This document shows, one piece after another, positions 1 through 64,000 of a stretch of 64,000 nt of DNA. Origin of the DNA: Salinimonas iocasae (GTDB lineage: Bacteria > Pseudomonadota > Gammaproteobacteria > Enterobacterales > Alteromonadaceae); NCBI RefSeq assembly GCF_006228385.1, contig NZ_CP039852.1:1876001-1940000 (forward strand), given 5' to 3'. The notes under the pieces are model-generated. The model did no database searches and was not told where the DNA came from. It was given only the letters and a program-made list of their open reading frames with translations. Numbering within the stretch: position 1 is the stretch's first letter; each line of letters begins with the position of its first letter. The position numbers and the translations under genes were made by a program.

Positions 1-3000
1 TCCAGCTCTTCTCGATATGACGCACGTGCCAGAGCCTGCCAGTGGTTGCTTACCGCCTGATTATTAATCTGGTCGAGGAACCAGTGCAGTTCCAGCTGAT
101 TGCCTAACTGGAAGTACAGTTTCGCAATAACTGAGGTGTCATGGTCGTCAGACTCATCAATCTGCGCAATGTCCAGGCTAGAGAACAGGTTAGAGAAGCT
201 TGCTACCTGATAGGCAATGTCGTCCGGTACCCCTTTCTTGGTCAGTGACTCGGTATGTTTGGTAAGCATAGCGAATTCATCTTCAACCAGATACTGCTCA
301 AGGTTCTTACGCAGATCTTCGCATGTACCACGGTACGCATCGATAGCTTCCTGAATACCAAGCGACTGGTTACCATGGCGAATATACCAGCGAGCTGTAC
401 GGCGCATGATACGGCGCGCTTCTTCAAGCATTTTCAGCTGTAGGTCAGCGTCTATGGCTGTGTCCAGCTGCTCGATACGACGCCACAATGGACCAATATC
501 AAAAATGCCTTTTACGATACTGTATGCGTTCGCAATTTCGTCGACCGTTGCGCCTGTTTCTTCCTGCATACGGAACACGAAATTCAGTCCCATATCATTA
601 AGCATATTGTTAGTTAGCTTAGTGGCAATGATTTCACCGCGTAGCGGGTGTTGTTCCATCTGCGACTGAAACTTATCGCGAAGTACAGAAGGAAACGCCT
701 CTACCAAAAGTTTCTCATGATAAGGGTTTTCTGTGATCGCTGGAATGTTCAGTTCATCTTTTAACACCATCTTGCCATAGGCAATCAGAACGCTTAGTTC
801 AGGGCGCGTCAGACCTTTATCTTCGGCGACGCGATCAGAGATCTCATCGTCAGATGGAATAAACTCCAGCTCACGGTTCAGGCGTCCTTCACGTTCCAGG
901 CCATGGATAAATCGTAACTGTTCTTTGAGGGCTGAGTTTCCTGCACGCTCGGTAATAGAAATAGACTGCGTCTGGCGGTAGCAATCCTCAAGCACCAGTT
1001 GTGCGACATCATCAGTCATTTCATAAAGAAGATTATTGCGCTGCTTAGTAGTCAGATCGCCATTATTAACCAGGCTGTTCAGCAGGATCTTGATATTGAC
1101 CTCATTATCGGAACAGTCCACACCGCCCACATTATCAATAAAGTCAGTATTGACTCTGCCGCCATTGGCAGCGTACTCAATACGGCCAAGTTGGGTAAGG
1201 CCCAGGTTACCGCCCTCGCCCACAATTTTAGCCTGTACGTCGCGTCCGTTTACCCGAAGGTCATCGTTCGCCCGGTCACCCACTTCGGCATGGGATTCCT
1301 TCTTACTTTTCACATACGTACCGATACCGCCGTTCCAGATAAGGTCAACTGGCATCTTCAAAATGTTGTGAATAAGCTCGTTTGGCGTCATCGTCATCTG
1401 ACGGGTACCCAGACACTTTTTCATCTCTGGCGTCAGCTTGATAGATTTATCTGCACGACTGAAAACGCCACCACCTTTGGAGATTAGGTCTTTATTGTAA
1501 TCATCCCAGGATAAACGCGGATTTTCGAACAGGCGCTGACGCTCCTCGTAGCTTTTCGCTACATCCGGCTCAGGGTCGAAGAAAATGTGCAGGTGATTAA
1601 ATGCAGAAATCAGCTTGGTGTGTTTTGACAAGAGCATGCCGTTACCAAATACGTCACCAGCCATATCGCCGATACCAACACAGCTGAATTCCGTTGTCTG
1701 ACAGTCAATACCAATCTCACGGAAATGGCGTTTAACAGATTCCCACGCGCCACGAGCGGTTATACCCATTTTCTTGTGGTCATAACCTATACTGCCACCG
1801 GACGCGAACGCATCTCCTAGCCAGAAGTTATATTCATCAGAAATACCATTGGCAATATCGGAGAACGTAGCAGTCCCTTTATCTGCCGCAACAACCAAGT
1901 AAGGGTCATCATCGTCGAGGCGGACCACTTGTTCTGGCGGAACTATTTCACCATTAACAATGTTATCTGTGATATCCAGCAAGCTTCTGATAAAGGTGCG
2001 ATAACACGCCTGCCCTTCCGCCTGAATCACCTCGCGGCTTGCGCCGGCGGGTAAATCCTTACAGACAAAGCCACCTTTCGCACCCACGGGAACGATTACG
2101 GTATTTTTAACCTGCTGCGCTTTAACCAGACCTAAAATCTCAGTTCTGAAATCCTCCTGACGATCTGACCAGCGCAAACCACCGCGAGCTACTTTACCGC
2201 CACGAAGGTGTACACCTTCAACTTTTGGCGAGTAAACAAATATCTCAAATTTAGGAAGCGGCAATGGCATTTCAGGAATTTTTTCAGGTGCCATTTTAAA
2301 TGATACATAAGGCTTCTCGTTACCCTCTTCATCATTCTGGTAGAAGTTGGTACGAAGTGTGGCCTGCATCATATCCAGATAACGACGGATAATGCGGTCG
2401 TCATCCAGGTTGCCTACATTATCGAGCTGCGACTTAATTTCGTTAAGTACGGTTTCTTCGCGCTTTTTAGTGCGCTTTTTATTAGGGTTGTAGCGAAGTT
2501 CGAAATAGGTAACAAGGTGCTTGGCAATCTGCGGATAGTTAGACAGCGTATTAGCGATATAGTCGCGGCTGAAAGAGCTGCCTGTCTGACGCATATACTT
2601 CGCATACGCCCGTAAGATGGTAACCTTACGGCCTGTTAACCCTGCGCCTAATACAAGGCGATTGAACGCATCGTCTTCCAGCAGCTTAGCCCATACTTTT
2701 GCAAACGCATTCTGGAACAGGCTTTGTGCTTTTTCCATGTCCAGCTTATCACCCGCTTTATGTAGCATGGTGAAATCCATGACATAGTTCAACTCGCCTT
2801 CTGAGCAGGTAATTTTAAATGGGCTCTCATCAATGACGCGAAGCCCGAAATTCTCAAGCATCGGCAGAACATCTGATAAGTGAATTGGCTCAGCTTTGTG
2901 AAACAGCTTTAGCTTAACAATGTCACTGTCTTTGCCTTCTTCCTGCGGACGATAAAACAGCATATCGAGCTTATGTTCGTCGTCCAGCGACTCAAGTTTG

Positions 3001-4619
3001 CCAATATCGACCAGTGCCGCGCTGGGCAGATTTTGCTCCATGTAGCTGCGACTAAACGCATTGTTGTACTTTCGTTCAAGTGCCTTGCCGGTCGCCTCGC
3101 CGTGGGCCTGACTGATTGCTGATGCCAGCCTGTCGTTCCAGGTTTTGGTCAGCTCAATAATATTCTGTTCAATTTCTTTCACATCATATTCCGCATTGTT
3201 GTCTTCTACCCGGGCTATGTAATGGGTTCTGGCATAAACAGACTCTGAGAAGAATGTAGTAAATTCGACCTCTTCGGTAGCGCCCAGTGACTCTTTAAGC
3301 AGCGCCTGCGTTTCTTTTCGAAGTTGCGTGTTGTACCGCTCTCTGGGGACAAACACCATACAGGAGAAAAAGCGGCCGAAAATGTCTTTTCGGATAAACA
3401 ACCGGGTAATGCCGCGCTCTTGCATCTGAAAGATGCCCATGACGATTTGTTTTAGCTCTTCCGCAGGAGTTTGCAGTAATTCATCTCTTGGGTACGTTTC
3501 GACGATATTCACAAACGCTTTATAAGCATGAGTGCCTGGCTCGAAACCACTCAGGTCGCAAATCTCCTGGATCTTTTCGCGTAAAATCGGAAGCTGCGTT
3601 ACGCTGGCGTTATAAAATGATGCAGAGTAAAGTCCTAAGAAACGGTGTTCACCTACAACCTGACCGCTCTTGTTGTAAACTTTTATACCCACATAGTCCA
3701 TGTAAGCAGGACGATGTACGCGAGAGCGTGTATTGGTTTTCGTCAGCATCAATGGAGAGTCGCTGAGCGCTTCTTCGCGAGCAGATGCCGGTAGTTTGGA
3801 CAATAGTCTTTCGCGTTCGCTAATTGAGTTTTTCATCAAACCCAGACTACTGTCGTTATCCGGGATCCAGCGATGGTCACCTTCGATAGCTTTCACATTA
3901 TAATAGCGGTAGCCCATCATGGTGAAATTATGGTCAGCCAGCCAGTCGAGAAACTGCTTAATTTTTTTCTCGCCGGTTTTATTGGTTGGCCAGTTAAGCT
4001 TACCAGTATCGTCTTTTACGGCCTGTAACTGATTGGCCATTTCCTGCCAGTCATTCACGGCCAGAGAGACTTCATCCACAACCGAGTGTAATTCTTTAGT
4101 TAGCGCCTCAACTTCCTTACGTGAAGTCTGGCGATCAATTTCGATAAATAATACCGTTTCTTTCTGGGTATCTTTGCCGTTAGCCCCCGGCTCCATGAAC
4201 TCAACTATCTGGTTATCTTTGTCGCGCTTCAGGCCTATCGGGCTATGCAACAACAGATGAGCCGTGATACCCATGCGATTCAGAGACATACGCACAGAAT
4301 CAACAAGAAATGGCATGTCTTTTACCACTATCTCAACGATAGTGTGGCTGGAGTGCCAGCCGTGTTTGGCTATTTCTGGGTTAAAAACTTTTATGTAGGG
4401 TTTATTCTCATCAAAATCATAGAGAATATTCCAAAGACTGAGTGTGGCGCCATAGAGGTCGCTGTCGTTACGGTGCTCCAGATCTTCGTTGGATATATTT
4501 TTATAAAGAAGCTGACCGAACTGTTTCACCAGCGCCTGTTGGTTCGCATCCACCTTTTTATCTATCAGCGAAAAAACGTTATCAAGAAGTACAGAGTGTC
4601 GCTTGGTGGTGACTGTCAT
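1..4619 (-). CDS. gdhB: NAD-specific glutamate dehydrogenase (large class), 3' end cut by window
   Basis: Oxidises L-glutamate to 2-oxoglutarate and ammonia with NAD in the cytoplasm, usually in the catabolic direction. The reading frame runs from an ATG at 4619, preceded by AAGG seven bases away, to the left edge without a stop, about 1540 residues. The family is about 1600 residues, so only the C-terminus is missing. The N-terminal part carries the ACT-like regulatory region; the catalytic core lies roughly between 1000 and 2300 of the window, where VPVGAKGGFV-like, GVGDMAGDVFGNGML and KIVGEGGNLG segments are readable on the minus strand. It is separated from the next cluster by a terminator at 4745-4767 and probably has its own promoter in the 120 bp upstream. 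Family call is very secure; the 180-kDa class typically has allosteric control by amino acids, which is family knowledge. Confidence 0.95.
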   Translation of the reverse strand, partial: MTVTTKRHSVLLDNVFSLIDKKVDANQQALVKQFGQLLYKNISNEDLEHRNDSDLYGATLSLWNILYDFDENKPYIKVFNPEIAKHGWHSSHTIVEIVVKDMPFLVDSVRMSLNRMGITAHLLLHSPIGLKRDKDNQIVEFMEPGANGKDTQKETVLFIEIDRQTSRKEVEALTKELHSVVDEVSLAVNDWQEMANQLQAVKDDTGKLNWPTNKTGEKKIKQFLDWLADHNFTMMGYRYYNVKAIEGDHRWIPDNDSSLGLMKNSISERERLLSKLPASAREEALSDSPLMLTKTNTRSRVHRPAYMDYVGIKVYNKSGQVVGEHRFLGLYSASFYNASVTQLPILREKIQEICDLSGFEPGTHAYKAFVNIVETYPRDELLQTPAEELKQIVMGIFQMQERGITRLFIRKDIFGRFFSCMVFVPRERYNTQLRKETQALLKESLGATEEVEFTTFFSESVYARTHYIARVEDNNAEYDVKEIEQNIIELTKTWNDRLASAISQAHGEATGKALERKYNNAFSRSYMEQNLPSAALVDIGKLESLDDEHKLDMLFYRPQEEGKDSDIVKLKLFHKAEPIHLSDVLPMLENFGLRVIDESPFKITCSEGELNYVMDFTMLHKAGDKLDMEKAQSLFQNAFAKVWAKLLEDDAFNRLVLGAGLTGRKVTILRAYAKYMRQTGSSFSRDYIANTLSNYPQIAKHLVTYFELRYNPNKKRTKKREETVLNEIKSQLDNVGNLDDDRIIRRYLDMMQATLRTNFYQNDEEGNEKPYVSFKMAPEKIPEMPLPLPKFEIFVYSPKVEGVHLRGGKVARGGLRWSDRQEDFRTEILGLVKAQQVKNTVIVPVGAKGGFVCKDLPAGASREVIQAEGQACYRTFIRSLLDITDNIVNGEIVPPEQVVRLDDDDPYLVVAADKGTATFSDIANGISDEYNFWLGDAFASGGSIGYDHKKMGITARGAWESVKRHFREIGIDCQTTEFSCVGIGDMAGDVFGNGMLLSKHTKLISAFNHLHIFFDPEPDVAKSYEERQRLFENPRLSWDDYNKDLISKGGGVFSRADKSIKLTPEMKKCLGTRQMTMTPNELIHNILKMPVDLIWNGGIGTYVKSKKESHAEVGDRANDDLRVNGRDVQAKIVGEGGNLGLTQLGRIEYAANGGRVNTDFIDNVGGVDCSDNEVNIKILLNSLVNNGDLTTKQRNNLLYEMTDDVAQLVLEDCYRQTQSISITERAGNSALKEQLRFIHGLEREGRLNRELEFIPSDDEISDRVAEDKGLTRPELSVLIAYGKMVLKDELNIPAITENPYHEKLLVEAFPSVLRDKFQSQMEQHPLRGEIIATKLTNNMLNDMGLNFVFRMQEETGATVDEIANAYSIVKGIFDIGPLWRRIEQLDTAIDADLQLKMLEEARRIMRRTARWYIRHGNQSLGIQEAIDAYRGTCEDLRKNLEQYLVEDEFAMLTKHTESLTKKGVPDDIAYQVASFSNLFSSLDIAQIDESDDHDTSVIAKLYFQLGNQLELHWFLDQINNQAVSNHWQALARASYREEL

Positions 4620-4744
4620 GTATAAACCTTAAGTTTGTCGTAAGTGCGGAAAAACCTTGACCATTTTCGCTAAAACAAGCGCGCATTGAAAGACCTGTTT
4701 TAACGTTAAATTAACAGCATAGATAAGTATGCACGAAACACCTA

Positions 4745-4767
4745 TAAAAAAGGCCCTAACGGGCCTT
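4745..4767 (-). terminator. Rho-independent terminator of the RND/DUF1302 cluster
   Basis: On the minus strand a 7-bp perfect stem (AAGGCCC / GGGCCTT) with a GTTA loop is followed by a run of T. It sits 43 bp beyond the stop of the RND exporter and ahead of the glutamate dehydrogenase start, so it closes the cluster. Confidence 0.85.
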
Positions 4768-4809
4768 AAAAGTGCTTACCTATGCAAAAATAATTTTGCT
4801 TTACGGTGT

Positions 4810-7131
4810 CTAGTCTTCGTTACGCTTAAACCAAAGCACCCTGGCCAGTGCCGGTAATACGATGATTGCGCCCAACATGTTCACCAGGAACATAAAGGTT
4901 AGCAAAATTCCCATGTCCATCTGGAACTTAAGTGACGAGAACACCCAGGTACTGACACCAACTGCTAACGTAATACCGGTGAAAAGAACTGCACTACCAC
5001 GCTCACGCAATGCAGCCAGATACGCCTGCTGCACACTGTCGCCCTGCTTAAGCCGGTAGTTCATGGTAGACAGGATATAAATACCATAATCCACACCGAT
5101 GCCTACGCCCAGTGCAATAACGGGTAGCGTAGAAACCGTCAGGCCGATTTCTAAAAACGTCATCAGCGCCTGAGCCAGTACAGATACAACGTAGAGCGGA
5201 ATAACAACAGAGAGCGTTGAGCGCAATGAGCGGAACGACAGCAAACACAACAGAATTACCGCGCCGAATACATAACCCATCATTGGTAGCTGAGCCGATT
5301 TCACCGCTTCGTTTGTTGCAGCCATTACACCCACAGGGCCAGAAGCGAGGCTAAATTTCAAATCGTCAGTCTCGTATTGTTCACGATAGTCTTTCACCGC
5401 TTCCACAACGCGTGTAATTGTTTCTGCCTTATGGTCCTGCATAAATAAAATAACAGGCATTACAGAACAGTCGCCGTTAAGCAGACCGGAAGATGTAGGC
5501 ACTCTGGCAATTGCCTGAACCAGTGTTTGCTGGTTTCGTGGCAGCACCTGCCACTTCACGTTACCTTCGTTGTAGCCCGCATTAACAACTTTGGCAATGG
5601 AAGCAAGGGATGCCGCAGACTGAACGCCCGGCACATTTTCCATCTTCCACTGAAAATCATCTATTGAGCGCATGACATCGTAACTGGTACAGGCATCGCC
5701 ACTGGTTTCTACTAATACAGACAAGTAGTCTACGGTGACCTCGTATCTATCGGTAATCAGGAAGGTATCCTGGTTGTATCTTGAAGATTCATGCAACGCG
5801 GGTGCGCCGGCATGGAGATCGCCAATTTTCATCTGTTGCGACTGATAAAAGCCAAAGACCAGCAATAGCGCAGTTATTACCAGGATACTGTAAGCCGCTT
5901 TTTTATGTGAACACTTAGAAACGAACTGCCAGAAGCGTAGTGAATGCGCTTCTTTGCCCTCAAACTTGGCCACATACTTGTGATCAAGCTTCAAAAAGCT
6001 CATCAGCACTGGCAACAGAATAAGGTTTGTCAGAATAATTACAGCCACACCGATACTGGCGGTGATGGCAAGTTCTCTGATAATACCGATATCGATAACC
6101 AGCAGGGTCATGAAACCGACAGTATCAGACAACAATGCAATACCACCTGGAATCAGCAAACTTCTGAATGCAAACATCGCGGCATGTTTTGCGCCGGCCC
6201 CGCCTATCGCCTTTTTCTCTACGGCGTTAATCATCTGAACACCGTGGGAAACTCCAATAGCGAACACCAGGAAAGGCACTAAGATAGACATCGGGTCGAT
6301 GCCAAAGCCGAGTACTGATAGCAGGCCCATTTGCCATACGACAGCGATAAAAGAACAGGTAAGAGGTAAAACAGTTAGCATGATACTTCTGGAGAAGAAG
6401 TACACCATGATAGCGGTAATCGCTAACGCAATAGCAAAAAACAGTACAACATCTTTAGCGCCATCTGCTACATCGCCAATCATTTTGGCAAAGCCGATAA
6501 CGTGTATGGAAATTCGGTCGTTTTCAAACTGACCGCGCAGCTTTTCTTCTAACTGGCCTGCCAGGGCAAGTGTATCAAGTGGCTCACCAGTTTCAGGATC
6601 AAGTTCCAGCAATTGGGCCGTCACCATCGCACAGCTGTAATCATTTGATACCTGACGGCCTACAATATTGGCTTTCTCAATGTTCGCTGCGACTTTATCT
6701 AAAGCTGCCGGGTTTTTAGCATCAAAATCGGCTGGTATAACCGGGCCGCCTGCGAAACCACCCTCTACAATTTCAGTAAATCGGGTTGAGGGTGAAAACA
6801 GCGAAACTACCAACGAACGGTCTACACCATTGATGAAAAACAGTTGGTCATGCACATTTTTAAGTGTATCGAAGAACTCCGGGTTAAAAATGTTCCCCGT
6901 TTCATCACACACCGAAACATACACGCTGTTGGCACCACCAAAATCTTTACGGTGCTGCATATAAGTTTGCATATATTCGTGATTGAGGGGGATGTTCTTC
7001 TCAAACCCAGCATCAAGACGAATTTGAGTGGATTGATACCCCAAAAATAGTGTAGCGATGGCGAACAAGGCGATGACAACGATTCGATTTGAGAAAATCA
7101 GCCTTTCAAAAAAGTTGGTAATACCCGACAT
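4810..7131 (-). CDS. RND/MMPL-superfamily exporter
   Basis: A 773-residue inner-membrane protein of the RND superfamily, MMPL-like branch (COG1033 type). One N-terminal membrane span near residues 15-32 is followed by a large extracytoplasmic loop (about 33-225), then five clustered spans to about 385. The pattern repeats: a span near 410-428, a second loop, and spans from about 625 to the end. This duplicated 1+5 layout is the RND signature. Proteins of this branch export or flip lipids and other hydrophobic molecules using the proton gradient; the substrate here is unknown. It is the last gene of a leftward cluster, 9 bp after the Ycf48-like gene, with DUF1329 and DUF1302 upstream. No separate membrane-fusion protein or TolC is present, which supports a route using the neighbouring periplasmic and barrel proteins instead. 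Confidence 0.9.
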   Translation of the reverse strand: MSGITNFFERLIFSNRIVVIALFAIATLFLGYQSTQIRLDAGFEKNIPLNHEYMQTYMQHRKDFGGANSVYVSVCDETGNIFNPEFFDTLKNVHDQLFFINGVDRSLVVSLFSPSTRFTEIVEGGFAGGPVIPADFDAKNPAALDKVAANIEKANIVGRQVSNDYSCAMVTAQLLELDPETGEPLDTLALAGQLEEKLRGQFENDRISIHVIGFAKMIGDVADGAKDVVLFFAIALAITAIMVYFFSRSIMLTVLPLTCSFIAVVWQMGLLSVLGFGIDPMSILVPFLVFAIGVSHGVQMINAVEKKAIGGAGAKHAAMFAFRSLLIPGGIALLSDTVGFMTLLVIDIGIIRELAITASIGVAVIILTNLILLPVLMSFLKLDHKYVAKFEGKEAHSLRFWQFVSKCSHKKAAYSILVITALLLVFGFYQSQQMKIGDLHAGAPALHESSRYNQDTFLITDRYEVTVDYLSVLVETSGDACTSYDVMRSIDDFQWKMENVPGVQSAASLASIAKVVNAGYNEGNVKWQVLPRNQQTLVQAIARVPTSSGLLNGDCSVMPVILFMQDHKAETITRVVEAVKDYREQYETDDLKFSLASGPVGVMAATNEAVKSAQLPMMGYVFGAVILLCLLSFRSLRSTLSVVIPLYVVSVLAQALMTFLEIGLTVSTLPVIALGVGIGVDYGIYILSTMNYRLKQGDSVQQAYLAALRERGSAVLFTGITLAVGVSTWVFSSLKFQMDMGILLTFMFLVNMLGAIIVLPALARVLWFKRNED

Positions 7132-7140
7132 AACAGCTTC

Positions 7141-8175
7141 TTATTGTAAATTTAGTTGTTCGATACCATTAGCTGTAACAGCAATGACTTTATCATTAAA
7201 CGCTTCGGCATTGACGATAGCAGCCTTGTTAGCTACTTGTCTGACCGACACGCCTTTGGCAGGTTTGCAGTCTGCAGGGTTTGCGTACGGATCATGTTCA
7301 CTGACGGGTAACGGCCTCGACAATGAAACGACCATGCCATTATTACCCAATGCATATACCGTCTTAGCGTTCTTAAGATAAATAGAATTCAGCGTACTGG
7401 TTGAGCAGGTTTTTACGTACTCCCAGTTTTCATTCCCACGCATTACAAAGATGTTACCGCGCAACCCTACGGTCAATAATGTGGAATCATCCAGTGGCTT
7501 TATGTCAAAAAATGAACCGGTATAATCGACTTCAAACCGTTGCCAGTTTTGACCAAAGTCCGAGCTGTGGGCAAGCGTGCCAGCCTCGCCGGCCAGATAC
7601 AGTTTGTTTCCAACCTGGGTTACACGATTAATATGAGGAAGTATGGAGTTTAGCTCCTGCTCATAGAAATCAGGATCTTCTTCCTTTACATCTTCAAGAT
7701 ACTCTCTGTCATAAGGGTCGAGTAACGAAGCGTGAAGTTCTGATGACCAGTTGGCGCCACCGTCCCGGGTTCTGTAAAACATTCCGTAAGCGCCAACAGC
7801 TATCCCGTGCTGCTTATCAAAAAAAACGATATCTAGAAATGGTCGCTGTTTGTCCGGAGCTTCAAACTGAATTTCCCAGGTGCTGCCATTATCTGCCGAA
7901 TGAATAATGGTGGCGTCGTGACCGGCAGCCCATATGTGGTCGTCTATCGTTGCCACTGCTGTGAGGGTTGCAGTCGTAGGTACGTCAGCCTGTGTGTAGG
8001 TTTCGCCATCAGAGGAGAGCAAGATATGTCCGCGCTCACCCACCATGACAACCTGCTCATCTGCCGTTATATCTAATAATAACGACTGCTCAACTAATGG
8101 CGCCTGATACGCATCCTGAGCGGAAATAGCAGTACTGAATGCCAGCGCAGCAAATGCTGCCAGTGGTTTTTTCAT
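7141..8175 (-). CDS. Ycf48/Hcf136-like periplasmic beta-propeller protein
   Basis: A 344-residue secreted protein: signal peptide in residues 1-19 ending at a Ala-Gln-type site (AISAQ), then repeated propeller blades of the photosystem-II-assembly/BNR type. Typical blade phrases are visible (DGETYTQ, DNGSTWEIQF, DGGANWSS, DFGQNWQRF), along with IVFFDKQHGIAVGAYG, a classic Ycf48 segment. In plants and cyanobacteria the fold is an assembly factor; in heterotrophic bacteria it recurs beside RND/DUF1329/DUF1302 genes with no settled role. It may act as a scaffold for the exporter in the periplasm, which is inference. It follows a hairpin terminator after DUF1329, so its expression may depend on readthrough, and precedes the RND gene by 9 bp. 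Confidence 0.88.
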   Translation of the reverse strand: MKKPLAAFAALAFSTAISAQDAYQAPLVEQSLLLDITADEQVVMVGERGHILLSSDGETYTQADVPTTATLTAVATIDDHIWAAGHDATIIHSADNGSTWEIQFEAPDKQRPFLDIVFFDKQHGIAVGAYGMFYRTRDGGANWSSELHASLLDPYDREYLEDVKEEDPDFYEQELNSILPHINRVTQVGNKLYLAGEAGTLAHSSDFGQNWQRFEVDYTGSFFDIKPLDDSTLLTVGLRGNIFVMRGNENWEYVKTCSTSTLNSIYLKNAKTVYALGNNGMVVSLSRPLPVSEHDPYANPADCKPAKGVSVRQVANKAAIVNAEAFNDKVIAVTANGIEQLNLQ

Positions 8176-8201
8176 AGGAGAAACTTCCTGAAATAGAAGT
8201 G

Positions 8202-8228
8202 AAAAAGCAACCGCAGGCGCGGTTGCTT
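8202..8228 (-). terminator. Internal terminator/attenuator between DUF1329 and Ycf48-like genes
   Basis: On the minus strand an 8-bp GC-rich perfect stem (GCAACCGC / GCGGTTGC) with a GCCT loop is followed by five T. It starts 9 bp after the DUF1329 stop and ends 27 bp before the Ycf48-like start. It would let the two upstream envelope genes be made in excess over the propeller and exporter. Confidence 0.75.
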
Positions 8229-8236
8229 AACAGGTT

Positions 8237-9604
8237 TTAACGCATGCCTTCGCGACGAAGGGCTTGTGGTGTGAACTCAACATCACGCGGACGGATTGAA
8301 AAATCGTAAATCTGTTCTTCGTTATCAAGGCCGATGGCAAGATAACGACGAGAGTTCAGATCATGATAAACGTCCAGGGTTGACCATTGGGTAGGTACAT
8401 CGTAGTAGTTTACGCCATAAGCGAATGCTACACGGTACAACTCACCACGGTTGTCATACATATCTGCAACCTGAATTTGCCAACTATCTTCATCAATGAA
8501 GAAAACGCGTTTTTGATACACGTGACGGAATCCATCTTTCAGCGTCGCTTCAACAACCCAAACACGGTGTTTTTCCCAACGTGTCAGGTCAGGGTTGATA
8601 TGGTTAGGCGTCAGAATATCTGAATAAGAAACATCGTCGCTATGCAACTTATAGTTGTTATAAGCAACATACATTTCTTTCTTACCTTTCAGCTCCCAGT
8701 TATAGCGGTTAGGTGAGCCGTTGAACATATCGAAATCGTCTGTTGTTCTCAGGCCATCCGCCGCTGTTCCAGGCGTGTCATAGGCAATGTTAGGTGCAGC
8801 TCTCACACGACGCTGACCGGTGTTGTATGTCCATGCACGACGGGGTTCTTTAATCTGATCTACTGTTTCATGTACCAGTAGTGCTGTACCTGCTAGTCGT
8901 GCTGGCTTTGTGACCTTCTGTTTAAACATAAACAGAATATTGTCTTCCAGTAGTTCTTCAGGCGTCATCTCAGGCTGGGCATATTTAATCAGCAGTTGCT
9001 CATCAAAACCGATAACGTTGTAGTCACCCGATGATGTCACAGCCGCCTGGCCGCCGTAGCGCTGAACTGCCTCACCACGATAACGTAAGATGTGGTTCCA
9101 GATAGCTTCAAGACCGTTCTGTGGAACCGGGAATGGTATCCCCATTACCGCGCCTTTCAGACCGTTACCGCCTTCAATCAATTCTGCACGTGTTGCATTT
9201 TCTTTCGTTGCTTCGTACACAGACTGTGGGTTTGACGCTGAGCGGCGTGTTTCATATACAGGCATTTCAAAGGTTTCTGGATAGGCTTCAAAAAGCTTTA
9301 TCTGACCTTCAGACAGAAACTCTGCATACTCTTTATAGTTGTCAGCAGTAATAGTGAATTTAACTTCGTCACCTTCAAACGGATCAGGGTGATGATCACC
9401 CACTTCGAAGCCTGACGGCGCTTCTGTAATACCGCCCGACCAGGCAGGAATACTGCCGTCAGCGTTAGCGGCTTTTTCACCACCAAGCGGCGTTAAAGCG
9501 TTGCCCAGCTTGTCAGCTTCTTCCTGTGACACCTTTGCCATGACATTGGCACTGGCAAGTGACAGGGAAACTGCTGCTGCAATAAAACCTAATTTTCTAA
9601 TCAT
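8237..9604 (-). CDS. DUF1329 periplasmic protein (LolB-like family)
   Basis: A 455-residue protein with a signal peptide (residues 1-23, ending NVMA) and the DUF1329 domain over nearly all the mature chain. Family hallmarks include LGNALTPLGGEKAANADGS near the N-terminus, the KEPRRAWTYNTGQRRVRAAP stretch in the middle, and DSWQIQVADMYDNRGELYRV near residue 385. From memory the family is placed with the LolA/LolB fold, which carries lipids across the periplasm; no function has been firmly assigned. It lies 12 bp after DUF1302, its almost invariant partner. A terminator follows directly, so these two genes form the highly expressed part of the cluster. Its mature N-terminus (KVSQEEA) has no lipobox cysteine, so it is soluble rather than a lipoprotein. 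Confidence 0.92.
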   Translation of the reverse strand: MIRKLGFIAAAVSLSLASANVMAKVSQEEADKLGNALTPLGGEKAANADGSIPAWSGGITEAPSGFEVGDHHPDPFEGDEVKFTITADNYKEYAEFLSEGQIKLFEAYPETFEMPVYETRRSASNPQSVYEATKENATRAELIEGGNGLKGAVMGIPFPVPQNGLEAIWNHILRYRGEAVQRYGGQAAVTSSGDYNVIGFDEQLLIKYAQPEMTPEELLEDNILFMFKQKVTKPARLAGTALLVHETVDQIKEPRRAWTYNTGQRRVRAAPNIAYDTPGTAADGLRTTDDFDMFNGSPNRYNWELKGKKEMYVAYNNYKLHSDDVSYSDILTPNHINPDLTRWEKHRVWVVEATLKDGFRHVYQKRVFFIDEDSWQIQVADMYDNRGELYRVAFAYGVNYYDVPTQWSTLDVYHDLNSRRYLAIGLDNEEQIYDFSIRPRDVEFTPQALRREGMR

Positions 9605-9616
9605 AGTAAGCGCCCC

Positions 9617-11683
9617 TTAAATTGCGTACTTGATATTGAATGAAACAAAGTCACGATCAGACAGCTGATTAGTGGTTCCTACCCCTCCGAAGAAGGTGTT
9701 ATAGGACGCAGTTGCTGACCATCTGTTCAGGTAGTCAAAGGTCAGTGAAAGATTGGCTGACTTTCTGTCTTCGATAAATAAGAACAATGGGTCTGGCGTA
9801 GTACCGTCAACATCGTGCGAAAAGGTTGCGCGAGCACGCAGGTTTACACCTGCCATGATGTTGTTGTAATCCGCCACTGCCAGCAGGCGATAACCCCAGG
9901 CAGAGTCTGTGGCAAACGGGTTTTCTTCTGGCCCGTCAGACAAGCCTTCGTGCAAGCCGGTACGTGGATTTCCACTTTCAGTTGGCTCCAGTGAAGGTGT
10001 TCTGGCAGTACCAGGTGCATTTAAGCGAATGATATTCGGATCCGGGAAGTCCATTACATCAACATAACCCGCTTCACCAAGTAAAACAAAGTTATCACTG
10101 CCCAGCATCGGGCCAAATACATGTGATACGGTAAACTGCGCCTGCCAGGTGTCGGAAAAGACAAAGCCTTGCGCTGTTTCACCCGGACCCACATCGCGAC
10201 CAATATTATTTAGCTGTGAAATACCTGCTAAATCAGGACGTAGTCCCGCATTTGCAAGTTGCTCCGGCATACCCATGTAAAGCAGTTCGACATCATCAAT
10301 CTGAAGCGGCTCATCCTGGCGATAAGCAAATTCACCGGCAAGGGCGGTAGTTCCAATATTGGTATTGAAGCTTAAGCCATACAGTTTGATGTCTTCAGGA
10401 TAGAAGAAACGTGATTCGGTAAATGCACCTAGCTCGGTAATATTGTCACGTGTAATGGTGTTCTGCTGTATGAACGCAATATCCTGTGCAATACCTTCCT
10501 GAGTGAAGTCAGAAGTTACACCTGAAATAAGCGGACGCTGACTGTGATAATTAATATGGTAGAAGCTGAACTCCGTTTCATTCAAAGCTTCAGCAAACCA
10601 CGTAAAGCGCAAACCATATTGCCCCTGGTCATCGGCATCATAATGAGCCTGATCAGAATAACCACGAACAGCAACTTTGGTCGGGTAAGCCAAATAAGCC
10701 TGGGAAATCTGAGCCGGGTCTGCGTCATTATTAAGCGCTGTTCCAAGCTGATTCAGCTGCGTCAGCAGGGTCTCAAGATTGATATCCGGATTGCCACTGA
10801 AGCCAAGCTGGATATTGTTAAACTGACCACCCTCGCCGGCAAAATCATTAGTTGCAAAGTAACTACCCGCAACAGGTAGCCAACTACGCTCCCACTCATA
10901 CTGATAATAACCAGAAACGCTTACGTTCGGAGTCAGACCCAAAGACGCGTAAACCATGCCTACAGGAATGAAAACTTCTTTAAGTTCCGCACCTGGCGCA
11001 CGAGCCCGCGTGACGTCTACCGGGTTTGTCGTATTGATGCCGTGTTGAATAAAGGTGCTTTCACCCCAGCTGATTACCTGCTGACCAACACGAACAGTTA
11101 ATGGTTTGTCGCCGACCCACCAGTCGCCATAGAAGAATGCATCGAGTAAACGAATGTCTGAACAAAGCAGGTCTTCCGCTTCAGGGTCCTTACATAAATC
11201 CTGAGGTTTGCCGGTGATAAGGTTTTCGTTAGCTGTACGGCCACTAGTTTGCTCAAAGTCATAAAACCAGAAACCACGGGCGAAAAAGCCGTAATCACCA
11301 AAATTTACGTCCAGCTCATGGCTACCGGCGATTTGCGTAGAAAACGCTTCGCCCGGATCATGGGCAAGATTTCCCAAATCACCATTTGTAGAATAGGAAC
11401 CGTCGCCGGACAGTGCCCACACGTCGGCACTTGGGTATATTACATTGCTTGCAGCGTTATATCCTGACCAGTCAAACTGTGGATGGTTGCTGTTACCAAT
11501 CAGACTGTAATCCCTGTCTTCTACTCGTATACTCGTGGCCAACGTAAACGTTGAATCGAGTGTGACACTCGCATCGCCAATCTGCCAGCTCGCAGCCTGT
11601 GCAGGCACAGCTGCAATCCCTAACAGAGCAATTACGCCAGCTGCGACAGGTGACTTTTTAAATGCGCGTAACCTTGTTGTCAT
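9617..11683 (-). CDS. DUF1302 outer-membrane beta-barrel protein
   Basis: A 688-residue secreted protein. The N-terminus is a signal peptide ending AQA near residue 30, and the mature chain begins with an amphipathic strand pattern (WQIGDASVTLDSTFTL) typical of barrels. The DUF1302 region fills the protein, with alternating strands and a C-terminal strand ending in FVSFNIKYAI, whose terminal aromatic/hydrophobic spacing fits BAM-dependent insertion. The RVGQQVISWGES segment near residue 200 is a family hallmark. The role is unproven; with DUF1329, the propeller and the RND protein it could form the outer-membrane end of an export path. It is the first gene of the cluster; a GGGAGA ribosome site lies 10 bases before the ATG and the upstream 186 bp must hold the promoter. 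Confidence 0.92.
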   Translation of the reverse strand: MTTRLRAFKKSPVAAGVIALLGIAAVPAQAASWQIGDASVTLDSTFTLATSIRVEDRDYSLIGNSNHPQFDWSGYNAASNVIYPSADVWALSGDGSYSTNGDLGNLAHDPGEAFSTQIAGSHELDVNFGDYGFFARGFWFYDFEQTSGRTANENLITGKPQDLCKDPEAEDLLCSDIRLLDAFFYGDWWVGDKPLTVRVGQQVISWGESTFIQHGINTTNPVDVTRARAPGAELKEVFIPVGMVYASLGLTPNVSVSGYYQYEWERSWLPVAGSYFATNDFAGEGGQFNNIQLGFSGNPDINLETLLTQLNQLGTALNNDADPAQISQAYLAYPTKVAVRGYSDQAHYDADDQGQYGLRFTWFAEALNETEFSFYHINYHSQRPLISGVTSDFTQEGIAQDIAFIQQNTITRDNITELGAFTESRFFYPEDIKLYGLSFNTNIGTTALAGEFAYRQDEPLQIDDVELLYMGMPEQLANAGLRPDLAGISQLNNIGRDVGPGETAQGFVFSDTWQAQFTVSHVFGPMLGSDNFVLLGEAGYVDVMDFPDPNIIRLNAPGTARTPSLEPTESGNPRTGLHEGLSDGPEENPFATDSAWGYRLLAVADYNNIMAGVNLRARATFSHDVDGTTPDPLFLFIEDRKSANLSLTFDYLNRWSATASYNTFFGGVGTTNQLSDRDFVSFNIKYAI

Positions 11684-11869
11684 AGTTTTTATTCTCCCAA
11701 GTTGACGTTGTGGTGGCGCTGAAAGGTTAACCTACCATAACGATTAACAAAATCATTACATCATTTTCAACGAATCGCAAGAACTAATCGTACCAGTTAA
11801 CAATTTGATTACGAGAGAGGTTTGACTAAAAGAGACAGGCAAGCTTCTGAAAAGTATCAGAAAGAAAGA

Positions 11870-12100
11870 TTAGCGGATTTTTTCGAAGCGGATAAGTTTA
11901 TTTGCCTGGTTAACCGTTAAGCGAAAACGGCCATGTAAGCCCGCAGAGGTGACGAAAGGACGCAGAGAGTAGCAAGGCACCTGAACCCGGTGCCCGCTTT
12001 CGGCAGTGAGAACGATATTTACTCCCGGGCCGCGGTACAGTTTTTCACATTCGTGATAATCCGCAGCCAGGGAGAAAAAATAATAATTATGCGTGCTCAC
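11870..12100 (-). CDS. DUF2835 family small protein
   Basis: A 76-residue protein of the DUF2835 family found next to pepN in many gammaproteobacteria. The recognised body is YYFFSLAADYHECEKLY, then VNIVLTAESGHRVQVP, LRPFVT and a C-terminal GRFRLTVNQANKL stretch. The longest frame extends further upstream into pepN, but the family begins right before the YYFF motif, so I choose the GTG at 12100. This overlaps the end of pepN by 14 bp, suggesting translational coupling. Function is unknown. It is the last gene of the SNF-NhaC-PepN operon; I see no strong terminator after it. Confidence 0.85.
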   Translation of the reverse strand: MSTHNYYFFSLAADYHECEKLYRGPGVNIVLTAESGHRVQVPCYSLRPFVTSAGLHGRFRLTVNQANKLIRFEKIR

Positions 12101-14696
12101 CGCTTGTCTCAAAGGCAAGACTTTTAGAGACTTTCTCAAACATATCGCGACTCAGTCCCTTATGACCAAGTAAACGATTCAGCTGAGCTTTCATTAGTGA
12201 CTGATGAGCAGGTGCATAGTTCTGCCACTGAGTTAGTGGTGTCACCACGCGGGCTGCTACCTGCGGGTTTACTGCATCCAGTTCCAGTAAATAATCAGTG
12301 ACATATTTATAACCAGCGCCATCGGCGCGGTGAAAGCCAGCAGTATTGAAAAAGGCAAAGCTGCCCATGACTGCACGTACCCGGTTTGGATTATTGATGG
12401 TGAATTGAGGGTGTTGTTTTAGTAGCGACAACTGACTGAGAATATCATCTCTTTCCGTAGTGGCATGCAACCCGAACCACTTATCCAGTACCAGGGGATC
12501 AACATTCCATTCAGACTCAAAGTTCTGCATTAGCGCTTCGAACGCATCAGGCAAATTGCCCTGCGCTGCTTTCAGTGCGCCAAGTGTATCGGTCATATTA
12601 TCAGCAGCTGCATATTGCTGTCTGACGAGGCTGTCACCGTGCTCGGTGCGCGCCAGGTGATTTAGCAGCACATTTTTGCATCGTCTGGCGTTCACAGAAC
12701 GCTGGTCGTATTGGTAGCTATCGGTACTGATACTATCAAAAACGCGTTTGAGCACTGACGCCAGTTTTATGGAAAATGCATCACAAAACGCAGAGCGTGC
12801 CGAATTCAGGCTATTCGGGTCCACACGCTGACGAGTCTGGCACAATGTTTCAAAAGTCGGAATCACCAGACACTCACCGAGTAGCTCATGATTATCTGCT
12901 TCATTATTAATGACATCAGACAGCGCATTCCAGACTGAATCGTCAATCTGTTCGCCCTGCCCCTTTTCAAATTCGGCGATACACCAGTTGTAAACAGACT
13001 GCATCGCGTCCCAGCGATTGAAAGCGTCTTTGGCGTACCTAAAGACAAGCAGCATCTGCTCTACACTCAGGTTGTTATTAACTTTCGCTGGCGCAGAGAA
13101 ATTGCCGAGAACGACGGGAATTAGTGGCGATTCAACCCCGGTGAAATGCAGCGTTGTTGACGGTGCATCCAGAAGCAACACGCCATCTTTTATCTTTCCA
13201 TCCACATCAGTGTAGTGTTTGCCATTCTCATCGATGCAATCAAAAGCAACAGGAATGAATAGCGGTACTTTGTGTGACTGATCCGCCGTGGGCGGTGTGT
13301 GCTGGGCAACAGTGATGTCCATAACCTGTTTGCGTTCGTCAAACATTGTTGTCAGCGATATGACAGGCGTGCCAGATTGTGAATACCACTGCGCAAAATG
13401 AGAAAGATCAATATCTGTAGCGGTTTGCATGGCAGCTACAAAATCGTCACAGGTTACGGCCTGTCCGTCATGACGTCGGAAATACTCATCCATCCCTTTT
13501 CTGAAGCCGTCCTCCCCCAGTAAGGTATGGAACATACGAATGACCTCAGCGCCTTTGTCATACACTGTCACCGTATAGAAGTTATTCATCTCGATAACTT
13601 CTTCAGGACGGATAGGATGGCTCATAGCGCTGGCATCTTCAGCAAACTGATGTTCACGCATCACCCGGACGTGTTTGATTCGGTTGCTCAATTCACTGGT
13701 CATATCTGCACTGAACTGTTGATCCCTGAATACAGTTAAGCCTTCTTTAAGGCTTAACTGAAACCAGTCCCGGCATGTTACGCGGTTACCTGTCCAGTTA
13801 TGAAAATACTCGTGGGCGATCACAGATTCGACATTGAAAAAATCTTCATCAGTGGCACTACGCTGGTCAGCCAGAACAAATTTGCTGTTAAATATGTTCA
13901 GGCCTTTATTTTCCATCGCACCCATATTGAAAAAGTCCACTGCAACGATCATATAAATATCCAGATCGTACTCCAGACCGAAGGTATCCTCGTCCCATTT
14001 CATAGCACGTTTAAGTGACTCAAGCGCAAATATACCGCGAGATTTTTTACCCTTATCCACGTATAACTCAAGCTTTACCGATTTTCCGCTTGTGGTGGTA
14101 TAGCTATCTTCTAACAGATCGAAGTCTCCTGCCACCAGAGCAAACAGGTAGCTGGGCTTGGGAAACGGATCCTGCCACGTGACCCAGTGAGTTCCATCGT
14201 CGTTATCACCACGGGCAACAGGGTTACCGTTTGCAAGAAGCGTTGGATATTGCGCCTTGTCACCATGTAATGTGACTTCGAATGTCGCCAGTACGTCCGG
14301 GCGATCCAGATAATAGGTGATACGGCGGAATCCTTCAGCTTCACACTGCGTGCAATAGGTGTTCTGAGAAAGATAAAGACCTTCTAATGCCTTATTATTC
14401 TGGGGATCGATGTCATTGACGATGGTCAGCGTAAATGTATCGGGTACATTCCTGACAATCAGTGTGTCTTCGCGTTGTTCTATGTCTTCAAATATCTCAC
14501 CATCCAGCTTAATACTCACAAGTGACAAGTTGTCACCATCAAGTTCAAGATGCTGGCTATGGTCAGAGACTCTGGTTATTTGAAGCTCGCTGGTGATGCG
14601 AGTAGCGGTAGGATGCAAGCGCACATCCATTTTTACATCAGAAATAGTAAACGCGGGCGGTAGATAATCCGCCCGTCTTTTTGCCTGCATACTCAT
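12087..14696 (-). CDS. pepN: Aminopeptidase N (M1 zinc metallopeptidase)
   Basis: Cytoplasmic broad-specificity aminopeptidase that removes N-terminal residues from peptides in the last steps of protein turnover. The zinc site HEYFH is at residues 295-299 with the third ligand Glu about residue 318 in the LKEGLTVFRDQ segment, and the exopeptidase GAMENK motif lies about 35 residues before it. The longest frame would start at 14741, but the ATG at 14696 has GGAGG four bases upstream and gives 869 residues, matching the 870 of E. coli PepN. It follows nhaC by 13 bp and overlaps DUF2835, so it belongs to a transporter operon; peptide or amino-acid scavenging is the simplest reading of that context. 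Confidence 0.97.
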   Translation of the reverse strand: MSMQAKRRADYLPPAFTISDVKMDVRLHPTATRITSELQITRVSDHSQHLELDGDNLSLVSIKLDGEIFEDIEQREDTLIVRNVPDTFTLTIVNDIDPQNNKALEGLYLSQNTYCTQCEAEGFRRITYYLDRPDVLATFEVTLHGDKAQYPTLLANGNPVARGDNDDGTHWVTWQDPFPKPSYLFALVAGDFDLLEDSYTTTSGKSVKLELYVDKGKKSRGIFALESLKRAMKWDEDTFGLEYDLDIYMIVAVDFFNMGAMENKGLNIFNSKFVLADQRSATDEDFFNVESVIAHEYFHNWTGNRVTCRDWFQLSLKEGLTVFRDQQFSADMTSELSNRIKHVRVMREHQFAEDASAMSHPIRPEEVIEMNNFYTVTVYDKGAEVIRMFHTLLGEDGFRKGMDEYFRRHDGQAVTCDDFVAAMQTATDIDLSHFAQWYSQSGTPVISLTTMFDERKQVMDITVAQHTPPTADQSHKVPLFIPVAFDCIDENGKHYTDVDGKIKDGVLLLDAPSTTLHFTGVESPLIPVVLGNFSAPAKVNNNLSVEQMLLVFRYAKDAFNRWDAMQSVYNWCIAEFEKGQGEQIDDSVWNALSDVINNEADNHELLGECLVIPTFETLCQTRQRVDPNSLNSARSAFCDAFSIKLASVLKRVFDSISTDSYQYDQRSVNARRCKNVLLNHLARTEHGDSLVRQQYAAADNMTDTLGALKAAQGNLPDAFEALMQNFESEWNVDPLVLDKWFGLHATTERDDILSQLSLLKQHPQFTINNPNRVRAVMGSFAFFNTAGFHRADGAGYKYVTDYLLELDAVNPQVAARVVTPLTQWQNYAPAHQSLMKAQLNRLLGHKGLSRDMFEKVSKSLAFETSGEHA

Positions 14697-14709
14697 TATT
14701 CCTCCCGGA

Positions 14710-16188
14710 TTATGCGTTTGACTCCTTTGCGTCTGTGTCAAAAGGAGGTTTAATTCGAAGAATTTTGATACCCACGTAGGCGTAGATCACGGCCAGCACA
14801 GGGCTTACTACGTTGAAAACTGCATAGAAGATGTACTCAAACGGGTGCACACCCAGAACGCCCTGCATATATGCTCCACAGGTATTCCATGGGATTAATG
14901 GAGACGTCAGCGTCCCGCCATCCTCAAGACTACGGGACAAATTAAGCTGGTGCAGACCGCGCTTTTCAAATTCCTGCTTGTACATACGGCCCGGCATAAC
15001 AATAGCCATATACTGATCTGCCGTTACCAGGTTAGTACCGATGCAGGTAAGGATTGTGCGGCTGATCATATCACCGGCTGACTTGGCTCCGCGCAGAATG
15101 GTAGTAACGCCGCGTTTCAACAGGCCAACTTTCTCCAGCACTGCACCAAAAGACATCGCACAAATAATAAGCCAGATAGTATTCAGCATCGAAGACATTC
15201 CTCCCCGGCTCAATAGGCTGTTGAGGTTATCATCACCGGTGGAAAATGTTACGCCATCGTATAGCGCCTGCCAGACAACCTTCAACATGCCGACTGCCGA
15301 GCCGTCACCTTCAGCCGCCATTTGTAACACGACATCGCTTTGGAACAGTACAGCCCAAAGTGCACCTAGCAGCGCCCCGATAGATACGGCAGGAAACGCT
15401 GGCATTTTCTTTACTGCCAGAGCCAGTAACACAACCAGCGGGACAAGCAAATGCCAGCCCAGGGTAAAGGAGTCGGCTAACAGCGTTTGCATCTGTTCAA
15501 TACGCTGTGCAGTTACATCGCCAGATTCATTAAAGCCAAGAAAGACAAAAACGACCAGGGCGATTATAAAACTGGGGATCGTCGTCCAAAGCATATAGCG
15601 GATATGTTCGAACAAGTCGGTCCCTGCAACAGCTGGCGCCAGGTTCGTGGTTTCTGATAAGGGGGAAATTTTATCACCAAAATATGACCCGGATATAACC
15701 GCGCCCGCAGCAATAGCTGCAGACATACCCATGCCGGATGCAACGCCCATGAGCGCGACACCAACGGTCGCAGCTGTTGTCCATGAACTACCAATGCTCA
15801 TCGCAACAACTGCGCATATCAGGCAGGTTGCGGCATAGAAGAAAGAAGGATTAAGAAGCTCAAGACCGTAATAAATAAGTGTTGGAACAGTACCTGCCAG
15901 CATCCAGGTACCAATTAAAGAGCCCACAGCCAGAAGAATAAGACATGCGCCAAGCGCCATCGAAATTCCGTTTACAATTCCCTGCTCAATGTCTTTCCAT
16001 TTATGGCCGTTTTTCATACCAATGATGGCAGCCAGCCCGGTTCCAATCAGCAGCGCTATCTGATTGGGGCCAAAGGAAGAGCTATCGCCAAACAGGTAAA
16101 CGGCAGAGCCCATCATGATTATCAATGCGATTACGGGTAATAAGGCATCCGTTAAAGATGGGGCTTTTACTTCTTTATTATTCATCAA
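14710..16188 (-). CDS. nhaC: NhaC-family Na+/H+ antiporter
   Basis: A 492-residue inner-membrane antiporter of the NhaC family with about twelve hydrophobic spans. Characteristic segments are the GSSWTTAATVGVALMG stretch near residue 135, SGSYFGDKISPLSETTNLAP near 167-186, and LTCIGTNLVTADQYMAIVMPG near 390, plus SPLIPWNTCGAYM near 425. Family members swap sodium for protons, though some relatives exchange malate/lactate. Here it lies 13 bp downstream of a sodium-coupled SNF symporter, so exporting the sodium brought in with the amino acid is a sensible role (inference). It also precedes pepN by 13 bp. No oddities in length or motifs. Confidence 0.9.
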   Translation of the reverse strand: MMNNKEVKAPSLTDALLPVIALIIMMGSAVYLFGDSSSFGPNQIALLIGTGLAAIIGMKNGHKWKDIEQGIVNGISMALGACLILLAVGSLIGTWMLAGTVPTLIYYGLELLNPSFFYAATCLICAVVAMSIGSSWTTAATVGVALMGVASGMGMSAAIAAGAVISGSYFGDKISPLSETTNLAPAVAGTDLFEHIRYMLWTTIPSFIIALVVFVFLGFNESGDVTAQRIEQMQTLLADSFTLGWHLLVPLVVLLALAVKKMPAFPAVSIGALLGALWAVLFQSDVVLQMAAEGDGSAVGMLKVVWQALYDGVTFSTGDDNLNSLLSRGGMSSMLNTIWLIICAMSFGAVLEKVGLLKRGVTTILRGAKSAGDMISRTILTCIGTNLVTADQYMAIVMPGRMYKQEFEKRGLHQLNLSRSLEDGGTLTSPLIPWNTCGAYMQGVLGVHPFEYIFYAVFNVVSPVLAVIYAYVGIKILRIKPPFDTDAKESNA

Positions 16189-16201
16189 ACTTTATCCCGG
16201 G

Positions 16202-17536
16202 TTACAGCACCGAACGTGCGAACATGACAGCAATGACTACCGGGCAGACAAAACGTACATACCAGGGCCATATTTTCCAGAAAAGCGTGTGCTGAACATC
16301 AGGGCTGCCAGACTTCAGTTCCTGAAGGATAGAATCACGACGCCATACCCAGCCGGCAAAAATACACAGCACCAGGCCTAGCAATGGTTGGCTCCACTGA
16401 GTTGTTGCCGCGATAACCAGACCAAACAGACTGTCGAAATTTAAAATAATTATTGTGCTGCAACCAAATATAATCGCCGTCATTAACCAGACCGCTTTAT
16501 TTCTGGCGATGCCACGGCTTTCTACCATGTAAGCGACAGGTACTTCCAGCATGGAAATAGAAGACGTTACAGCGGCGATAACCATGAGTGCAAAAAAGGC
16601 AAAAGAGATAAACAACCCAACACTGCCAATGGAATCAAACAGCGCTGGCAGCACCGTAAATATAAGCTTATCACCTTCAATCAGAGCCCCGTCTGGTGAG
16701 AAAATTTCTACACCATTGTGCAATGCTACATACATGGAAGGAATGATAAGCATACCAGCGATTATCGCGACGCCTATATCCACTAATGCAACGGAGGCGC
16801 CTATTGATGGCAGGTTTTCTTCTTTACTTACGTAAGAACCATAAACCAGCATCGTGCCAACGCCCAGTGACATTGAGAAAAAGGCCTGGCCCATTGCGCT
16901 TATCAGCAAATCAGGCTCCATTACTCTGGAGAAGTCAGGTACCAGATAGGCACTCCATCCTTCCACGGCACCCGGCTGAAAGCTGACATATATAATAAGT
17001 AGCAAAATGATTATAACAAGGGTGGGCATTAAGCGAACTGACCACTTCTCAATGCCAGACTTTACGCCGCCCAGTACAATCATTGAAGTGAGTGTGAGGA
17101 AGATTGCGCAGAAAATCATGTTGCGGGGGACCGAGAAGCCCATCAGCCAGTCAGACACTGACTGCGCACCGACCATTGATACGCCAGCATCAGCAAAGTA
17201 TGCCAGCATCCAGCCACCGACGATGGCATAAAATGCCAGTATGAGTGAAACCGTCACACAACCCCAGATTCCTGTGGCCCGTCCCAGTGAGCTATTAGAG
17301 ATTTTACCTAACGCGTCTACCATATTAGAACGGTTAGCGCGCCCGATAATGAGCTCTGCCATTAAGACCGGATAGGCTAAAACGAATGCCAATAGCAAGT
17401 AGACCAATACAAATGCCGCGCCGCCATTACTGGCAACCTGTGTTGGAAAGCCCCAAATATTCCCTAACCCGACGGCAGAACCCGCAGCGGCTAATATGAA
17501 GCCGATACGCGACGAGAATTCACCTCGCATAGCCAT
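16202..17536 (-). CDS. Sodium-dependent transporter, SNF/NSS (LeuT-like) family
   Basis: A 444-residue inner-membrane symporter of the neurotransmitter:sodium symporter family, close in length to the 11-12-span bacterial members. The N-terminal SRIGFILAAAGSAVGLGNIW motif (residues about 9-28), in which TM1 unwinds around substrate and sodium, is perfectly readable. The SMSLGVGTMLVYGSY segment near residue 220 is TM6. Bacterial members import amino acids or related compounds with sodium; the substrate cannot be told from sequence. It is the first gene of the operon with nhaC and pepN. An AGGA ribosome site lies ahead of the ATG; a second in-frame ATG two codons later is possible. Confidence 0.92.
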   Translation of the reverse strand: MAMRGEFSSRIGFILAAAGSAVGLGNIWGFPTQVASNGGAAFVLVYLLLAFVLAYPVLMAELIIGRANRSNMVDALGKISNSSLGRATGIWGCVTVSLILAFYAIVGGWMLAYFADAGVSMVGAQSVSDWLMGFSVPRNMIFCAIFLTLTSMIVLGGVKSGIEKWSVRLMPTLVIIILLLIIYVSFQPGAVEGWSAYLVPDFSRVMEPDLLISAMGQAFFSMSLGVGTMLVYGSYVSKEENLPSIGASVALVDIGVAIIAGMLIIPSMYVALHNGVEIFSPDGALIEGDKLIFTVLPALFDSIGSVGLFISFAFFALMVIAAVTSSISMLEVPVAYMVESRGIARNKAVWLMTAIIFGCSTIIILNFDSLFGLVIAATTQWSQPLLGLVLCIFAGWVWRRDSILQELKSGSPDVQHTLFWKIWPWYVRFVCPVVIAVMFARSVL

Positions 17537-17580
17537 GATAATGTTCCTGTTTATTATTGTTTTGAGTGTGCGTAGCCCAC

Positions 17581-17609
17581 AAAAAAGGCTGGCTCAACAC
17601 CAGCCTTTT
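17581..17609 (-). terminator. Terminator after prc
   Basis: A GGCTGG/CCAGCC stem flanked by A and T runs on both sides; on the minus strand it ends in six T and lies 15 bp past the prc stop. Because it is flanked symmetrically it could work in either direction, but only the leftward transcript from prc needs it. Confidence 0.82.
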
Positions 17610-17623
17610 CTGACTTTTATTTT

Positions 17624-19663
17624 CTAATTATGATTGATGGCATATTTTCCCGTATTAAGCATATCAAACGTGATGTTTGCCGCCTCATCCAGGAAAGGAT
17701 CCAGTTCCTCAACATCGTCTGGAATATCTTCAAGTGACTCAACTGGCTCTTTGCCCAGTCTGGTCAAACGCTCGTTAGCCCGGGCCAATTCTTGCTCTTC
17801 TTCATCTTTCTTATCAGCAAGGCGCTCTGACTTCACCAAAGATATAAAATCACGATTCTTTTTCTCTTTGTAGTCCTCAATATCTTCATAGATATATTTG
17901 AACTCAGGGTTTTCCATAATACGTTTATTATGCTTCGCAGTCAGTACATCAACGGCGCTTTGGTCAGCACCGAATGTCGCGTAATTTGCGCGATCGATAC
18001 TATCCCATGGCAACGCTGTTTCTTCCTGACTCTCGCCCCATTCAGCCGGGTCAATGGGCGAAGGATATTTAATATCCGGCACCACACCCTTATGTTGGGT
18101 ACTACCGCCATCTATGCGGTAGAATTTAGCGATAGTGAACTGTACGCTACCCAGTGGATTCTCGTAAAGGTCATAGATACGACCCAGGCCACGGTGTTGC
18201 TGTACAGTTCCCTTTCCAAAGGTCTGCTCTCCGATAATCAGAGCACGGTTATAATCTTGCATTGCGGCTGCAAAGATCTCTGATGCAGAAGCGCTGTAAC
18301 GGTCAACCAAAACAGTAAGAGGACCTTCATATGCAACCTCTCCGTCGGTATCCCGGTTCACACTGACTTTGCCTTCACCGTAACGGATTTGAACCACAGG
18401 ACCTTTTTCAATGAAAAGACCACTCAGCAGTGTTGCTTCTGTTAACGAGCCACCACCATTGCCGCGCAAATCAACGATTATGCCTTTAACATCCTGAGCA
18501 TTAAGCTTGTCAATTTCCTTGCTGACATCGGCGTGAAGGTTGTTGTAAAAGCTCGGGATTGTAATAACGCCCAGCTTTTCACCTTCGTGCGGACCACTAT
18601 CCGGAACGTAAACGTCTGATTTGGCAGCACGGTCTTCAAGCTTGATTTTATCGCGGGTAAGATTTACCACCGACATGGCTTTACTTTCGCTGGCGCCTTT
18701 TTGGATTTGTAATCTAACAGTTGAGCCTTTGGGTCCTTTGATAAGGTCAACAACCTCATCAAGTCGCCAACCGACCACATCTACAAATTCTTCATCATCC
18801 TGCGCCACACCGATTATTTTATCTTCTGGCTTTAACGCCTTAGACTTATCAGCTGGGCCACCCGGTACAATGCTTTTAATAACAGTAAAATCTTCTTCAC
18901 TTTGCAGAACAGCGCCTATCCCCTCAAAGGACAGATTCATTTCCATTTGGAAGCGATCGGCATTGCGCGGAGAAAGATAACTGGTGTGAGCTTCAATACT
19001 TCTGGCAAAGCTGTTCATTACTGTCTGAAATACATCTTCGCTTTGCGTTTGCTTAATCCGCTTAATTGCACGGTTATAACGCTTAGTCAAAAGCTCTTTC
19101 GCTTCATCCCACGTTTTACCCGCAAGAATCAGATTCAGAGCGTCGTATTTAACACGCTGACGCCACAGCTCATTCAGCTCTTTTTCTGATGTCGCCCACT
19201 TAGCGTCTTCCCTGTCGTAATAAAATTTGTCATCCGCTTTTTCAAAATCAAATTTTTCGTCTAATAGCGACAGCGCGTATTCATAACGCTGCATACGCCG
19301 TTCAGACGCCTGATTGAAAATATCGTACGCAACTTTAAGATTACCGCGAGTCAATGCCTCATCAAAATCGTCCTGGTAACGTTTGAAGTTTTCAACATCA
19401 GACTTCAACAATACTTGTTTGTTATTGTCGAGTGCTTTGAGAAAGCGGGAGAAGATTTTTTCAGACAGTGCGTTATCCAACGCTATTTCCTTGTAGTGCG
19501 CCCTGGTAAACAGTGCACTCACCCTTTTCGCGGCAACGCTGTGCTGAGTTTCCTGCTGAAGAATGGGTAACTCATCAACGTCAGGCGTCGTGGTGACAGC
19601 TCCTGCGCCGACCCCCATAGTCAGAAACGCAGTGGCAATGGAAATACGAAGGATATCTTTCAT
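17624..19663 (-). CDS. prc: Tail-specific protease Prc (C-terminal processing peptidase)
   Basis: Periplasmic serine protease that degrades or trims proteins from their C-termini, including penicillin-binding-protein and lipoprotein partners in E. coli. 679 residues, as in E. coli (682). A signal peptide covers residues 1-22; the long helical N-terminal domain follows, then a PDZ domain (about 235-330) and the S41 core. The catalytic dyad is readable: Ser459 in YSASASEIF and Lys484 in FGKGTVQQ, spaced 25 residues as in E. coli. A DUF3340-type C-terminal region follows. It starts 3 bp after proQ, the standard proQ-prc pair, and ends before a clear terminator. Very secure. Confidence 0.97.
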   Translation of the reverse strand: MKDILRISIATAFLTMGVGAGAVTTTPDVDELPILQQETQHSVAAKRVSALFTRAHYKEIALDNALSEKIFSRFLKALDNNKQVLLKSDVENFKRYQDDFDEALTRGNLKVAYDIFNQASERRMQRYEYALSLLDEKFDFEKADDKFYYDREDAKWATSEKELNELWRQRVKYDALNLILAGKTWDEAKELLTKRYNRAIKRIKQTQSEDVFQTVMNSFARSIEAHTSYLSPRNADRFQMEMNLSFEGIGAVLQSEEDFTVIKSIVPGGPADKSKALKPEDKIIGVAQDDEEFVDVVGWRLDEVVDLIKGPKGSTVRLQIQKGASESKAMSVVNLTRDKIKLEDRAAKSDVYVPDSGPHEGEKLGVITIPSFYNNLHADVSKEIDKLNAQDVKGIIVDLRGNGGGSLTEATLLSGLFIEKGPVVQIRYGEGKVSVNRDTDGEVAYEGPLTVLVDRYSASASEIFAAAMQDYNRALIIGEQTFGKGTVQQHRGLGRIYDLYENPLGSVQFTIAKFYRIDGGSTQHKGVVPDIKYPSPIDPAEWGESQEETALPWDSIDRANYATFGADQSAVDVLTAKHNKRIMENPEFKYIYEDIEDYKEKKNRDFISLVKSERLADKKDEEEQELARANERLTRLGKEPVESLEDIPDDVEELDPFLDEAANITFDMLNTGKYAINHN

Positions 19664-19666
19664 GTT

Positions 19667-20332
19667 TTACGACCTCTTGGAGCCAGCCAAACGTAAAGCG
19701 TCCGAATTCACTTTTACTACCATCCCGGTATCTAGCTGAACATGGATGCCATCTTTGGCAACTTCAGTAATGACGGCAGGCATCGGTGCCTTGCCCAACT
19801 TAACCGTAACTCTGGTCCCGGCTTGAAGATCGGACTCGGACAATTTTGCCGGGGGAGTCTTCATTGGTCTTCCAGATTTCGGTTTAGTTCCCTTTTTTGT
19901 CTCATTGGTGCGCTTCACCGGTGTAGCACCTGGCTTAACGTTATTACGTCGAGGTGGACGTTTTTCACCGTCCTGCTGCTGTTTGGCTTTACGCTTTTCA
20001 GCGGCTTTAGCCTTGCTTTCATCCAGCTGTTGCTTGGCATGATCGGCATGCTCTTTTTCAATCTGCGCATCCTGATTACCATCAAGATCTACACGGTAAG
20101 CACCTTCTTTGATGCTATGCAGATAACGCCAGCTGTTGGTGTAATGTCTTAACGTAGAGCGTAGCAAGGTTTTGCTGATACGCTCGTCATCTTCTAATCG
20201 TGTTGCCAGTTCCTGAAAAATACCAATTTTCAGTGGACGTGCTTCGCCCTCGATAGAAAAACAGTGTGGAAAACGCTCCGCCAAAAAGGCGATAACTTCT
20301 TTACTGTTAGAAAACTTCTCTGCTGATTCCAT
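19667..20332 (-). CDS. proQ: RNA chaperone ProQ
   Basis: A 221-residue RNA-binding protein of the ProQ/FinO family, which binds structured small RNAs and 3' ends of mRNAs. The N-terminal FinO-like domain covers about residues 5-115 (EVIAFLAERFPHCF, RPLKIGIFQEL, RTTLRHYT-like TLLRSTLRHYTNSW). A lysine-rich, low-complexity linker follows (about 115-170), then a C-terminal Tudor/KOW-like module with GTRVTVKLGKAPMPAVITEV and GMVVKVNSDALRL. Length fits E. coli ProQ (232). Immediately upstream of prc with 3 bp between, so they are cotranscribed. Its presence is relevant to the candidate small RNA at 26.1-26.2 kb. Confidence 0.96.
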   Translation of the reverse strand: MESAEKFSNSKEVIAFLAERFPHCFSIEGEARPLKIGIFQELATRLEDDERISKTLLRSTLRHYTNSWRYLHSIKEGAYRVDLDGNQDAQIEKEHADHAKQQLDESKAKAAEKRKAKQQQDGEKRPPRRNNVKPGATPVKRTNETKKGTKPKSGRPMKTPPAKLSESDLQAGTRVTVKLGKAPMPAVITEVAKDGIHVQLDTGMVVKVNSDALRLAGSKRS

Positions 20333-20347
20333 TAAATTTAACGCTAG

Positions 20348-20638
20348 TTAGTAAAAATCCGAATTATCCGCATCATCCCAAGTTGCCAGCGTGTGGTCAA
20401 CCCAATCCAGCAATTCATCATCTTCAATGTCTAATAAACTGGCATTTTGATGCCACTCTTCCCAAGTGTAGTGCAATATTCGTTCAAGCCTGCCAGTATC
20501 GATGTCTTCATCGGCTTTGTCATACATAGCGTGCAAAATAAAATTTAAACGCTCCGCGGCCTCATGGGGATCGGAATGATGATCATCCATATCCTCAGGT
20601 GTCGCTAAAACCACATGAATGTCTACATTATCTTTCAT
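20348..20638 (-). CDS. Conserved small acidic protein of unknown function
   Basis: A 96-residue, strongly acidic protein with no signal peptide or membrane span. The C-terminal half is rich in Trp and Asp (YTWEEWHQNASLLDIED, WVDHTLATWDDADNS), suggesting a small helical domain. I do not recognise a named function. Its ATG overlaps the stop of the upstream methionine sulfoxide reductase gene (ATGA), and proQ starts 15 bp after it, so it is translationally coupled within the operon. Short, but the tight coupling and balanced codon use make it a real gene. Confidence 0.75.
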   Translation of the reverse strand: MKDNVDIHVVLATPEDMDDHHSDPHEAAERLNFILHAMYDKADEDIDTGRLERILHYTWEEWHQNASLLDIEDDELLDWVDHTLATWDDADNSDFY

Positions 20639-21090
20639 ACTTGCGTTGCTTCCAGCATTCTGGCTATTTTCTCGAGTCCGGCTTTATCCACGTCTGTAAA
20701 GCGGCCGAATTCAGGGCTGTCTATGTCCAGTACGCCAATTAACTGATCATTTACTACTAAAGGTATAACAATTTCAGAATTGGATGCAGCATCACAGGCG
20801 ATATGGCCATCAAAAGCGTGAACATCCTCGACTACTAAGGTACTTTTATCTGCAGCAGCGGTGCCACAAACGCCCTGGTTCATCGGGATACGAATACAGG
20901 CAGGCTGCCCCTGAAACGGCCCAAGCACCAGTTGGTCTTCCTTATACAAATAAAAGCCTGCCCAGTTTACCTTTTCAAGATGGTTAAACAGTAACGCACT
21001 GATATTTGCCATATTGGCGATTAAATCTTTCTCGCCGCTTACCAGTGCTTCAGCCTGCGCGGCTAACCGTTCATACTCACTTTGTGACAC
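20635..21090 (-). CDS. msrC: Free methionine-(R)-sulfoxide reductase (GAF domain)
   Basis: Reduces free L-methionine-(R)-sulfoxide to methionine with thioredoxin. The 151-residue chain is a single GAF domain with NWAGFYLY at residues 42-49 and three cysteines at 65, 75 and 99 (in PACIRIP, GVCGTAA and IACDAAS), the positions used for catalysis and resolution in E. coli YebR. It begins with GTG at 21090, which shares its G with the TAG stop of the SIMPL gene upstream, and its stop overlaps the start of the next gene. This coupling links envelope and redox stress functions with proQ-prc. Confidence 0.93.
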   Translation of the reverse strand: MSQSEYERLAAQAEALVSGEKDLIANMANISALLFNHLEKVNWAGFYLYKEDQLVLGPFQGQPACIRIPMNQGVCGTAAADKSTLVVEDVHAFDGHIACDAASNSEIVIPLVVNDQLIGVLDIDSPEFGRFTDVDKAGLEKIARMLEATQV

Positions 21091-21824
21091 TATTGCTCTC
21101 CGTTTTTAACTGCATCTAATGCAAAAATAACATTTACATTTGCTTCTATCTGTTGCTGTCCCGGCATGGCCGCAGACTCATCAGCCATCGCCATTCTTGC
21201 TCTGCCTGTGGAAAATACCATACCGCCGTGCTGCTGGGTAACACTGATTACGCTTCCTACACTTACGTCCAGTTCTGAAGCAATGACCCCTGCACGTGAT
21301 TTGGCATCACTGATAGCGTTTATCAAGGCCTTTTGGTAAGCATCCTGCTGATTTTGTGAGACAAGCTCAAACTGGCTGATTCGGGTTACACCCCGCTTGA
21401 GGGCCCCATCGATAATCCGGTCATATTGATCAATTTGGTTATGCGTAACCGACACTTCGCGGGCAAGAACAAATCCCTGCTGTTTACGGCCCTGCGACGT
21501 GTTTTCGTACCAGGGTGACAATCTTACCTGCATGGATTGGATTTGCTCGGCGGGTACACCTTGCTCTGTTAGAAAGTCAGTTAACTGATTCAGGTGGTTT
21601 TGCAGTTGTGTATTCAGTTTACTGACCGTTTCCCCTTTTTGTTCGAGGATAAAGGTTACGCTAAATGCATCCGGGGTTACTGCAACACTACCAGTACCCT
21701 GTACCTGAATCTGTGATACCGGAGGTGTTGTCGTCTGTTGTTGCGCGACGCCTGCACTTGAAAAACTTAGTGTCATAATAACCAGCGCAGTGCGCGCGAT
21801 ATTTTTGATAGCCGGGGTTCGCAT
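21090..21824 (-). CDS. SIMPL domain (DUF541) periplasmic protein
   Basis: A 244-residue protein with a signal peptide (residues about 1-27, SSAGVAQQ) and a SIMPL/DUF541 domain over most of the mature chain. Family segments include VQGTGSVAVTPDAFSVTF near residue 42 and the KSRAGVIASELDVSVGSVISV stretch near residue 180. Members in other bacteria (E. coli YggE) have been linked to oxidative stress tolerance; the molecular activity is unclear. It heads a leftward group with msrC, a small acidic gene, proQ and prc, all overlapping or within a few bases. Stop TAG overlaps the GTG of msrC. Confidence 0.88.
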   Translation of the reverse strand: MRTPAIKNIARTALVIMTLSFSSAGVAQQQTTTPPVSQIQVQGTGSVAVTPDAFSVTFILEQKGETVSKLNTQLQNHLNQLTDFLTEQGVPAEQIQSMQVRLSPWYENTSQGRKQQGFVLAREVSVTHNQIDQYDRIIDGALKRGVTRISQFELVSQNQQDAYQKALINAISDAKSRAGVIASELDVSVGSVISVTQQHGGMVFSTGRARMAMADESAAMPGQQQIEANVNVIFALDAVKNGEQ

Positions 21825-21917
21825 AGGTTTTGCTCCTGTAATAGTTAAATATGCTTCATTACTACGTTGTGACTGTCACTATGCAATCACGAGTGTGAAC
21901 GACAGATGAATGAACCG

Positions 21918-23147
21918 TTAACCAAAAAACCAGTAACTTACTGTTATCGCAGTAAGTATACCTGCTGCATCAGCAGCCAGACAGCAAGCTACCGCATGGC
22001 GGGCGTGTTTAATCCCAACAGCCCCCAGATACACAGCGAGCACATAAAAGGTTGTTTCTGTAGAACCCTGCAGTACAGAAGCAAGACGGCCTGCGAATGA
22101 GTCTGCCCCCTGATACTGCATCGTTTCTATCATTAATGCGCGTGCTCCGCTCCCTGACAGGGGCTTCATTAATGCGGTAGGAATAGCTTCTACAAAACGT
22201 GTATCGCCGCCCATTAACGCTACGCCAGTTGCCAGCATATCAGATATGTAGTCAAGTACGCCGCTGGCGCGCAGCATCCCGATAGCGATTAGCATAGCCA
22301 GTAAATAAGGGATCAGATAAACAGCGACCTCAAACCCTTTTTTCGCACCGTCAATAAATAACTCATAGGTGTTAAGTTTTTTTCGGTAACCTGCTAATAG
22401 CACCGCAACAACAAAGCTTAATAATAAAAAATTTGCCACAACAGAGGACTGGCTTGCCAGCTGGTCTGCAGCAAGTGTTGAAAAATAAAGAACCACAGCG
22501 GTCAGGGCAGCAAACAAAGCTGTAGCATACAATACAATTACTTTTTCAAAGAGATTGATTCTCTGAACCATGGCGGTCACCAGCACGCCCACGAAGGTTG
22601 ATGCACTGGTAGCAAGCAAAATAGGAATAAACACATCGGTTGGTTGTGCGGCACCCTGCTCTGCCCTGTACAAAAACACTGCAATTGGAAATAAAGTGAC
22701 AGAAGAAGTATTGAGTACCAGAAATAAAATCTGGCTGTTTGTCAGTGTATCAGGTGTGTTATTCAGCTTTTGCATGTCTTGCATGGCACGAATGCCGAAA
22801 GGCGTCGCGGCATTATCAAGTCCCATTACATTTGCTGACAGGTTCATGGTAATACTACCCAGTGCGGGGTGGTCTCGTGGTATCTGAGGCATAATCCGGC
22901 AAAGCAGCGGTGACAAAACGCGTGCAAATTTTTGTATCATCCCGGATTTCTCGGCAACCTCGAAAATGCCTAGCCAGAACGCCAGTACTCCGATTAACCC
23001 GATGGCGATATCGACACTTAGTCCTGCCATGCTGCTTACCGCCGTCATCACTTGCTCAAAGCCGGCACTTCCGGCTCCGGTCACCGCCTGTGCACAGGTT
23101 GCGATGAATGCTGCAAGAATAAAAGAAAGCCAAATTTTATGAATCAT
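21918..23147 (-). CDS. SpmA-SpmB fusion, nucleoside-recognition (Gate) membrane protein
   Basis: A 409-residue polytopic inner-membrane protein equal to Bacillus spore maturation proteins SpmA and SpmB joined end to end. Two Gate/nucleoside-recognition domains are visible: residues about 40-150 (with NLSANVMGLDNAATPFGIRAM) and about 260-400 (with LMKPLSGSGARALM and LQGSTETTFYVLAVY). Non-sporulating bacteria carry this fusion widely; the transported substrate is not known, and a role in solute or peptide movement is only suggested. It stands alone on the minus strand, divergent from the SatD-like gene; the 120-150 bp between them carries both promoters. Confidence 0.88.
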   Translation of the reverse strand: MIHKIWLSFILAAFIATCAQAVTGAGSAGFEQVMTAVSSMAGLSVDIAIGLIGVLAFWLGIFEVAEKSGMIQKFARVLSPLLCRIMPQIPRDHPALGSITMNLSANVMGLDNAATPFGIRAMQDMQKLNNTPDTLTNSQILFLVLNTSSVTLFPIAVFLYRAEQGAAQPTDVFIPILLATSASTFVGVLVTAMVQRINLFEKVIVLYATALFAALTAVVLYFSTLAADQLASQSSVVANFLLLSFVVAVLLAGYRKKLNTYELFIDGAKKGFEVAVYLIPYLLAMLIAIGMLRASGVLDYISDMLATGVALMGGDTRFVEAIPTALMKPLSGSGARALMIETMQYQGADSFAGRLASVLQGSTETTFYVLAVYLGAVGIKHARHAVACCLAADAAGILTAITVSYWFFG

Positions 23148-23237
23148 TACTGCTTGTTGTTTTTCGTTCTTTTGGGCAGTGTATCAGAAAGCGCACGAAA
23201 CCATACGATCAAACCAATCAAAGGCAACCTTTCAGGA

Positions 23238-23255
23238 TTGCAATTAATAATGCAA
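23238..23255. promoter_or_regulatory. Near-palindromic operator candidate before the SatD-like gene
   Basis: TTGCA and TGCAA arms flank an 8-bp AT-rich centre, 45 bp before the chosen start of the SatD-like gene and directly before a TATAAC hexamer (23259-23264) that could serve as a -10. The gene product has a C-terminal helix-turn-helix-like part, so autoregulation is possible. Weak evidence, sequence symmetry only. Confidence 0.3.
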
Positions 23256-23299
23256 GCATATAACCTTGCCCGGTGAGTGGTAATAAAAGGAAACGGCTT

Positions 23300-23929
23300 A
23301 TGATTGCTGTGATGAATGTCGACCTTGTGGGGTCAAGTCAGCTGACTGCTGCAAAGTACAAAAGCACGCTGGCTGCGCTTGAGCACTACCTGGAAGAAAT
23401 GAAACAGCAGTATAATTTTATCTACTCTGTTTACAGGGGCGATGAGTTCCAGATAGCCACAAGACACCCGGACACAGCAGGAAAGCTACTACTTGAAATT
23501 AAACTATGGCTTGCCAGCGAGCAAGCCGGTTTGCCGTTACAATGTACTATCAGCCTTGCACTGGGCCCGGGTACTGTTACCGGCACCGACCCGGGAAAAG
23601 CCAATGGCGATACGTATATTCTGGCTGGCAGAACCCTTGATTCGCTGCGCAGCGGCCAACTGATGATAAATGTCACCGATAAAAAGATAATTGCCCTGCC
23701 AGTCATATGTCACCAGCTAAGCTATATATTAAATCGGTTGAATACCAGCCAGATAAGTCTGCTGTACGATTATGTCAAAAACGACTTCCCCACCCACCAA
23801 TATCTGGCAGAAAAGTTATCTACCTCCCGTCAGAACATCAGTGAAAGACTGCGCGCTGCCGGTGCCGAGCTTTTGCCGGAATTCATAGCCTACACACAAC
23901 AATTAATCAGCGAGGATGGACCCGTATAA
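23300..23929 (+). CDS. SatD-like protein with C-terminal helix-turn-helix
   Basis: A 209-residue protein resembling the SatD family. The N-terminal part starts MIAVMNVDLVGSSQ and includes VYRGDEFQIA near residue 45, the family's most conserved element, which looks like a cyclase-type fold. The C-terminus (YLAEKLSTSRQNISERLRAA, about residues 165-185) reads as a DNA-binding helix-turn-helix. The frame is open from a GTG at 23273, but the ATG at 23300 has AAGGA upstream and begins at the expected family boundary. It is followed without a gap by DUF3307, its usual partner in other phyla. Function is unknown; a sensor or regulator of the membrane partner is a guess. Confidence 0.72.
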   Translation: MIAVMNVDLVGSSQLTAAKYKSTLAALEHYLEEMKQQYNFIYSVYRGDEFQIATRHPDTAGKLLLEIKLWLASEQAGLPLQCTISLALGPGTVTGTDPGKANGDTYILAGRTLDSLRSGQLMINVTDKKIIALPVICHQLSYILNRLNTSQISLLYDYVKNDFPTHQYLAEKLSTSRQNISERLRAAGAELLPEFIAYTQQLISEDGPV

Positions 23930-24658
23930 ATGACAGTTTTATTGTTATTGCTTACTGCACATTTTATTGGTGATTTTTATCTACAGCCGCGCGCCTGGAT
24001 TGAAAATCGCCATGCGAGGGGCTTAAAAGCCAGCGCATTATACAAACACAGCCTGATCCACTTCGTGCTAGCCACGGTGGCGCTTTATATCGCGGGTATC
24101 GGAATGGTATCTGCCATAATGTGGGGATTACTTATAGCACTGACACACTGGCTCATCGACTGGGCTAAATCAGGGCACCATAGCCTCAGCGCGTTTATTT
24201 TTGATCAGGTGGCGCATATTGTTGTAATAGTGACTGTATCGGCGTTTATAACGGGCGTCACCGTAGCGCAGGTTAGTGAGATGGCAGCGATGCTGATACA
24301 GCCCGACACATTGTTGTATATACTAGGCTATATCGTTGTACTTAATCCGGCCAGCATTCTTATTGCGCAGGTGTTGGCAAGGCACACCAAAGTACTGGCT
24401 AGTGCAGAGAATCAGAGTCTGGGTGATGCAGGCCGCTGGATTGGATACGTTGAGCGCGTACTGGCACTGTCATTTATTCTGGTTGGTCAGTACACCGGCC
24501 TGGGTTTTCTGGTCGCCACCAAAACGGTTTTCCGGGTAGGCGATTTGTCTAAGGCCAAAGATATGCGTCTTACCGAGTATATGATGCTTGGAACACTGTT
24601 TAGTTTTGCGCTGGCGCTTATTGTTGGCTGGTGCATCATCGCTATCGTACCCGCGTAA
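23930..24658 (+). CDS. DUF3307 membrane protein
   Basis: A 242-residue inner-membrane protein. The N-terminus LLLLTAHFIGDFYLQPRAW followed by LKASALYKHSLIHFVL is the DUF3307 hallmark, with conserved His, Asp and Gln that could bind a metal or headgroup. About six hydrophobic spans cover residues 1-20, 45-75, 95-125, 135-150, 175-195 and 215-240. The ATG directly follows the stop of the SatD-like gene, with GAGG-like bases inside that gene serving as ribosome site, so the two are coupled. Function unknown. A 9-bp stem-loop overlaps its stop codon. Confidence 0.85.
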   Translation: MTVLLLLLTAHFIGDFYLQPRAWIENRHARGLKASALYKHSLIHFVLATVALYIAGIGMVSAIMWGLLIALTHWLIDWAKSGHHSLSAFIFDQVAHIVVIVTVSAFITGVTVAQVSEMAAMLIQPDTLLYILGYIVVLNPASILIAQVLARHTKVLASAENQSLGDAGRWIGYVERVLALSFILVGQYTGLGFLVATKTVFRVGDLSKAKDMRLTEYMMLGTLFSFALALIVGWCIIAIVPA

Positions 24659-24674
24659 ACTTTATGCGGGTACG
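24646..24674. terminator. Stem-loop over the DUF3307 stop codon
   Basis: A perfect 9-bp inverted repeat (CGTACCCGC / GCGGGTACG) with an 11-base loop contains the stop codon of DUF3307 and lies between two converging genes. It has no T run, so it may be a weak terminator or an mRNA 3'-end stabiliser for either transcript. Confidence 0.5.
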
Positions 24675-24692
24675 CTCCTCGACACGGATACG

Positions 24693-25823
24693 CTAAACGC
24701 AGGGTTGCCGAATAGCCTTTGCGATACTGGCCACGCAGTGGTCAATATTGCGATCTTTACAGGCGAATCCCATCAAGCCTATTCGCCAGACTTTTCCGGC
24801 AAGATTGCCCAGCCCCGCACCAATTTCAAGATTAAACTCATCAAGAAGGTGTTTTCTGACTGCCGCGTCGTCTACCCCATCAGGAATAGAAACAACATTG
24901 AGTTGTGGCAACCGGTATGACTCGTCAACGGCAAAACTGATGCCTAAATCGGTTAATCCCTTATACAGCTTCTGGTGACCCTGCTGATGCCGTTGCCAGG
25001 CCTGAGTTAGTCCTTCTTCTTTGAGCATTAACAGAGACTCATGGAGCGCATACAGGCTATTAACCGGTGCAGTGTGATGATAAGCCCGCTTGCCCCCTTT
25101 ACCCCAGTATCCCATGATAAGATTCATATCCAGAAACCAGCTTTGTACCGGTACCTTGCGATTCTGAATGCGCTCTACAGCACGAGGGCCGAAAGACACC
25201 GGCGAGATACCTGGCACGCAGCTAAGACATTTTTGGGAACCGGAATAAACAGCATCAATGCCCCAGCCATCAACATCAAGCTCGATTCCTCCCAGAGAGG
25301 TTACTGCATCAACAATGTTCAGACAGTCATACTGACGGGCCAGTTTGCACAGTTGCTGTGCATCGTTACGGACGCCCGTAGAGGTTTCAGCATGCACAAA
25401 TGCCAGAATCTTAATATCAGGATGCGCACTTAATTTATCTTCAACCTTTTGTAAATCTGTTTGTTTGCCCCAGTCGTCTTCTACAACCAGTGCCTGACCG
25501 CCACAGCGAGTCACATTTTCCACCATTCGCTGACCAAATACGCCATTAACGCACACCAGCACCTTATCACCCGGTTCCACGAGGTTTGCAAAGCAGGCTT
25601 CCATACCCGCGGAACCGGGAGCAGAGACCGGCATAGTAAGCGGGTTGTCTGTTTTAAATGCATATTGCAACAAACCTTTAATATCGTCCATCAGGTCGAT
25701 AAAAAGCGGATCCAGGTGACCAACCGTTGGTCGCGCCATAGCGTTAAGTACCCGCTGGCTGACATCCGAAGGACCGGGGCCCATCAGCGTGCGTTCAGGT
25801 GGGATAAAGGTGGCGTGATCCAT
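24693..25823 (-). CDS. Class V aminotransferase, alanine-glyoxylate/serine-pyruvate type
   Basis: PLP enzyme of 376 residues in the AGXT/Spt branch of class V. GPGPSDVSQRVLNAMA at 15-30 and GHLDPLF at 35-41 bind substrate and phosphate; SAPGSAGMEA near 67-76 is the conserved phosphate turn; VDAVTSLGGIELDVD at 171-185 holds the cofactor Asp; the PLP lysine is Lys198 in SGSQKCL. These enzymes convert glyoxylate plus alanine or serine to glycine and a 2-oxoacid. The exact donor cannot be set from sequence. It is a single leftward gene, upstream of which lie a pair of direct repeats (25881-25910). Confidence 0.88.
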   Translation of the reverse strand: MDHATFIPPERTLMGPGPSDVSQRVLNAMARPTVGHLDPLFIDLMDDIKGLLQYAFKTDNPLTMPVSAPGSAGMEACFANLVEPGDKVLVCVNGVFGQRMVENVTRCGGQALVVEDDWGKQTDLQKVEDKLSAHPDIKILAFVHAETSTGVRNDAQQLCKLARQYDCLNIVDAVTSLGGIELDVDGWGIDAVYSGSQKCLSCVPGISPVSFGPRAVERIQNRKVPVQSWFLDMNLIMGYWGKGGKRAYHHTAPVNSLYALHESLLMLKEEGLTQAWQRHQQGHQKLYKGLTDLGISFAVDESYRLPQLNVVSIPDGVDDAAVRKHLLDEFNLEIGAGLGNLAGKVWRIGLMGFACKDRNIDHCVASIAKAIRQPCV

Positions 25824-25880
25824 AACTGTTCCTTAATACATTCAGACAAAAATTGATTGTGACAACATATGGGTAAAAGC

Positions 25881-25910
25881 TCAATGCAGCTATCTTCACT
25901 ATCAATGCAG
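25881..25910. repeat. 9-bp direct repeat upstream of the aminotransferase
   Basis: TCAATGCAG occurs at 25881-25889 and 25902-25910, 21 bp apart start to start, or two helical turns. It lies 58-87 bp before the aminotransferase start, where an activator or repressor could bind. The regulator is unknown. Confidence 0.4.
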
Positions 25911-26137
25911 TGAATACCACTAAAAAACAACATGTTGATCCATAACGGCAGACTTGCGTAATGGAATTTGTGAATAAATTTTGTGCTTATTGAAGCGTGA
26001 TTTTCGAAGTGATCGGACCGGCCCAGAAAACGCTTGTGGCCATGATGGTTTTGAAATACATTTGACTTATCAGGGTGTCAAAAAAAATTCATAAAAAATT
26101 GTTTATAAATTGAGCAATTGTGGTCTACTATTAATAG

Positions 26138-26239
26138 GCTGTAAACAATTGCATGTACTTCTCCCTTTGCAAAAGTTAGCGCACGGCTCAGCAATGAGCC
26201 ATTCCCCTAGGCCCAGAACGCAAGTTCTGGGCATTTTTT
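26138..26239 (+). ncRNA. Candidate small RNA with two GCAA-loop hairpins
   Basis: The 433-bp gap 25824-26256 holds no gene, yet on the plus strand it ends in a textbook terminator with no plus-strand gene upstream. Preceding it are a stem-loop TTGCA/TGCAA (26149-26172) exposing a pyrimidine-rich loop (CTTCTCCC), then GGCTCA-GCAA-TGAGCC (26185-26200), then GCCCAGAAC-GCAA-GTTCTGGGC (26211-26232) and six T. A weak TTTATA/TACTAT promoter at 26102-26131 would start a transcript of about 100 nt. The CU-rich loop could pair with Shine-Dalgarno sequences; ProQ is encoded nearby. I cannot match it to a named sRNA, and the 5' end is a guess. Confidence 0.5.
26211..26239 (+). terminator. Rho-independent terminator without an upstream gene
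   Basis: A 9-bp perfect stem (GCCCAGAAC / GTTCTGGGC) with GCAA loop followed by A and six T. It points right; the flanking coding genes both point left, so it must end a non-coding transcript. Confidence 0.85.
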
Positions 26240-26256
26240 ATGGGCGACTAAAATTG

Positions 26257-26796
26257 TTATAAATAAGCAGCAGGATCGCGGGCCAGTTGCAGGTGCTCTA
26301 CAAAGTGCTGACCATTTTCCACATAATGCGCTGCTGACTGTTCCAACATTTTTTCAACGTCTTTATCCAGGGTTTTAATAACTTTTCCAGGGGAACCGAC
26401 GACCAGTGAATAATCAGGTATTTCCATATTTTCGGTGATTAACGTGTTCGCGCCAATCACGCAATACTTGCCGATACGCGCGCCGTTCAAAACCACCGCA
26501 TTGATACCTATCAGGCTATAGTCGCCGATAGTGCAGCCATGCAACATAACTTTATGGCCAATGGTCACCCCGTTACCGACCTGTAGTTTTACACCGTGGT
26601 CGGTATGCAACACACTGCCATCCTGTATATTGGTTTTTTCACCAATAACGATGCTATCGCAGTCACCACGAATGACCGCGTTAAACCAGACACTGACATT
26701 AGCCTGAAGCGTAACATCACCAATGACATGTGCGCCGGGCGCTATGTAAACCTGCTCACCTACCTGCGGTTTTTTATCTTTCAGCTGATATATCAT
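26257..26796 (-). CDS. Gamma-class carbonic anhydrase-like protein (YrdA family)
   Basis: A 179-residue left-handed beta-helix protein of the gamma carbonic anhydrase family, built from hexapeptide repeats ([28 protein letters not shown]). Metal-ligand histidines are expected among His64/His67, His81 and His86 in VLHTDHG and [11 protein letters not shown]. coli YrdA binds zinc but lacks strong activity, so actual CO2 hydration is uncertain. It is the last gene of a leftward group (rlmJ, kinase, tesB), 5 bp after tesB. Confidence 0.9.
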
Positions 26797-26801
26797 TCTC
26801 G

Positions 26802-27662
26802 TTATTTATCCTTTTTACGGATCATTCCTTCTTGCATGGTACTGGCGACCAGCTCCCCTGCCCGGTTAAATATCTGGCCCTTTACAATGCCCCGGCTGTT
26901 ACCGGAAAACGGGCTTTCCATGGCATATAAAAGCCAGTCATTTAAATTTACCGGGCGGTGAAACCACATCGCATGATCGATGGTGGCCATACGAAGGCCT
27001 TTATCGGAAACTGCAATACCATGGGGCCGCAATGCGGTACTTAAAAAGTGGTAATCTGAGGCATAAGCCAGCGTGGCCTGATGCAACCCCAGGTTATCAT
27101 CCATTTCGTCTCTGGCCTTGAGCCAGACATGGCGAACCGGCTCTCTGGCCTGAGCCTTAAAGGAGTTTGCTGCATCTACAGTCCGAATATCGATAGGCTT
27201 ATGGTAGCTCAGTGCTTCCTGCATGCTGGTTGACAATTTTTCGTAGTTTTTCTCATAAAAAGTAATGTCCGAATCCAGCGATTCCGGGTCAGGCACGTCT
27301 GGCATTTCGGCGTACTGGTGCGTCATACCTTCTTCGACCGTCTGAAATGATGCAGTCATATAAAAAATATTTCGACCATCCTGAATCGCTTTAACCCGTC
27401 TGGCGGAAAAACTACGCCCGTCACGCACAACTTCCACATCGTATACAACGGGTTTCTTTGCGTCGCCTGGCAAAAGAAAATAGGTGTGAAACGAGTGAAC
27501 GACACGATCATCATCAACCGTGTTATGTGCTGCGGCGAGCGCCTGACCCAACACCTGACCACCAAACAGGGCCCGAAACCCAAGATCCCAGCTTTGTCCC
27601 CGAAATAAACCTTTCTCGATGGACTCCAGTTCAAACAACGAGGACATTTTAACCTCAGACAT
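26802..27662 (-). CDS. tesB: Acyl-CoA thioesterase II
   Basis: Hydrolyses medium- and long-chain acyl-CoA in the cytoplasm. A double hot-dog protein: [11 protein letters not shown] near the start, [26 protein letters not shown] and [13 protein letters not shown] in the first repeat; [27 protein letters not shown] and STMQEGMIR in the second, giving the Asp-Thr/Ser-Gln triad positions of E. coli TesB. The longest frame starts 26 codons earlier inside the kinase gene. I choose the ATG at 27662 (286 residues, as E. coli); a second ATG at 27647 with GAGG five bases upstream is a real alternative. It follows the kinase by 7 bp. Confidence 0.92.
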
Positions 27663-27669
27663 GGTTTCT

Positions 27670-29514
27670 CTACTCCGTTTCACTAATAACTTTGGGATTG
27701 CGGGGATAATAACGTTCAGGTTGCTGTGCCCGGTGCTCAAAAAAGCGAGTATCTTTGTACGGTAGCTTCATAAAGCCGGAAATCCCCAGTCCCCGAATTT
27801 TCGGTACCGCTTCTACAATATCAGCCAGTAGCTGCTCAAACAGCGCCTTCTGACTATGGTCGAGTAGCATGTAATAACTATGAATTTTAAGATGGGCTGG
27901 TAACGCCTCAAAAATGATACATCCGGTGTGATGAATTGTATTTAGTTGCTCAAGGCGATGCATGATTGCATCGGGTAACTTAAGAAGCTCATCAGGATCT
28001 TCACCATCTTCAAAGTATGAATGCGTTCGACTGGTATCCTTTACTGCCGGTACGCGGGAAAGTTCAAAAGGAATCTCACAGGTAGCGTCAGGTATAAAGT
28101 TATCATCCTGCGATTCCCTTTCAATGTGTATCGTATCTTTTGCATTGAACATACAACATTTAAAAATTCCTGAGCGATGAACGGCCCGGGCCAGGTTGAT
28201 GACATTATTCACCGACTGTTCAAATGCTGCCTGTCTGTTTTCATCGTACAGATTCAGGCTTGAATCGACATAAACCCCATCGGGTTCCCAGCGAATTGCC
28301 ATCCCCCCCACGACCGGAAACTTGCCCAGTCTGCTTACTGCAGCGATAAAACCTTTTTCTGTTTCGCCCATGCCCATGAGGTAGTTTTTATAGTACCGCT
28401 CAAATTGCGCATCGTTAATGTATTTAAGCTGGGCATCCGCTTCAGGCGCGTGCTGGCGAAGATATGACTTACGCGAACTGTAAACAACCGTCTCAATATC
28501 CTTAGGCTCACTGCCTACCCAGACAGGTATCAAGGGGGCCAGTCTGACTGGCTTGTCATCGCCGAAAACCATTTGGTTTAACACGTGAAGATGAGCAAAC
28601 AGGTAATCGGCCCCTGAGCGCTGCTCCTGTGGGTTATCGCTGAGCATATACGATAAAATATTAGCCAGCATTTTAGGTAAGCCAAGGGATTGTGGCGTTA
28701 TCACTTTTCGGCCGAAGCGGCTTGATTGACCGGACGCCAGCGCGTAGACAGTACTGGCCAGACCCTGCTCATCGAACCTTGGTGAAGACAGCGCACCATT
28801 TAACTGCTCATCACCAATAAAGTAGACATCACCCAGGCGCGCGTTGGTTTGCTGCATATCTGAAGACATCAGGTCCATTACATTTGAAACCACAAACTGC
28901 CCGTCATTGTCCAGTTGAGCAAACACCGATGACCCCCAGTCTATCAACTGCACACGCTCACTGATTGGATCCCAGACAAGATTGGAAGGTTTGATGTCGC
29001 CATGAACAATCGGCTTAGGTTCTTTTTGCTGTGTATTAGTGCGCAAAGCGATAAGGATGCGCGCCAGCTGTACTGTAATTTTAACGATAATCCGTGCTGG
29101 TAGCGGACCAGCCTGAAGGCTCAGTTGCTCAAGATCGTCGCCTTCTGCGCGCTGCATAACTAATATTGCCTGTTTTCTTACCTGTTGAAATGCAATAAGC
29201 GGCGGAACATTCGGATGACTGACCTGAGACAACATAAATGCCTCATCTTCAAGCCGGTCTCTGACATGCTGCGGCAGGGTGATTCTGGAAAACTTGAAAA
29301 CATGTCGGGCACCGGACTCGGCATTTCCGGCAAACACAAAGCCGAACGCTCCCTTTCCTATTAAGCCAATGTCGGTATAACCAAGCTGCGAAAGCTGCTC
29401 AATACACAGGTTGACCCAGTCTTTAAGCTTTTTTGCATCAGCGTGACTGAGCAGGTAAATCGACTGCTCTTCAGGAATATAAAAGTGTTTGAGTGCGCCG
29501 GCGTGGTCAGTCAT
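27670..29514 (-). CDS. Serine/threonine protein kinase-like protein
   Basis: A 614-residue soluble protein with an N-terminal eukaryotic-type kinase fold (about 45-330). The glycine-rich loop is GKGAFGFVF (53-61), the ATP lysine Lys74 (HVFKFSR), the catalytic loop HGDIKPSN with Asp173, Lys175 and Asn178, and the magnesium Asp192 in IDWGSS, replacing DFG. All ATP-handling residues are kept, so activity is likely, although HRD is HGD and DFG is DWG. The C-terminal ~280 residues match nothing I recognise and may bind a substrate or partner. There is no membrane span or PASTA domain. The ATG at 29514 overlaps the rlmJ stop (ATGA), so coupling to rlmJ is tight. Confidence 0.85.
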   Translation of the reverse strand: MTDHAGALKHFYIPEEQSIYLLSHADAKKLKDWVNLCIEQLSQLGYTDIGLIGKGAFGFVFAGNAESGARHVFKFSRITLPQHVRDRLEDEAFMLSQVSHPNVPPLIAFQQVRKQAILVMQRAEGDDLEQLSLQAGPLPARIIVKITVQLARILIALRTNTQQKEPKPIVHGDIKPSNLVWDPISERVQLIDWGSSVFAQLDNDGQFVVSNVMDLMSSDMQQTNARLGDVYFIGDEQLNGALSSPRFDEQGLASTVYALASGQSSRFGRKVITPQSLGLPKMLANILSYMLSDNPQEQRSGADYLFAHLHVLNQMVFGDDKPVRLAPLIPVWVGSEPKDIETVVYSSRKSYLRQHAPEADAQLKYINDAQFERYYKNYLMGMGETEKGFIAAVSRLGKFPVVGGMAIRWEPDGVYVDSSLNLYDENRQAAFEQSVNNVINLARAVHRSGIFKCCMFNAKDTIHIERESQDDNFIPDATCEIPFELSRVPAVKDTSRTHSYFEDGEDPDELLKLPDAIMHRLEQLNTIHHTGCIIFEALPAHLKIHSYYMLLDHSQKALFEQLLADIVEAVPKIRGLGISGFMKLPYKDTRFFEHRAQQPERYYPRNPKVISETE

Positions 29515-30380
29515 GCTTCCTCTTGTTTTAACCATTCAAGAGAAAAGCCGGCTTCGGGGCCCATCGCCTTGCACACTTCTTTCATTGACTGAGTAAGGTG
29601 CTCATCAAGCTGCCAGGCTGGATTAATAATGCATACGCCTGATCCATACATGCCGGCATCATGTGTATTTTCAGTTATTGTGAATTCTGCTTTGAAGCAG
29701 TTTTTACCTAAAGCTGAAATTTCGTGCACCATGTTCAGACACAACTCAGCTTTTTCCTTTGCGCGCTCAGACAGAAGCGGATACCACACGACAACCTGCG
29801 CATTCTGCCAGCGTTGAAACACGGCTTTTAAGGTATCTGCTACCTGTTTATATTCATTTTTTACTTCGTACGGGGGGTCGATAAGTATTGCGCCACGATT
29901 TGGCGTCGGCGGTGTCATGGCGACCAGTCCTTCTAACCCGTCACGATGGTGTAGATGAATACTACCGCTTTGACCTTGTGCAGTGGTAAACGGGGCAAGA
30001 TTGGTCTGTAATGCAGGAAACTCAGAAGGATGCAATTCCATCATATGTGCTGCGTCCTGGCCCCGCATTGTCCGGACAGTCAATCCTGGTGAACCGGGAT
30101 AAATACCAGCTTCTATCATCGGTGTCACCACCGACATATAATCTGAAAGCAGCGCACTGGCTGGCTGAACATTCTCTAACCTGGTAATACCGCTGTCATA
30201 CTCGCGATTAAGCTGTGCCTGGTCGCTATTAAGCGCGTACTGGCCTGCACCGGCGTGTGTATCAAATACAACAAAAGGTTTGGTTTTGCGTTTCAGATGA
30301 GAAATAACACCCAACCATGCCAGGTGTTTAAGAATATCGGCATGATTGCCTGCATGAAAAGCGTGACGGTAACTAAGCAC
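29511..30380 (-). CDS. rlmJ: 23S rRNA (adenine2030-N6)-methyltransferase
   Basis: Methylates A2030 of 23S rRNA with S-adenosylmethionine. 289 residues, near the 280 of E. coli RlmJ. N-terminal LSYRHAFHAGNHADILKH is the family signature, FVVFDTHAGAGQY (about 36-48) is the AdoMet loop, and ILIDPPYEVK (about 165-174) is the catalytic DPPY motif. First gene of a leftward group with the kinase, tesB and the carbonic-anhydrase homolog; the kinase start overlaps its stop. Confidence 0.95.
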   Translation of the reverse strand: MLSYRHAFHAGNHADILKHLAWLGVISHLKRKTKPFVVFDTHAGAGQYALNSDQAQLNREYDSGITRLENVQPASALLSDYMSVVTPMIEAGIYPGSPGLTVRTMRGQDAAHMMELHPSEFPALQTNLAPFTTAQGQSGSIHLHHRDGLEGLVAMTPPTPNRGAILIDPPYEVKNEYKQVADTLKAVFQRWQNAQVVVWYPLLSERAKEKAELCLNMVHEISALGKNCFKAEFTITENTHDAGMYGSGVCIINPAWQLDEHLTQSMKEVCKAMGPEAGFSLEWLKQEEA

Positions 30381-30432
30381 AAAAATCCCTGCGAGTAAGC
30401 ATATTTCGCTATATTACCTTTGCCGGGGGGTA

Positions 30433-30470
30433 AATACCAAGAGCACATATTGAAATGCACTCCTGGTATT
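30433..30470 (-). terminator. Probable terminator of the bkd operon
   Basis: An imperfect inverted repeat, 12 of 15 positions paired (AATACCA at one end, TGGTATT at the other), lies 8 bp past the stop of the E2 gene. The T run is short, so it may be weak. Confidence 0.5.
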
Positions 30471-30477
30471 TTACAGA

Positions 30478-32160
30478 CTACCTTAAATGCATAAGCATAC
30501 TGGTAGGATTCGACAGATAGCTACACCAAAGGTTATTAAACTTAACCATGGTAGCACCGTCGATGATACGGTGATCGCCCGACCAGTTTACCTGCATAAG
30601 ATGCTGAGCGTTGACATTGCCGTTTTCGTCAAAGCGCGGTAGCTTTTGTGTTTTACCCAGCGCCACAATGGCTGCCTCAGGCTTATTAATGACAGGCGTT
30701 GCCGTCATTCCGCCAATTGCACCAATATTTGAGATGCTGATAGTGCCGCCTTTGAGCATATCGCCGCCGAGCTTTCCTTCTCTGGCTTTGTCGATAATAT
30801 CCTGCATTTGCTGAGCAATCTCAAACAAACTCAGATCCTGAACCCGCTTAATATTAGGCACAAGCAAACCAATTTTTGAATCAACCGCAAAGCCAATATT
30901 ATGATCATCGAAGTAGGATAACTCCGTAGCATCATCGTTTAGCTGGCTGTTTATAATTGGGAATTCAGTTAGCGCAAGCGACAGGGCTTTGACGAAAAAT
31001 GGCATAAAGCTAAGCTTTACATTCTTTTCAGCAAAGACCGGTTTTAAGTCACTGCGCAAGGCCATCAGCGCATCCATCTGCAATTCATCACTGACCGTAA
31101 AGTGAGGAATGGTTTGCACTGAAGCAGTCATTTGTTTGGCCATCGCTGCGCGGATACCTTTTACAGGCTCTGTCGTGACGCCACCTGACTGCTTTGCAGG
31201 CGCTTGTTCAGGTTTCTCTGAAGACCCACTATCCTGCTTGCCAGTAACTTTTGCTGAACCGCCGTTATCAAGCACATCCTGCTTGAGGATTCGGCCTTTT
31301 TTACCCGAACCCTCGACCTTTGTAAGGTCGATGTCTTTTTCTCTGGCTACGCGGCGAACTGCCGGACTTGCTAATACTCGCCCGGGGATTTCAACAGGTG
31401 GTTCAAAGTCGCCATCCGGCCATTTTTGATTCTGCTCTGATGGAGCCTTCCCGGTTTCGCGTGCTGCCGCTGACTTATCCGCGCCGGTATTTTTTGCCGC
31501 CCCGGAATCTGAGTCAGAGGAGTTACCCGATGCACTGTCGCTATCACCTTCAACTACCAGGGCAAACAAAGGTGCGTGAACTTTCGCGATGTCGCCCTGT
31601 TTATAATAAAGCTCATGAACTTCGCCGGCGTGTTTGGCCGGTATTTCAACCATCGCTTTGTCAGTCATAACTTCAACAACAGGCTGATCTTCGGCGATGG
31701 TATCGCCTTTAGCAACGTGCCACTTAACAATCTCGCACTCGACGATGCCCTCGCCTATATCAGGCAGGATAAAGTCTTCGATCTGGCTGCTCGCACCTGA
31801 TGATTCCTTCGCCTTGTCCTGAGCAGCGTTATTCTCGCGGCCAGGTACTTCTTCTTCTGCTGCAGGGGCTTGCGAACTATCCTCTGATGAAGGTGCCGGC
31901 GCGCTGTCTGCGCTTGCATCACCTTCAATTTCCATAGCAAAAAGTGGCTCGTGCACCTTGGCAATATCGCCGACCTTATAATGCAGCTTTTTCACTACAC
32001 CTGCATGCATTGCCGGGATCTGTACGGTTGCCTTATCAGTCATAACCTCGGCAACCGGCTGATCTTCTTCAATGGTGTCACCTTCGGCAACCAACCATTC
32101 GAGCAATTCACACTCTACAATTCCTTCACCGATATCCGGTAAAATAAATTCTGTTGTCAT
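30478..32160 (-). CDS. bkdB: Dihydrolipoamide acyltransferase (E2) of branched-chain 2-oxoacid dehydrogenase
   Basis: Core subunit that moves the acyl group from E1 to CoA. 560 residues with two lipoyl domains, at about 1-78 (lipoyl Lys43 in MTDKATV) and about 131-206 (MTDKAMV), separated by Ala/Ser/Glu-rich linkers. A peripheral-subunit-binding domain follows (ASPAVRRVAREKDIDL, about 265-300), then the catalytic domain from about 330, with the active-site DHRIIDG motif near the C-terminus. Two lipoyl domains is more than the usual single one in BCKDH E2, probably a duplication. Starts 9 bp after the E1-beta gene. E3 (dihydrolipoamide dehydrogenase) is not in the window. A 2-oxoacid specificity other than branched chain is possible but less likely. 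Confidence 0.92.
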   Translation of the reverse strand: MTTEFILPDIGEGIVECELLEWLVAEGDTIEEDQPVAEVMTDKATVQIPAMHAGVVKKLHYKVGDIAKVHEPLFAMEIEGDASADSAPAPSSEDSSQAPAAEEEVPGRENNAAQDKAKESSGASSQIEDFILPDIGEGIVECEIVKWHVAKGDTIAEDQPVVEVMTDKAMVEIPAKHAGEVHELYYKQGDIAKVHAPLFALVVEGDSDSASGNSSDSDSGAAKNTGADKSAAARETGKAPSEQNQKWPDGDFEPPVEIPGRVLASPAVRRVAREKDIDLTKVEGSGKKGRILKQDVLDNGGSAKVTGKQDSGSSEKPEQAPAKQSGGVTTEPVKGIRAAMAKQMTASVQTIPHFTVSDELQMDALMALRSDLKPVFAEKNVKLSFMPFFVKALSLALTEFPIINSQLNDDATELSYFDDHNIGFAVDSKIGLLVPNIKRVQDLSLFEIAQQMQDIIDKAREGKLGGDMLKGGTISISNIGAIGGMTATPVINKPEAAIVALGKTQKLPRFDENGNVNAQHLMQVNWSGDHRIIDGATMVKFNNLWCSYLSNPTSMLMHLR

Positions 32161-32169
32161 TCCGGGCCC

Positions 32170-33147
32170 CTAGTACTTCATTGTACGTTTGATGGCTTCG
32201 TATGTTTTAAGCTCATCTGGCATATATTCTTTTTCGTGCGCCAATGGGTACGGTGTATCCAAACCACATACGCGCGCAATAGGTGCTTCTAAATATAAGA
32301 AACAACGGTCCTGAATAGTTGCTGCCACCTCGCTGGCAAACCCACCTGTCAGTGGCGCTTCGTGGTTGATAAGCAACCGACCGGTCTTCATCACTGATTC
32401 TGCAACAGCATCAGCATCCCACGGCAGTATTGAGCGAAGATCGATAATTTCACAGGAAACACCGTCTTCCAGTGCCATATCTGCAGCCTTTTGCAGAATT
32501 TCAATCTGTGCACCCCAGCCAAGTAGTGTGATATCACTCCCTTCCTGTACGGTATCAGCCTTACCTAAAGGCAGTTCATAATCTTCTTCAGGTACATCGC
32601 TAACCGATGCACGGTATAAGCGCTTGGGCTCTAAAAACAGTACCGGGTTGTCGTCCCGTATGGAGGCCAATAACAAGCCTTTTGCCTGATAAGGATTACG
32701 AGGAATAACTATCTTCAGACCCGGGCAGTGGGCAAAAAATGCTTCTGGCGACTGGCTGTGATAATGACCACCAGCGATGCCACCACCGTACGGTGTGCGG
32801 ATAGTCAGCGTACCACAAGAAAACTGGCCACCTGAGCGATAGCGGAATTTCGCCGTTTCGTTCACAATCTGGTCGAATGCCGGGAAGATATAGTCACCGA
32901 ACTGAATTTCGGCAACCGGCACAGAGCCCTGAGACGCCAGACCGTTTGCAAAACCAATGATGCCCTGCTCGGTCAAAGGTGTATTAAAGCAACGATCGCG
33001 ACCGTATTTTTCCTGAAGGTTACTGGTGGCACGGAATACGCCGCCAAAATGGCCCACGTCTTCACCAAAAACCATAACTCGCTCGTCCTGATCCATAACG
33101 GTAATCAAGGCGCTGTTTATTGCTTGTAAAAGATTCATTTTCGCCAT
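32170..33147 (-). CDS. bkdA2: Branched-chain 2-oxoacid dehydrogenase E1 beta subunit
   Basis: 325-residue partner of E1 alpha in thiamine-diphosphate-dependent decarboxylation. Family segments include [16 protein letters not shown] (about 24-39), [35 protein letters not shown] and [20 protein letters not shown]; the transketolase C-terminal domain covers about 200-325 ([25 protein letters not shown]). The conserved GGVFRAT is typical of branched-chain rather than pyruvate E1 beta. Its start overlaps the E1-alpha stop by one base, so subunits are translated together. Confidence 0.93.
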
Positions 33148-34334
33148 TACTTCACTCTCCCTGATGTTTTCGGATAGGCGTCAGGATACTGGCGGATATG
33201 GTCTTTAAGATTATCCAGCTGATCTTTCAAATGCCAGGGCACTTCGTCATAGACGTCGTTAACGATGTCTTCGATAGGATTAACTGAGACTTTCTCTGCT
33301 TCTTTAAGCGCTTTAAGCACTTCCTGGCGTGTCTCATCAATCAGTTGCTTATTAGCGGCTTCGTCATACCAGCCTTTTTGCTGCAACCATTTAGCCATAC
33401 GCTGAATCGGATCCTTAGCGCGCCATTTATCTTCTTCTTCACGCGAACGGTAACCTGTAGGATCATCAGAGGTAGAGTGCGCAGCAAGACGGTAAGTCAT
33501 TGCCTCTATCAATATCGGGCAGCGCTCTTCCAAGGCCAGCTCACGGGCACGTTTGGTAGCCGCAAATACCGCCAGAGGGTCGTTACCATCTACCCGAATC
33601 GTTTTAACACCATAACCCAGCCCGCGTGATGCGATGCCGTCACCGGCAAACTGTTCATCAGCAGGTGTTGAAATGGCATAACCATTATTCCGACAGAAGA
33701 AAATGACCGGGCATTTCAGCACGGCAGCCATATTCAGGCCTGCATGAAAGTCGCCTTCAGAAGCAGCACCTTCACCAAAATAGCAAATGGTAACGGCGTC
33801 ATTTCCGGCCATTTTCTGACCGTATGCATAACCTGCAGCCTGTGGAATTTGTGTGCCCAGCGGAGAAGAAATGGTCATAAAGTTAAGCGCTTTATCACCA
33901 TAGTGAATAGGCATCTGGCGACCCTTGTTAGGATCTTTTTCGTTGCTGAACATCTGGTTCATAAACTGAGAGGTTGTGTAACCTCTATATGCCAGTGCGC
34001 CCTGCTCTCTGTATTGTGACATGATCATATCGTCAGGCGATAACGCAGCGGCACTGCCTACTGCAGCGGCTTCTTCACCGGTAGAGGCCAGATAAAAACT
34101 GATACGACCCTGTCGTTGTGCACCGATCATACGTTCGTCAAGCACCCGGATATATTCCATGGTGTCATACATTTTACGGGCAACATCTTCGCTCAGCGCG
34201 GGTTCCTGTGCCTCATCGTGCAGCGTGCCATCAGGCTTTAGAATTTGCAGCATGGGTATATCAATCAGGCCATTTTCAATAATATGTACCTGATGGGTGG
34301 TTTCTACCCGTGCCAGATGATTTCTGTCTTGCAC
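33147..34334 (-). CDS. bkdA1: Branched-chain 2-oxoacid dehydrogenase E1 alpha subunit
   Basis: Thiamine-diphosphate enzyme that decarboxylates the 2-oxoacids from Leu, Ile and Val. 395 residues, starting at a GTG with GAGGG seven bases upstream. [19 protein letters not shown] near residue 80 is the E1-alpha signature, and the ThDP motif runs from [11 protein letters not shown] to CRNNGYAIS (about 187-222). The [16 protein letters not shown] stretch holds the phosphorylation-loop region of eukaryotic homologs. The 337 bp upstream contain an 8-bp inverted repeat (34401-34434), a candidate operator. First gene of a three-gene operon ending near 30.48 kb. Branched-chain-derived acyl-CoA could feed catabolism or fatty acids. 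Confidence 0.93.
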
Positions 34335-34400
34335 TATGAATCCCTCTTGTTGAGTTGAGGTAAAAAACGAATAGGTAATGGTGGTCTATGCTAGAGCATG

Positions 34401-34434
34401 TTCGATTCACAGACCTTGCTATTTACGAATCGAA
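34401..34434. promoter_or_regulatory. Inverted repeat upstream of the bkd operon
   Basis: TTCGATTC and its complement GAATCGAA are separated by 18 bp, 67-100 bp before the bkdA1 GTG, within the 337-bp divergent gap to the protease. The right arm sits in a short CGAATCGAATCG repeat. A dimeric regulator could bind both half-sites; no regulator gene is adjacent. Confidence 0.4.
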
Positions 34435-34586
34435 TCGCGGCAAAAGAAAATACTTTATCCTTTTATAATGGGCTTAATTAGGATTAACGTCCTAAAAAAT
34501 TAACTACCCATTAAACTATCTCCATATTATTTAACATTTTCATCCTTTTTTGCATGAATACGGTAATGTAATCAATCCCGGTTAAT

Positions 34587-34615
34587 TTGATGTTGGATTA
34601 TTCATCAACTATTAA
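34587..34615 (+). promoter_or_regulatory. Predicted sigma70 promoter of the S8 protease
   Basis: TTGATG (34587-34592) and TATTAA (34610-34615) are spaced 17 bp, about 60 bp before the TTG start. The surrounding DNA is AT-rich. Read by eye, not scored. Confidence 0.5.
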
Positions 34616-34671
34616 TGTTTGAACTGGTATAGTGAAATGATAATCGATTCATCAGTTTATGGAGTTGCATT

Positions 34672-37600
34672 TTGACGTCGATGATGACCACCTTAGCGAG
34701 CCTGTTACTTACTGTCGGTACCGCAGGAAGCGTTGCCGCACAGCCTGGCGAATTCAAACCTTTGCAGCCTGTCTCAGAAGGTAAACCGACCAGTTTCAAC
34801 CAGGTACGGTCAACCAGCACCGTAGAAAACGCCGGTTCCCGAGTTTATATTGTCCGATTTGACGGTCCCTCGGCTGTGCAATATCACCAGAACATTGTGG
34901 GTGCGCAAAAAAATCAGCTGAGCGCATTAGTCCCTTACACCTCGTCTGAGTCTGTTCATCAAAACCGTAATGTGGTCGAGTACGTTAACACGCTTAAACA
35001 GGAACAAAAGCAGATAATTGATATTATGTACCGCAAGGTGGGTAACTTCAAAGTGCTTAGTCATTATCACTATGCAATAAACGGTATCGCTATAGAAGCC
35101 AGTGATGAACAAGCCCGTATGCTGCGCAATATCGCAGGTATTTCAGAAGTAGAGGCTGATAAAGTTCGCTCGCTTAACACTGATACCGGGCCGCTGCTAA
35201 TCGGGGCAGATAACATATGGGCCGGATCTGCAGGTAATACCTCAGCCACACTGGGTGAAGGTATCACAATAGCGATATTGGATACCGGCATTAACACTGA
35301 CCACCCTTCCTTTGCAGATATTGGCGACGATGATTATAACCATTCCAACCCGTTAGGCTCCGGCAACTATCTGGGCGATTGTGCCAATGGATTTGCGCAG
35401 TTATGTAACGATAAACTTATCGGCGTGTACAGTTATTCTGCAATAACAGAGGTCTATACTGACACCGAGGTCTTTGAAACAGCCCTTCCGGCCAATGGTG
35501 AAGACTACAATGGGCATGGTACACACGTAGCAGCCATTGCTGCAGGTAATATTTTAAGAGATGTTGCTGAAGTATTGCCAGATGCCGGGGAAACACAAAG
35601 CGACGGTATTGAATCGGGCTTTGTCTATGAGCAAATTTCTGGCGTGGCGCCCCATGCCAATGTTGTGTCTTTCCAGGTATGTCTGCCTGGCGAGGATGAT
35701 GATACCTACAATGGCTGTTACGACTCAGTCATTGCAAAAGCTATAGAAGATGCTATCGCCTCTGGCGTGGTGGATGTTATTAACTTTTCAATATCCGGTG
35801 ATGGTGATCCCTGGACCGGTGCAGTCAATGAAGCCTGGCTTGCCGCTCACAGTGCCGGTATTTTCACCTCACATTCGGCCAGTAACTCGGGGCCCGATGA
35901 TTTTACAACAGAAAAGCAATCTCCGTGGATGACCGTTGTCGGTGCTACTACGCACGGGCGTTTGGTCGATTATGAAAAGCAAATTCAGAACTTTTCAGGT
36001 GGAACCATCACCCCGGCGCCGATGACCGGTTCCAGCAATACCGGGCAAATACGCGCACCGGTTATTTACGCCGGCGACGTGCCAAACCCCAATGACCCGG
36101 GTAATGATCCTGCACAATGTCTTCAGCCCTATCCTGATGGTACATTTGATGGCGAGATAGTCGTTTGTGACAGAGGGGATATCGCGCGCATTGATAAAGC
36201 AAAGCATGTCGCGGCCGGTGGTGCAGGCGGATATGTACTGGCGAATGTAGAGGGCGGCGCCACTAATCTTGCGAACGATACTTACGTGATTCCCGGAATC
36301 CATATTGATGCACAGGATGCTGAAAGACTAAAGAGCTGGCTGGCGTCAGGCAGTGGCCATGTTGCAACGATAACGGCTGCTGATGGCGGTATTTCAGTCG
36401 ATCCCGATGCTGCTGATATCGTTGCTGACTTTTCATCTCGCGGTCCAAACTCACTCATCAGCACACTTACGCCTCATTTGACTGCACCGGGTGTTGATAT
36501 CTTTGCTGCGTTTTCTGACGAGCATTATGGGCATGATGTCACAGGCCCTGCTCCGGCTGACTTTGCGTATTTATCGGGTACCTCAATGGCTAGCCCGCAT
36601 GTTGCCGGTTCAGCTGCGCTGATTAAATCCGCACACCCTGAGTGGACACCCGATGAAATTCGCTCCGCCATGATGCTAACCGCGCAGACCGAAGTGCAGA
36701 CTGGTAACAGCGGCCGTGCCGCCAGTTGGTTTGATATGGGTGCCGGCCGTGTTCAGGTAGATGCCGCGATTCAAAGCTCACTCGTTATGAACGAAACCAC
36801 TGCCCGCTACCGCAACGCTGATCCGTCACTGGGTGGTGAACCACGTAGCCTGAACATGCCATCAGTAATAGACAGTGAGTGCTTTAATCGTTGTAGCTGG
36901 CAGCGCACCGTAACAGCAACCCGTGATGGTACCTGGACTGTCCAGGCAAGTAGTGAGGATAGCAGTTTTGATGTATCAGTTTCGCCATCTTCCTTCTCAC
37001 TGGCATCGGGAGAGTCACAAACGCTTACCGTTGAAATGAATACCGAGTCGCTGAGTAATAATCAACGCGGCATTGGTCAGATCTTGCTAACCGGAAACGA
37101 CAATTCCGTCCTTCATATCCCTGTGGTGGCCTTTGCCAGTAACGGCACCATTCCGGATGCAATTGATATCGAAGCACATCGTAACTTTGACAGTTTGCTG
37201 GTTGAAGATGTTTATACAACGGAAATCAGTCAGTTCACGGTTTCTTCCTACGGTTTTACCCCAGCAACAAAAACGGTCGAAACACTTGCCCCGGATTCAG
37301 ATAACAGTGAGTTACTTGACGACACCAGTGATGGTGTGTACTTGTTGCCACTCACACTGACCAGCTCAGATATACGCCTTGTAGCAGAGATTACTGACTC
37401 CAGTGCCGATGACATGGACCTGTTTGTGATACACGATAAAAATCAGAATGGCATACCAGAAGCATCTGAAATTATTGCTGAAAGTACGTCTTTTAATGTG
37501 ACAGAGTATATCAGCCTGGAGCGCCCTGAACCGGGCGATTACTGGGTAGCGGTTCAAAACTGGGCTGGCTCGGGTGCCTCACAGGATGACTTTACACTGT

Positions 37601-39156
37601 TTACCGGCGTACTGGACAGCACGCTTAAAACCAACCTGGTAGTTGAAGGCCCCGATTCTGTAGCAGCTGAAGAAGAATTTGATTTACGACTAACCTGGGC
37701 ACTTCCTGATGCTGTCATTGGTGATCGGTTCTACGGTGCCTTTGCTCTTAGTAGTGATGCCAATGCGATTGGTGATGTAAGTTTTAGTACTGTTGACCTG
37801 GTCAGAGATCGGGATGATGTTTATCTGACATCTGAATCGCCGGCCAGAGTCACTGAAGGCGATATCATTCCCTTTACGGTAAATGTCATTACCAACGATA
37901 CAAACCAGGATCGTAATTATCTGATTGAAGTAACGATGCCTGATTCGCTGGCGCTGGATACCAGCAGTGTTACCGGCGCATCGTCGGTCACTGAAAACCA
38001 GATTGTCTGGGAGGTTTTGCAGACAGCGGTAGAAACACCAGAGCGGCAGGTTGCAGTTACAACCGCCGCCACCGACTTACAATGCCAGGAAAGTGCCGAT
38101 CAAATAACGCCATTCTTTTCCTGGGCCCCTGAGGTGCCGGATGACCAGCAATATAAAACGTTCCGGACGCCTGTATCGTATCTCGGCCAGTCACTGACAC
38201 ATTTGACTGTCACTCAAAACGGTAAAGTAAGTTTTGACCCTACACTTTCCCTGCAGGATATCGAACAGAGCGAAACGGAGACTCTCACTGCTACACGCCA
38301 GATCAGCCCGTTTTATTTACCTTCTGAAGCAGCCAGAAGTATCGCCACTCGCGTGCTTAACAACGAGCAGCGAGCGTCAGTTATCCAATGGCATGATACG
38401 CAATCTGAGCATAAAGTAGCTTTGTTATTGCGACCCGGTGACGATGCGTCGGTACCATCAATGGTTATGGCCTATGACGGCGCGCATTCCCAGGGGCCCG
38501 CTTTTGCGGTGAACAATGGAAAATCGTTGTGGCAGACTTCTGCAGCGTCGGGTATGCAGCGTGAGGCAGTTTGTGTTTATCCACTCGATGCATCAGTTCA
38601 GGTTGTTGCCCAGCTGCAGTTTGAGGCACGGGTAACAGATGCGGCGTCACCCGGTCTATTTGATATTCAGGTGGTATCAGACATTACCAATGTACAGGGT
38701 ACACGCGAAGAACAGGCTGCTCTGTTTACCGGTGTACAGATTGAAGCAATTCCACAGGTGACGATTTCAGGTGGTGATGTTATAGCCATGACTGCAGGTC
38801 AGTCTCGTCAAATCTCCGCTACAGCTAGTGACGCTAATGGAGATAACCTGCAGTTTCAGTGGGCACTGACAGGATCAGCAAATGCAACACTATCAAATGC
38901 TACAACAGATACAGTGACAGTAACCGCTCCGCAGGTTAGCGAACCGACAGATTTGTCACTTCAGGTTACCGTTACAGACAGCTTTGGAAATCAGGCCTCT
39001 GATACAGCAACGATATCGGTTTCTCCGGCTGCCACACAAAATCGCAGCCAGAGTGGTAGTGGCGGTGGCGGTGCCATTCAGAGCTATATTCTTCTGGTAC
39101 TGACCGGCGTTGCAATGATACGTCGCAGGCGTGGAGATACTACCCGTCTGCGCTAA
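34672..39156 (+). CDS. Secreted S8 subtilisin-like protease with GlyGly-CTERM tail
   Basis: A 1494-residue exported serine endopeptidase. It starts at TTG, seven bases after GGAG, with a signal peptide to about residue 25 (VAAQP). An I9-type propeptide (about 55-160) precedes the peptidase domain; the triad is Asp204 (ILDTGIN), His282 (GHGTHVAA) and Ser638 (GTSMASPHVAG). A PA insert (about 440-570) sits between His and Ser. The C-terminal half has beta-sandwich-like regions with Fn3/FN-type features, and residues about 1455-1494 form the GlyGly-CTERM pattern: Ser/Gly-rich GSGGGG, one membrane span and an arginine-rich tail. Such proteins are normally exported by type II secretion and processed by rhombosortase (family knowledge). 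The stop overlaps the converging HMCES/YedK gene by 17 bp. Confidence 0.93.
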   Translation: MTSMMTTLASLLLTVGTAGSVAAQPGEFKPLQPVSEGKPTSFNQVRSTSTVENAGSRVYIVRFDGPSAVQYHQNIVGAQKNQLSALVPYTSSESVHQNRNVVEYVNTLKQEQKQIIDIMYRKVGNFKVLSHYHYAINGIAIEASDEQARMLRNIAGISEVEADKVRSLNTDTGPLLIGADNIWAGSAGNTSATLGEGITIAILDTGINTDHPSFADIGDDDYNHSNPLGSGNYLGDCANGFAQLCNDKLIGVYSYSAITEVYTDTEVFETALPANGEDYNGHGTHVAAIAAGNILRDVAEVLPDAGETQSDGIESGFVYEQISGVAPHANVVSFQVCLPGEDDDTYNGCYDSVIAKAIEDAIASGVVDVINFSISGDGDPWTGAVNEAWLAAHSAGIFTSHSASNSGPDDFTTEKQSPWMTVVGATTHGRLVDYEKQIQNFSGGTITPAPMTGSSNTGQIRAPVIYAGDVPNPNDPGNDPAQCLQPYPDGTFDGEIVVCDRGDIARIDKAKHVAAGGAGGYVLANVEGGATNLANDTYVIPGIHIDAQDAERLKSWLASGSGHVATITAADGGISVDPDAADIVADFSSRGPNSLISTLTPHLTAPGVDIFAAFSDEHYGHDVTGPAPADFAYLSGTSMASPHVAGSAALIKSAHPEWTPDEIRSAMMLTAQTEVQTGNSGRAASWFDMGAGRVQVDAAIQSSLVMNETTARYRNADPSLGGEPRSLNMPSVIDSECFNRCSWQRTVTATRDGTWTVQASSEDSSFDVSVSPSSFSLASGESQTLTVEMNTESLSNNQRGIGQILLTGNDNSVLHIPVVAFASNGTIPDAIDIEAHRNFDSLLVEDVYTTEISQFTVSSYGFTPATKTVETLAPDSDNSELLDDTSDGVYLLPLTLTSSDIRLVAEITDSSADDMDLFVIHDKNQNGIPEASEIIAESTSFNVTEYISLERPEPGDYWVAVQNWAGSGASQDDFTLFTGVLDSTLKTNLVVEGPDSVAAEEEFDLRLTWALPDAVIGDRFYGAFALSSDANAIGDVSFSTVDLVRDRDDVYLTSESPARVTEGDIIPFTVNVITNDTNQDRNYLIEVTMPDSLALDTSSVTGASSVTENQIVWEVLQTAVETPERQVAVTTAATDLQCQESADQITPFFSWAPEVPDDQQYKTFRTPVSYLGQSLTHLTVTQNGKVSFDPTLSLQDIEQSETETLTATRQISPFYLPSEAARSIATRVLNNEQRASVIQWHDTQSEHKVALLLRPGDDASVPSMVMAYDGAHSQGPAFAVNNGKSLWQTSAASGMQREAVCVYPLDASVQVVAQLQFEARVTDAASPGLFDIQVVSDITNVQGTREEQAALFTGVQIEAIPQVTISGGDVIAMTAGQSRQISATASDANGDNLQFQWALTGSANATLSNATTDTVTVTAPQVSEPTDLSLQVTVTDSFGNQASDTATISVSPAATQNRSQSGSGGGGAIQSYILLVLTGVAMIRRRRGDTTRLR

Positions 39157-39853
39157 TGAGTGTACTTTCACCTATTGGCTGGTAGGTGGAAGGTTTATCG
39201 ACAGGTAAAGCACTCATCGACTGACGTATTTTTGGTGTCAGCAAATAATCGAGCGACTCGGGAAATCGGGTCGGATCAAGCCAGTCCTGCACGCTACCGT
39301 CTTTAAGACTAAGCATAAGCGGACTGGCTTTTTTATGAATATGTTGCAATTTATCGTGAGGCGGCAGTGTGACCACTGAGCAGGAAAATTCTGTCTGCGT
39401 CTGACCTGACGCGGTGGTGTATTGCCAGGTACGGTACAAGCCTCCCATCACCAGGGCATCATCATCTTCAACCATCATATCATGGTAATATTTTTTACCG
39501 TCTATAGAGATTGTTTCGCCAAACCCACTCGCTGGTATGACACAACGCTGACTTCTGTAAGACTGGTAACCGGCGCTACCACGTTTATTCAGCTTATCGT
39601 ACCGGGTGTTAAAAGAGGTGTAACGGGAAGGTTTGAATTGGCCATCAGGGGCCGCTTTTTCCAGCAATAACCACCATATAGCATTAATCATTTTTTGTTT
39701 GTCACCGTCAGCCCTAAACACAATCGACACTCTGTCTGTGGCGCGTATGAAACGAGAAAACCGCATGCCGTCTTCCGGCCATAACTGAATATCCAGCTGC
39801 TCGCATAATGCGCGCACGCCGGCTGAGTCTGTCACATTAAGTCTTCCGCACAT
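39140..39853 (-). CDS. yedK: SOS response-associated peptidase / abasic-site processing protein (HMCES/YedK)
   Basis: Binds abasic sites in single-stranded DNA through a covalent bond to Cys2 and so protects replication forks. 237 residues starting MCGRLN, with the catalytic Cys2 after Met removal, a conserved Glu in IPASGFGE (about 110-117), and His in the PHDKLQHIHKKASPLML segment. Length and motifs fit the family. Its 3' end overlaps the converging S8 protease gene by 17 bp, so the two cannot have a terminator between them. It lies 20 bp downstream of rmuC on the same strand. Confidence 0.92.
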   Translation of the reverse strand: MCGRLNVTDSAGVRALCEQLDIQLWPEDGMRFSRFIRATDRVSIVFRADGDKQKMINAIWWLLLEKAAPDGQFKPSRYTSFNTRYDKLNKRGSAGYQSYRSQRCVIPASGFGETISIDGKKYYHDMMVEDDDALVMGGLYRTWQYTTASGQTQTEFSCSVVTLPPHDKLQHIHKKASPLMLSLKDGSVQDWLDPTRFPESLDYLLTPKIRQSMSALPVDKPSTYQPIGESTLISADG

Positions 39854-39873
39854 ACACCAGTGTCTCCTATAGG

Positions 39874-41376
39874 TCAGGGTAACGAGTTTGAGCGGGGTGT
39901 CACTTCTTGCTGCGTATCGCTATCTTCAGTATCAAACGCATCACGGAGCATCTCATCGGGCAATCGTTTACTGGGTTGCACACCCAGCACCCGGAACTGC
40001 TCTACCTGCCTGACAAGATTACCGCGTCCAGTGGATAATTTGCCCAAAGCACCGTCAAAATGCTTCTGTGTAGCCTCCAGAGATTTACCTATTTTATCCA
40101 TATCGGCGACAAACCCTGTGAACTTGTCATACAGTCTGCCAGCCTGAGCCGCGATTTTCTGCGCATTCTGGTTCTGATATTCATACTGCCAAATGTTATT
40201 AATCGTTCGAAGTGCTACGAGCAGGTTGGTCGGGCTAACCAGCATGATATTGTGATTAAGTGCCAGCGTAACCAAATCGGGTTCTTCCTCAATGGCCAGC
40301 AGAAATGCCGGCTCCACGGGAATAAACATCAACACGTAGTCCAGCGTTTTTAATCCGGCCAACTCCTGATAGTCTTTCGCACCCAGACCTTTAATATGCC
40401 CTCTGATTGAGCTGACGTGCTCTTTGATGAGCTGATTGCGCTGGCCTTCATCTTCTGCATTGAAATAGCGCTCATAAGCCGCCAGACTGACTTTCGAATC
40501 TATAATGACATCTTTGTCATTGGGCAAGTGCACAACAACATCCGGTTGTTGCAGTCTGCCGTTATCACTTCGCAGAGACACCTGTGTTTCAAACTCATGA
40601 CCTTCTCGCAGCCCTGACTCCTTCAAAATACGCTCGAGTACCACCTCACCCCAGTTGCCCTGCTTTTTGTTGTCGCCCTTAAGTGCCATAGTCAGCGCCG
40701 ACGCTTCCTCGGTAATGCGCTGATTGAGCTCCTTAAGTGACAATATTTCGGTTTTTAATGACGCACGTTCCTGGCCCTCACGGGTATACTGGTCATTGAT
40801 TTGTCGCTTAAAGTTTTCCAGCTGCTCTTTGAGCGGATTAATCAGCGCATCCATGCCAGACTTATTTGTTTGCGTGAACGACTCGCTTTTCTCAGTAAAG
40901 ATTTTATTAGCCAGATTCTCAAACTGCGTTTGCAATCGCTGTTCGGCAGATTCCAGCATCGCAATCTTCTCATCACTGGACTGCGCACTTTGCTTATAAC
41001 TGGCAGTCTGTGCTTCATGGCGGGCATTAAGATCTGAATAGGTTTTTTGCAGTTCCCGGAACTCTTCTCGCAGGGCGTTATGATCTGACTCAAGACGCGC
41101 TAGTTGCGCTGCTTTTTGTCCGAGCTCTCCAATCTGACTTTGTGCATCAAACACCCTTTCCTGCGAAAGGCTCAGCTCTTCCTGCTTGGCACTAAGCTGT
41201 CGGTTGAAATACAGCTCGGCCTGTTCTGTTTGTTGCTGTAACAGGTGATTTTGTTCGCTCAGCGTATTGCGCTCGTGAGTAAAACGACGCTGACACAGCC
41301 AGTAAGTAAGCAGTGCACCAGCCGCTAATCCTGCCAAAGCGCCACTGCCAATAAGCGTCAATGCTTCTGTATTCAT
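39874..41376 (-). CDS. rmuC: DNA recombination protein RmuC
   Basis: A 500-residue membrane-anchored protein that limits inversion or recombination at short repeats in E. coli. It has one N-terminal membrane span (about 9-28), a long coiled coil (about 35-190), and the RmuC domain from about 195 to 410, with GNWGEVVLERILKESGLREGHEF and DVIIDSKVSLAAYERYF, a PD-(D/E)XK-type nuclease-like site. FIPVEPAFLLAIEEEPDL is another family stretch. Its own start is separated from the fumarase gene by a terminator, so it probably has its own promoter there. Secure. Confidence 0.95.
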   Translation of the reverse strand: MNTEALTLIGSGALAGLAAGALLTYWLCQRRFTHERNTLSEQNHLLQQQTEQAELYFNRQLSAKQEELSLSQERVFDAQSQIGELGQKAAQLARLESDHNALREEFRELQKTYSDLNARHEAQTASYKQSAQSSDEKIAMLESAEQRLQTQFENLANKIFTEKSESFTQTNKSGMDALINPLKEQLENFKRQINDQYTREGQERASLKTEILSLKELNQRITEEASALTMALKGDNKKQGNWGEVVLERILKESGLREGHEFETQVSLRSDNGRLQQPDVVVHLPNDKDVIIDSKVSLAAYERYFNAEDEGQRNQLIKEHVSSIRGHIKGLGAKDYQELAGLKTLDYVLMFIPVEPAFLLAIEEEPDLVTLALNHNIMLVSPTNLLVALRTINNIWQYEYQNQNAQKIAAQAGRLYDKFTGFVADMDKIGKSLEATQKHFDGALGKLSTGRGNLVRQVEQFRVLGVQPSKRLPDEMLRDAFDTEDSDTQQEVTPRSNSLP

Positions 41377-41397
41377 TCATTTATGTCCGATAAAACG

Positions 41398-41426
41398 AAA
41401 AACGGGCACTTATCTCAAGTGCCCGT
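41398..41426 (-). terminator. Rho-independent terminator of the fumarase gene
   Basis: A perfect 10-bp stem (ACGGGCACTT / AAGTGCCCGT) with a 5-base loop, read on the minus strand, followed by a T run. It lies 23 bp past the fumarase stop. Confidence 0.88.
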
Positions 41427-41448
41427 CTTATCCTACACCAGCAAAAGC

Positions 41449-42978
41449 TTATTTAGCCAGTTCGCTGTCCAGTTCTTCAATTTTTGCTTTCCAGATTGCC
41501 GGGCCCGTTTCATGGGCGTTGGCACCGGTACTGTCTACAGCGACTGTTACCGGCATATCTTCTACTTCAAACTCGTAGATTGCTTCCATCCCGAGATCTT
41601 CAAACGCTACGACCCGTGACTTTTTAATCGCCTTAGATACCAGGTATGCAGCGCCGCCCACCGCCATCAGATAGACTGCTTTATGTTTAGCAATTGAATC
41701 CACTGTTGCAGGACCACGTTCCGCTTTACCAATCATGCCGATAAGACCAGTTTGCTCCAGCATCATATCCGTGAATTTATCCATACGGGTTGCCGTTGTC
41801 GGACCGGCCGGACCAACTACCTCTTCGCCCACAGCGTCTACAGGACCAACGTAATAAATAAAGCGATTCGTCAGATCAACGCCCTCTGGCAGCCCTTCAC
41901 CATTTTCAATCATGGTCTGGATACGTTTATGCGCGGCATCACGGCCGGTAAGCATTTTGCCTGACAACAGCACCGTTTCGCCCACTTTCCAGTCAAGAAT
42001 ATCTTCTTTGGTAACCTCATCCAGATTCACGCGGCGTGTATTTTCACCCACCTCCCAGGTAACCTCAGGCCACTCTTCAAGCTTTGGAGCCTTCAGTTCA
42101 GCAGGTCCGCTGCCGTCAAGATGAAAGTGTGCATGTCGCGTCGCCGCGCAGTTGGGGATCATCGCCACGGGCTTTGAGGCGGCGTGGGTGGGCACTGACA
42201 TAATTTTTACATCCACTACCGTAGTCAGACCGCCAAGCCCCTGCGCGCCGATACCCAGGCCATTTACACGCTTAAAAATGTCCAGACGTAATTTTTCTTC
42301 TGTGGTTTCCGGACCTCGTTCCATCAGTTCGTGGATATCAACCGGATCCATCAGACTTTCTTTGGCAAGTACTGCCGCTTTTTCAGCAGTACCGCCAATA
42401 CCTATACCCAGCATTCCCGGTGGGCACCAGCCTGCACCCATCGTTGGCAGCGTTTTAACTACCCATTCAGCAATATCATCGCTGGGATTCAGCATCACCA
42501 TTTTAGATTTGTTTTCAGAGCCGCCGCCCTTGGCAGCAATCATCACTTCAACCTGATCGCCCGGCACCATGTCAATGTGCACGACCGCTGGCGTATTGTC
42601 TTTGGTGTTTTTTCTGGCGCCGGCAGGATCAGCAACGATGGAGGCACGCAGAGGGTTGTCCGAATTTGTGTACGCGCGACGTGTTCCTTCGTTAACCATC
42701 TCCTGAACAGTAAGATCGGTTTTGTCCCAGCTAACGCCCATGCCGATTTTAACAAAACACGTAACGATGCCGGTATCCTGACAGAGTGGACGATGGCCTT
42801 CTGCTGACATTCTGGAGTTAATCAGAATCTGGGCCATGGCATCTTTAGCAGCCTGACTTTCTTCTTTCAGGTATGCTTTTTCAACCGCTTTTACGTAATC
42901 CAGAGGGTGGTAGTAGGAAATAAACTGCAATGCATCTTCAATGCTATCGATAAAATCTTGCTGACGGATAACGGTCAT
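41449..42978 (-). CDS. fumA: Class I fumarate hydratase (iron-sulfur)
   Basis: Interconverts fumarate and malate using a [4Fe-4S] cluster. 509 residues, in the joined alpha-beta form like E. coli FumA/FumB (548). Cys66 in HRPLCQDTG and the IPNCAATRH segment supply cluster ligands. The beta part (from about 320) has LSGKMLTGRDAAHKRI and the YYVGPVDAVGEEVVGPAGPTTATRMD stretch. The oxygen-sensitive class I enzyme would be the aerobic or iron-replete form. Single gene; a terminator follows, and pabB begins 150 bp away on the other strand. Confidence 0.95.
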   Translation of the reverse strand: MTVIRQQDFIDSIEDALQFISYYHPLDYVKAVEKAYLKEESQAAKDAMAQILINSRMSAEGHRPLCQDTGIVTCFVKIGMGVSWDKTDLTVQEMVNEGTRRAYTNSDNPLRASIVADPAGARKNTKDNTPAVVHIDMVPGDQVEVMIAAKGGGSENKSKMVMLNPSDDIAEWVVKTLPTMGAGWCPPGMLGIGIGGTAEKAAVLAKESLMDPVDIHELMERGPETTEEKLRLDIFKRVNGLGIGAQGLGGLTTVVDVKIMSVPTHAASKPVAMIPNCAATRHAHFHLDGSGPAELKAPKLEEWPEVTWEVGENTRRVNLDEVTKEDILDWKVGETVLLSGKMLTGRDAAHKRIQTMIENGEGLPEGVDLTNRFIYYVGPVDAVGEEVVGPAGPTTATRMDKFTDMMLEQTGLIGMIGKAERGPATVDSIAKHKAVYLMAVGGAAYLVSKAIKKSRVVAFEDLGMEAIYEFEVEDMPVTVAVDSTGANAHETGPAIWKAKIEELDSELAK

Positions 42979-43130
42979 GTCGTCCTCTTTAACTCGTCGG
43001 TTCGTGGTGTGTGCTTTTCAAAAATGCGTATACTAGCGTATCTCGTACTGCGGCACCAACAAAACGCAGTACGGTCGTCAATTTTACCACTGGCCGACAA
43101 GGCGTAACGAAAGAGAATCTGATAGCTGTT

Positions 43131-44537
43131 ATGAACGACAAGGTACTGCGAACGCTGCTTATTGAACCGCTTGAATATAGAAAGAACACGCTTTACACAT
43201 TGTTTGCTCAGGTTGAGCAACAACCATATTCAATGTTACTTGATAGCGCAGCTGATACAGACGGTCGCTACCACATTATGGTCTGGTCCCCTCGCTGGAT
43301 AGTCGCGGCAAAAAACAACGAAGTAACCGTTCGCGACTGTAACGCCGGAACCACAACTGTTCACTCCGAAGCGCCACTGGCCTGTGTGGACGCGCTGATG
43401 AATAAGACCATGAGTGAAAATATCGCGTTACCGGGTAATCAGGAATTATACAATACCCTGCCCTTTGTCGTGGGTGCGGCGGGTTTATGCGGTTACGATC
43501 TCGGGCGCTATTATGAATCCTTACCGGAAGAGAACAAAAAACCTTATGTGTGCCCGGATATGGCAGTTGGTATTTTCGAGCAATCTGTTATTGCCGATAC
43601 GCAAACCGGGCAGCTATATCACTGCAGATTCAGCGATATACCGCCCCTGTCTGAGCAACTGTCTTTAGATACCAGCTCGCCTGGCACGACCCGATCTTTC
43701 AGGCTGACCAGTGACTGGGCATCAAACCTTACGCAAGCACAGTACAATGATGCACTGGAAAAAGTTCATGCGTATATCGTGGCCGGAGATTGCTATCAGA
43801 TAAACATGGCCCAGCGGTTTTGTGCGCAGTATACGGGAAGCGAATGGCAGGCGTATGAAGCATTACGGGAAAAGAACAACACACCTTTCTCAGCGTTTAT
43901 ACGTTTACCCGAAAGCTGTGTGATGAGTATTTCGCCCGAGCGATTTTTAAGCGTCAGGGACAATCAGGTACAGACAAAACCTATCAAAGGTACTCGCCCA
44001 CGCTTTGACGACCCAACCGAAGATGCTAACAGCGCAAAGGCTTTACTGAACGCAGAAAAAGATCGTGCTGAAAATCTGATGATTGTGGATCTGCTCAGAA
44101 ACGATCTCAGTAAACACTGTAAAGCGCACAGTGTAAAAGTACCGCACTTATTTGCGCTGGAGTCCTATGCGGCTGTGCACCACCTGGTCAGCACAGTTGA
44201 AGGTACATTAGAAGATGGTGCAACGGCTCTGGACTTACTAGCCGGTGCCTTTCCCGGAGGCTCGATTACCGGAGCACCCAAAATCCGGGCGATGGAAATC
44301 ATTGAAGAACTGGAACCAGACCGCAGGAATATCTACTGTGGCAGTATTATGTACTATGGAATCAAGCGGGATATGGACTCGAGTATCACCATTCGCACAT
44401 TGTTAGCTGAAAACAACCATCTGTATTGCTGGGCAGGCGGTGGCATTGTGCTTGATTCAAATGCGCGGGATGAATATCAGGAAACACTGGATAAAGTGTC
44501 CCGTATACTGCCCGCACTGGAAGCATTTCGTGAATAA
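43131..44537 (+). CDS. pabB: Aminodeoxychorismate synthase component I
   Basis: Makes 4-amino-4-deoxychorismate from chorismate and ammonia for folate synthesis. The longest frame opens at 43011, but PabB proteins begin near the RTLLIEPLEYRKN segment, so I use ATG 43131, giving 468 residues (E. coli 453). The C-terminal chorismate-binding domain carries VAGDCYQINMAQRF, SPERFL, KPIKGTRPR, DLLRNDL, and the PGGSITGAPKIRAMEIIEELE signature with the PIKGT lysine that forms the covalent intermediate. Amidase partner PabA is not in the window. It overlaps nudL by 8 bp. Confidence 0.93.
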   Translation: MNDKVLRTLLIEPLEYRKNTLYTLFAQVEQQPYSMLLDSAADTDGRYHIMVWSPRWIVAAKNNEVTVRDCNAGTTTVHSEAPLACVDALMNKTMSENIALPGNQELYNTLPFVVGAAGLCGYDLGRYYESLPEENKKPYVCPDMAVGIFEQSVIADTQTGQLYHCRFSDIPPLSEQLSLDTSSPGTTRSFRLTSDWASNLTQAQYNDALEKVHAYIVAGDCYQINMAQRFCAQYTGSEWQAYEALREKNNTPFSAFIRLPESCVMSISPERFLSVRDNQVQTKPIKGTRPRFDDPTEDANSAKALLNAEKDRAENLMIVDLLRNDLSKHCKAHSVKVPHLFALESYAAVHHLVSTVEGTLEDGATALDLLAGAFPGGSITGAPKIRAMEIIEELEPDRRNIYCGSIMYYGIKRDMDSSITIRTLLAENNHLYCWAGGGIVLDSNARDEYQETLDKVSRILPALEAFRE

Positions 44538-45099
44538 AGCAGAGTTTATTAATCGGTTTCAGCACGCGCGGCAGGTCAGTCTTGAGGCTGATTATCCCCT
44601 TACACGAAAAGGTCGCGATGCTGCGGTGCTGATACCTATGCTGGATTATGACGACGGGCTGCATGTCATTCTGACAGAACGGGCACATCATTTACGGCAT
44701 CATGCCGGACAAATAAGCTTTCCCGGCGGTGGCTATGAGCCGCAGGACGCATCGCTTACCGATACTGCATTACGCGAAGCGTTTGAGGAAGTGGGTTTGC
44801 CGCCCTCCCATGTTCAGGTTATTGGCGCACTGCCTGATTATCGCACTATCAGCGGTTATCACATTAAGCCGGTGGTCGGGTTCGTACAGCCAGGTTTTGA
44901 ATACCGTATTGACCCTAACGAGGTGGCCAGTGTTTTTGACGTACCATTATCCCACCTAATGGATAAGAAAAATCATCTTATCCATCATATGACACGAAAC
45001 CAGAAACAATTTCCTATCTATTTCATTCCCTGGCAGGAGCGTATGATATGGGGCGCAACTGCTGCCATACTGCGAAATCTGGCCCATCATCTGGGATAA
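44530..45099 (+). CDS. nudL: CoA pyrophosphatase (Nudix, NudL)
   Basis: Nudix hydrolase that cleaves CoA to 3',5'-ADP and 4'-phosphopantetheine. The GTG at 44530 lies 6 bases after GGAAG and overlaps the last eight bases of pabB, giving 189 residues (E. coli NudL 192). RKGRDAAVLIPM, HHAGQISFPGGGYEPQDAS and the Nudix REAFEEVGL are readable; the first glutamate of the canonical Nudix box is replaced, as is usual in this subfamily, by the GG..D.D pattern. Translational coupling to pabB explains the context, as in many gammaproteobacteria. Confidence 0.93.
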   Translation: MNKAEFINRFQHARQVSLEADYPLTRKGRDAAVLIPMLDYDDGLHVILTERAHHLRHHAGQISFPGGGYEPQDASLTDTALREAFEEVGLPPSHVQVIGALPDYRTISGYHIKPVVGFVQPGFEYRIDPNEVASVFDVPLSHLMDKKNHLIHHMTRNQKQFPIYFIPWQERMIWGATAAILRNLAHHLG

Positions 45100-45155
45100 A
45101 GTGAACGTAAGTCGTGTTTGTTCACTACAAGATTATCAAGATTTGTTTACATTGA

Positions 45156-45188
45156 ATTAGCTTTTCTCATCTGTTGATTAGCTTTTCT
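45156..45188 (+). repeat. 12-bp direct repeat in the sdaA upstream region
   Basis: ATTAGCTTTTCT occurs at 45156-45167 and 45177-45188, 21 bp apart, two helical turns, 68-100 bp before the sdaA start. A regulator binding side by side is the likely meaning; the identity is not known. Confidence 0.45.
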
Positions 45189-45255
45189 GTATTGTAGTTG
45201 CTGCTACATACAGGCAAGATCGACTCAGATTCTTATTGGGGATAGAACCACATTT

Positions 45256-46626
45256 ATGATTAGTGTATTTGATATGTTCAGTATCGGAATTGGCCCATCC
45301 AGTTCACATACCGTAGGGCCGATGCGAGCCGGTGCAGAGTTTGTATCAGAATTAGCGCAGGATGGCGTGCTGGAAAATATTGATGGCATCAAAGTCGAGC
45401 TATTCGGCTCATTAGGACAAACCGGCAAAGGGCACGGTACGGGTAAAGCCGTAATTCTCGGCTTGTTAGGGGAGTCACCGGAAACCATTGATGTCGACAG
45501 TATCGATGTCACGCTGGAGGGCATTCATGATAGTCAGAAGATTATGCTCAATGGTACCCATCAGGTTAAGTTTCCGAACAAAAATGCAATTGTATTTCAT
45601 CGTCGCAAAACCTTGCCGCGCCATGCTAATGCGCTGACATTTTACGTCTATAAAAATAAAGAATTGTTGCGCGAACAAACCTATTACAGCATTGGTGGTG
45701 GCTTTGTTGTTCGTCACGAAGATTTTGATGATACCAAAGAACACGCGATGTCGGTGCAGGCCAAAGTACCCTACCCGTTCAAAACCGCTGAAGCTTTGAT
45801 CGAATTGTGCAAAAACAATGGCATGTGCATCAGCTCTTTAATGCTGAAAAATGAGGCCGTACACCGCCCGGTACATGAAGTAAAAGATAAGCTGTTTGAA
45901 ATCTGGCAGACCATGAAGTATTGCGTTCAGCGCGGTATTGAAAGCGAAGGTATCCTTCCGGGTGGCCTGAAAGTGGTGCGTCGTGCGCCAGCACTGTATC
46001 GCCGTTTACAAACAGAACACACCTCTGATCCTATGCAGACTATGGATTGGGTAAACTTATTTGCACTTGCTGTGAATGAAGAAAACGCAGCGGGCGGTCG
46101 CGTGGTAACAGCGCCAACCAATGGCGCAGCGGGTATCATCCCGGCTGTATTGCACTATTTTGATAAGTTTATCAGACCCGTTGATACCGAAACTGCCGCG
46201 CGTTTCTTACTAACCGCCGGTGCTATCGGCATTCTGTATAAAGAAAATGCTTCGATTTCAGGTGCTGAAGTTGGCTGCCAGGGCGAAGTTGGCGTGGCCT
46301 GTTCAATGGCGGCAGGTGCATTAACTGAAATAATGGGTGGCTCAACACTGGCGGTAGAAAATGCTGCTGAAATTGGTATGGAACACAACCTTGGTCTGAC
46401 CTGCGACCCGGTAGGCGGACTGGTTCAGGTCCCCTGTATTGAGCGAAACGCGATGGGCGCGATTAAAGCAATCAACGCCTCACGGCTGGCAATGCGCGGC
46501 AGCGGAGAGCACAAAGTATCGCTGGATAAGGTTATCAAAACCATGCGCGATACCGGTAATGATATGAAAACCAAATACAAAGAGACCGCCCGTGGCGGCC
46601 TTGCGGTAAATATTATCGAGTGCTGA
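45256..46626 (+). CDS. sdaA: L-serine ammonia-lyase
   Basis: Converts L-serine to pyruvate and ammonia using a [4Fe-4S] cluster. 456 residues, same as E. coli SdaA (454). N-terminal [21 protein letters not shown] is the alpha/beta-domain signature; in the second domain [31 protein letters not shown] and [19 protein letters not shown] hold the cluster cysteines. It is preceded by a 156-bp region with two direct repeats and a 7-bp inverted repeat (45100-45126), and converges on cysB with 13 bp between. Single-gene unit on the plus strand. Confidence 0.96.
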
Positions 46627-46639
46627 TAAACAGGTGGCG

Positions 46640-47686
<1,047 letters not shown>

Positions 47687-47765
47687 CTATTGCCATTTTC
47701 GGTTATACACCTATTCTTATATCAAAAATATAGGCATTTATTCAATTTTAAGTTGATACCAGTAT

Positions 47766-48500
47766 ATGCGCCAACAGAAGTATAATGACGCCGTGATGCA
47801 CGACTTTGAAGCCGCCCCACCCCAGAAAATAGAGTTTTCCTCTGTGCTTGCCGCTGCCGTGCACGATATGAAGAATTCACTTTGCTTGCTCATCCAGTCT
47901 ATTGAACAGTTATCTGATAGTATTGATGCTGCAAACATAGCCGCCAGTAAACATGTCGCCGATGTGCATTATGAGGCCAGCCGGCTGAATACCAGCCTGG
48001 TACAAATTCTGTCATTGTACCGGGCGCAACTGGAAACCTTACCTATTACGATTGATGAGCACTTCGTGGCTGATGTTCTTGAGGATGTGCTTAACACCGT
48101 AAAGCTTTCGGTAAATCAGCGTAATTTCAGTGTCACCATCGACTGTGACCCAGACCTTGCGTGGTATATGGACGGCGAACTGATATACCTTTTGGTCAAT
48201 GATGCGGTTATCAATGCACTGCGTTACGGTAACAATGCGATTCATGTAAGCGCTAAGGTGGCCGATAATAAGCTGTTTGTTAAAGTTGAAGATGATGGTC
48301 AGGGTTATCCGGATACTATGCTGGCGCAAAGTAATAAGGCGCTGAGCTCGGCGGCCGTCAGTCAGGGGCGTACCGGATTAGGGCTGTATTTTGCCCGACT
48401 TATAGCAAACGCGCATAATCGCCATGGTCAACGCGGCGAAATTACCCTGCAAAATGGTGGGAAATTTGGCGGGAGTGTTTTTATGGTAAAAATACCGTAA
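47766..48500 (+). CDS. Small soluble sensor histidine kinase without a partner regulator
   Basis: A 244-residue cytoplasmic protein with only the kinase core. His33 in AAAVHDMKNSL fits a phospho-acceptor; the N-box is VNDAVINALRYG (about 150), G1 is DDGQGYP, and G2 is GRTGLGLYFARLIANAHN. No membrane span, PAS or HAMP region is visible, and no response-regulator gene is adjacent. It would need an input from a partner protein or act as a bifunctional enzyme on a distant regulator. A later ATG at 47796 is possible. Divergent from cysB; followed by an unknown membrane-anchored protein. Confidence 0.8.
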   Translation: MRQQKYNDAVMHDFEAAPPQKIEFSSVLAAAVHDMKNSLCLLIQSIEQLSDSIDAANIAASKHVADVHYEASRLNTSLVQILSLYRAQLETLPITIDEHFVADVLEDVLNTVKLSVNQRNFSVTIDCDPDLAWYMDGELIYLLVNDAVINALRYGNNAIHVSAKVADNKLFVKVEDDGQGYPDTMLAQSNKALSSAAVSQGRTGLGLYFARLIANAHNRHGQRGEITLQNGGKFGGSVFMVKIP

Positions 48501-48578
48501 ACTCTGCCGTTATAATAAAAAAGACTGTCCTGAGCCTGCGTGCCTGAGACACAGTAAAAGCGAGCGGAACCAATATCC

Positions 48579-49337
48579 ATGTTCACCATAATCATCATCA
48601 TGATCGTTGTGCTCATCATAGCGGCCATCTTTATCAATGCTTTTCAGCAGCATCGCGCTAAAGTGGATGCAGAGCGTCGCGCCGAAGTATCCAAGCAACG
48701 TAATATCATTGATGAAACTGAAAATATCATTATGGCGTGCTCCAATATGCCGGTATCCGCGCGGCTGATGCAAATTCTTCACCGCCGTGTTTATAACGCA
48801 TTAAAAGCGTTAAACGATGCCGGTGCGGGCAATAATGATATCAAACAACGCCTTGAAGACGCCGAGGGGCGCACTCAGGGCGAAGCGGATGCCGGGGAAA
48901 AAATGAGCGAGTTTTCGCTACCGGACAACGACCGTATGATTATTCAGTATATTCAGGCGGTTAAGAAGTTACGCGTACTCCTTCGCTCAGAGCATTCTAA
49001 AGGCAAAGTAGATACCCGTACCTTTATCGAAGAAGACAAGGCGCTGGAGCGATTACAGCTTAAGACCAATGTAGAAACATTGGTCAAACGCGGTCGCGCC
49101 GCCATGCAGTCGGGCATGTTAGGCTCAGCGCGCCAGTATTTTGAAAAAGCGATCAGCGCGCTGGAGAATCAAACCCAGCGTGATGAATATATAGATACGC
49201 GTCTTAGTCAGCTTACCCAGTGGCTGGAGAGTATTCAGGATAACCTGAAGTCGGCGAATGCTGAAGACCGCGCCAAGCGCAAAGAAGAAGAGCGCGATGA
49301 ATTAGATGAGCTATTCGCGCCTAAGAAGAAGTGGTAG
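48579..49337 (+). CDS. Conserved membrane-anchored protein of unknown function
   Basis: A 252-residue protein with one N-terminal membrane span (about 1-20) followed by a basic stretch and mostly helical, charged segments: helices near 40-85, 115-135, 150-190 and 195-235, ending in an acidic/lysine-rich tail (DELDELFAPKKKW). A TPR-like stretch around residues 165-185 (GSARQYFEKAISAL) may bind a partner. I do not recognise a named family, though I believe homologs occur in Alteromonadales. It follows the kinase by 78 bp and its stop abuts the converging LysR gene, so it may work with the kinase. Confidence 0.7.
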   Translation: MFTIIIIMIVVLIIAAIFINAFQQHRAKVDAERRAEVSKQRNIIDETENIIMACSNMPVSARLMQILHRRVYNALKALNDAGAGNNDIKQRLEDAEGRTQGEADAGEKMSEFSLPDNDRMIIQYIQAVKKLRVLLRSEHSKGKVDTRTFIEEDKALERLQLKTNVETLVKRGRAAMQSGMLGSARQYFEKAISALENQTQRDEYIDTRLSQLTQWLESIQDNLKSANAEDRAKRKEEERDELDELFAPKKKW

Positions 49338-50222
49338 TTATAACGCAAGCGCATGGCATTGTTCCCACAATGCCTGAGCGGCTACTGAAAACCCCTGCCG
49401 GTCAGCACGAATCATCCCCACCCGTTTAACTAATGGTGAGTTGCGTAAAGCTACGCATACCAGACCATTGCGTTCCATCTGCGCCTGACAAAGTTGGGGG
49501 ACCACTGAGATACCCAACCCCTGTGCTATTAACTGGCCCACTGAACCTAACTGCCCGGTTTCTGCAACAATATTAAGCGCGCCATATCTGTGGGATATTT
49601 GTTCGGTCCACTTTCTGACTGCGGAGCCACGATTCATCGCAATAACCGGGCTTTGCAACAACGCTTCAAACGAGACTGAAGACTGAGTTGCCAACGGGTG
49701 CTCAGGGTAAAGTACCGCCACAAACGCATCATCAAACAAAGGGGTAAATGTCAGTCCTTCTGTATTTTCAGGCTCAAAGGTAAACCCGACTTCTGCGCGC
49801 CCTGCCAGTACCGCCGCAATGGTATCCTCCATAACTACATCAAGTACCCGCAGCCTGATGTTCGGATAGGCCGCGTGATAGTGCTTAAGCAATGCTGGCA
49901 AGCGTGACTCAGCGAACGAAGGCATAGCGGCAATAGTCAGTCTGCCCTGGCGCACAGCAAACAGGTTTTGCATTTCCTCAAACGTATCGTCCCATTCATT
50001 AACCAGACGCCGGGCGCTGGGTAACAGTGTTTCGCCCTCAGGCGTTAATTGCACCCGACGGGTGCTTCTGCTGAATAACTTTCCACCCAGTTGCTCTTCC
50101 ATCTTCTTAATTGCGCTGGATAAGGCTGGCTGTGTGAGATGCAGCTTCTCTGCAGCCTCAGCAAACGTAGATGATTCAGCAACGCTTAGAAACGCGACCA
50201 TGTTGCGGTATGAAACAGCCAT
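49338..50222 (-). CDS. LysR-family transcriptional regulator
   Basis: A 294-residue regulator: HTH in residues about 18-37 (TFAEAAEKLHLTQPALSSAIKKME) and a substrate-binding domain from about 90. Length is typical. It is divergent from the CoA-transferase genes with 103 bp between, the classic arrangement in which a LysR protein controls its neighbour and itself. The inducer is unknown, but an acyl or ketoacyl compound is a reasonable guess. Its stop directly abuts that of the preceding converging gene. Confidence 0.92.
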   Translation of the reverse strand: MAVSYRNMVAFLSVAESSTFAEAAEKLHLTQPALSSAIKKMEEQLGGKLFSRSTRRVQLTPEGETLLPSARRLVNEWDDTFEEMQNLFAVRQGRLTIAAMPSFAESRLPALLKHYHAAYPNIRLRVLDVVMEDTIAAVLAGRAEVGFTFEPENTEGLTFTPLFDDAFVAVLYPEHPLATQSSVSFEALLQSPVIAMNRGSAVRKWTEQISHRYGALNIVAETGQLGSVGQLIAQGLGISVVPQLCQAQMERNGLVCVALRNSPLVKRVGMIRADRQGFSVAAQALWEQCHALAL

Positions 50223-50325
50223 ATTGATAAAAATAACTTATTAATATTGATATAAAATTAATTTTACAAAATTTTTGCAAGCACAGATACTCTTATTGTC
50301 TTTAATACACATAAAGGAGCGTCAG

Positions 50326-51033
50326 ATGTCAGGTTTCGATAAGGTCGTGACCAGTTACGAAGAAGCAATGGAAGGACTCACCGATGGTATGACGGTGATT
50401 GCCGGCGGCTTCGGGCTTTGCGGAATCCCTGAGGGATTGATTGGTCAGATCAAAACGATGGGGGTCAAAGACCTTACCGTGGTATCTAATAACTGCGGCG
50501 TAGACGGTTTCGGGCTGGGTATTCTGTTAGAAGATCGTCAGATCCGGAAAATGGTGTCTTCCTATGTTGGCGAAAACGCCCTGTTTGAAAAGCAGCTGCT
50601 GGCTAACGAACTAGAAGTAGAGCTGACGCCACAAGGTACGCTGGCTGAAAAAATGCGCGCAGGCGGTGCCGGCATCCCGGCCTTTTACACCGCTACCGGA
50701 TACGGCACCCCCGTAGGTGAAGGCAAGGAAGTCAAAGAGTTTGACGGTCGCCCCTATATACTTGAAGAGTCTATTACCGGTGATTTTGCTATCGTGAAAG
50801 CCTGGAAAGCCGACCGTTATGGCAACTGCATCTACCGTCACACCGCCAGAAACTTTAACCCGATGGCCGCAACGGCTGGCAAGATTACCGTGGTCGAGGT
50901 TGAAGAGATTGTTGAAGCGGGTGAGCTTGATCCGGCGCAAACGCATACCCCGGGCATTTACGTAGACAGAGTAATCAAAGGTAGCTTTGAAAAACGCATC
51001 GAGCGCAAAGTACTGGCAAAGGAGGAACGTTAA
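50326..51033 (+). CDS. scoA: 3-oxoacid CoA-transferase subunit A
   Basis: Transfers CoA between succinyl-CoA and acetoacetate, or a related pair, so that ketone bodies enter central metabolism. 235 residues from the ATG at 50326, preceded by AAAGGAG five bases upstream; a frame opening earlier at 50275 lacks support. [42 protein letters not shown] and [16 protein letters not shown] are typical of SCOT subunit A. Paired with subunit B one base after its stop. The acyl specificity cannot be settled from sequence. Confidence 0.92.
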
Positions 51034-51034
51034 G

Positions 51035-51691
51035 ATGGCTTTAACCCGTGACCAAATCGCAATGCGCGTCGCTCAGGAGTTTAAAGACGGCAGCTACGTA
51101 AATCTGGGAATCGGCATCCCTACCCTTGCGGCTAACTATGTTCCCGATGGCATCGATGTAATGCTGCAATCAGAAAACGGCTTATTAGGAATGGGCCGCT
51201 ATCCGAGTGAAGCAGAAGTTGACGCCGATATGATTAATGCCGGTAAGGAAACAGTGACTGCTATTAAAGGCGCATCTATTTTTGATTCCGCCGAAAGCTT
51301 TGCCATGATCCGTGGCGGCCATGTCGATTTTACCGTATTGGGGGCCTTTGAGGTTGATGTTAACGGCAATATCGCAAGCTGGATGATCCCCGGTAAACTT
51401 GTAAAAGGAATGGGTGGCGCTATGGACCTGGTGGCCGGTGCGAAGAATATTATCGTTACAATGACCCATGCCGATAAACACGGAAATTCAAAACTACTGT
51501 CTGAATGCAAGCTACCACTCACGGGCGTTAATTGTATCACCCGCATTATAACTGATTTAGCGGTGCTGGAAGTTAAAGATGGTGCGTTCCATCTACAGGA
51601 ACGTGCACCGGGCGTTACTGTAGACGAAATACGTGAAAAAACAGCCGGCAAGCTTGTTGCTGAGGGCGACATTCCTGAAATGCGCGTGTAA
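51035..51691 (+). CDS. scoB: 3-oxoacid CoA-transferase subunit B
   Basis: Catalytic subunit, 218 residues from ATG 51035 one base after the subunit-A stop, with GGAGG upstream. The active-site Glu47 sits in [26 protein letters not shown] and the GGAMDLVAG segment are further signatures. With subunit A it forms the heterodimer. No thiolase or hydroxybutyrate dehydrogenase is nearby. A clear terminator follows 9 bp after the stop. Confidence 0.93.
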
Positions 51692-51700
51692 ACACTATTC

Positions 51701-51736
51701 GGGGCAGACGCAATACGCTAGCTCTGCCCCAATTTT
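51701..51736 (+). terminator. Terminator after the CoA-transferase operon
   Basis: An 8-bp perfect stem (GGGGCAGA / TCTGCCCC) with a 14-base loop, then AATTTT. It lies 9 bp past the subunit-B stop and separates the operon from the helicase. Confidence 0.8.
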
Positions 51737-51806
51737 CTTTCTATCGCCTTTTATTTAATAGCAGCTTGATGGATAATGCGCCGGGTTTCATATTAAGGGC
51801 ACGGCT

Positions 51807-53135
51807 TTGCAAATCAGCGATCTTCCGGTACATCATAAAATCATCTCCCGTCTTCAGGACAAGAGCTTCGACACCCTGACCGAAATTCAGGAGAAGACTA
51901 TATTACCTGCCATGAGCGGCAAAGATATCATCGCTTCTTCGCAAACCGGCTCAGGCAAGACGCTGGCGTTTTTAATTCCTTTGGTAAATCGCCTGCTTAG
52001 CCAAAAGGCGCTGAGCAAAAAAGATCCCCGCGCTATGATACTGGCCCCTACCCGCGAGCTGGCCAAACAGGTTTTTACCGAAGCCAAAAGCCTCACTTCA
52101 CAACTTAATTTACCTTGCGCGTTAATTGTTGGTGGTGAAAACTACAACACACAGACAAAAGTACTGCGTAAAAGTCCGGCCATTGTGGTTGGCACTGCTG
52201 GCCGTATTGCCGATCATCTGGAAGATAAAACCTTCTTTCTGAACGGACTTGAAATGCTGGTATTTGATGAAGCTGACCGCATGCTGGATTTGGGCTTTGC
52301 CCCGCAGCTTAATCTGATTAATCAATATGCCGACCACCGGAAGCGCCAGACTATGCTGTTTTCGGCTACGCTCGATAACCTGGCCCTACAGCATATCAGT
52401 AAAGCATTGCTTAAAGCGCCGGTGCGCATCAATGTGGGACTGGCCACGGCCATTCATCAGGACATCAGCCAGCACATGTATTTTGCTGATAACGTTGAGC
52501 ATAAAAATATGCTGCTGACACAATGTCTGGGCGACACTGATTACAACCAGGCGATTGTATTCACAGCGACACGAGAAGACACAAACCGTATTTGCGATAT
52601 GCTGAATGAAGATAACCTTCACGCTGTAGCGCTTCGTGGTGATCTGCCACAAAATCAGCGCGCGCAAATTATGAGTGAATTCAGCCGGGGCCAGCACAGT
52701 ATTTTGGTCACCACCGATGTGGCATCACGCGGCCTTGATTTGCTTAAAGTCGGCCTGGTTATTAACTTTGATTTGCCTAAGCAGTCAGATGAATATATTC
52801 ACCGCATTGGTCGCACCGGCCGCGCCGGACAAAAAGGCACAGCGATTTCCTTTGTTGGACCACGGGACTGGCAAAGTTTTGAAAGTATTAAAGCCCATGT
52901 CGATTATCCGGTAGCTTGTGAGGCTCATCCTGAATCACCCGCTGAGTTTTCCGGTAAAAAGCCAAAGAAACCTGCTAAACAGAAAACGCATGATAAGCCG
53001 TCCGAAAAAACAGCTGAGAGCAAAAAGCCAGCTGCGCCGGCTAAAAAGCGTGTTAACACCACCGCGGGTAAAGATGTTGGCGATATGCCAATTGTGCGTA
53101 AGAAACGTCAGGCTGACTTTGACGACGATGAGTAA
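51807..53135 (+). CDS. DEAD-box RNA helicase
   Basis: An ATP-dependent RNA helicase of 442 residues. All motifs are readable: Q-motif FDTLTEIQEKTI, I SSQTGSGKT, Ia PTRELAKQ, TAGRI in place of TPGRL, II DEAD, III SAT, IV FTATREDT, V TTDVASRGLD and VI HRIGRTGRAG. The C-terminal ~80 residues are low-complexity and rich in Lys, Pro and Ala, an RNA-binding tail. It starts at TTG with AAGGG upstream; no ATG is well placed. It differs from DeaD and RhlB and is closest to the small RhlE-type group. Which RNA it acts on (ribosome or cold response) is unknown. Last typical chromosomal gene before the cassette region. Confidence 0.92.
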   Translation: MQISDLPVHHKIISRLQDKSFDTLTEIQEKTILPAMSGKDIIASSQTGSGKTLAFLIPLVNRLLSQKALSKKDPRAMILAPTRELAKQVFTEAKSLTSQLNLPCALIVGGENYNTQTKVLRKSPAIVVGTAGRIADHLEDKTFFLNGLEMLVFDEADRMLDLGFAPQLNLINQYADHRKRQTMLFSATLDNLALQHISKALLKAPVRINVGLATAIHQDISQHMYFADNVEHKNMLLTQCLGDTDYNQAIVFTATREDTNRICDMLNEDNLHAVALRGDLPQNQRAQIMSEFSRGQHSILVTTDVASRGLDLLKVGLVINFDLPKQSDEYIHRIGRTGRAGQKGTAISFVGPRDWQSFESIKAHVDYPVACEAHPESPAEFSGKKPKKPAKQKTHDKPSEKTAESKKPAAPAKKRVNTTAGKDVGDMPIVRKKRQADFDDDE

Positions 53136-53517
53136 AATATCGTCGCGTTAGCACTAATGCTTCGACTTACCGTGCGAATACGTATTAATAATTCTTTTGT
53201 TCCCGGACGCTAATTTGGGTTTGGGAACGCCTCCCTTAAAAGCCTCTTCGTTGCTTTGGCACTAGCCTATACTTGAAACTCCTTACACCTGGCTGCCTAC
53301 CCTCCTCTTTTAAACGATAGCTACGCGCTATTTACAAGCAAAAATAATTCGCGTGTGAGGTGGCCGGCCTGACCAGTAAAAGTTCATCCCACTTTGGTGT
53401 ATTTCACGCCAGAAATACACAGTGAAAAAAATTTTGTTTGGCGATACGATAGGTTATGGATAGACACGCTCTGAAAATGGTGTAAATGATTACCCCGTTT
53501 CGGGTGATATTAAATTG
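53136..53517. other. Gene-free spacer ahead of the cassette region
   Basis: 380 bp without a supportable gene. It contains a 6-bp inverted repeat GTTCCC/GGGAAC near 53199-53228 and an ACCC/GGGT hairpin near 53492-53505, and ends in TTGTTAGGTGT, the R'-like boundary of the first cassette. Whether this was once an attI or an attC site cannot be told; no integrase gene is adjacent. Confidence 0.5.
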
Positions 53518-53913
53518 TTAGGTGTAAAATGATAAGCCCAAAGTCGCAATTACTTTTTGAAGAATTAATAGCAGCTCTTAAGGATGCTGAACTTTACGAT
53601 AATGTTCGAGACTTTAATATGTGGGCTTCCACCTTTTCAACTAATGACCAGACAGCCAAGATAGCGGCTGTAAGAAAAATGAAAGATCGATGCCATCCAA
53701 AATTGCTCGGTGATTATAGGCTTAGTGTTAAAGGTAATGGTAGTTATCCAGTAGTAGAATTTTTAGAGCGGTTAATCAATTCCTTTTCAGAGGACCTAAA
53801 TAAGCAATGACACCTAACAAAACGCTGTTGTCACTCCCGTTGGTCGCTGGGACGCAAACACGCAGGGCCGCTTCGCTATTATGCCCTACGCGCCTGCGCC
53901 CCAAAGCTTAGCG
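53518..53913 (+). mobile_element. Integron gene cassette 1
   Basis: Bounded on the left by a GTTAGGT site (cut expected after 53517) and on the right by an attC ending in GTTAGCT. The leading TTAGGTGT is the exact complement of the ACACCTAA that begins its attC at 53810, as expected if the cassette once closed into a circle. One small gene nearly fills it, and its stop runs into the attC. Confidence 0.72.
53529..53810 (+). CDS. Small cassette-borne protein of unknown function
   Basis: A 93-residue soluble protein, ATG 53529, eleven bases after the cassette boundary, without a strong ribosome site. It is helical and contains KDAELYDNVRDFNMWAS and FLERLINSFSEDLNK. I recognise no family. Its TGA stop overlaps the first base of the attC, normal for cassettes. 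Typical orphan cassette protein; possible immune or antitoxin-like role is only a guess. Confidence 0.65.
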   Translation: MISPKSQLLFEELIAALKDAELYDNVRDFNMWASTFSTNDQTAKIAAVRKMKDRCHPKLLGDYRLSVKGNGSYPVVEFLERLINSFSEDLNKQ

Positions 53914-53919
53914 TTAGCT
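53812..53919 (+). repeat. attC recombination site 1
   Basis: 108 bp running from ACCTAAC (R'', 53812-53818) to GTTAGCT (R', 53913-53919). Inner arms AACGCT (53821-53826) and AGCGTT (53910-53915) pair, and the middle is strongly self-complementary (GGGACGC with GCGCCCC; GCAGGGC with GCCCT). This is the classic folded attC layout. The second site at 54409 shares most of the 5' half. Confidence 0.75.
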
Positions 53920-53934
53920 GCCAAAGGAAATTGG

Positions 53935-54414
53935 ATGCTTTGTGATATGAATTTTGTCGATTGGGTTCAAGTGATAACTCAAAGCGTGACTGCGATTACT
54001 GCTGTCATCATGGCTATATTAGCTTATCGAACATATCTCGCGGCACCAGAACAAGAAGCAGAATCAGAACCCGAAAATGCTTTTGATGACACTACTTCCG
54101 AACAATTAGACGAAGTATTTGTTTTCAAAACGTCTAAGCAGAAAACATATTTAAAAGTTACCAAACAGGGGTTGGCTTGTCGTATAGAAGACGAAAGAGA
54201 CGGTAAAGGAGGCCCGCAATGGTTATTATTAAAACAGGAAGTAAAAGCAATTTTAGATTCAATGGCCTTCAGCGTTAATCCTGGCTACAAAGTTAACACA
54301 GGTAAATTTACTATCGGGCCACGTAGAAACTGGCTATATACCAAGTCCTTATTTCCAGAGCCTGACTATTTAAAAAGCGTAATACAGAGGTTGTTAGAAA
54401 ATGCCGGCAGCTAA
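53935..54414 (+). CDS. Cassette-borne membrane-anchored protein
   Basis: 159 residues from ATG 53935, six bases after AGGA. One N-terminal membrane span (about residues 8-30, VIMAILAYRTYLA at the end) then an acidic linker and a C-terminal domain from about 60 with DERDGKGGPQWLL and NWLYTKSLFPEPDYL. No family recognised. Longer upstream frame runs through the attC and is rejected. Its TAA stop lies inside the R'' of attC 2. Confidence 0.65.
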   Translation: MLCDMNFVDWVQVITQSVTAITAVIMAILAYRTYLAAPEQEAESEPENAFDDTTSEQLDEVFVFKTSKQKTYLKVTKQGLACRIEDERDGKGGPQWLLLKQEVKAILDSMAFSVNPGYKVNTGKFTIGPRRNWLYTKSLFPEPDYLKSVIQRLLENAGS

Positions 54415-54504
54415 CAAAACGCTATTGTCACTCACTTCGTTCGCTGGGACGCATACACGGGGCCGCTTCGCGATTGTAGCGCCATGATTAAAAACTTTGC
54501 TGCC
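54409..54504 (+). repeat. attC site 2 (3' arm degraded)
   Basis: Begins AGCTAACAAAACGCT, matching attC 1, and shares CGCTGGGACGCA and GGGCCGCTTCGC. The right end reads ACTTTGCTGCC where GTTAGCTGCC would be expected, so the GTTRRRY core is damaged. The left arm GGCAGCTAAC is the exact complement of the GTTAGCTGCC at the left end of its own cassette (53913-53922). Confidence 0.65.
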
Positions 54505-54520
54505 AGTAATTGGAGGTCCT

Positions 54521-54847
54521 GTGGATGAGAAATTTATAGGGATTATTATCATCATCTTGTTTGGTGCCCTACCCTGTATCGTTCTCGGCTATCTCATTGC
54601 TGTTAAACAGATGCATGGATTAATTGCAGGCTGGAACGAATCAAAGGTCTCGAACCCTGTTGCTTTCGGAAAATGGGTAGGCTTTTCGGTGCTGGTTGTC
54701 GGCCTATGTATCGCAGGTACTGGACTAGTCTGGTACCTTGGCTTAATCAATGAAAATCAGATGACATTCCTACTCGCTATCGCCTCAGTTATCCCCATTC
54801 CATGTTTAATTGTTGCTATTTTCAAGTATAAAAAACGTGGCAGCTAA
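54521..54847 (+). CDS. DUF3784-like small membrane protein in cassette
   Basis: 108 residues from GTG 54521, four bases after GGAGG. Three hydrophobic spans are visible, at about 4-24, 48-70 and 78-97, with GLIAGWNESK between the first two, as in the DUF3784 family found in Firmicutes. The family's function is unknown. Stop TAA at 54845-54847 lies in the AGCTAAC of the next attC-like arm, so this is again a cassette gene. Confidence 0.65.
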   Translation: MDEKFIGIIIIILFGALPCIVLGYLIAVKQMHGLIAGWNESKVSNPVAFGKWVGFSVLVVGLCIAGTGLVWYLGLINENQMTFLLAIASVIPIPCLIVAIFKYKKRGS

Positions 54848-55010
54848 CAATGCGTTAAACCGATAGCTACTATGTGGCAATTACTAGTCGCCAGCCAAGT
54901 GTCATGCTTATGACGTCTGATACGCTTAAGATGTTATCTAAAAATGAATGTGCGAACCATTTTGTACCAGATGTTTTAAGGGTCAGTACTCGGCCGTATA
55001 AAATTTAGGC
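54839..55010 (+). repeat. attC-like remnant 3
   Basis: Starts with GGCAGCTAACAATGCGTT, a good 5' attC half, but no matching 3' half follows closely. TTAGGC occurs at 55005-55010 directly before the next gene and could be the altered core of its cassette. Read as a decayed site. Confidence 0.4.
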
Positions 55011-55024
55011 TTCAGGAGTTAAGT

Positions 55025-55774
55025 TTGAAATTTTTGCAGATAATCAGCGCTATACTTTTGCTAGTTTCTAATTACGGACATGCAGAGGTTATTGTCGATA
55101 AAACAAGAGGTCGAAAGATTCCCATCGAAATTTCATATCCCACCCAAAAATTTCAATGCACCGATAGCAATAAGTGCCCAGTCAGTTTTATCAGCGCAGG
55201 ATATGGTGTTTCTCACAACAAATATGTCTTTTTAACACGATTACTCAATGAACTTGGTTACATGACAGTCTCGATTGCTCATGAATTACCCCAGGATCCA
55301 CCGCTTTCTACAAAAGGAAACTTGTTCAAAAGTAGAAGCGAAAACTGGCTTCGTGGTGCCAGTACATTAGACTTTTTGCAAAGGCAGTTATCATCCCAAT
55401 ATTCAAACTATGATTTTGACTCTCTTGTTTTAGTAGGTCACTCGAATGGTGGGGATATATCAGCCTGGCTTGCTAACGAAGGCAAGTCTTATGTAAAAAC
55501 TATCATTACTTTAGACAATAGACGGGTTCCATTACCGCGAAATGATAATATTCAGGTCTTATCTATCCGGGGAAGCGACTTCCCCGCAGATTCAGGGGTT
55601 TTGCCTACTTCTCAAAAGGAGAATACTCACTTAATGTGTATCGTTGAAATTCCTAACTCAAGACACAATGACATGTCGGATTACGGCCCTGAATGGTTAA
55701 AAACTAAGATAACTAGAATCATAGATGTTTTTCTATCCGAGGGACGTTGTGCTTCGCTCAAAGAAGCAGCCTGA
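55025..55774 (+). CDS. Secreted alpha/beta hydrolase
   Basis: 249-residue exported hydrolase of the alpha/beta fold. The TTG at 55025 is six bases past AGGAG. A signal peptide covers about 1-20 (LLLVSNYGHA). The nucleophile elbow is VGHSNGGD, a GxSxG with Ser in SNG, and the His of the triad is in NSRHNDM near residue 218. Substrate unknown; a small esterase or lipase is plausible. The TGA stop is part of GCCTGAC, which also ends the lipoprotein gene at 56769, suggesting an attC arm shared by two cassettes. Confidence 0.78.
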   Translation: MKFLQIISAILLLVSNYGHAEVIVDKTRGRKIPIEISYPTQKFQCTDSNKCPVSFISAGYGVSHNKYVFLTRLLNELGYMTVSIAHELPQDPPLSTKGNLFKSRSENWLRGASTLDFLQRQLSSQYSNYDFDSLVLVGHSNGGDISAWLANEGKSYVKTIITLDNRRVPLPRNDNIQVLSIRGSDFPADSGVLPTSQKENTHLMCIVEIPNSRHNDMSDYGPEWLKTKITRIIDVFLSEGRCASLKEAA

Positions 55775-55819
55775 CTTCGCATTATAATCGTTCGCAACCT
55801 CGCAGGTAAACTAACACAG

Positions 55820-55850
55820 TGGCTATAGTGCTTCGAACGGACTATAGCCA
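55820..55850. repeat. 10-bp perfect hairpin between cassette genes
   Basis: TGGCTATAGT and ACTATAGCCA flank an 11-base loop containing TTCGAA. It lies 46 bp after the hydrolase stop without a T run. Could be an attC remnant or a weak terminator. Confidence 0.45.
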
Positions 55851-55894
55851 TATTTGATCCCCTTATGCCGGCGCTATACACTGAATGGATTCAA

Positions 55895-56239
55895 ATGAAG
55901 ATTTTTCTGGTAGTCATTGCTACTCTCTATCTAGCCGCTTGCGACTATGCCTCAGAGAACAGGCGCATAATCAGCAAACAGGAACTTGTTCCAGTTAAAT
56001 TCGATTTAACTGGGAAAAAGCTTGAAGCAGTCAAAGCAACTATTGCCAATTTGGAAGAAAGAGAAATCTCCCCAAAAAACTTTTACGTTGAAGTTGAAAA
56101 ATTCGAAGAGACTGTAGTGGTATTGCTTATAGACAAAGCTTTCAGCAATACGGTTCATGTTGGTGGCGGTGGCGAAACACAGGAGTGCACTTATGACCTG
56201 GTTAAAAAAGAAATTAAGGAATGCTTATACTATCAATAA
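55895..56239 (+). CDS. Small lipoprotein of unknown function
   Basis: 114 residues from ATG 55895. The N-terminus MKIFLVVIATLYLAAC is a lipoprotein signal with a clear lipobox (LAAC, Cys16). The mature part is acidic, with LEAVKATIANLEEREI and a Cys near the end. No family recognised. A frame opening earlier at 55865 breaks the signal peptide. It ends ahead of an attC-like AATAATGCGCC segment. Confidence 0.65.
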   Translation: MKIFLVVIATLYLAACDYASENRRIISKQELVPVKFDLTGKKLEAVKATIANLEEREISPKNFYVEVEKFEETVVVLLIDKAFSNTVHVGGGGETQECTYDLVKKEIKECLYYQ

Positions 56240-56346
56240 TGCGCCATTGTCGTTCGCTGACAATCTTCAGAGCGCGTGCATATGGGTGGCGTCGTTGTTT
56301 CTCTTCGTAGGCCTGCGCCCGTTCGAACTGTAAGCCTTCCAAGCCT

Positions 56347-56769
56347 ATGAATAAATGTCTTCTCTTTTTGATATTAACTCTATTGCAAATTTCCGGTTGT
56401 GATAATTCCAGACAATATTTCGATGAGCGTGAAGGCGAAGATATCAGCACCAGGATATCTCCTAACGAGAATTACAAAGCATTATTGAGAAAGGTAGATA
56501 TAAGTGGATCCGTCATGGTTTCTCAGCCTTACCAGGTTATCGTTGAAGATAAAGCTGGGAACAAAAAGGTGATACTTTTAGCCGACAAAACATCGGGACT
56601 GACTATTACCTGGCTAGAGCCCACAATCATAAGTATTTGCTATGGTAAAGAAACCAGAATCAGAGAGTTTAGAAACTCATATGGCTTTTACTACGAGAAT
56701 ACTCCTTATGTAGACGGTGAGGTTATCTTAAACAGAAAAGAACGTTTTGAGGAGTGCGGTGGAGCCTGA
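56347..56769 (+). CDS. Small lipoprotein of unknown function
   Basis: 140 residues. The lipobox ISGC near residue 18 follows a hydrophobic signal (LLFLILTLLQISGC). The rest, with DISTRISPNENYKALLRK and VIVEDKAGNKKVILLADK, looks like a small beta-rich domain. No known family. Its TGA is inside GCCTGAC, as in the hydrolase gene upstream, consistent with cassette borders. Confidence 0.62.
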   Translation: MNKCLLFLILTLLQISGCDNSRQYFDEREGEDISTRISPNENYKALLRKVDISGSVMVSQPYQVIVEDKAGNKKVILLADKTSGLTITWLEPTIISICYGKETRIREFRNSYGFYYENTPYVDGEVILNRKERFEECGGA

Positions 56770-56888
56770 CTGTGTGCTATTGTCATGCCCTCGTTTTCCA
56801 AGGGCTTATGCCCGGATCCGCTTCGCCTCCTAAAGTTGTGGTTTTTGCCCCATATTTAAAAAATTGTGTGACATGGAGAAGTTACCAG

Positions 56889-57356
56889 ATGGAACCAAAT
56901 TACTCAGAGTACTCGATTGCAGAGCTGGAAGATGCGCTGGCCAATATAGATAAGGACGAATTCCCTGAGCGGGCAGCACGCATAGAAGGTGAACTGATTT
57001 CGCGGCAAGCGTCACAGAACAGCAGTCTGAATACAGCTAACAAAGAATTTGAACCCAATGAGCAGTTCTTTAAATGCCCAACCTGCGAAAAGAAAATCGG
57101 CTTTCTCTCTAAAACTGCGAACAAGTGGGGAAAGGTAAAAGCCTGCCCTCATTGTAACTCACTTTTTGAACAAACGTTAAGCCTGAAAGTATTTGCTATT
57201 GCAATTATACCTGCGCTTATTATTCACCTATTTATATTGCGTCCACTTGTCGTTGCTTTCGGTTTACATGGAGCGATAAGTACTGGCATTTTATCCGGCA
57301 CTCTTTTAATTCTTTCAATGCGTTTCAAAAAAGTCCGGAATAAAACTTTCACATAG
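56889..57356 (+). CDS. Small zinc-ribbon membrane protein
   Basis: 155 residues from ATG 56889 (an earlier frame from 56754 overlaps the previous gene). Residues about 60-85 form a zinc ribbon with CPTC and CPHC, and two membrane spans follow near 102-120 and 125-148. The N-terminal acidic helix is YSEYSIAELEDALANI. Unknown family. Its position in the small-gene series suggests a cassette, but no sharp attC is seen on either side. Confidence 0.6.
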   Translation: MEPNYSEYSIAELEDALANIDKDEFPERAARIEGELISRQASQNSSLNTANKEFEPNEQFFKCPTCEKKIGFLSKTANKWGKVKACPHCNSLFEQTLSLKVFAIAIIPALIIHLFILRPLVVAFGLHGAISTGILSGTLLILSMRFKKVRNKTFT

Positions 57357-57495
57357 TAAAAATCATGCCTCCGGTTGAAGTTAAGGCCTGCTTCGGGAGT
57401 TTGTGCCTGCCCGCTTTGTGCGCGTAAATTAGTCCTAGCTGTTCTATGCCCTTCAACTGTCATAACAGCTTTAAAACAAGGAAGGAGTCTGATTT

Positions 57496-57858
57496 ATGAA
57501 AAAGTTAATCGTACTTTTCTCACTCGTACTTATTCTTGCTACTGTCAATTTATCGGGGTTCGGATTCAGCTTCCTTCAGGTTTACATTGTTGCGCCGCTC
57601 CTGCTGAGTATTTTTGTGGCTTTGATTAAGACAAAAAAGCCAACGCTCAATTTCATCGTGTCATGGGCGGGCGTGCTGTCAGGTCTGCTGGCGCTGGTGC
57701 TTTATTATTCGGTAAATACCTATACGGGCACTGATGGTCAGGCCGGCCTGATTTATGCCGTTGTGCCATTTTACCAGCTGGCTTTCATGCTTTTAGTGGC
57801 TGCTATTGCCTTGCTTATCTGGCATTTTACAAAACGCTTTAAAAGAACAAAGACATAG
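57496..57858 (+). CDS. Small polytopic membrane protein
   Basis: 120 residues with a strong ribosome site (AAGGAAGGAG) before ATG 57496. Four hydrophobic spans are suggested, at about 3-20, 25-43, 54-72 and 84-108, with a basic C-terminus (KRFKRTKT). No family recognised. The 240 bp after it up to the esterase has no convincing gene. Confidence 0.65.
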   Translation: MKKLIVLFSLVLILATVNLSGFGFSFLQVYIVAPLLLSIFVALIKTKKPTLNFIVSWAGVLSGLLALVLYYSVNTYTGTDGQAGLIYAVVPFYQLAFMLLVAAIALLIWHFTKRFKRTKT

Positions 57859-58100
57859 GGCGACACCGCGTAAATTTCGGTATGCCTGGACAATAGTAAA
57901 ATATGAGCAGCTTCAGGCTGGCCAGCTGGCTTTTGTAACTTTTGTCATTTTGGACCTGGTAATTCGTTGTCGGAGAAAAGTGATAGTAGTGATTCATCTT
58001 ACGAAGGCGATATTAGTGGGGCTAATTAAAACGAAAGAAGTGTTTTAAACTCATTTATCTTCAATAACCCTACCCTTACGGTTTGAATAGAGGACCATTT

Positions 58101-58958
58101 GTGAAACACCTTTTAATGTTTAGCGCTCTGTTACTGTTAAGTATCAAGGCTTTTGCTGTTGAAACGGTATCAGCCGGATACAAGGCTTCGCTCAAATCTG
58201 CTGTACTTGCAGAAGAACGTGACTATTATGTATCGCTTCCCCCCGGTTATGACGCTTCTGAAGACACCTATCCAGTTGTGTATGTGCTTGATGGCGATGT
58301 CCATCGCTGGAGGGCGATAAGTGGTATTATCGAAGGGTTAAGTACTGAGACTCTCGATAACCAGATTAACCAAGCTATCGTGGTTGCCATCCCCAACACA
58401 GACAGAGATCGTGATTTAACCCCTACCCGACTTGCACAATGGACATTTGAAGGAAAAGTGCTGCAAACCTTTCAGACATCCGGTGGTGCTGACAGCTTTC
58501 AGGCTTTTCTCAATAATGAATTAATTCCGCACATAGAAGCTGAGTATCGTGCTTCTGAGCAACGAATTCTGGTTGGCGAATCCTTTGGCGGTTTGTTTGC
58601 CTCGTTTACGCTGCTTACAAAACCACAGATGTTTACTGACTACCTGATTATCGATCCTGCTGCATTATGGGATAACAATTATCTGAACAAACGTTTTCAG
58701 ACAACAGACAAGCCTGTAGCGCAATCCAAGGTAACTATTTACTTTGCTTTTGCTAACAATGCTCACCTTGGGAATATAGGCATGACCAACAGAAAATGGG
58801 GAGAAGAATTCGCTTCAGCGCTTCATTCTGAAATGTCGGGCAACTACATTGTGACACAGCAGTATTTTGAAGACGAATCACATGGAACGGTTGCATTGCC
58901 TGGCTGGTATCGCGGGTTAAAGCTGCTGCTTTCTGCCCGTACCCCACATGATACTTAG
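58101..58958 (+). CDS. Secreted esterase of the enterochelin-esterase (PF00756-like) type
   Basis: 285 residues from GTG 58101, six bases after AGAGGA; a TTG at 58083 is open in frame but less likely. Signal peptide of about 20 residues (LLLLSIKAFA). YYVSLPPGYDASEDTYPVVYVLDGD is the family N-terminal strand, and VGESFGGLFA carries the GxSxG nucleophile. Asp and His of the triad lie later (YLIIDPAALW; EDESHGTVALPGW with the His). Probably hydrolyses small esters outside the inner membrane. A long inverted repeat (58959-58999) follows the stop. Confidence 0.85.
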   Translation: MKHLLMFSALLLLSIKAFAVETVSAGYKASLKSAVLAEERDYYVSLPPGYDASEDTYPVVYVLDGDVHRWRAISGIIEGLSTETLDNQINQAIVVAIPNTDRDRDLTPTRLAQWTFEGKVLQTFQTSGGADSFQAFLNNELIPHIEAEYRASEQRILVGESFGGLFASFTLLTKPQMFTDYLIIDPAALWDNNYLNKRFQTTDKPVAQSKVTIYFAFANNAHLGNIGMTNRKWGEEFASALHSEMSGNYIVTQQYFEDESHGTVALPGWYRGLKLLLSARTPHDT

Positions 58959-58999
58959 GCGTTGGCGTTGACCTGCATCGCCTTCGGCCCGGCCAACGC
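58959..58999. repeat. 8-bp inverted repeat after the esterase gene
   Basis: GCGTTGGC and GCCAACGC, with a 25-base loop containing TTCGGCC, start directly after the esterase stop. No T run follows. May be an attC relic or a terminator-like structure. Confidence 0.4.
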
Positions 59000-59065
59000 T
59001 TCTGTTTCGCCGCCAGAATGAGATCACTTGCTGATGCTGTAATGGCGTGCTAAATTCCGCATCAC

Positions 59066-59112
59066 ATCGCAGGGACGACCCTGTGATTAATTAACTGACG
59101 GGGACGACCCCA
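59066..59112 (+). promoter_or_regulatory. Guanidine-II (mini-ykkC) riboswitch
   Basis: Two hairpins with identical ACGA loops: CAGGG-ACGA-CCCTG (59070-59083) and GGGG-ACGA-CCCC (59100-59111), 16 bases apart, just before an SMR gene. This pair of ACGR loops in GC stems is the guanidine-II consensus. Guanidinium binding joins the two loops and frees the ribosome site of the downstream gene (class knowledge). The AGGTG at 59118-59122 lies 6 bases past the second hairpin. Confidence 0.93.
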
Positions 59113-59127
59113 TTTATAGGTGTCGTT

Positions 59128-59448
59128 ATGAATTGGTTAATACTTATCTTTGCAGGTTTTCTCGAGGTTGTCTGGGCAGTAGGCCTGAAATACACCCACG
59201 GATTCACCAAGCCTCTCCCTTCTGTTGTCACTGTCGTAGCTATGGCTGCAAGTTTTTACTGCCTCAGCCTGGCAATGCGCTCTCTGCCTTTAAGTATCGC
59301 CTACACAGTATGGGTTGGTATCGGCATGGTGGGAGCAGTTCTTTTCGGAATAATTTTTCTTAAAGAGCCGGTAAATCTGTTTAAAGTTGTCAGCCTGCTT
59401 TTAATCATAAGCGGTATTCTTGGCCTCAAATTATCAAGTGGTGCCTAA
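59128..59448 (+). CDS. gdx: Guanidinium exporter (SMR family, Gdx/SugE)
   Basis: A 106-residue four-span small multidrug resistance protein. The first span has the essential Glu13 (GFLEVVWAVGLKYTHGF), and the remaining sequence follows the SugE/Gdx pattern (WVGIGMVGAVLFG). SMR proteins of this subtype exchange guanidinium for protons as an antiparallel dimer. The riboswitch directly upstream settles the substrate, since it is the guanidine-sensing class. Stands alone on the plus strand. Very secure combination. Confidence 0.94.
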   Translation: MNWLILIFAGFLEVVWAVGLKYTHGFTKPLPSVVTVVAMAASFYCLSLAMRSLPLSIAYTVWVGIGMVGAVLFGIIFLKEPVNLFKVVSLLLIISGILGLKLSSGA

Positions 59449-59655
59449 AGTGTCTATTCCGCTAGCACTTGGCCAGGAATGGTAAACATTGTGGGCTACT
59501 GTGACAGGTAGCCTACAAGTTAGCGCCGCACAATCATACTTACGTCAAGATATCCGCAGCTTCAATCCCTACCCTATAATAGAGGTTATTACGTGCCAAT
59601 AGCTTCATTTGAATTAGCGAACATTTCAATATTCATCGGTTAGACACAAATACCA

Positions 59656-59684
59656 TGTTTATATAGGCACGATATGGCTATAAT
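59656..59684 (+). promoter_or_regulatory. Strong promoter with long leader
   Basis: TGTTTA (59656-59661) and TATAAT (59679-59684) are 17 bp apart, giving a start near 59691 and a leader of about 185 nt before the small gene at 59876. The leader contains a CACGAC/GTCGTG pair (59758-59785). The remainder of the 427-bp gap 59449-59875 shows no gene. Read by eye. Confidence 0.5.
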
Positions 59685-59875
59685 GAAGTGTTGCATTTCC
59701 GGTTGGCGTGATTCGATGACAATTTTCAGCTATCCGATCCCTTTACCGCCACCGCACCACGACTTTTATAACATCGGTCGTGCTTATTAAATACGTAATG
59801 TGCCCCTATGGGCCTGTTACATTATCAGTATCGACATGCTGATACATTCAAACACACAAACTATGAGATTTACCA

Positions 59876-60031
59876 ATGACCAAATTTGATGACAGGGTTA
59901 AAGAGCTAGTCACGAAACATCCTAATTTAACTAAAGAAGACGCGATGAAAATCGTCACCGATAAGAACGCAAGAAAAAGAAAAGAGCGGCAAAATCCGAA
60001 AAAAGCAATATCAGTAAGGATGCGTAGATAA
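59876..60031 (+). CDS. 51-residue basic small protein
   Basis: A short open frame from ATG 59876 to TAA, 51 residues, with about 15 Lys/Arg. Residues about 16-30 read PNLTKEDAMKIVTDK, and the tail is NARKRKERQNPKKA. It looks like a nucleic-acid-binding or ribosome-associated miniprotein, and the strong promoter and 185-nt leader suggest it is really expressed, possibly cold- or stress-induced. No family recognised, and no good ribosome site is seen, so doubt remains. Confidence 0.5.
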   Translation: MTKFDDRVKELVTKHPNLTKEDAMKIVTDKNARKRKERQNPKKAISVRMRR

Positions 60032-60134
60032 GTTATACGCGCACCCTAAGGGGCTTCGTTAACGACTGCCCCTGTTTGTCACTCAAGAACATCGCCAACT
60101 AAATACATAGTCATTACGGAGTCTCTGTTAAGCA

Positions 60135-60386
60135 ATGAGTACTGAGCAGAAAAATAATCCACTTCATGGGATCACTCTGGAGAAAGTCGTCACCCGATTA
60201 CACGAACATTATGGCTGGGAAGGCCTGGCTTACAGAATAGATATTAATTGTTTTAAGAGTGACCCTTCTATCAAGTCTTCGCTGAAGTTTTTACGTAAAA
60301 CTCAATGGGCAAGAGACAAAGTCGAAAATTTGTATATCAAGACGTTTGCCGAACCGTCGCCCTGGGGTGACATTAAGAAGCCGTAA
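60135..60386 (+). CDS. VF530-family DNA-binding protein
   Basis: An 83-residue protein of the VF530 (DUF2132) family. [22 protein letters not shown] and [32 protein letters not shown]... are the family's conserved core (residues about 7-67). Members are thought to bind DNA through a SAP-like fold; function unknown. The C-terminal GDIKKP is followed at once by a Cys-rich frame in the -1 register, described separately. Single gene on the plus strand. Confidence 0.85.
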
Positions 60387-60550
60387 AAAAAGAGAGCTTT
60401 TGCCATTTCTGCATTCATAGCACTGCTTGTGATTTGATTGACCCGCTTCAATTAATGATTGAAAGCCAGTGCACTGAATATAGCGTTTCGAGTGTTGAAC
60501 AGTGTAAGGGCTGTTTGGAAGATAACAATAACTGCAAGTTTTGGCGGTAA
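60377..60550 (+). pseudogene. Cys-rich frame without a start, in the -1 frame after VF530
   Basis: 57 codons beginning just before the VF530 stop and in its -1 frame, with no usable start until codon 20. It has eight cysteines arranged as CHFCIHSTAC, then QC, then CKGC and a last C six residues on, a pattern typical of a metal-binding domain. The sequence looks like selected protein. The best reading is that VF530 once ended in this domain and one base was gained near its stop; a ribosomal frameshift is the other possibility. No classical slippery heptamer is seen in frame. Confidence 0.5.
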
Positions 60551-60592
60551 TTCCTATACCTCCTAAACATTCAGTAGAAGGAGCGATGTTAA

Positions 60593-60892
60593 GTGAGTAA
60601 TGGCAAATTGGAACGTGCTGCAAATCGTGCATTTCTTTTGTTTTTAGCCTGCTTATCGTTGATTCCATGCACTATTCTTTTCCAGATTTTCGTTTTACAG
60701 AGCGAGTGGGCAGTTATCGTTGGCTTTGTTAAAGGCGTAATTATAGGCGGTATTGCCTGCCTGATACCCGCCACCTATGCCGGCTACTGGCGGGCTCGCC
60801 TAAAGATTAGGTCTCGCACTTTAAAAGCTGTCCTCGTCCTCTCACTTTTTTGGTTTTTGTTGGTCGCGTCTGTTTATATTTATAACAGATAG
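60593..60892 (+). CDS. Small membrane protein, weakly AtpI-like
   Basis: 99 residues from GTG 60593, downstream of AAGGAG. Three hydrophobic stretches at about 13-33, 38-62 and 76-96, with a GGIACLIPATYAGYW segment that faintly resembles the AtpI/ATP-synthase-I pattern. The resemblance is too weak for a call. Probably a small inner-membrane protein of unknown role. Confidence 0.6.
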   Translation: MSNGKLERAANRAFLLFLACLSLIPCTILFQIFVLQSEWAVIVGFVKGVIIGGIACLIPATYAGYWRARLKIRSRTLKAVLVLSLFWFLLVASVYIYNR

Positions 60893-60956
60893 TGTCTTAC
60901 TTTCCTTTTTCTAATATATTTCCTCAGTCAATTATCTATTAATTAAACGGAAATAT

Positions 60957-61373
60957 ATGGAAATCTCATACAGCATAGACGCAAGCATTACCCGCGAACA
61001 ATTCGTTGCGCTTTTGAACGCCTCTGGATTGGGTGAACGTCGACCTGTTAATGACGAACAGTGTATTGAAGGTATGCTTGAAAATAGTAACCTCATGGTT
61101 ACTGCCTGGCATAAGGAGCAATTAATAGGTATCGCACGCAGCGTGACGGATTTTCACTATGCCTGTTACCTGTCAGATTTAGCCGTTCATAAAAATTATC
61201 AGTATCTGGGGCTTGGAAAAGCTTTACAGAATCTGACGCAAAAGCAACTTGGGCCCAGGTGCAAACTTATTCTCCTTGCGGCACCCGATGCCAATAGTTA
61301 TTACGAGAAACTAGGCTTTACCAATAATCCGCGCTGCTGGGTGCTTGAAAGAGACTGGCGTATTACAGAGTAA
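60957..61373 (+). CDS. GNAT-family N-acetyltransferase
   Basis: 138 residues with a GNAT fold. The acetyl-CoA binding motif A is LAVHKNYQYLGLGKALQNL (about 78-96, Q/RxxGxG/A type), and YYEKLGF near residue 118 is the usual C-terminal segment. Substrate unknown. Preceded by a short AT-rich spacer; no partner gene is recognised. Confidence 0.85.
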   Translation: MEISYSIDASITREQFVALLNASGLGERRPVNDEQCIEGMLENSNLMVTAWHKEQLIGIARSVTDFHYACYLSDLAVHKNYQYLGLGKALQNLTQKQLGPRCKLILLAAPDANSYYEKLGFTNNPRCWVLERDWRITE

Positions 61374-61615
61374 CCGTGCGTGTGGGCGTTTCGCTAATCC
61401 TCAGGACAGCGATGAAGCGAATAAAAATCAGACTCATACTGACTTTGTTGCATCAGCGTTCTTTATTTTCTGAAGAATACTCTTTGCCCGCCTGCCCTTA
61501 ATCCTGTCGGTGTTAATACTTGCACTTTGTGGGCTTATCGCTGTGATATGTTTGTCTTAAAACTCTATGGGAAGGCGTACGATCTGAATTTTGCCGATCT
61601 TAAGGGAGAAAAACT

Positions 61616-61948
61616 GTGAAAACATGGATTATCTGCATACTATCGTTTCTGGCCGGAGGCACAGTTGCCGCGCTTTTTGGCCTTAAAATGCTGACAGCCT
61701 CATGGCAGGCTGAAGTACTTATTCAGAATGATATTTATGCACGGCATCTGAAGTATATAGCCAACGACGATATCGACACATTAATTACCGAAAGTTGTAT
61801 GGCGCTGGCATCAGGCCTGCAAAACTATGCAGAGCTGGAAACTGTCTTTTGGGCCAGTGATACGCCGTACTATTCTCAAGGTATGGTAGAAGAGATAAAT
61901 CAGCGGGCAAATGATGTGCTAAAAAGAAACAAATTATGCAATAAATAG
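61616..61948 (+). CDS. Single-span membrane protein of unknown function
   Basis: 110 residues from GTG 61616, nine bases after GGGAGA. One N-terminal span (about 3-24, ICILSFLAGGTVAALFG) then a helical soluble part with two cysteines. No family recognised. The 242 bp before it carry only short open frames, including a hydrophobic stretch interrupted by a stop. Confidence 0.55.
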   Translation: MKTWIICILSFLAGGTVAALFGLKMLTASWQAEVLIQNDIYARHLKYIANDDIDTLITESCMALASGLQNYAELETVFWASDTPYYSQGMVEEINQRANDVLKRNKLCNK

Positions 61949-62041
61949 AGAATAATGATGTTCTCCGTTGCTGGGTTAGCACTATCCAATGCACTTTTAA
62001 GCTGCGAAGCCTGAATACTACCTCTCATGGAATGATTGATT

Positions 62042-62362
62042 ATGACGTATAACGTTACACGTATAAACGCACACAAAACCTCACTCACGCTGGCAGGAAC
62101 CCTGTCATTGCTGTCAATAATCAGCGCAGTATTGGGCGGTATATCATTGCTGTTCGGCAATGATGTTCACACCTCCTTCAACTTCTTTTTCACTATCTCG
62201 GGAAGCGGAGTATTATTTAATAGCCTGATGCTGGTCATCACCCCTCTGCTGACTTTTGTAATGACTTATCTTGCGGCATTGGTATTTTGTTTCCTGTTTA
62301 ACGTAGTAACCCAATATACCGGGGGCCTGAGTATTGTGCTTACAAAATCAGACGACCTATAG
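62042..62362 (+). CDS. Small two-span membrane protein
   Basis: 106 residues from ATG 62042 (a TTG two codons earlier is open). Two long hydrophobic spans, at about 16-38 and 59-88, separated by a loop with DVHTSFNFF. Resembles DUF3566-type membrane proteins in layout only. Function unknown. Confidence 0.6.
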   Translation: MTYNVTRINAHKTSLTLAGTLSLLSIISAVLGGISLLFGNDVHTSFNFFFTISGSGVLFNSLMLVITPLLTFVMTYLAALVFCFLFNVVTQYTGGLSIVLTKSDDL

Positions 62363-62563
62363 CACCTTTATAAAGTAACGTGCATTAACGCCACATGGTT
62401 AGCGAAATGTGTGGCATACACAGGCAAACTCAATCTTGAGCCCGAGGTCACCAGAACAGTATTCTATTTACCGACATTGGTCCTGCGTTATTTTCATTTA
62501 AGCGGTTTAGACCCGGCTACAATGGTGATAGTACTGAACCAGAACACTTCTAAAGGGGGCAAT

Positions 62564-62893
62564 ATGGCGTGGCTTTACTTAGCAATAGCAATATTTTCTG
62601 AGGTAGTGGGTACCCTGGCCCTTAAAATTTCAGATGGCTTCGTACACCCGGCTGCCAGTACCGTTTGCGTAATTGCCTATGGTATTGCGTTTTACTGCCT
62701 GTCGTTAGTCGTCAAAACCGTTCCGGTAGGTATTGCTTATGCGATATGGGCGGGTGCCGGCATCGTACTTATCACACTATTATCTGCACTATGGTTTAAG
62801 CAGATCCCTGATCTTCCAGCCATATTAGGTATGGGTTTGATAATTGCGGGCGTGCTTACTATCAATGTGTTTTCTGATTCAGTGTCACATTAA
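62564..62893 (+). CDS. EmrE-type small multidrug resistance transporter
   Basis: 109 residues from ATG 62564, after AGGGGG. The first span is AWLYLAIAIFSEVVGTLALK with the essential Glu14, followed by GIAFYCLSLVVKTVPVGIAYAIWAGAGIV, the QAC-type SMR signature. These export quaternary ammonium compounds and toxic cations. It is a second SMR gene 3.1 kb from gdx but of the other subtype, since it lacks the Gdx signature and has no riboswitch. The longer upstream frame is not supported. Confidence 0.92.
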   Translation: MAWLYLAIAIFSEVVGTLALKISDGFVHPAASTVCVIAYGIAFYCLSLVVKTVPVGIAYAIWAGAGIVLITLLSALWFKQIPDLPAILGMGLIIAGVLTINVFSDSVSH

Positions 62894-62909
62894 CCAATAG
62901 GCGATACAT

Positions 62910-63230
62910 GTGAACAGGCGGGTTTTCCTATTGGCCATCGGCTGGTCTTCGATGCTTGGCAGCTTCGTCGATGGCGCTCTTGCTATTTATGCGTTATGGG
63001 CAGTACTGATATCTGAAGGTGCTACTGCAAGCCTGACAGTAGATGCATTTCTTAAAGACTATGCTGCATCAGTGTACTGAGTAAAACAGTTCGCTTTTTA
63101 TGTCTTGCCAGACGGTGCGGTAAATTGGCTGTTTGCTGTTCCGGCACTGCTGTATTTTCCGGTTAGGGTTTTGATGAGTATTGTTATTGGTAGATGGGCA
63201 CTTACTAAAGCAGCACATTATCGCAGATAA
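62910..63230 (+). pseudogene. Membrane-protein gene broken by an in-frame TGA
   Basis: A frame of 106 codons from GTG 62910 to TAA 63230 interrupted once, by TGA at 63078-63080. Both halves are clearly coding and hydrophobic: residues 1-56 include WSSMLGSFVDGALAIYALWAV, and the second half has [24 protein letters not shown]. The stop falls where a Trp would fit (TGG to TGA). It lies 16 bp past the SMR gene. Likely a recent null mutation or sequence error; selenocysteine is unlikely. Confidence 0.6.
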
Positions 63231-63309
63231 GCGATGCACTGAGATATTCAGGTGACAAATGCTCAGACATCTTATCAGCCTTGATCAATTGTCAGAAAAG
63301 GAAGGATAA

Positions 63310-64000
63310 ATGAAATACCCTATTAAACAATTCATTCCCGTAACTTTCCTGATTACTGCTTCAGTATGGTGGGGCATTTATTATTCATCTAACAGCACGC
63401 TGAATCGCTATGGCAGCGCCAATTTTGAATGGCTTTACCTCATAGATACTTTATTCGTGCTGCCCGTCATCTGCTATCTCTGTAGCTCTGACAAAACCAA
63501 AGCTTGCCTTCAGGCCGGCGTATTGTCCTGTACCGCCGTTTTTATAGGTAGCTACATCATTCCCGAAAAGAGCAAAGTCATACAGCTATATCTTGAAGAT
63601 GGCCGCTATCTTGTTCTGGGTGTTATTCTGCTATTTGAAATTTACGCAATTTATTCGGTTTGCCGGGTTATCAGAAAGCAACTTAGCACTGAGGCTGACC
63701 CGGACGATGTTATAAAAACGTCTCTGACACACAAATTCGGCACCAATTTACTCACTGCTGTGCTGGTCTTTGAAGCGCGTGTCTGGACGTTTCTTTTGTT
63801 CTCGTCACAAATTAAAAGTGAGAACTACGCAGGCCTCCAACATTTTCACTACCACTCAAAAGATGGTGCGCAGAGCAACCTGCTCGGTTTTATCATCGTT
63901 AACCTGATAGAACTTCCCCTGGCACATTTACTTCTTCACTTTGTCTGGACACCGACAGCGGCAAATATTGTGACGGTGATAACTGCTTTGGGCATCGTGT
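63310..64000 (+). CDS. Polytopic membrane protein, cut by the window edge
   Basis: A frame of 230 codons from ATG 63310, preceded by AGGA, that runs off the right edge. It has at least five hydrophobic spans, at about 8-26, 42-58, 66-84, 101-120, 147-165 and 190-220. No family recognised. Same strand as the preceding pseudogene, 79 bp after it. Confidence 0.6.
   Translation, partial: MKYPIKQFIPVTFLITASVWWGIYYSSNSTLNRYGSANFEWLYLIDTLFVLPVICYLCSSDKTKACLQAGVLSCTAVFIGSYIIPEKSKVIQLYLEDGRYLVLGVILLFEIYAIYSVCRVIRKQLSTEADPDDVIKTSLTHKFGTNLLTAVLVFEARVWTFLLFSSQIKSENYAGLQHFHYHSKDGAQSNLLGFIIVNLIELPLAHLLLHFVWTPTAANIVTVITALGIV

Follow-up and report, generated by a model that had tools for sequence, protein, structure and literature searches.

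An integron cassette array without an integrase gene in Salinimonas iocasae is headed by a copy of the genome's attI site

The stretch of S. iocasae DNA analysed here (64,000 nucleotides; hereafter, the window) contains an integron cassette array that lacks an integrase gene, runs from position 53518 to about 57.9 kb and decays rightward. Directly left of its first cassette lies a type A attI site (53375–53520, plus strand), a copy of the main attI located beside the intact intI gene 1.4 Mb away. In the usual description, an integron has a single integrase adjoining a single landing site, and arrays lacking an integrase are mostly regarded as products of decay. Based on sequence comparisons, we propose with a probability of about 0.68 that the window locus is an orphan attI platform, i.e. 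an intI-less copy of a landing site and its upstream region that would have captured cassettes while being fed in trans. The locus combines an attI copy, no intI in cis, cassette-exact ends, cassette turnover, and cassettes shared between intI-bearing and orphan arrays.

An attC covariance model, trained on 25 sites that all lie beyond the window (in the same genome and two related ones) and giving rough E-values, returned three matches at E ≤ 1 across the whole 64-kb window, all on the plus strand. It accepted both sites on which the original prediction of a cassette array had been staked beforehand (53812–53919 and 54409–54504), and the prediction was further borne out by cassette-exact ends and by the recurrence of array proteins in other arrays (5 of the 9 tested). 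The common 5′ half of the first two sites was recovered (52 nt at 87%, spacing 597 bp), as was the predicted decay towards the right, with attC scores falling from 90.6 to 30.8 to 21.7 bits. Scattered ordinary repeats are contradicted by the 23 reported attC matches of the genome, which lie in five places with an attI before each. Folded as a single strand, the first attC had only a modest advantage over shuffled sequences (z = –1.85), and the second did worse than they (z = +1.39); one main-array attC, taken for comparison, gave z = –6.34. Nothing at the array passed the Rfam gathering threshold, and searches of the cassette genes against PADLOC and NCBIfam yielded nothing convincing.

The left chromosomal neighbour, outside the array, is a DEAD-box RNA helicase gene (51807–53135); on the right follow a Guanidine-II riboswitch (59067–59111) and a SugE-type SMR gene (59128–59448). 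These, like all features below, are on the plus strand, and S. profundi has the helicase (97% amino acid identity) and the SMR protein (90%) in the same places. Cassette 1 (53518–53913) encodes 93 aa of no family (ORF 53529–53810) and carries an intact attC (about 53811–53921; E = 2.8e-20). As originally noticed, its ends are exact complements, TTAGGTGT (53518–53525) being the reverse complement of ACACCTAA (53810–53817). The same holds for the left end and R″ arm of cassette 2 (53914–54494; its ORF ends at 54414 and is taken to start at 53932, which is uncertain), where GTTAGCTGCC (53913–53922) is the exact reverse complement of GGCAGCTAAC (54406–54415). No relatives of cassette 2 were found at E ≤ 1e-6 among the compared loci, and its attC (about 54408–54514; 30.8 bits, E = 1.1e-4) has an intact left half, a mutated R′ core and a decayed right half. 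Cassette 3 (54496–54848; ORF to 54847) encodes a DUF3784 protein (Pfam 28.9 bits, cut-off 28.1) with 55% amino acid identity to the cassette that opens the intI-bearing S. profundi array (L076 10134–10454). It closes with an R″ arm directly followed by GTTA (54839–54862), judged from sequence to be a truncated attC remnant (9.3 bits, E = 1.4, alone not significant). Three consecutive ORFs had been described as ending inside an R″ arm; those stopping at 54414 and 54847 indeed end within GGCAGCTAAC, while the one stopping at 53810 overlaps its arm by a single base.

Farther right, an alpha/beta-hydrolase-like gene (55025–55774; below Pfam cut-offs) and a gene of 140 aa (56347–56769) both end in GCCTGAC, as stated previously. 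A decayed attC (55768–55881) accompanies the first of these ends, with an E-value of 0.027, or 8.6e-4 in an unfiltered search of 7.5 kb; behind the end at 56769 the covariance model gave no attC match. Three further genes are cassette-derived: one of 124 aa (55865–56239; 58% amino acid identity to a cassette in genome G008 between two attC sites, C25, L146 2349–1984), a zinc-ribbon-like one of 155 aa (56889–57356; 74% in the S. profundi array at this locus and 79% to a G051 gene that immediately follows an attC next to intI, L044 269–3), and one of 120 aa (57496–57858; 68% in the G008 C2 attC array, L115 1097–738), which marks the right limit of recognisable cassette genes. A putative esterase (58083–58958; PF00756), with distant matches only among the compared loci, is a candidate cassette gene. 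The single orientation claimed for the array holds for the genes taken as real, all on the plus strand; shorter minus-strand frames also exist.

The locus had been labelled a CALIN, defined here as at least two attC sites without a neighbouring intI. The label fits, with three attC matches, two of them at E ≤ 1.1e-4 in our own model, and with no intI nearby: a genome search gave no TIGR02249 match at E ≤ 0.001 inside the window, in agreement with the prediction, and 33 integrases found none in 40001–64000 at E ≤ 0.01. What the label missed is the attI copy at the array head and the intact intI in the same genome; compared with a complete integron, attI is in place and intI is absent in cis. 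Given the attI head, the intact intI 1.4 Mb away and the same arrangement in S. profundi, the window array is not simply a set of attC sites whose integrase has been lost.

The proposed search for intI elsewhere in the genome found one intact gene and, at another place, a broken one. The intact gene (contig C1, 3344167–3345105; 3.344 Mb) adjoins fadA, and its product, IntI-A, reaches 443 bits with the TIGR02249 model (cut-off 265) and aligns over residues 1–317 with V. cholerae IntI4 (2a3v, E = 1e-111). The orphan attI, which thus coexists with an intact integrase of its own type, matches the main attI over 146 bp at 85% (E = 9.6e-40; the next match genome-wide has E = 1.13). It was also aligned with four further type A copies; its crossover lies between G53517 and T53518. 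Homology between the window locus and the main locus extends leftward no further than attI and rightward no further than the crossover. None of the 42 crossover-proximal bases (53479–53520, including the dyad ATTACCCCGTTTCGGGTGAT) differs from the main attI, as against 22 of the remaining 103 aligned columns, a clustering that an even spread of differences would produce with P = 2.6e-4. The dyad hairpin gave fold z-scores of –1.3 and –1.7, and the attI motif had 0 matches in viral contigs. Two promoter-like sites were found in 53100–53900 versus 1.6 expected by chance, which is too few to claim a cassette promoter Pc.

At the same locus, S. profundi carries an orphan attI (97% identity) that lacks intI and is flanked on both sides by the genes that flank the window array. 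The cassettes of the two species share only one stretch (496 nt at 78%) plus one attC. As the cassettes differ and the locus is intI-less in both species, parsimony suggests cassette turnover at the orphan attI after a common ancestor that already lacked intI there. Sharing extends to other platforms: cassette 1 with its attC resembles (93.5% over 400 nt) the cassette that in G015 comes first after a type C orphan attI, the match beginning at the crossover (L133 1708–2103). Within genomes, cassette 2 behind the type B orphan attI of S. iocasae corresponds to cassette 2 of the main array (90.5% over 389/391 nt), cassette 2 of the S. chungwhensis intI array to the third cassette of that species' orphan-A array (99.2% over the 252 nt left before the contig ends), and the orphan-C and orphan-B arrays of S. 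profundi match at 93% over 303 nt. The comparison that gave the S. iocasae and S. profundi pairs yielded 17 cassette matches, each inside a single genome and none between genomes; 15 of them were among G008 draft contigs that possibly form one array. Downstream of the helicase gene, neither an SMR gene nor an intI was present within 1.5 kb in any of 28 other genomes (30 loci compared; 48 genomes had a match), which left no clean empty site.

Orphan attI copies recur in these genomes. All three intI-less arrays detected in S. iocasae (150 of 772 first-look attC candidates were scored) are headed by an attI copy, with three attI types, and the attI-B and attI-C orphans occur there without an intact IntI-B or IntI-C. 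In S. profundi, an attI copy heads four of six intI-less arrays; the other two, at C6:201 kb and C1:24 kb, show no such copy and have attC scores of at most 54 bits. The type B orphan, common to both species, lies downstream of tRNA-Phe sequence, and its locus has no cassette in common between them, the matches being just 44–121 nt, the size of attC sites. Among the loci examined, 15 in 14 genomes carry a type C attI without intI (11 full length). These share a sharp left end (without gaps, identity is 0.83 over the first 20 nt versus 0.28 at –60 to –21); information in the 15-locus alignment begins at –14, and against the GTTRRRY core, C–7 is found in 15/15, G–9 in 14/15, G–13 in 10/15 and T–12 in only 8/15. 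Approximately 65 nt common to type C orphans are absent from the two intI-bearing copies, so that these orphans, at least, are not separate deletions. Right-end attI-C fragments of 42–48 nt also occur near full copies. An empty-site search with the S. profundi type C unit found 180 nt of its left flank kept in G041, diverging ~23 nt before the GTACG end that the units share, and no right flank in that genome.

In the orphan platform reading, an integron integrase made elsewhere, here IntI-A, would act on the orphan attI in trans, pairing double-stranded attI with the hairpin formed by the attC of a free cassette and inserting that cassette at G53517/T53518. With insertion always at the crossover, the newest cassettes would lie beside attI, and those farther right would be older and in decay; the attI region may also drive transcription of the first cassettes. 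Much of the window array is old, given the decayed second and third attC sites and the one old cassette kept in S. profundi. Against a platform served in trans, S. profundi now has IntI-B, 64% identical to IntI-A, and cross-recognition of attI-A by this enzyme is putative; the attI-B and attI-C orphans of S. iocasae lack an intact integrase of their own type in that genome; in Alteromonas, cassette gain is reported (PMC4119200) to be rarer at integrase-less regions than at the one with the integrase; and whole-locus homologous recombination with other strains could be a source of cassette change.

That a complete intI–attI–cassette integron once stood here and lost its intI by deletion, leaving relics, would accord with the common proposal of CALINs as degraded integrons (PMC9024848), with the decay of two of the three attC sites and with the broken intI elsewhere in the genome. 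We regard it as unlikely: 33 integrases as queries detected no intI remnant at the window or the other tested orphan loci, although all 33 matched both positive controls; the attI core is unchanged; cassettes differ between the two species despite the intI-less locus in both; and the ~65 nt of type C orphans are missing from the two intI-bearing copies.

Whole-locus exchange is common in such bacteria. The attI copy could be a by-product, with attI and array duplicated or imported as a block and later differences reflecting whole-interval replacement between strains; segmental duplication or homologous exchange of the helicase–SMR interval would be the routes. This is still harder to favour, as homology with the main locus stops at attI and at the crossover, and in G015, where the attI is of another type, the shared sequence begins at the crossover. 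Insertion of cassettes by IntI at a random attG site has been described for IntI1 (PMC12901181, PMC12444791) and seems hardly credible here, where the 146 bp left of the crossover are an attI copy and not ordinary genomic DNA; an attG insertion carries no attI sequence.

A broader reading, which we put forward tentatively, is that attI itself is a dispersing element in Alteromonas and Salinimonas, with integrase-free units, possibly bounded by a degenerate integron core site on the left and the attI crossover on the right, that integron integrases would distribute among chromosomes and plasmid-like replicons. Such units would resemble cassettes with attI as their recombination site and would seed new platforms; one trans-acting integrase could fill these, and many CALINs would be satellite integrons rather than relics. 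As to orphan platforms such as the window's, copied landing sites served in trans would allow several arrays, each in its own transcriptional neighbourhood, to be built by one integrase. Working platforms would then be hidden among counted CALINs, and arrays dismissed as broken integrons may still function. The origin of a CALIN also becomes directly testable, by asking in any genome whether the attI found there is repeated at the head of the CALIN.

By title and abstract, we found no open-licence paper about a copied or orphan attI and none on Salinimonas and integrons; one paper mentions attI-like sites in connection with off-target work. CALINs as described in PMC9024848 and PMC8618304 resemble the window array in having attC cassettes without a nearby intI, but the latter opens with a complete attI copy, and the integrase cognate to it is intact at another place in the genome. 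According to PMC9024848, attI is detected for class 1 only, so attI heads of such arrays would be overlooked. With the sedentary chromosomal integron at the fadA locus of the same genome, the window platform shares attI, crossover, attC type and cassette pool, and it differs in lacking intI. The Alteromonas integrase-less cassette regions, treated in a paper on A. australica (PMC4119200), are similar in that a genome has several attC arrays, only one with intI, and all are reported to be expressed; its account of the other regions includes no attI and no dispersed attI copies. In the Delta-attI-type cassettes of class 1 and 2 integrons (PMC12901181), attI-derived sequence, reported as functional for IntI1, likewise occurs away from intI, which recalls our 42–48 nt attI-C right-end fragments; there, however, attI pieces replace a cassette attC within one array, whereas here whole attI sites head separate arrays. 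Mobilisation of CALIN cassettes by a functional IntI (PMC12444791) offers a parallel for action in trans on integrase-less arrays, with the difference that cassettes are mobilised in that system, while at the loci studied here the landing site itself is duplicated.

The original prediction had called two attC sites and the cassette-like ORFs at 53.5-56.8 kb a CALIN (a cluster of attC sites lacking an integron integrase), and every concrete detail of it was borne out. An attC covariance model, built from 25 sites located outside the window, yielded exactly three matches at E<=1 across the 64 kb, all within this array and with scores dropping along it (90.6, 30.8 and 21.7 bits). Relatives in other arrays were detected at E<=1e-6 for five of nine tested array proteins (93, 107, 124, 155 and 120 aa); for the esterase, the matches are distant only. 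The claim that the array lacks an integrase likewise held, as tblastn with 33 integrases (E<=0.01) gave zero matches in 40001-64000. The same search detected no intI remnants there or at the other intI-less loci described below, and both positive controls were matched by 33/33 integrases.

What heads the array is a copy of an attI site. Window positions 53375-53520 are 85% identical to the region adjoining the intact intI of the same genome (E 9.6e-40; the second-best match in the genome has E 1.13). The homology stops at the crossover; to the right of it, the two arrays start with different cassettes. Mismatches are unevenly distributed, with none in the last 42 aligned columns and 22 in the remaining 103 (P = 2.6e-4 under an even spread).

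The S. iocasae genome (4.16 Mb, two contigs), of which the window covers C1:1876001-1940000, carries its intact integrase beside fadA (C1:3344167-3345105; TIGR02249, 443 bits, cut-off 265). This protein, IntI-A, aligns to V. cholerae IntI4 across residues 1-317, and its gene heads an array with nine detected attC sites. A second intI (C1:1457764-1458468), broken by two in-frame stop codons, is followed by its attI and then a single attC; in genome G019, a closely related gene keeps an open frame. With scoring covering 150 of 772 first-look candidates, attC matches fell in five places, two with intI (9 and 1 attC) and three without (10, 2 and 1), and each of the latter begins with an attI copy, of types B, A and C, respectively. 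In S. profundi, an attI heads four of six intI-less attC places; the two weak places show none.

These attI copies without a neighbouring intI (orphans) belong to three sequence types; the attI motif occurs in named records of S. chungwhensis (G008) and S. profundi (G030). Type A adjoins intI in S. iocasae and S. chungwhensis, and occurs as an orphan in the window, in S. profundi and, more weakly, in S. chungwhensis (contig C9, heading 13 attC sites). As only three different loci are known, its left limit may be merely the limit of functional constraint. Type B adjoins intI in S. profundi; its orphans lie in S. iocasae (302640-302795, followed by ten attC sites at E<=0.01) and on S. profundi contig C6. 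Both are downstream of tRNA-Phe sequence and have 508 nt in common up to where the cassettes begin, and no cassette is common to the two arrays. In S. iocasae, ARAGORN called no tRNA at this orphan, and inspection by eye recognises the tRNA in its 3′ part only; the attI adjoins this apparent 3′ part (locus L114, ~4290-4340), as though at the junction of a former integrative element. Types A and B, otherwise unlike, both contain CCACTTTGGGGTA-like motifs and the inverse TACCCCAAAGTGG, possible binding sites for the integrase or a regulator.

Type C is found beside intI in S. iocasae (the broken gene) and G019, and matched 22 of 59 sampled genomes of the genus (by inference, Alteromonas in the wide sense) at E<=1e-6. 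The orphan set comprises 11 full-length and four left-part-only loci from 14 genomes; outside it are the right-part fragments L136 and L137 and further places, e.g. on contigs C52 and C119 of G042. The orphans have ~65 nt in common, starting GTACGTATTGCTGCCG, to the left of the part matching the intI-bearing copies, which are without these ~65 nt. The first 20 nt reach an ungapped identity of 0.83 across the 15 loci, which falls to 0.41 at positions -20 to -1 and to 0.28 at -60 to -21; with gaps allowed, identity left of the end (0.56-0.58) equals that of a random control (0.57). Per-column information begins at -14, with a C at -7 in 15/15 loci, and the left-end pattern T-G-W-N-R-G-K-C loosely fits an integron core. 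Same-strand attC sites follow the orphans in seven of nine cases in one test, plus L119 and L121, and are absent at L129 and L132. The GTT core is lost in G013, the single intI-free genome with a full-length orphan, and kept in all 12 remaining full-length copies examined; as this concerns one genome, it amounts to a hint at most. As to the origin of the attI copies, type C suggests dispersal of an integrase-free unit.

At the corresponding locus of the sister species S. profundi, the helicase (97% aa) and SMR (90% aa) genes enclose the same orphan attI (97%) without intI, and the cassettes between them differ from those of the window save for one 496-nt stretch at 78% and one attC. With the attI common to both species and the cassettes mostly unlike, the most parsimonious history has the orphan attI predating the species split, with cassettes gained and lost later without a cis integrase. 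At fadA itself, IntI-B of S. profundi is 64% identical to IntI-A, whereas FadA is 99.5% identical (loci L076, L012); the integrase and its attI therefore appear to have been swapped for others at this fixed place.

Comparison across 16 arrays, with 93 cassettes in all (some partial), revealed 17 between-array pairs, every one within a single genome and 15 of them among contigs of the S. chungwhensis draft. One S. iocasae pair links the orphan B and main arrays (90.5% over 389 nt), and one S. profundi pair its orphan C and B arrays (93% over 303 nt). In S. chungwhensis, the intI and orphan-A arrays have a common cassette (99.2% over 252 nt, reaching the contig end). Window cassette 1 with its attC corresponds to the first cassette behind the type C orphan of G015 (93.5% over 400 nt from the crossover). 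A ~308-nt cassette family without an evident ORF, starting GTTAGGCGTCATTTACTTACAGC, recurs across S. chungwhensis arrays (L042 10945-11250 and 13088-13390, L041 10396, L145, L146).

As expected from how integrons work, the orphan attI most likely operates by the standard integron reaction in trans: IntI produced at fadA would bind the double-stranded orphan attI together with attC hairpins, inserting cassettes at G53517/T53518, and excision through attC x attC would be the reverse step.

Elsewhere in the window, a Guanidine-II riboswitch precedes a SugE-type SMR gene (59067-59448), another SMR gene lies 3 kb beyond it (62411-62893), and overlapping Rfam matches to SdsR/RyeB (+) and SraC/RyeA (-) mark an sRNA pair at 26107-26243.

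Earlier publications describe CALINs as usually regarded as degraded integrons and attI as not being sought beyond class 1 (PMC9024848), list three proposals for CALIN origins (PMC8618304), state mobilisation in trans (PMC12444791) and, for Alteromonas, already record further cassette regions without an integrase (PMC4119200). Our searches of the open-licence literature retrieved no account of integrase-less arrays headed by dispersed attI copies. Pieces of attI are, according to PMC12901181, able to act within cassettes. Right-end attI-C fragments of 42-48 nt lie within or head arrays here (G042:C84, G029:C27, G002:C23, G006 and G008:C1:394-436), and resemble the delta-attI sites known from class 1 integrons.
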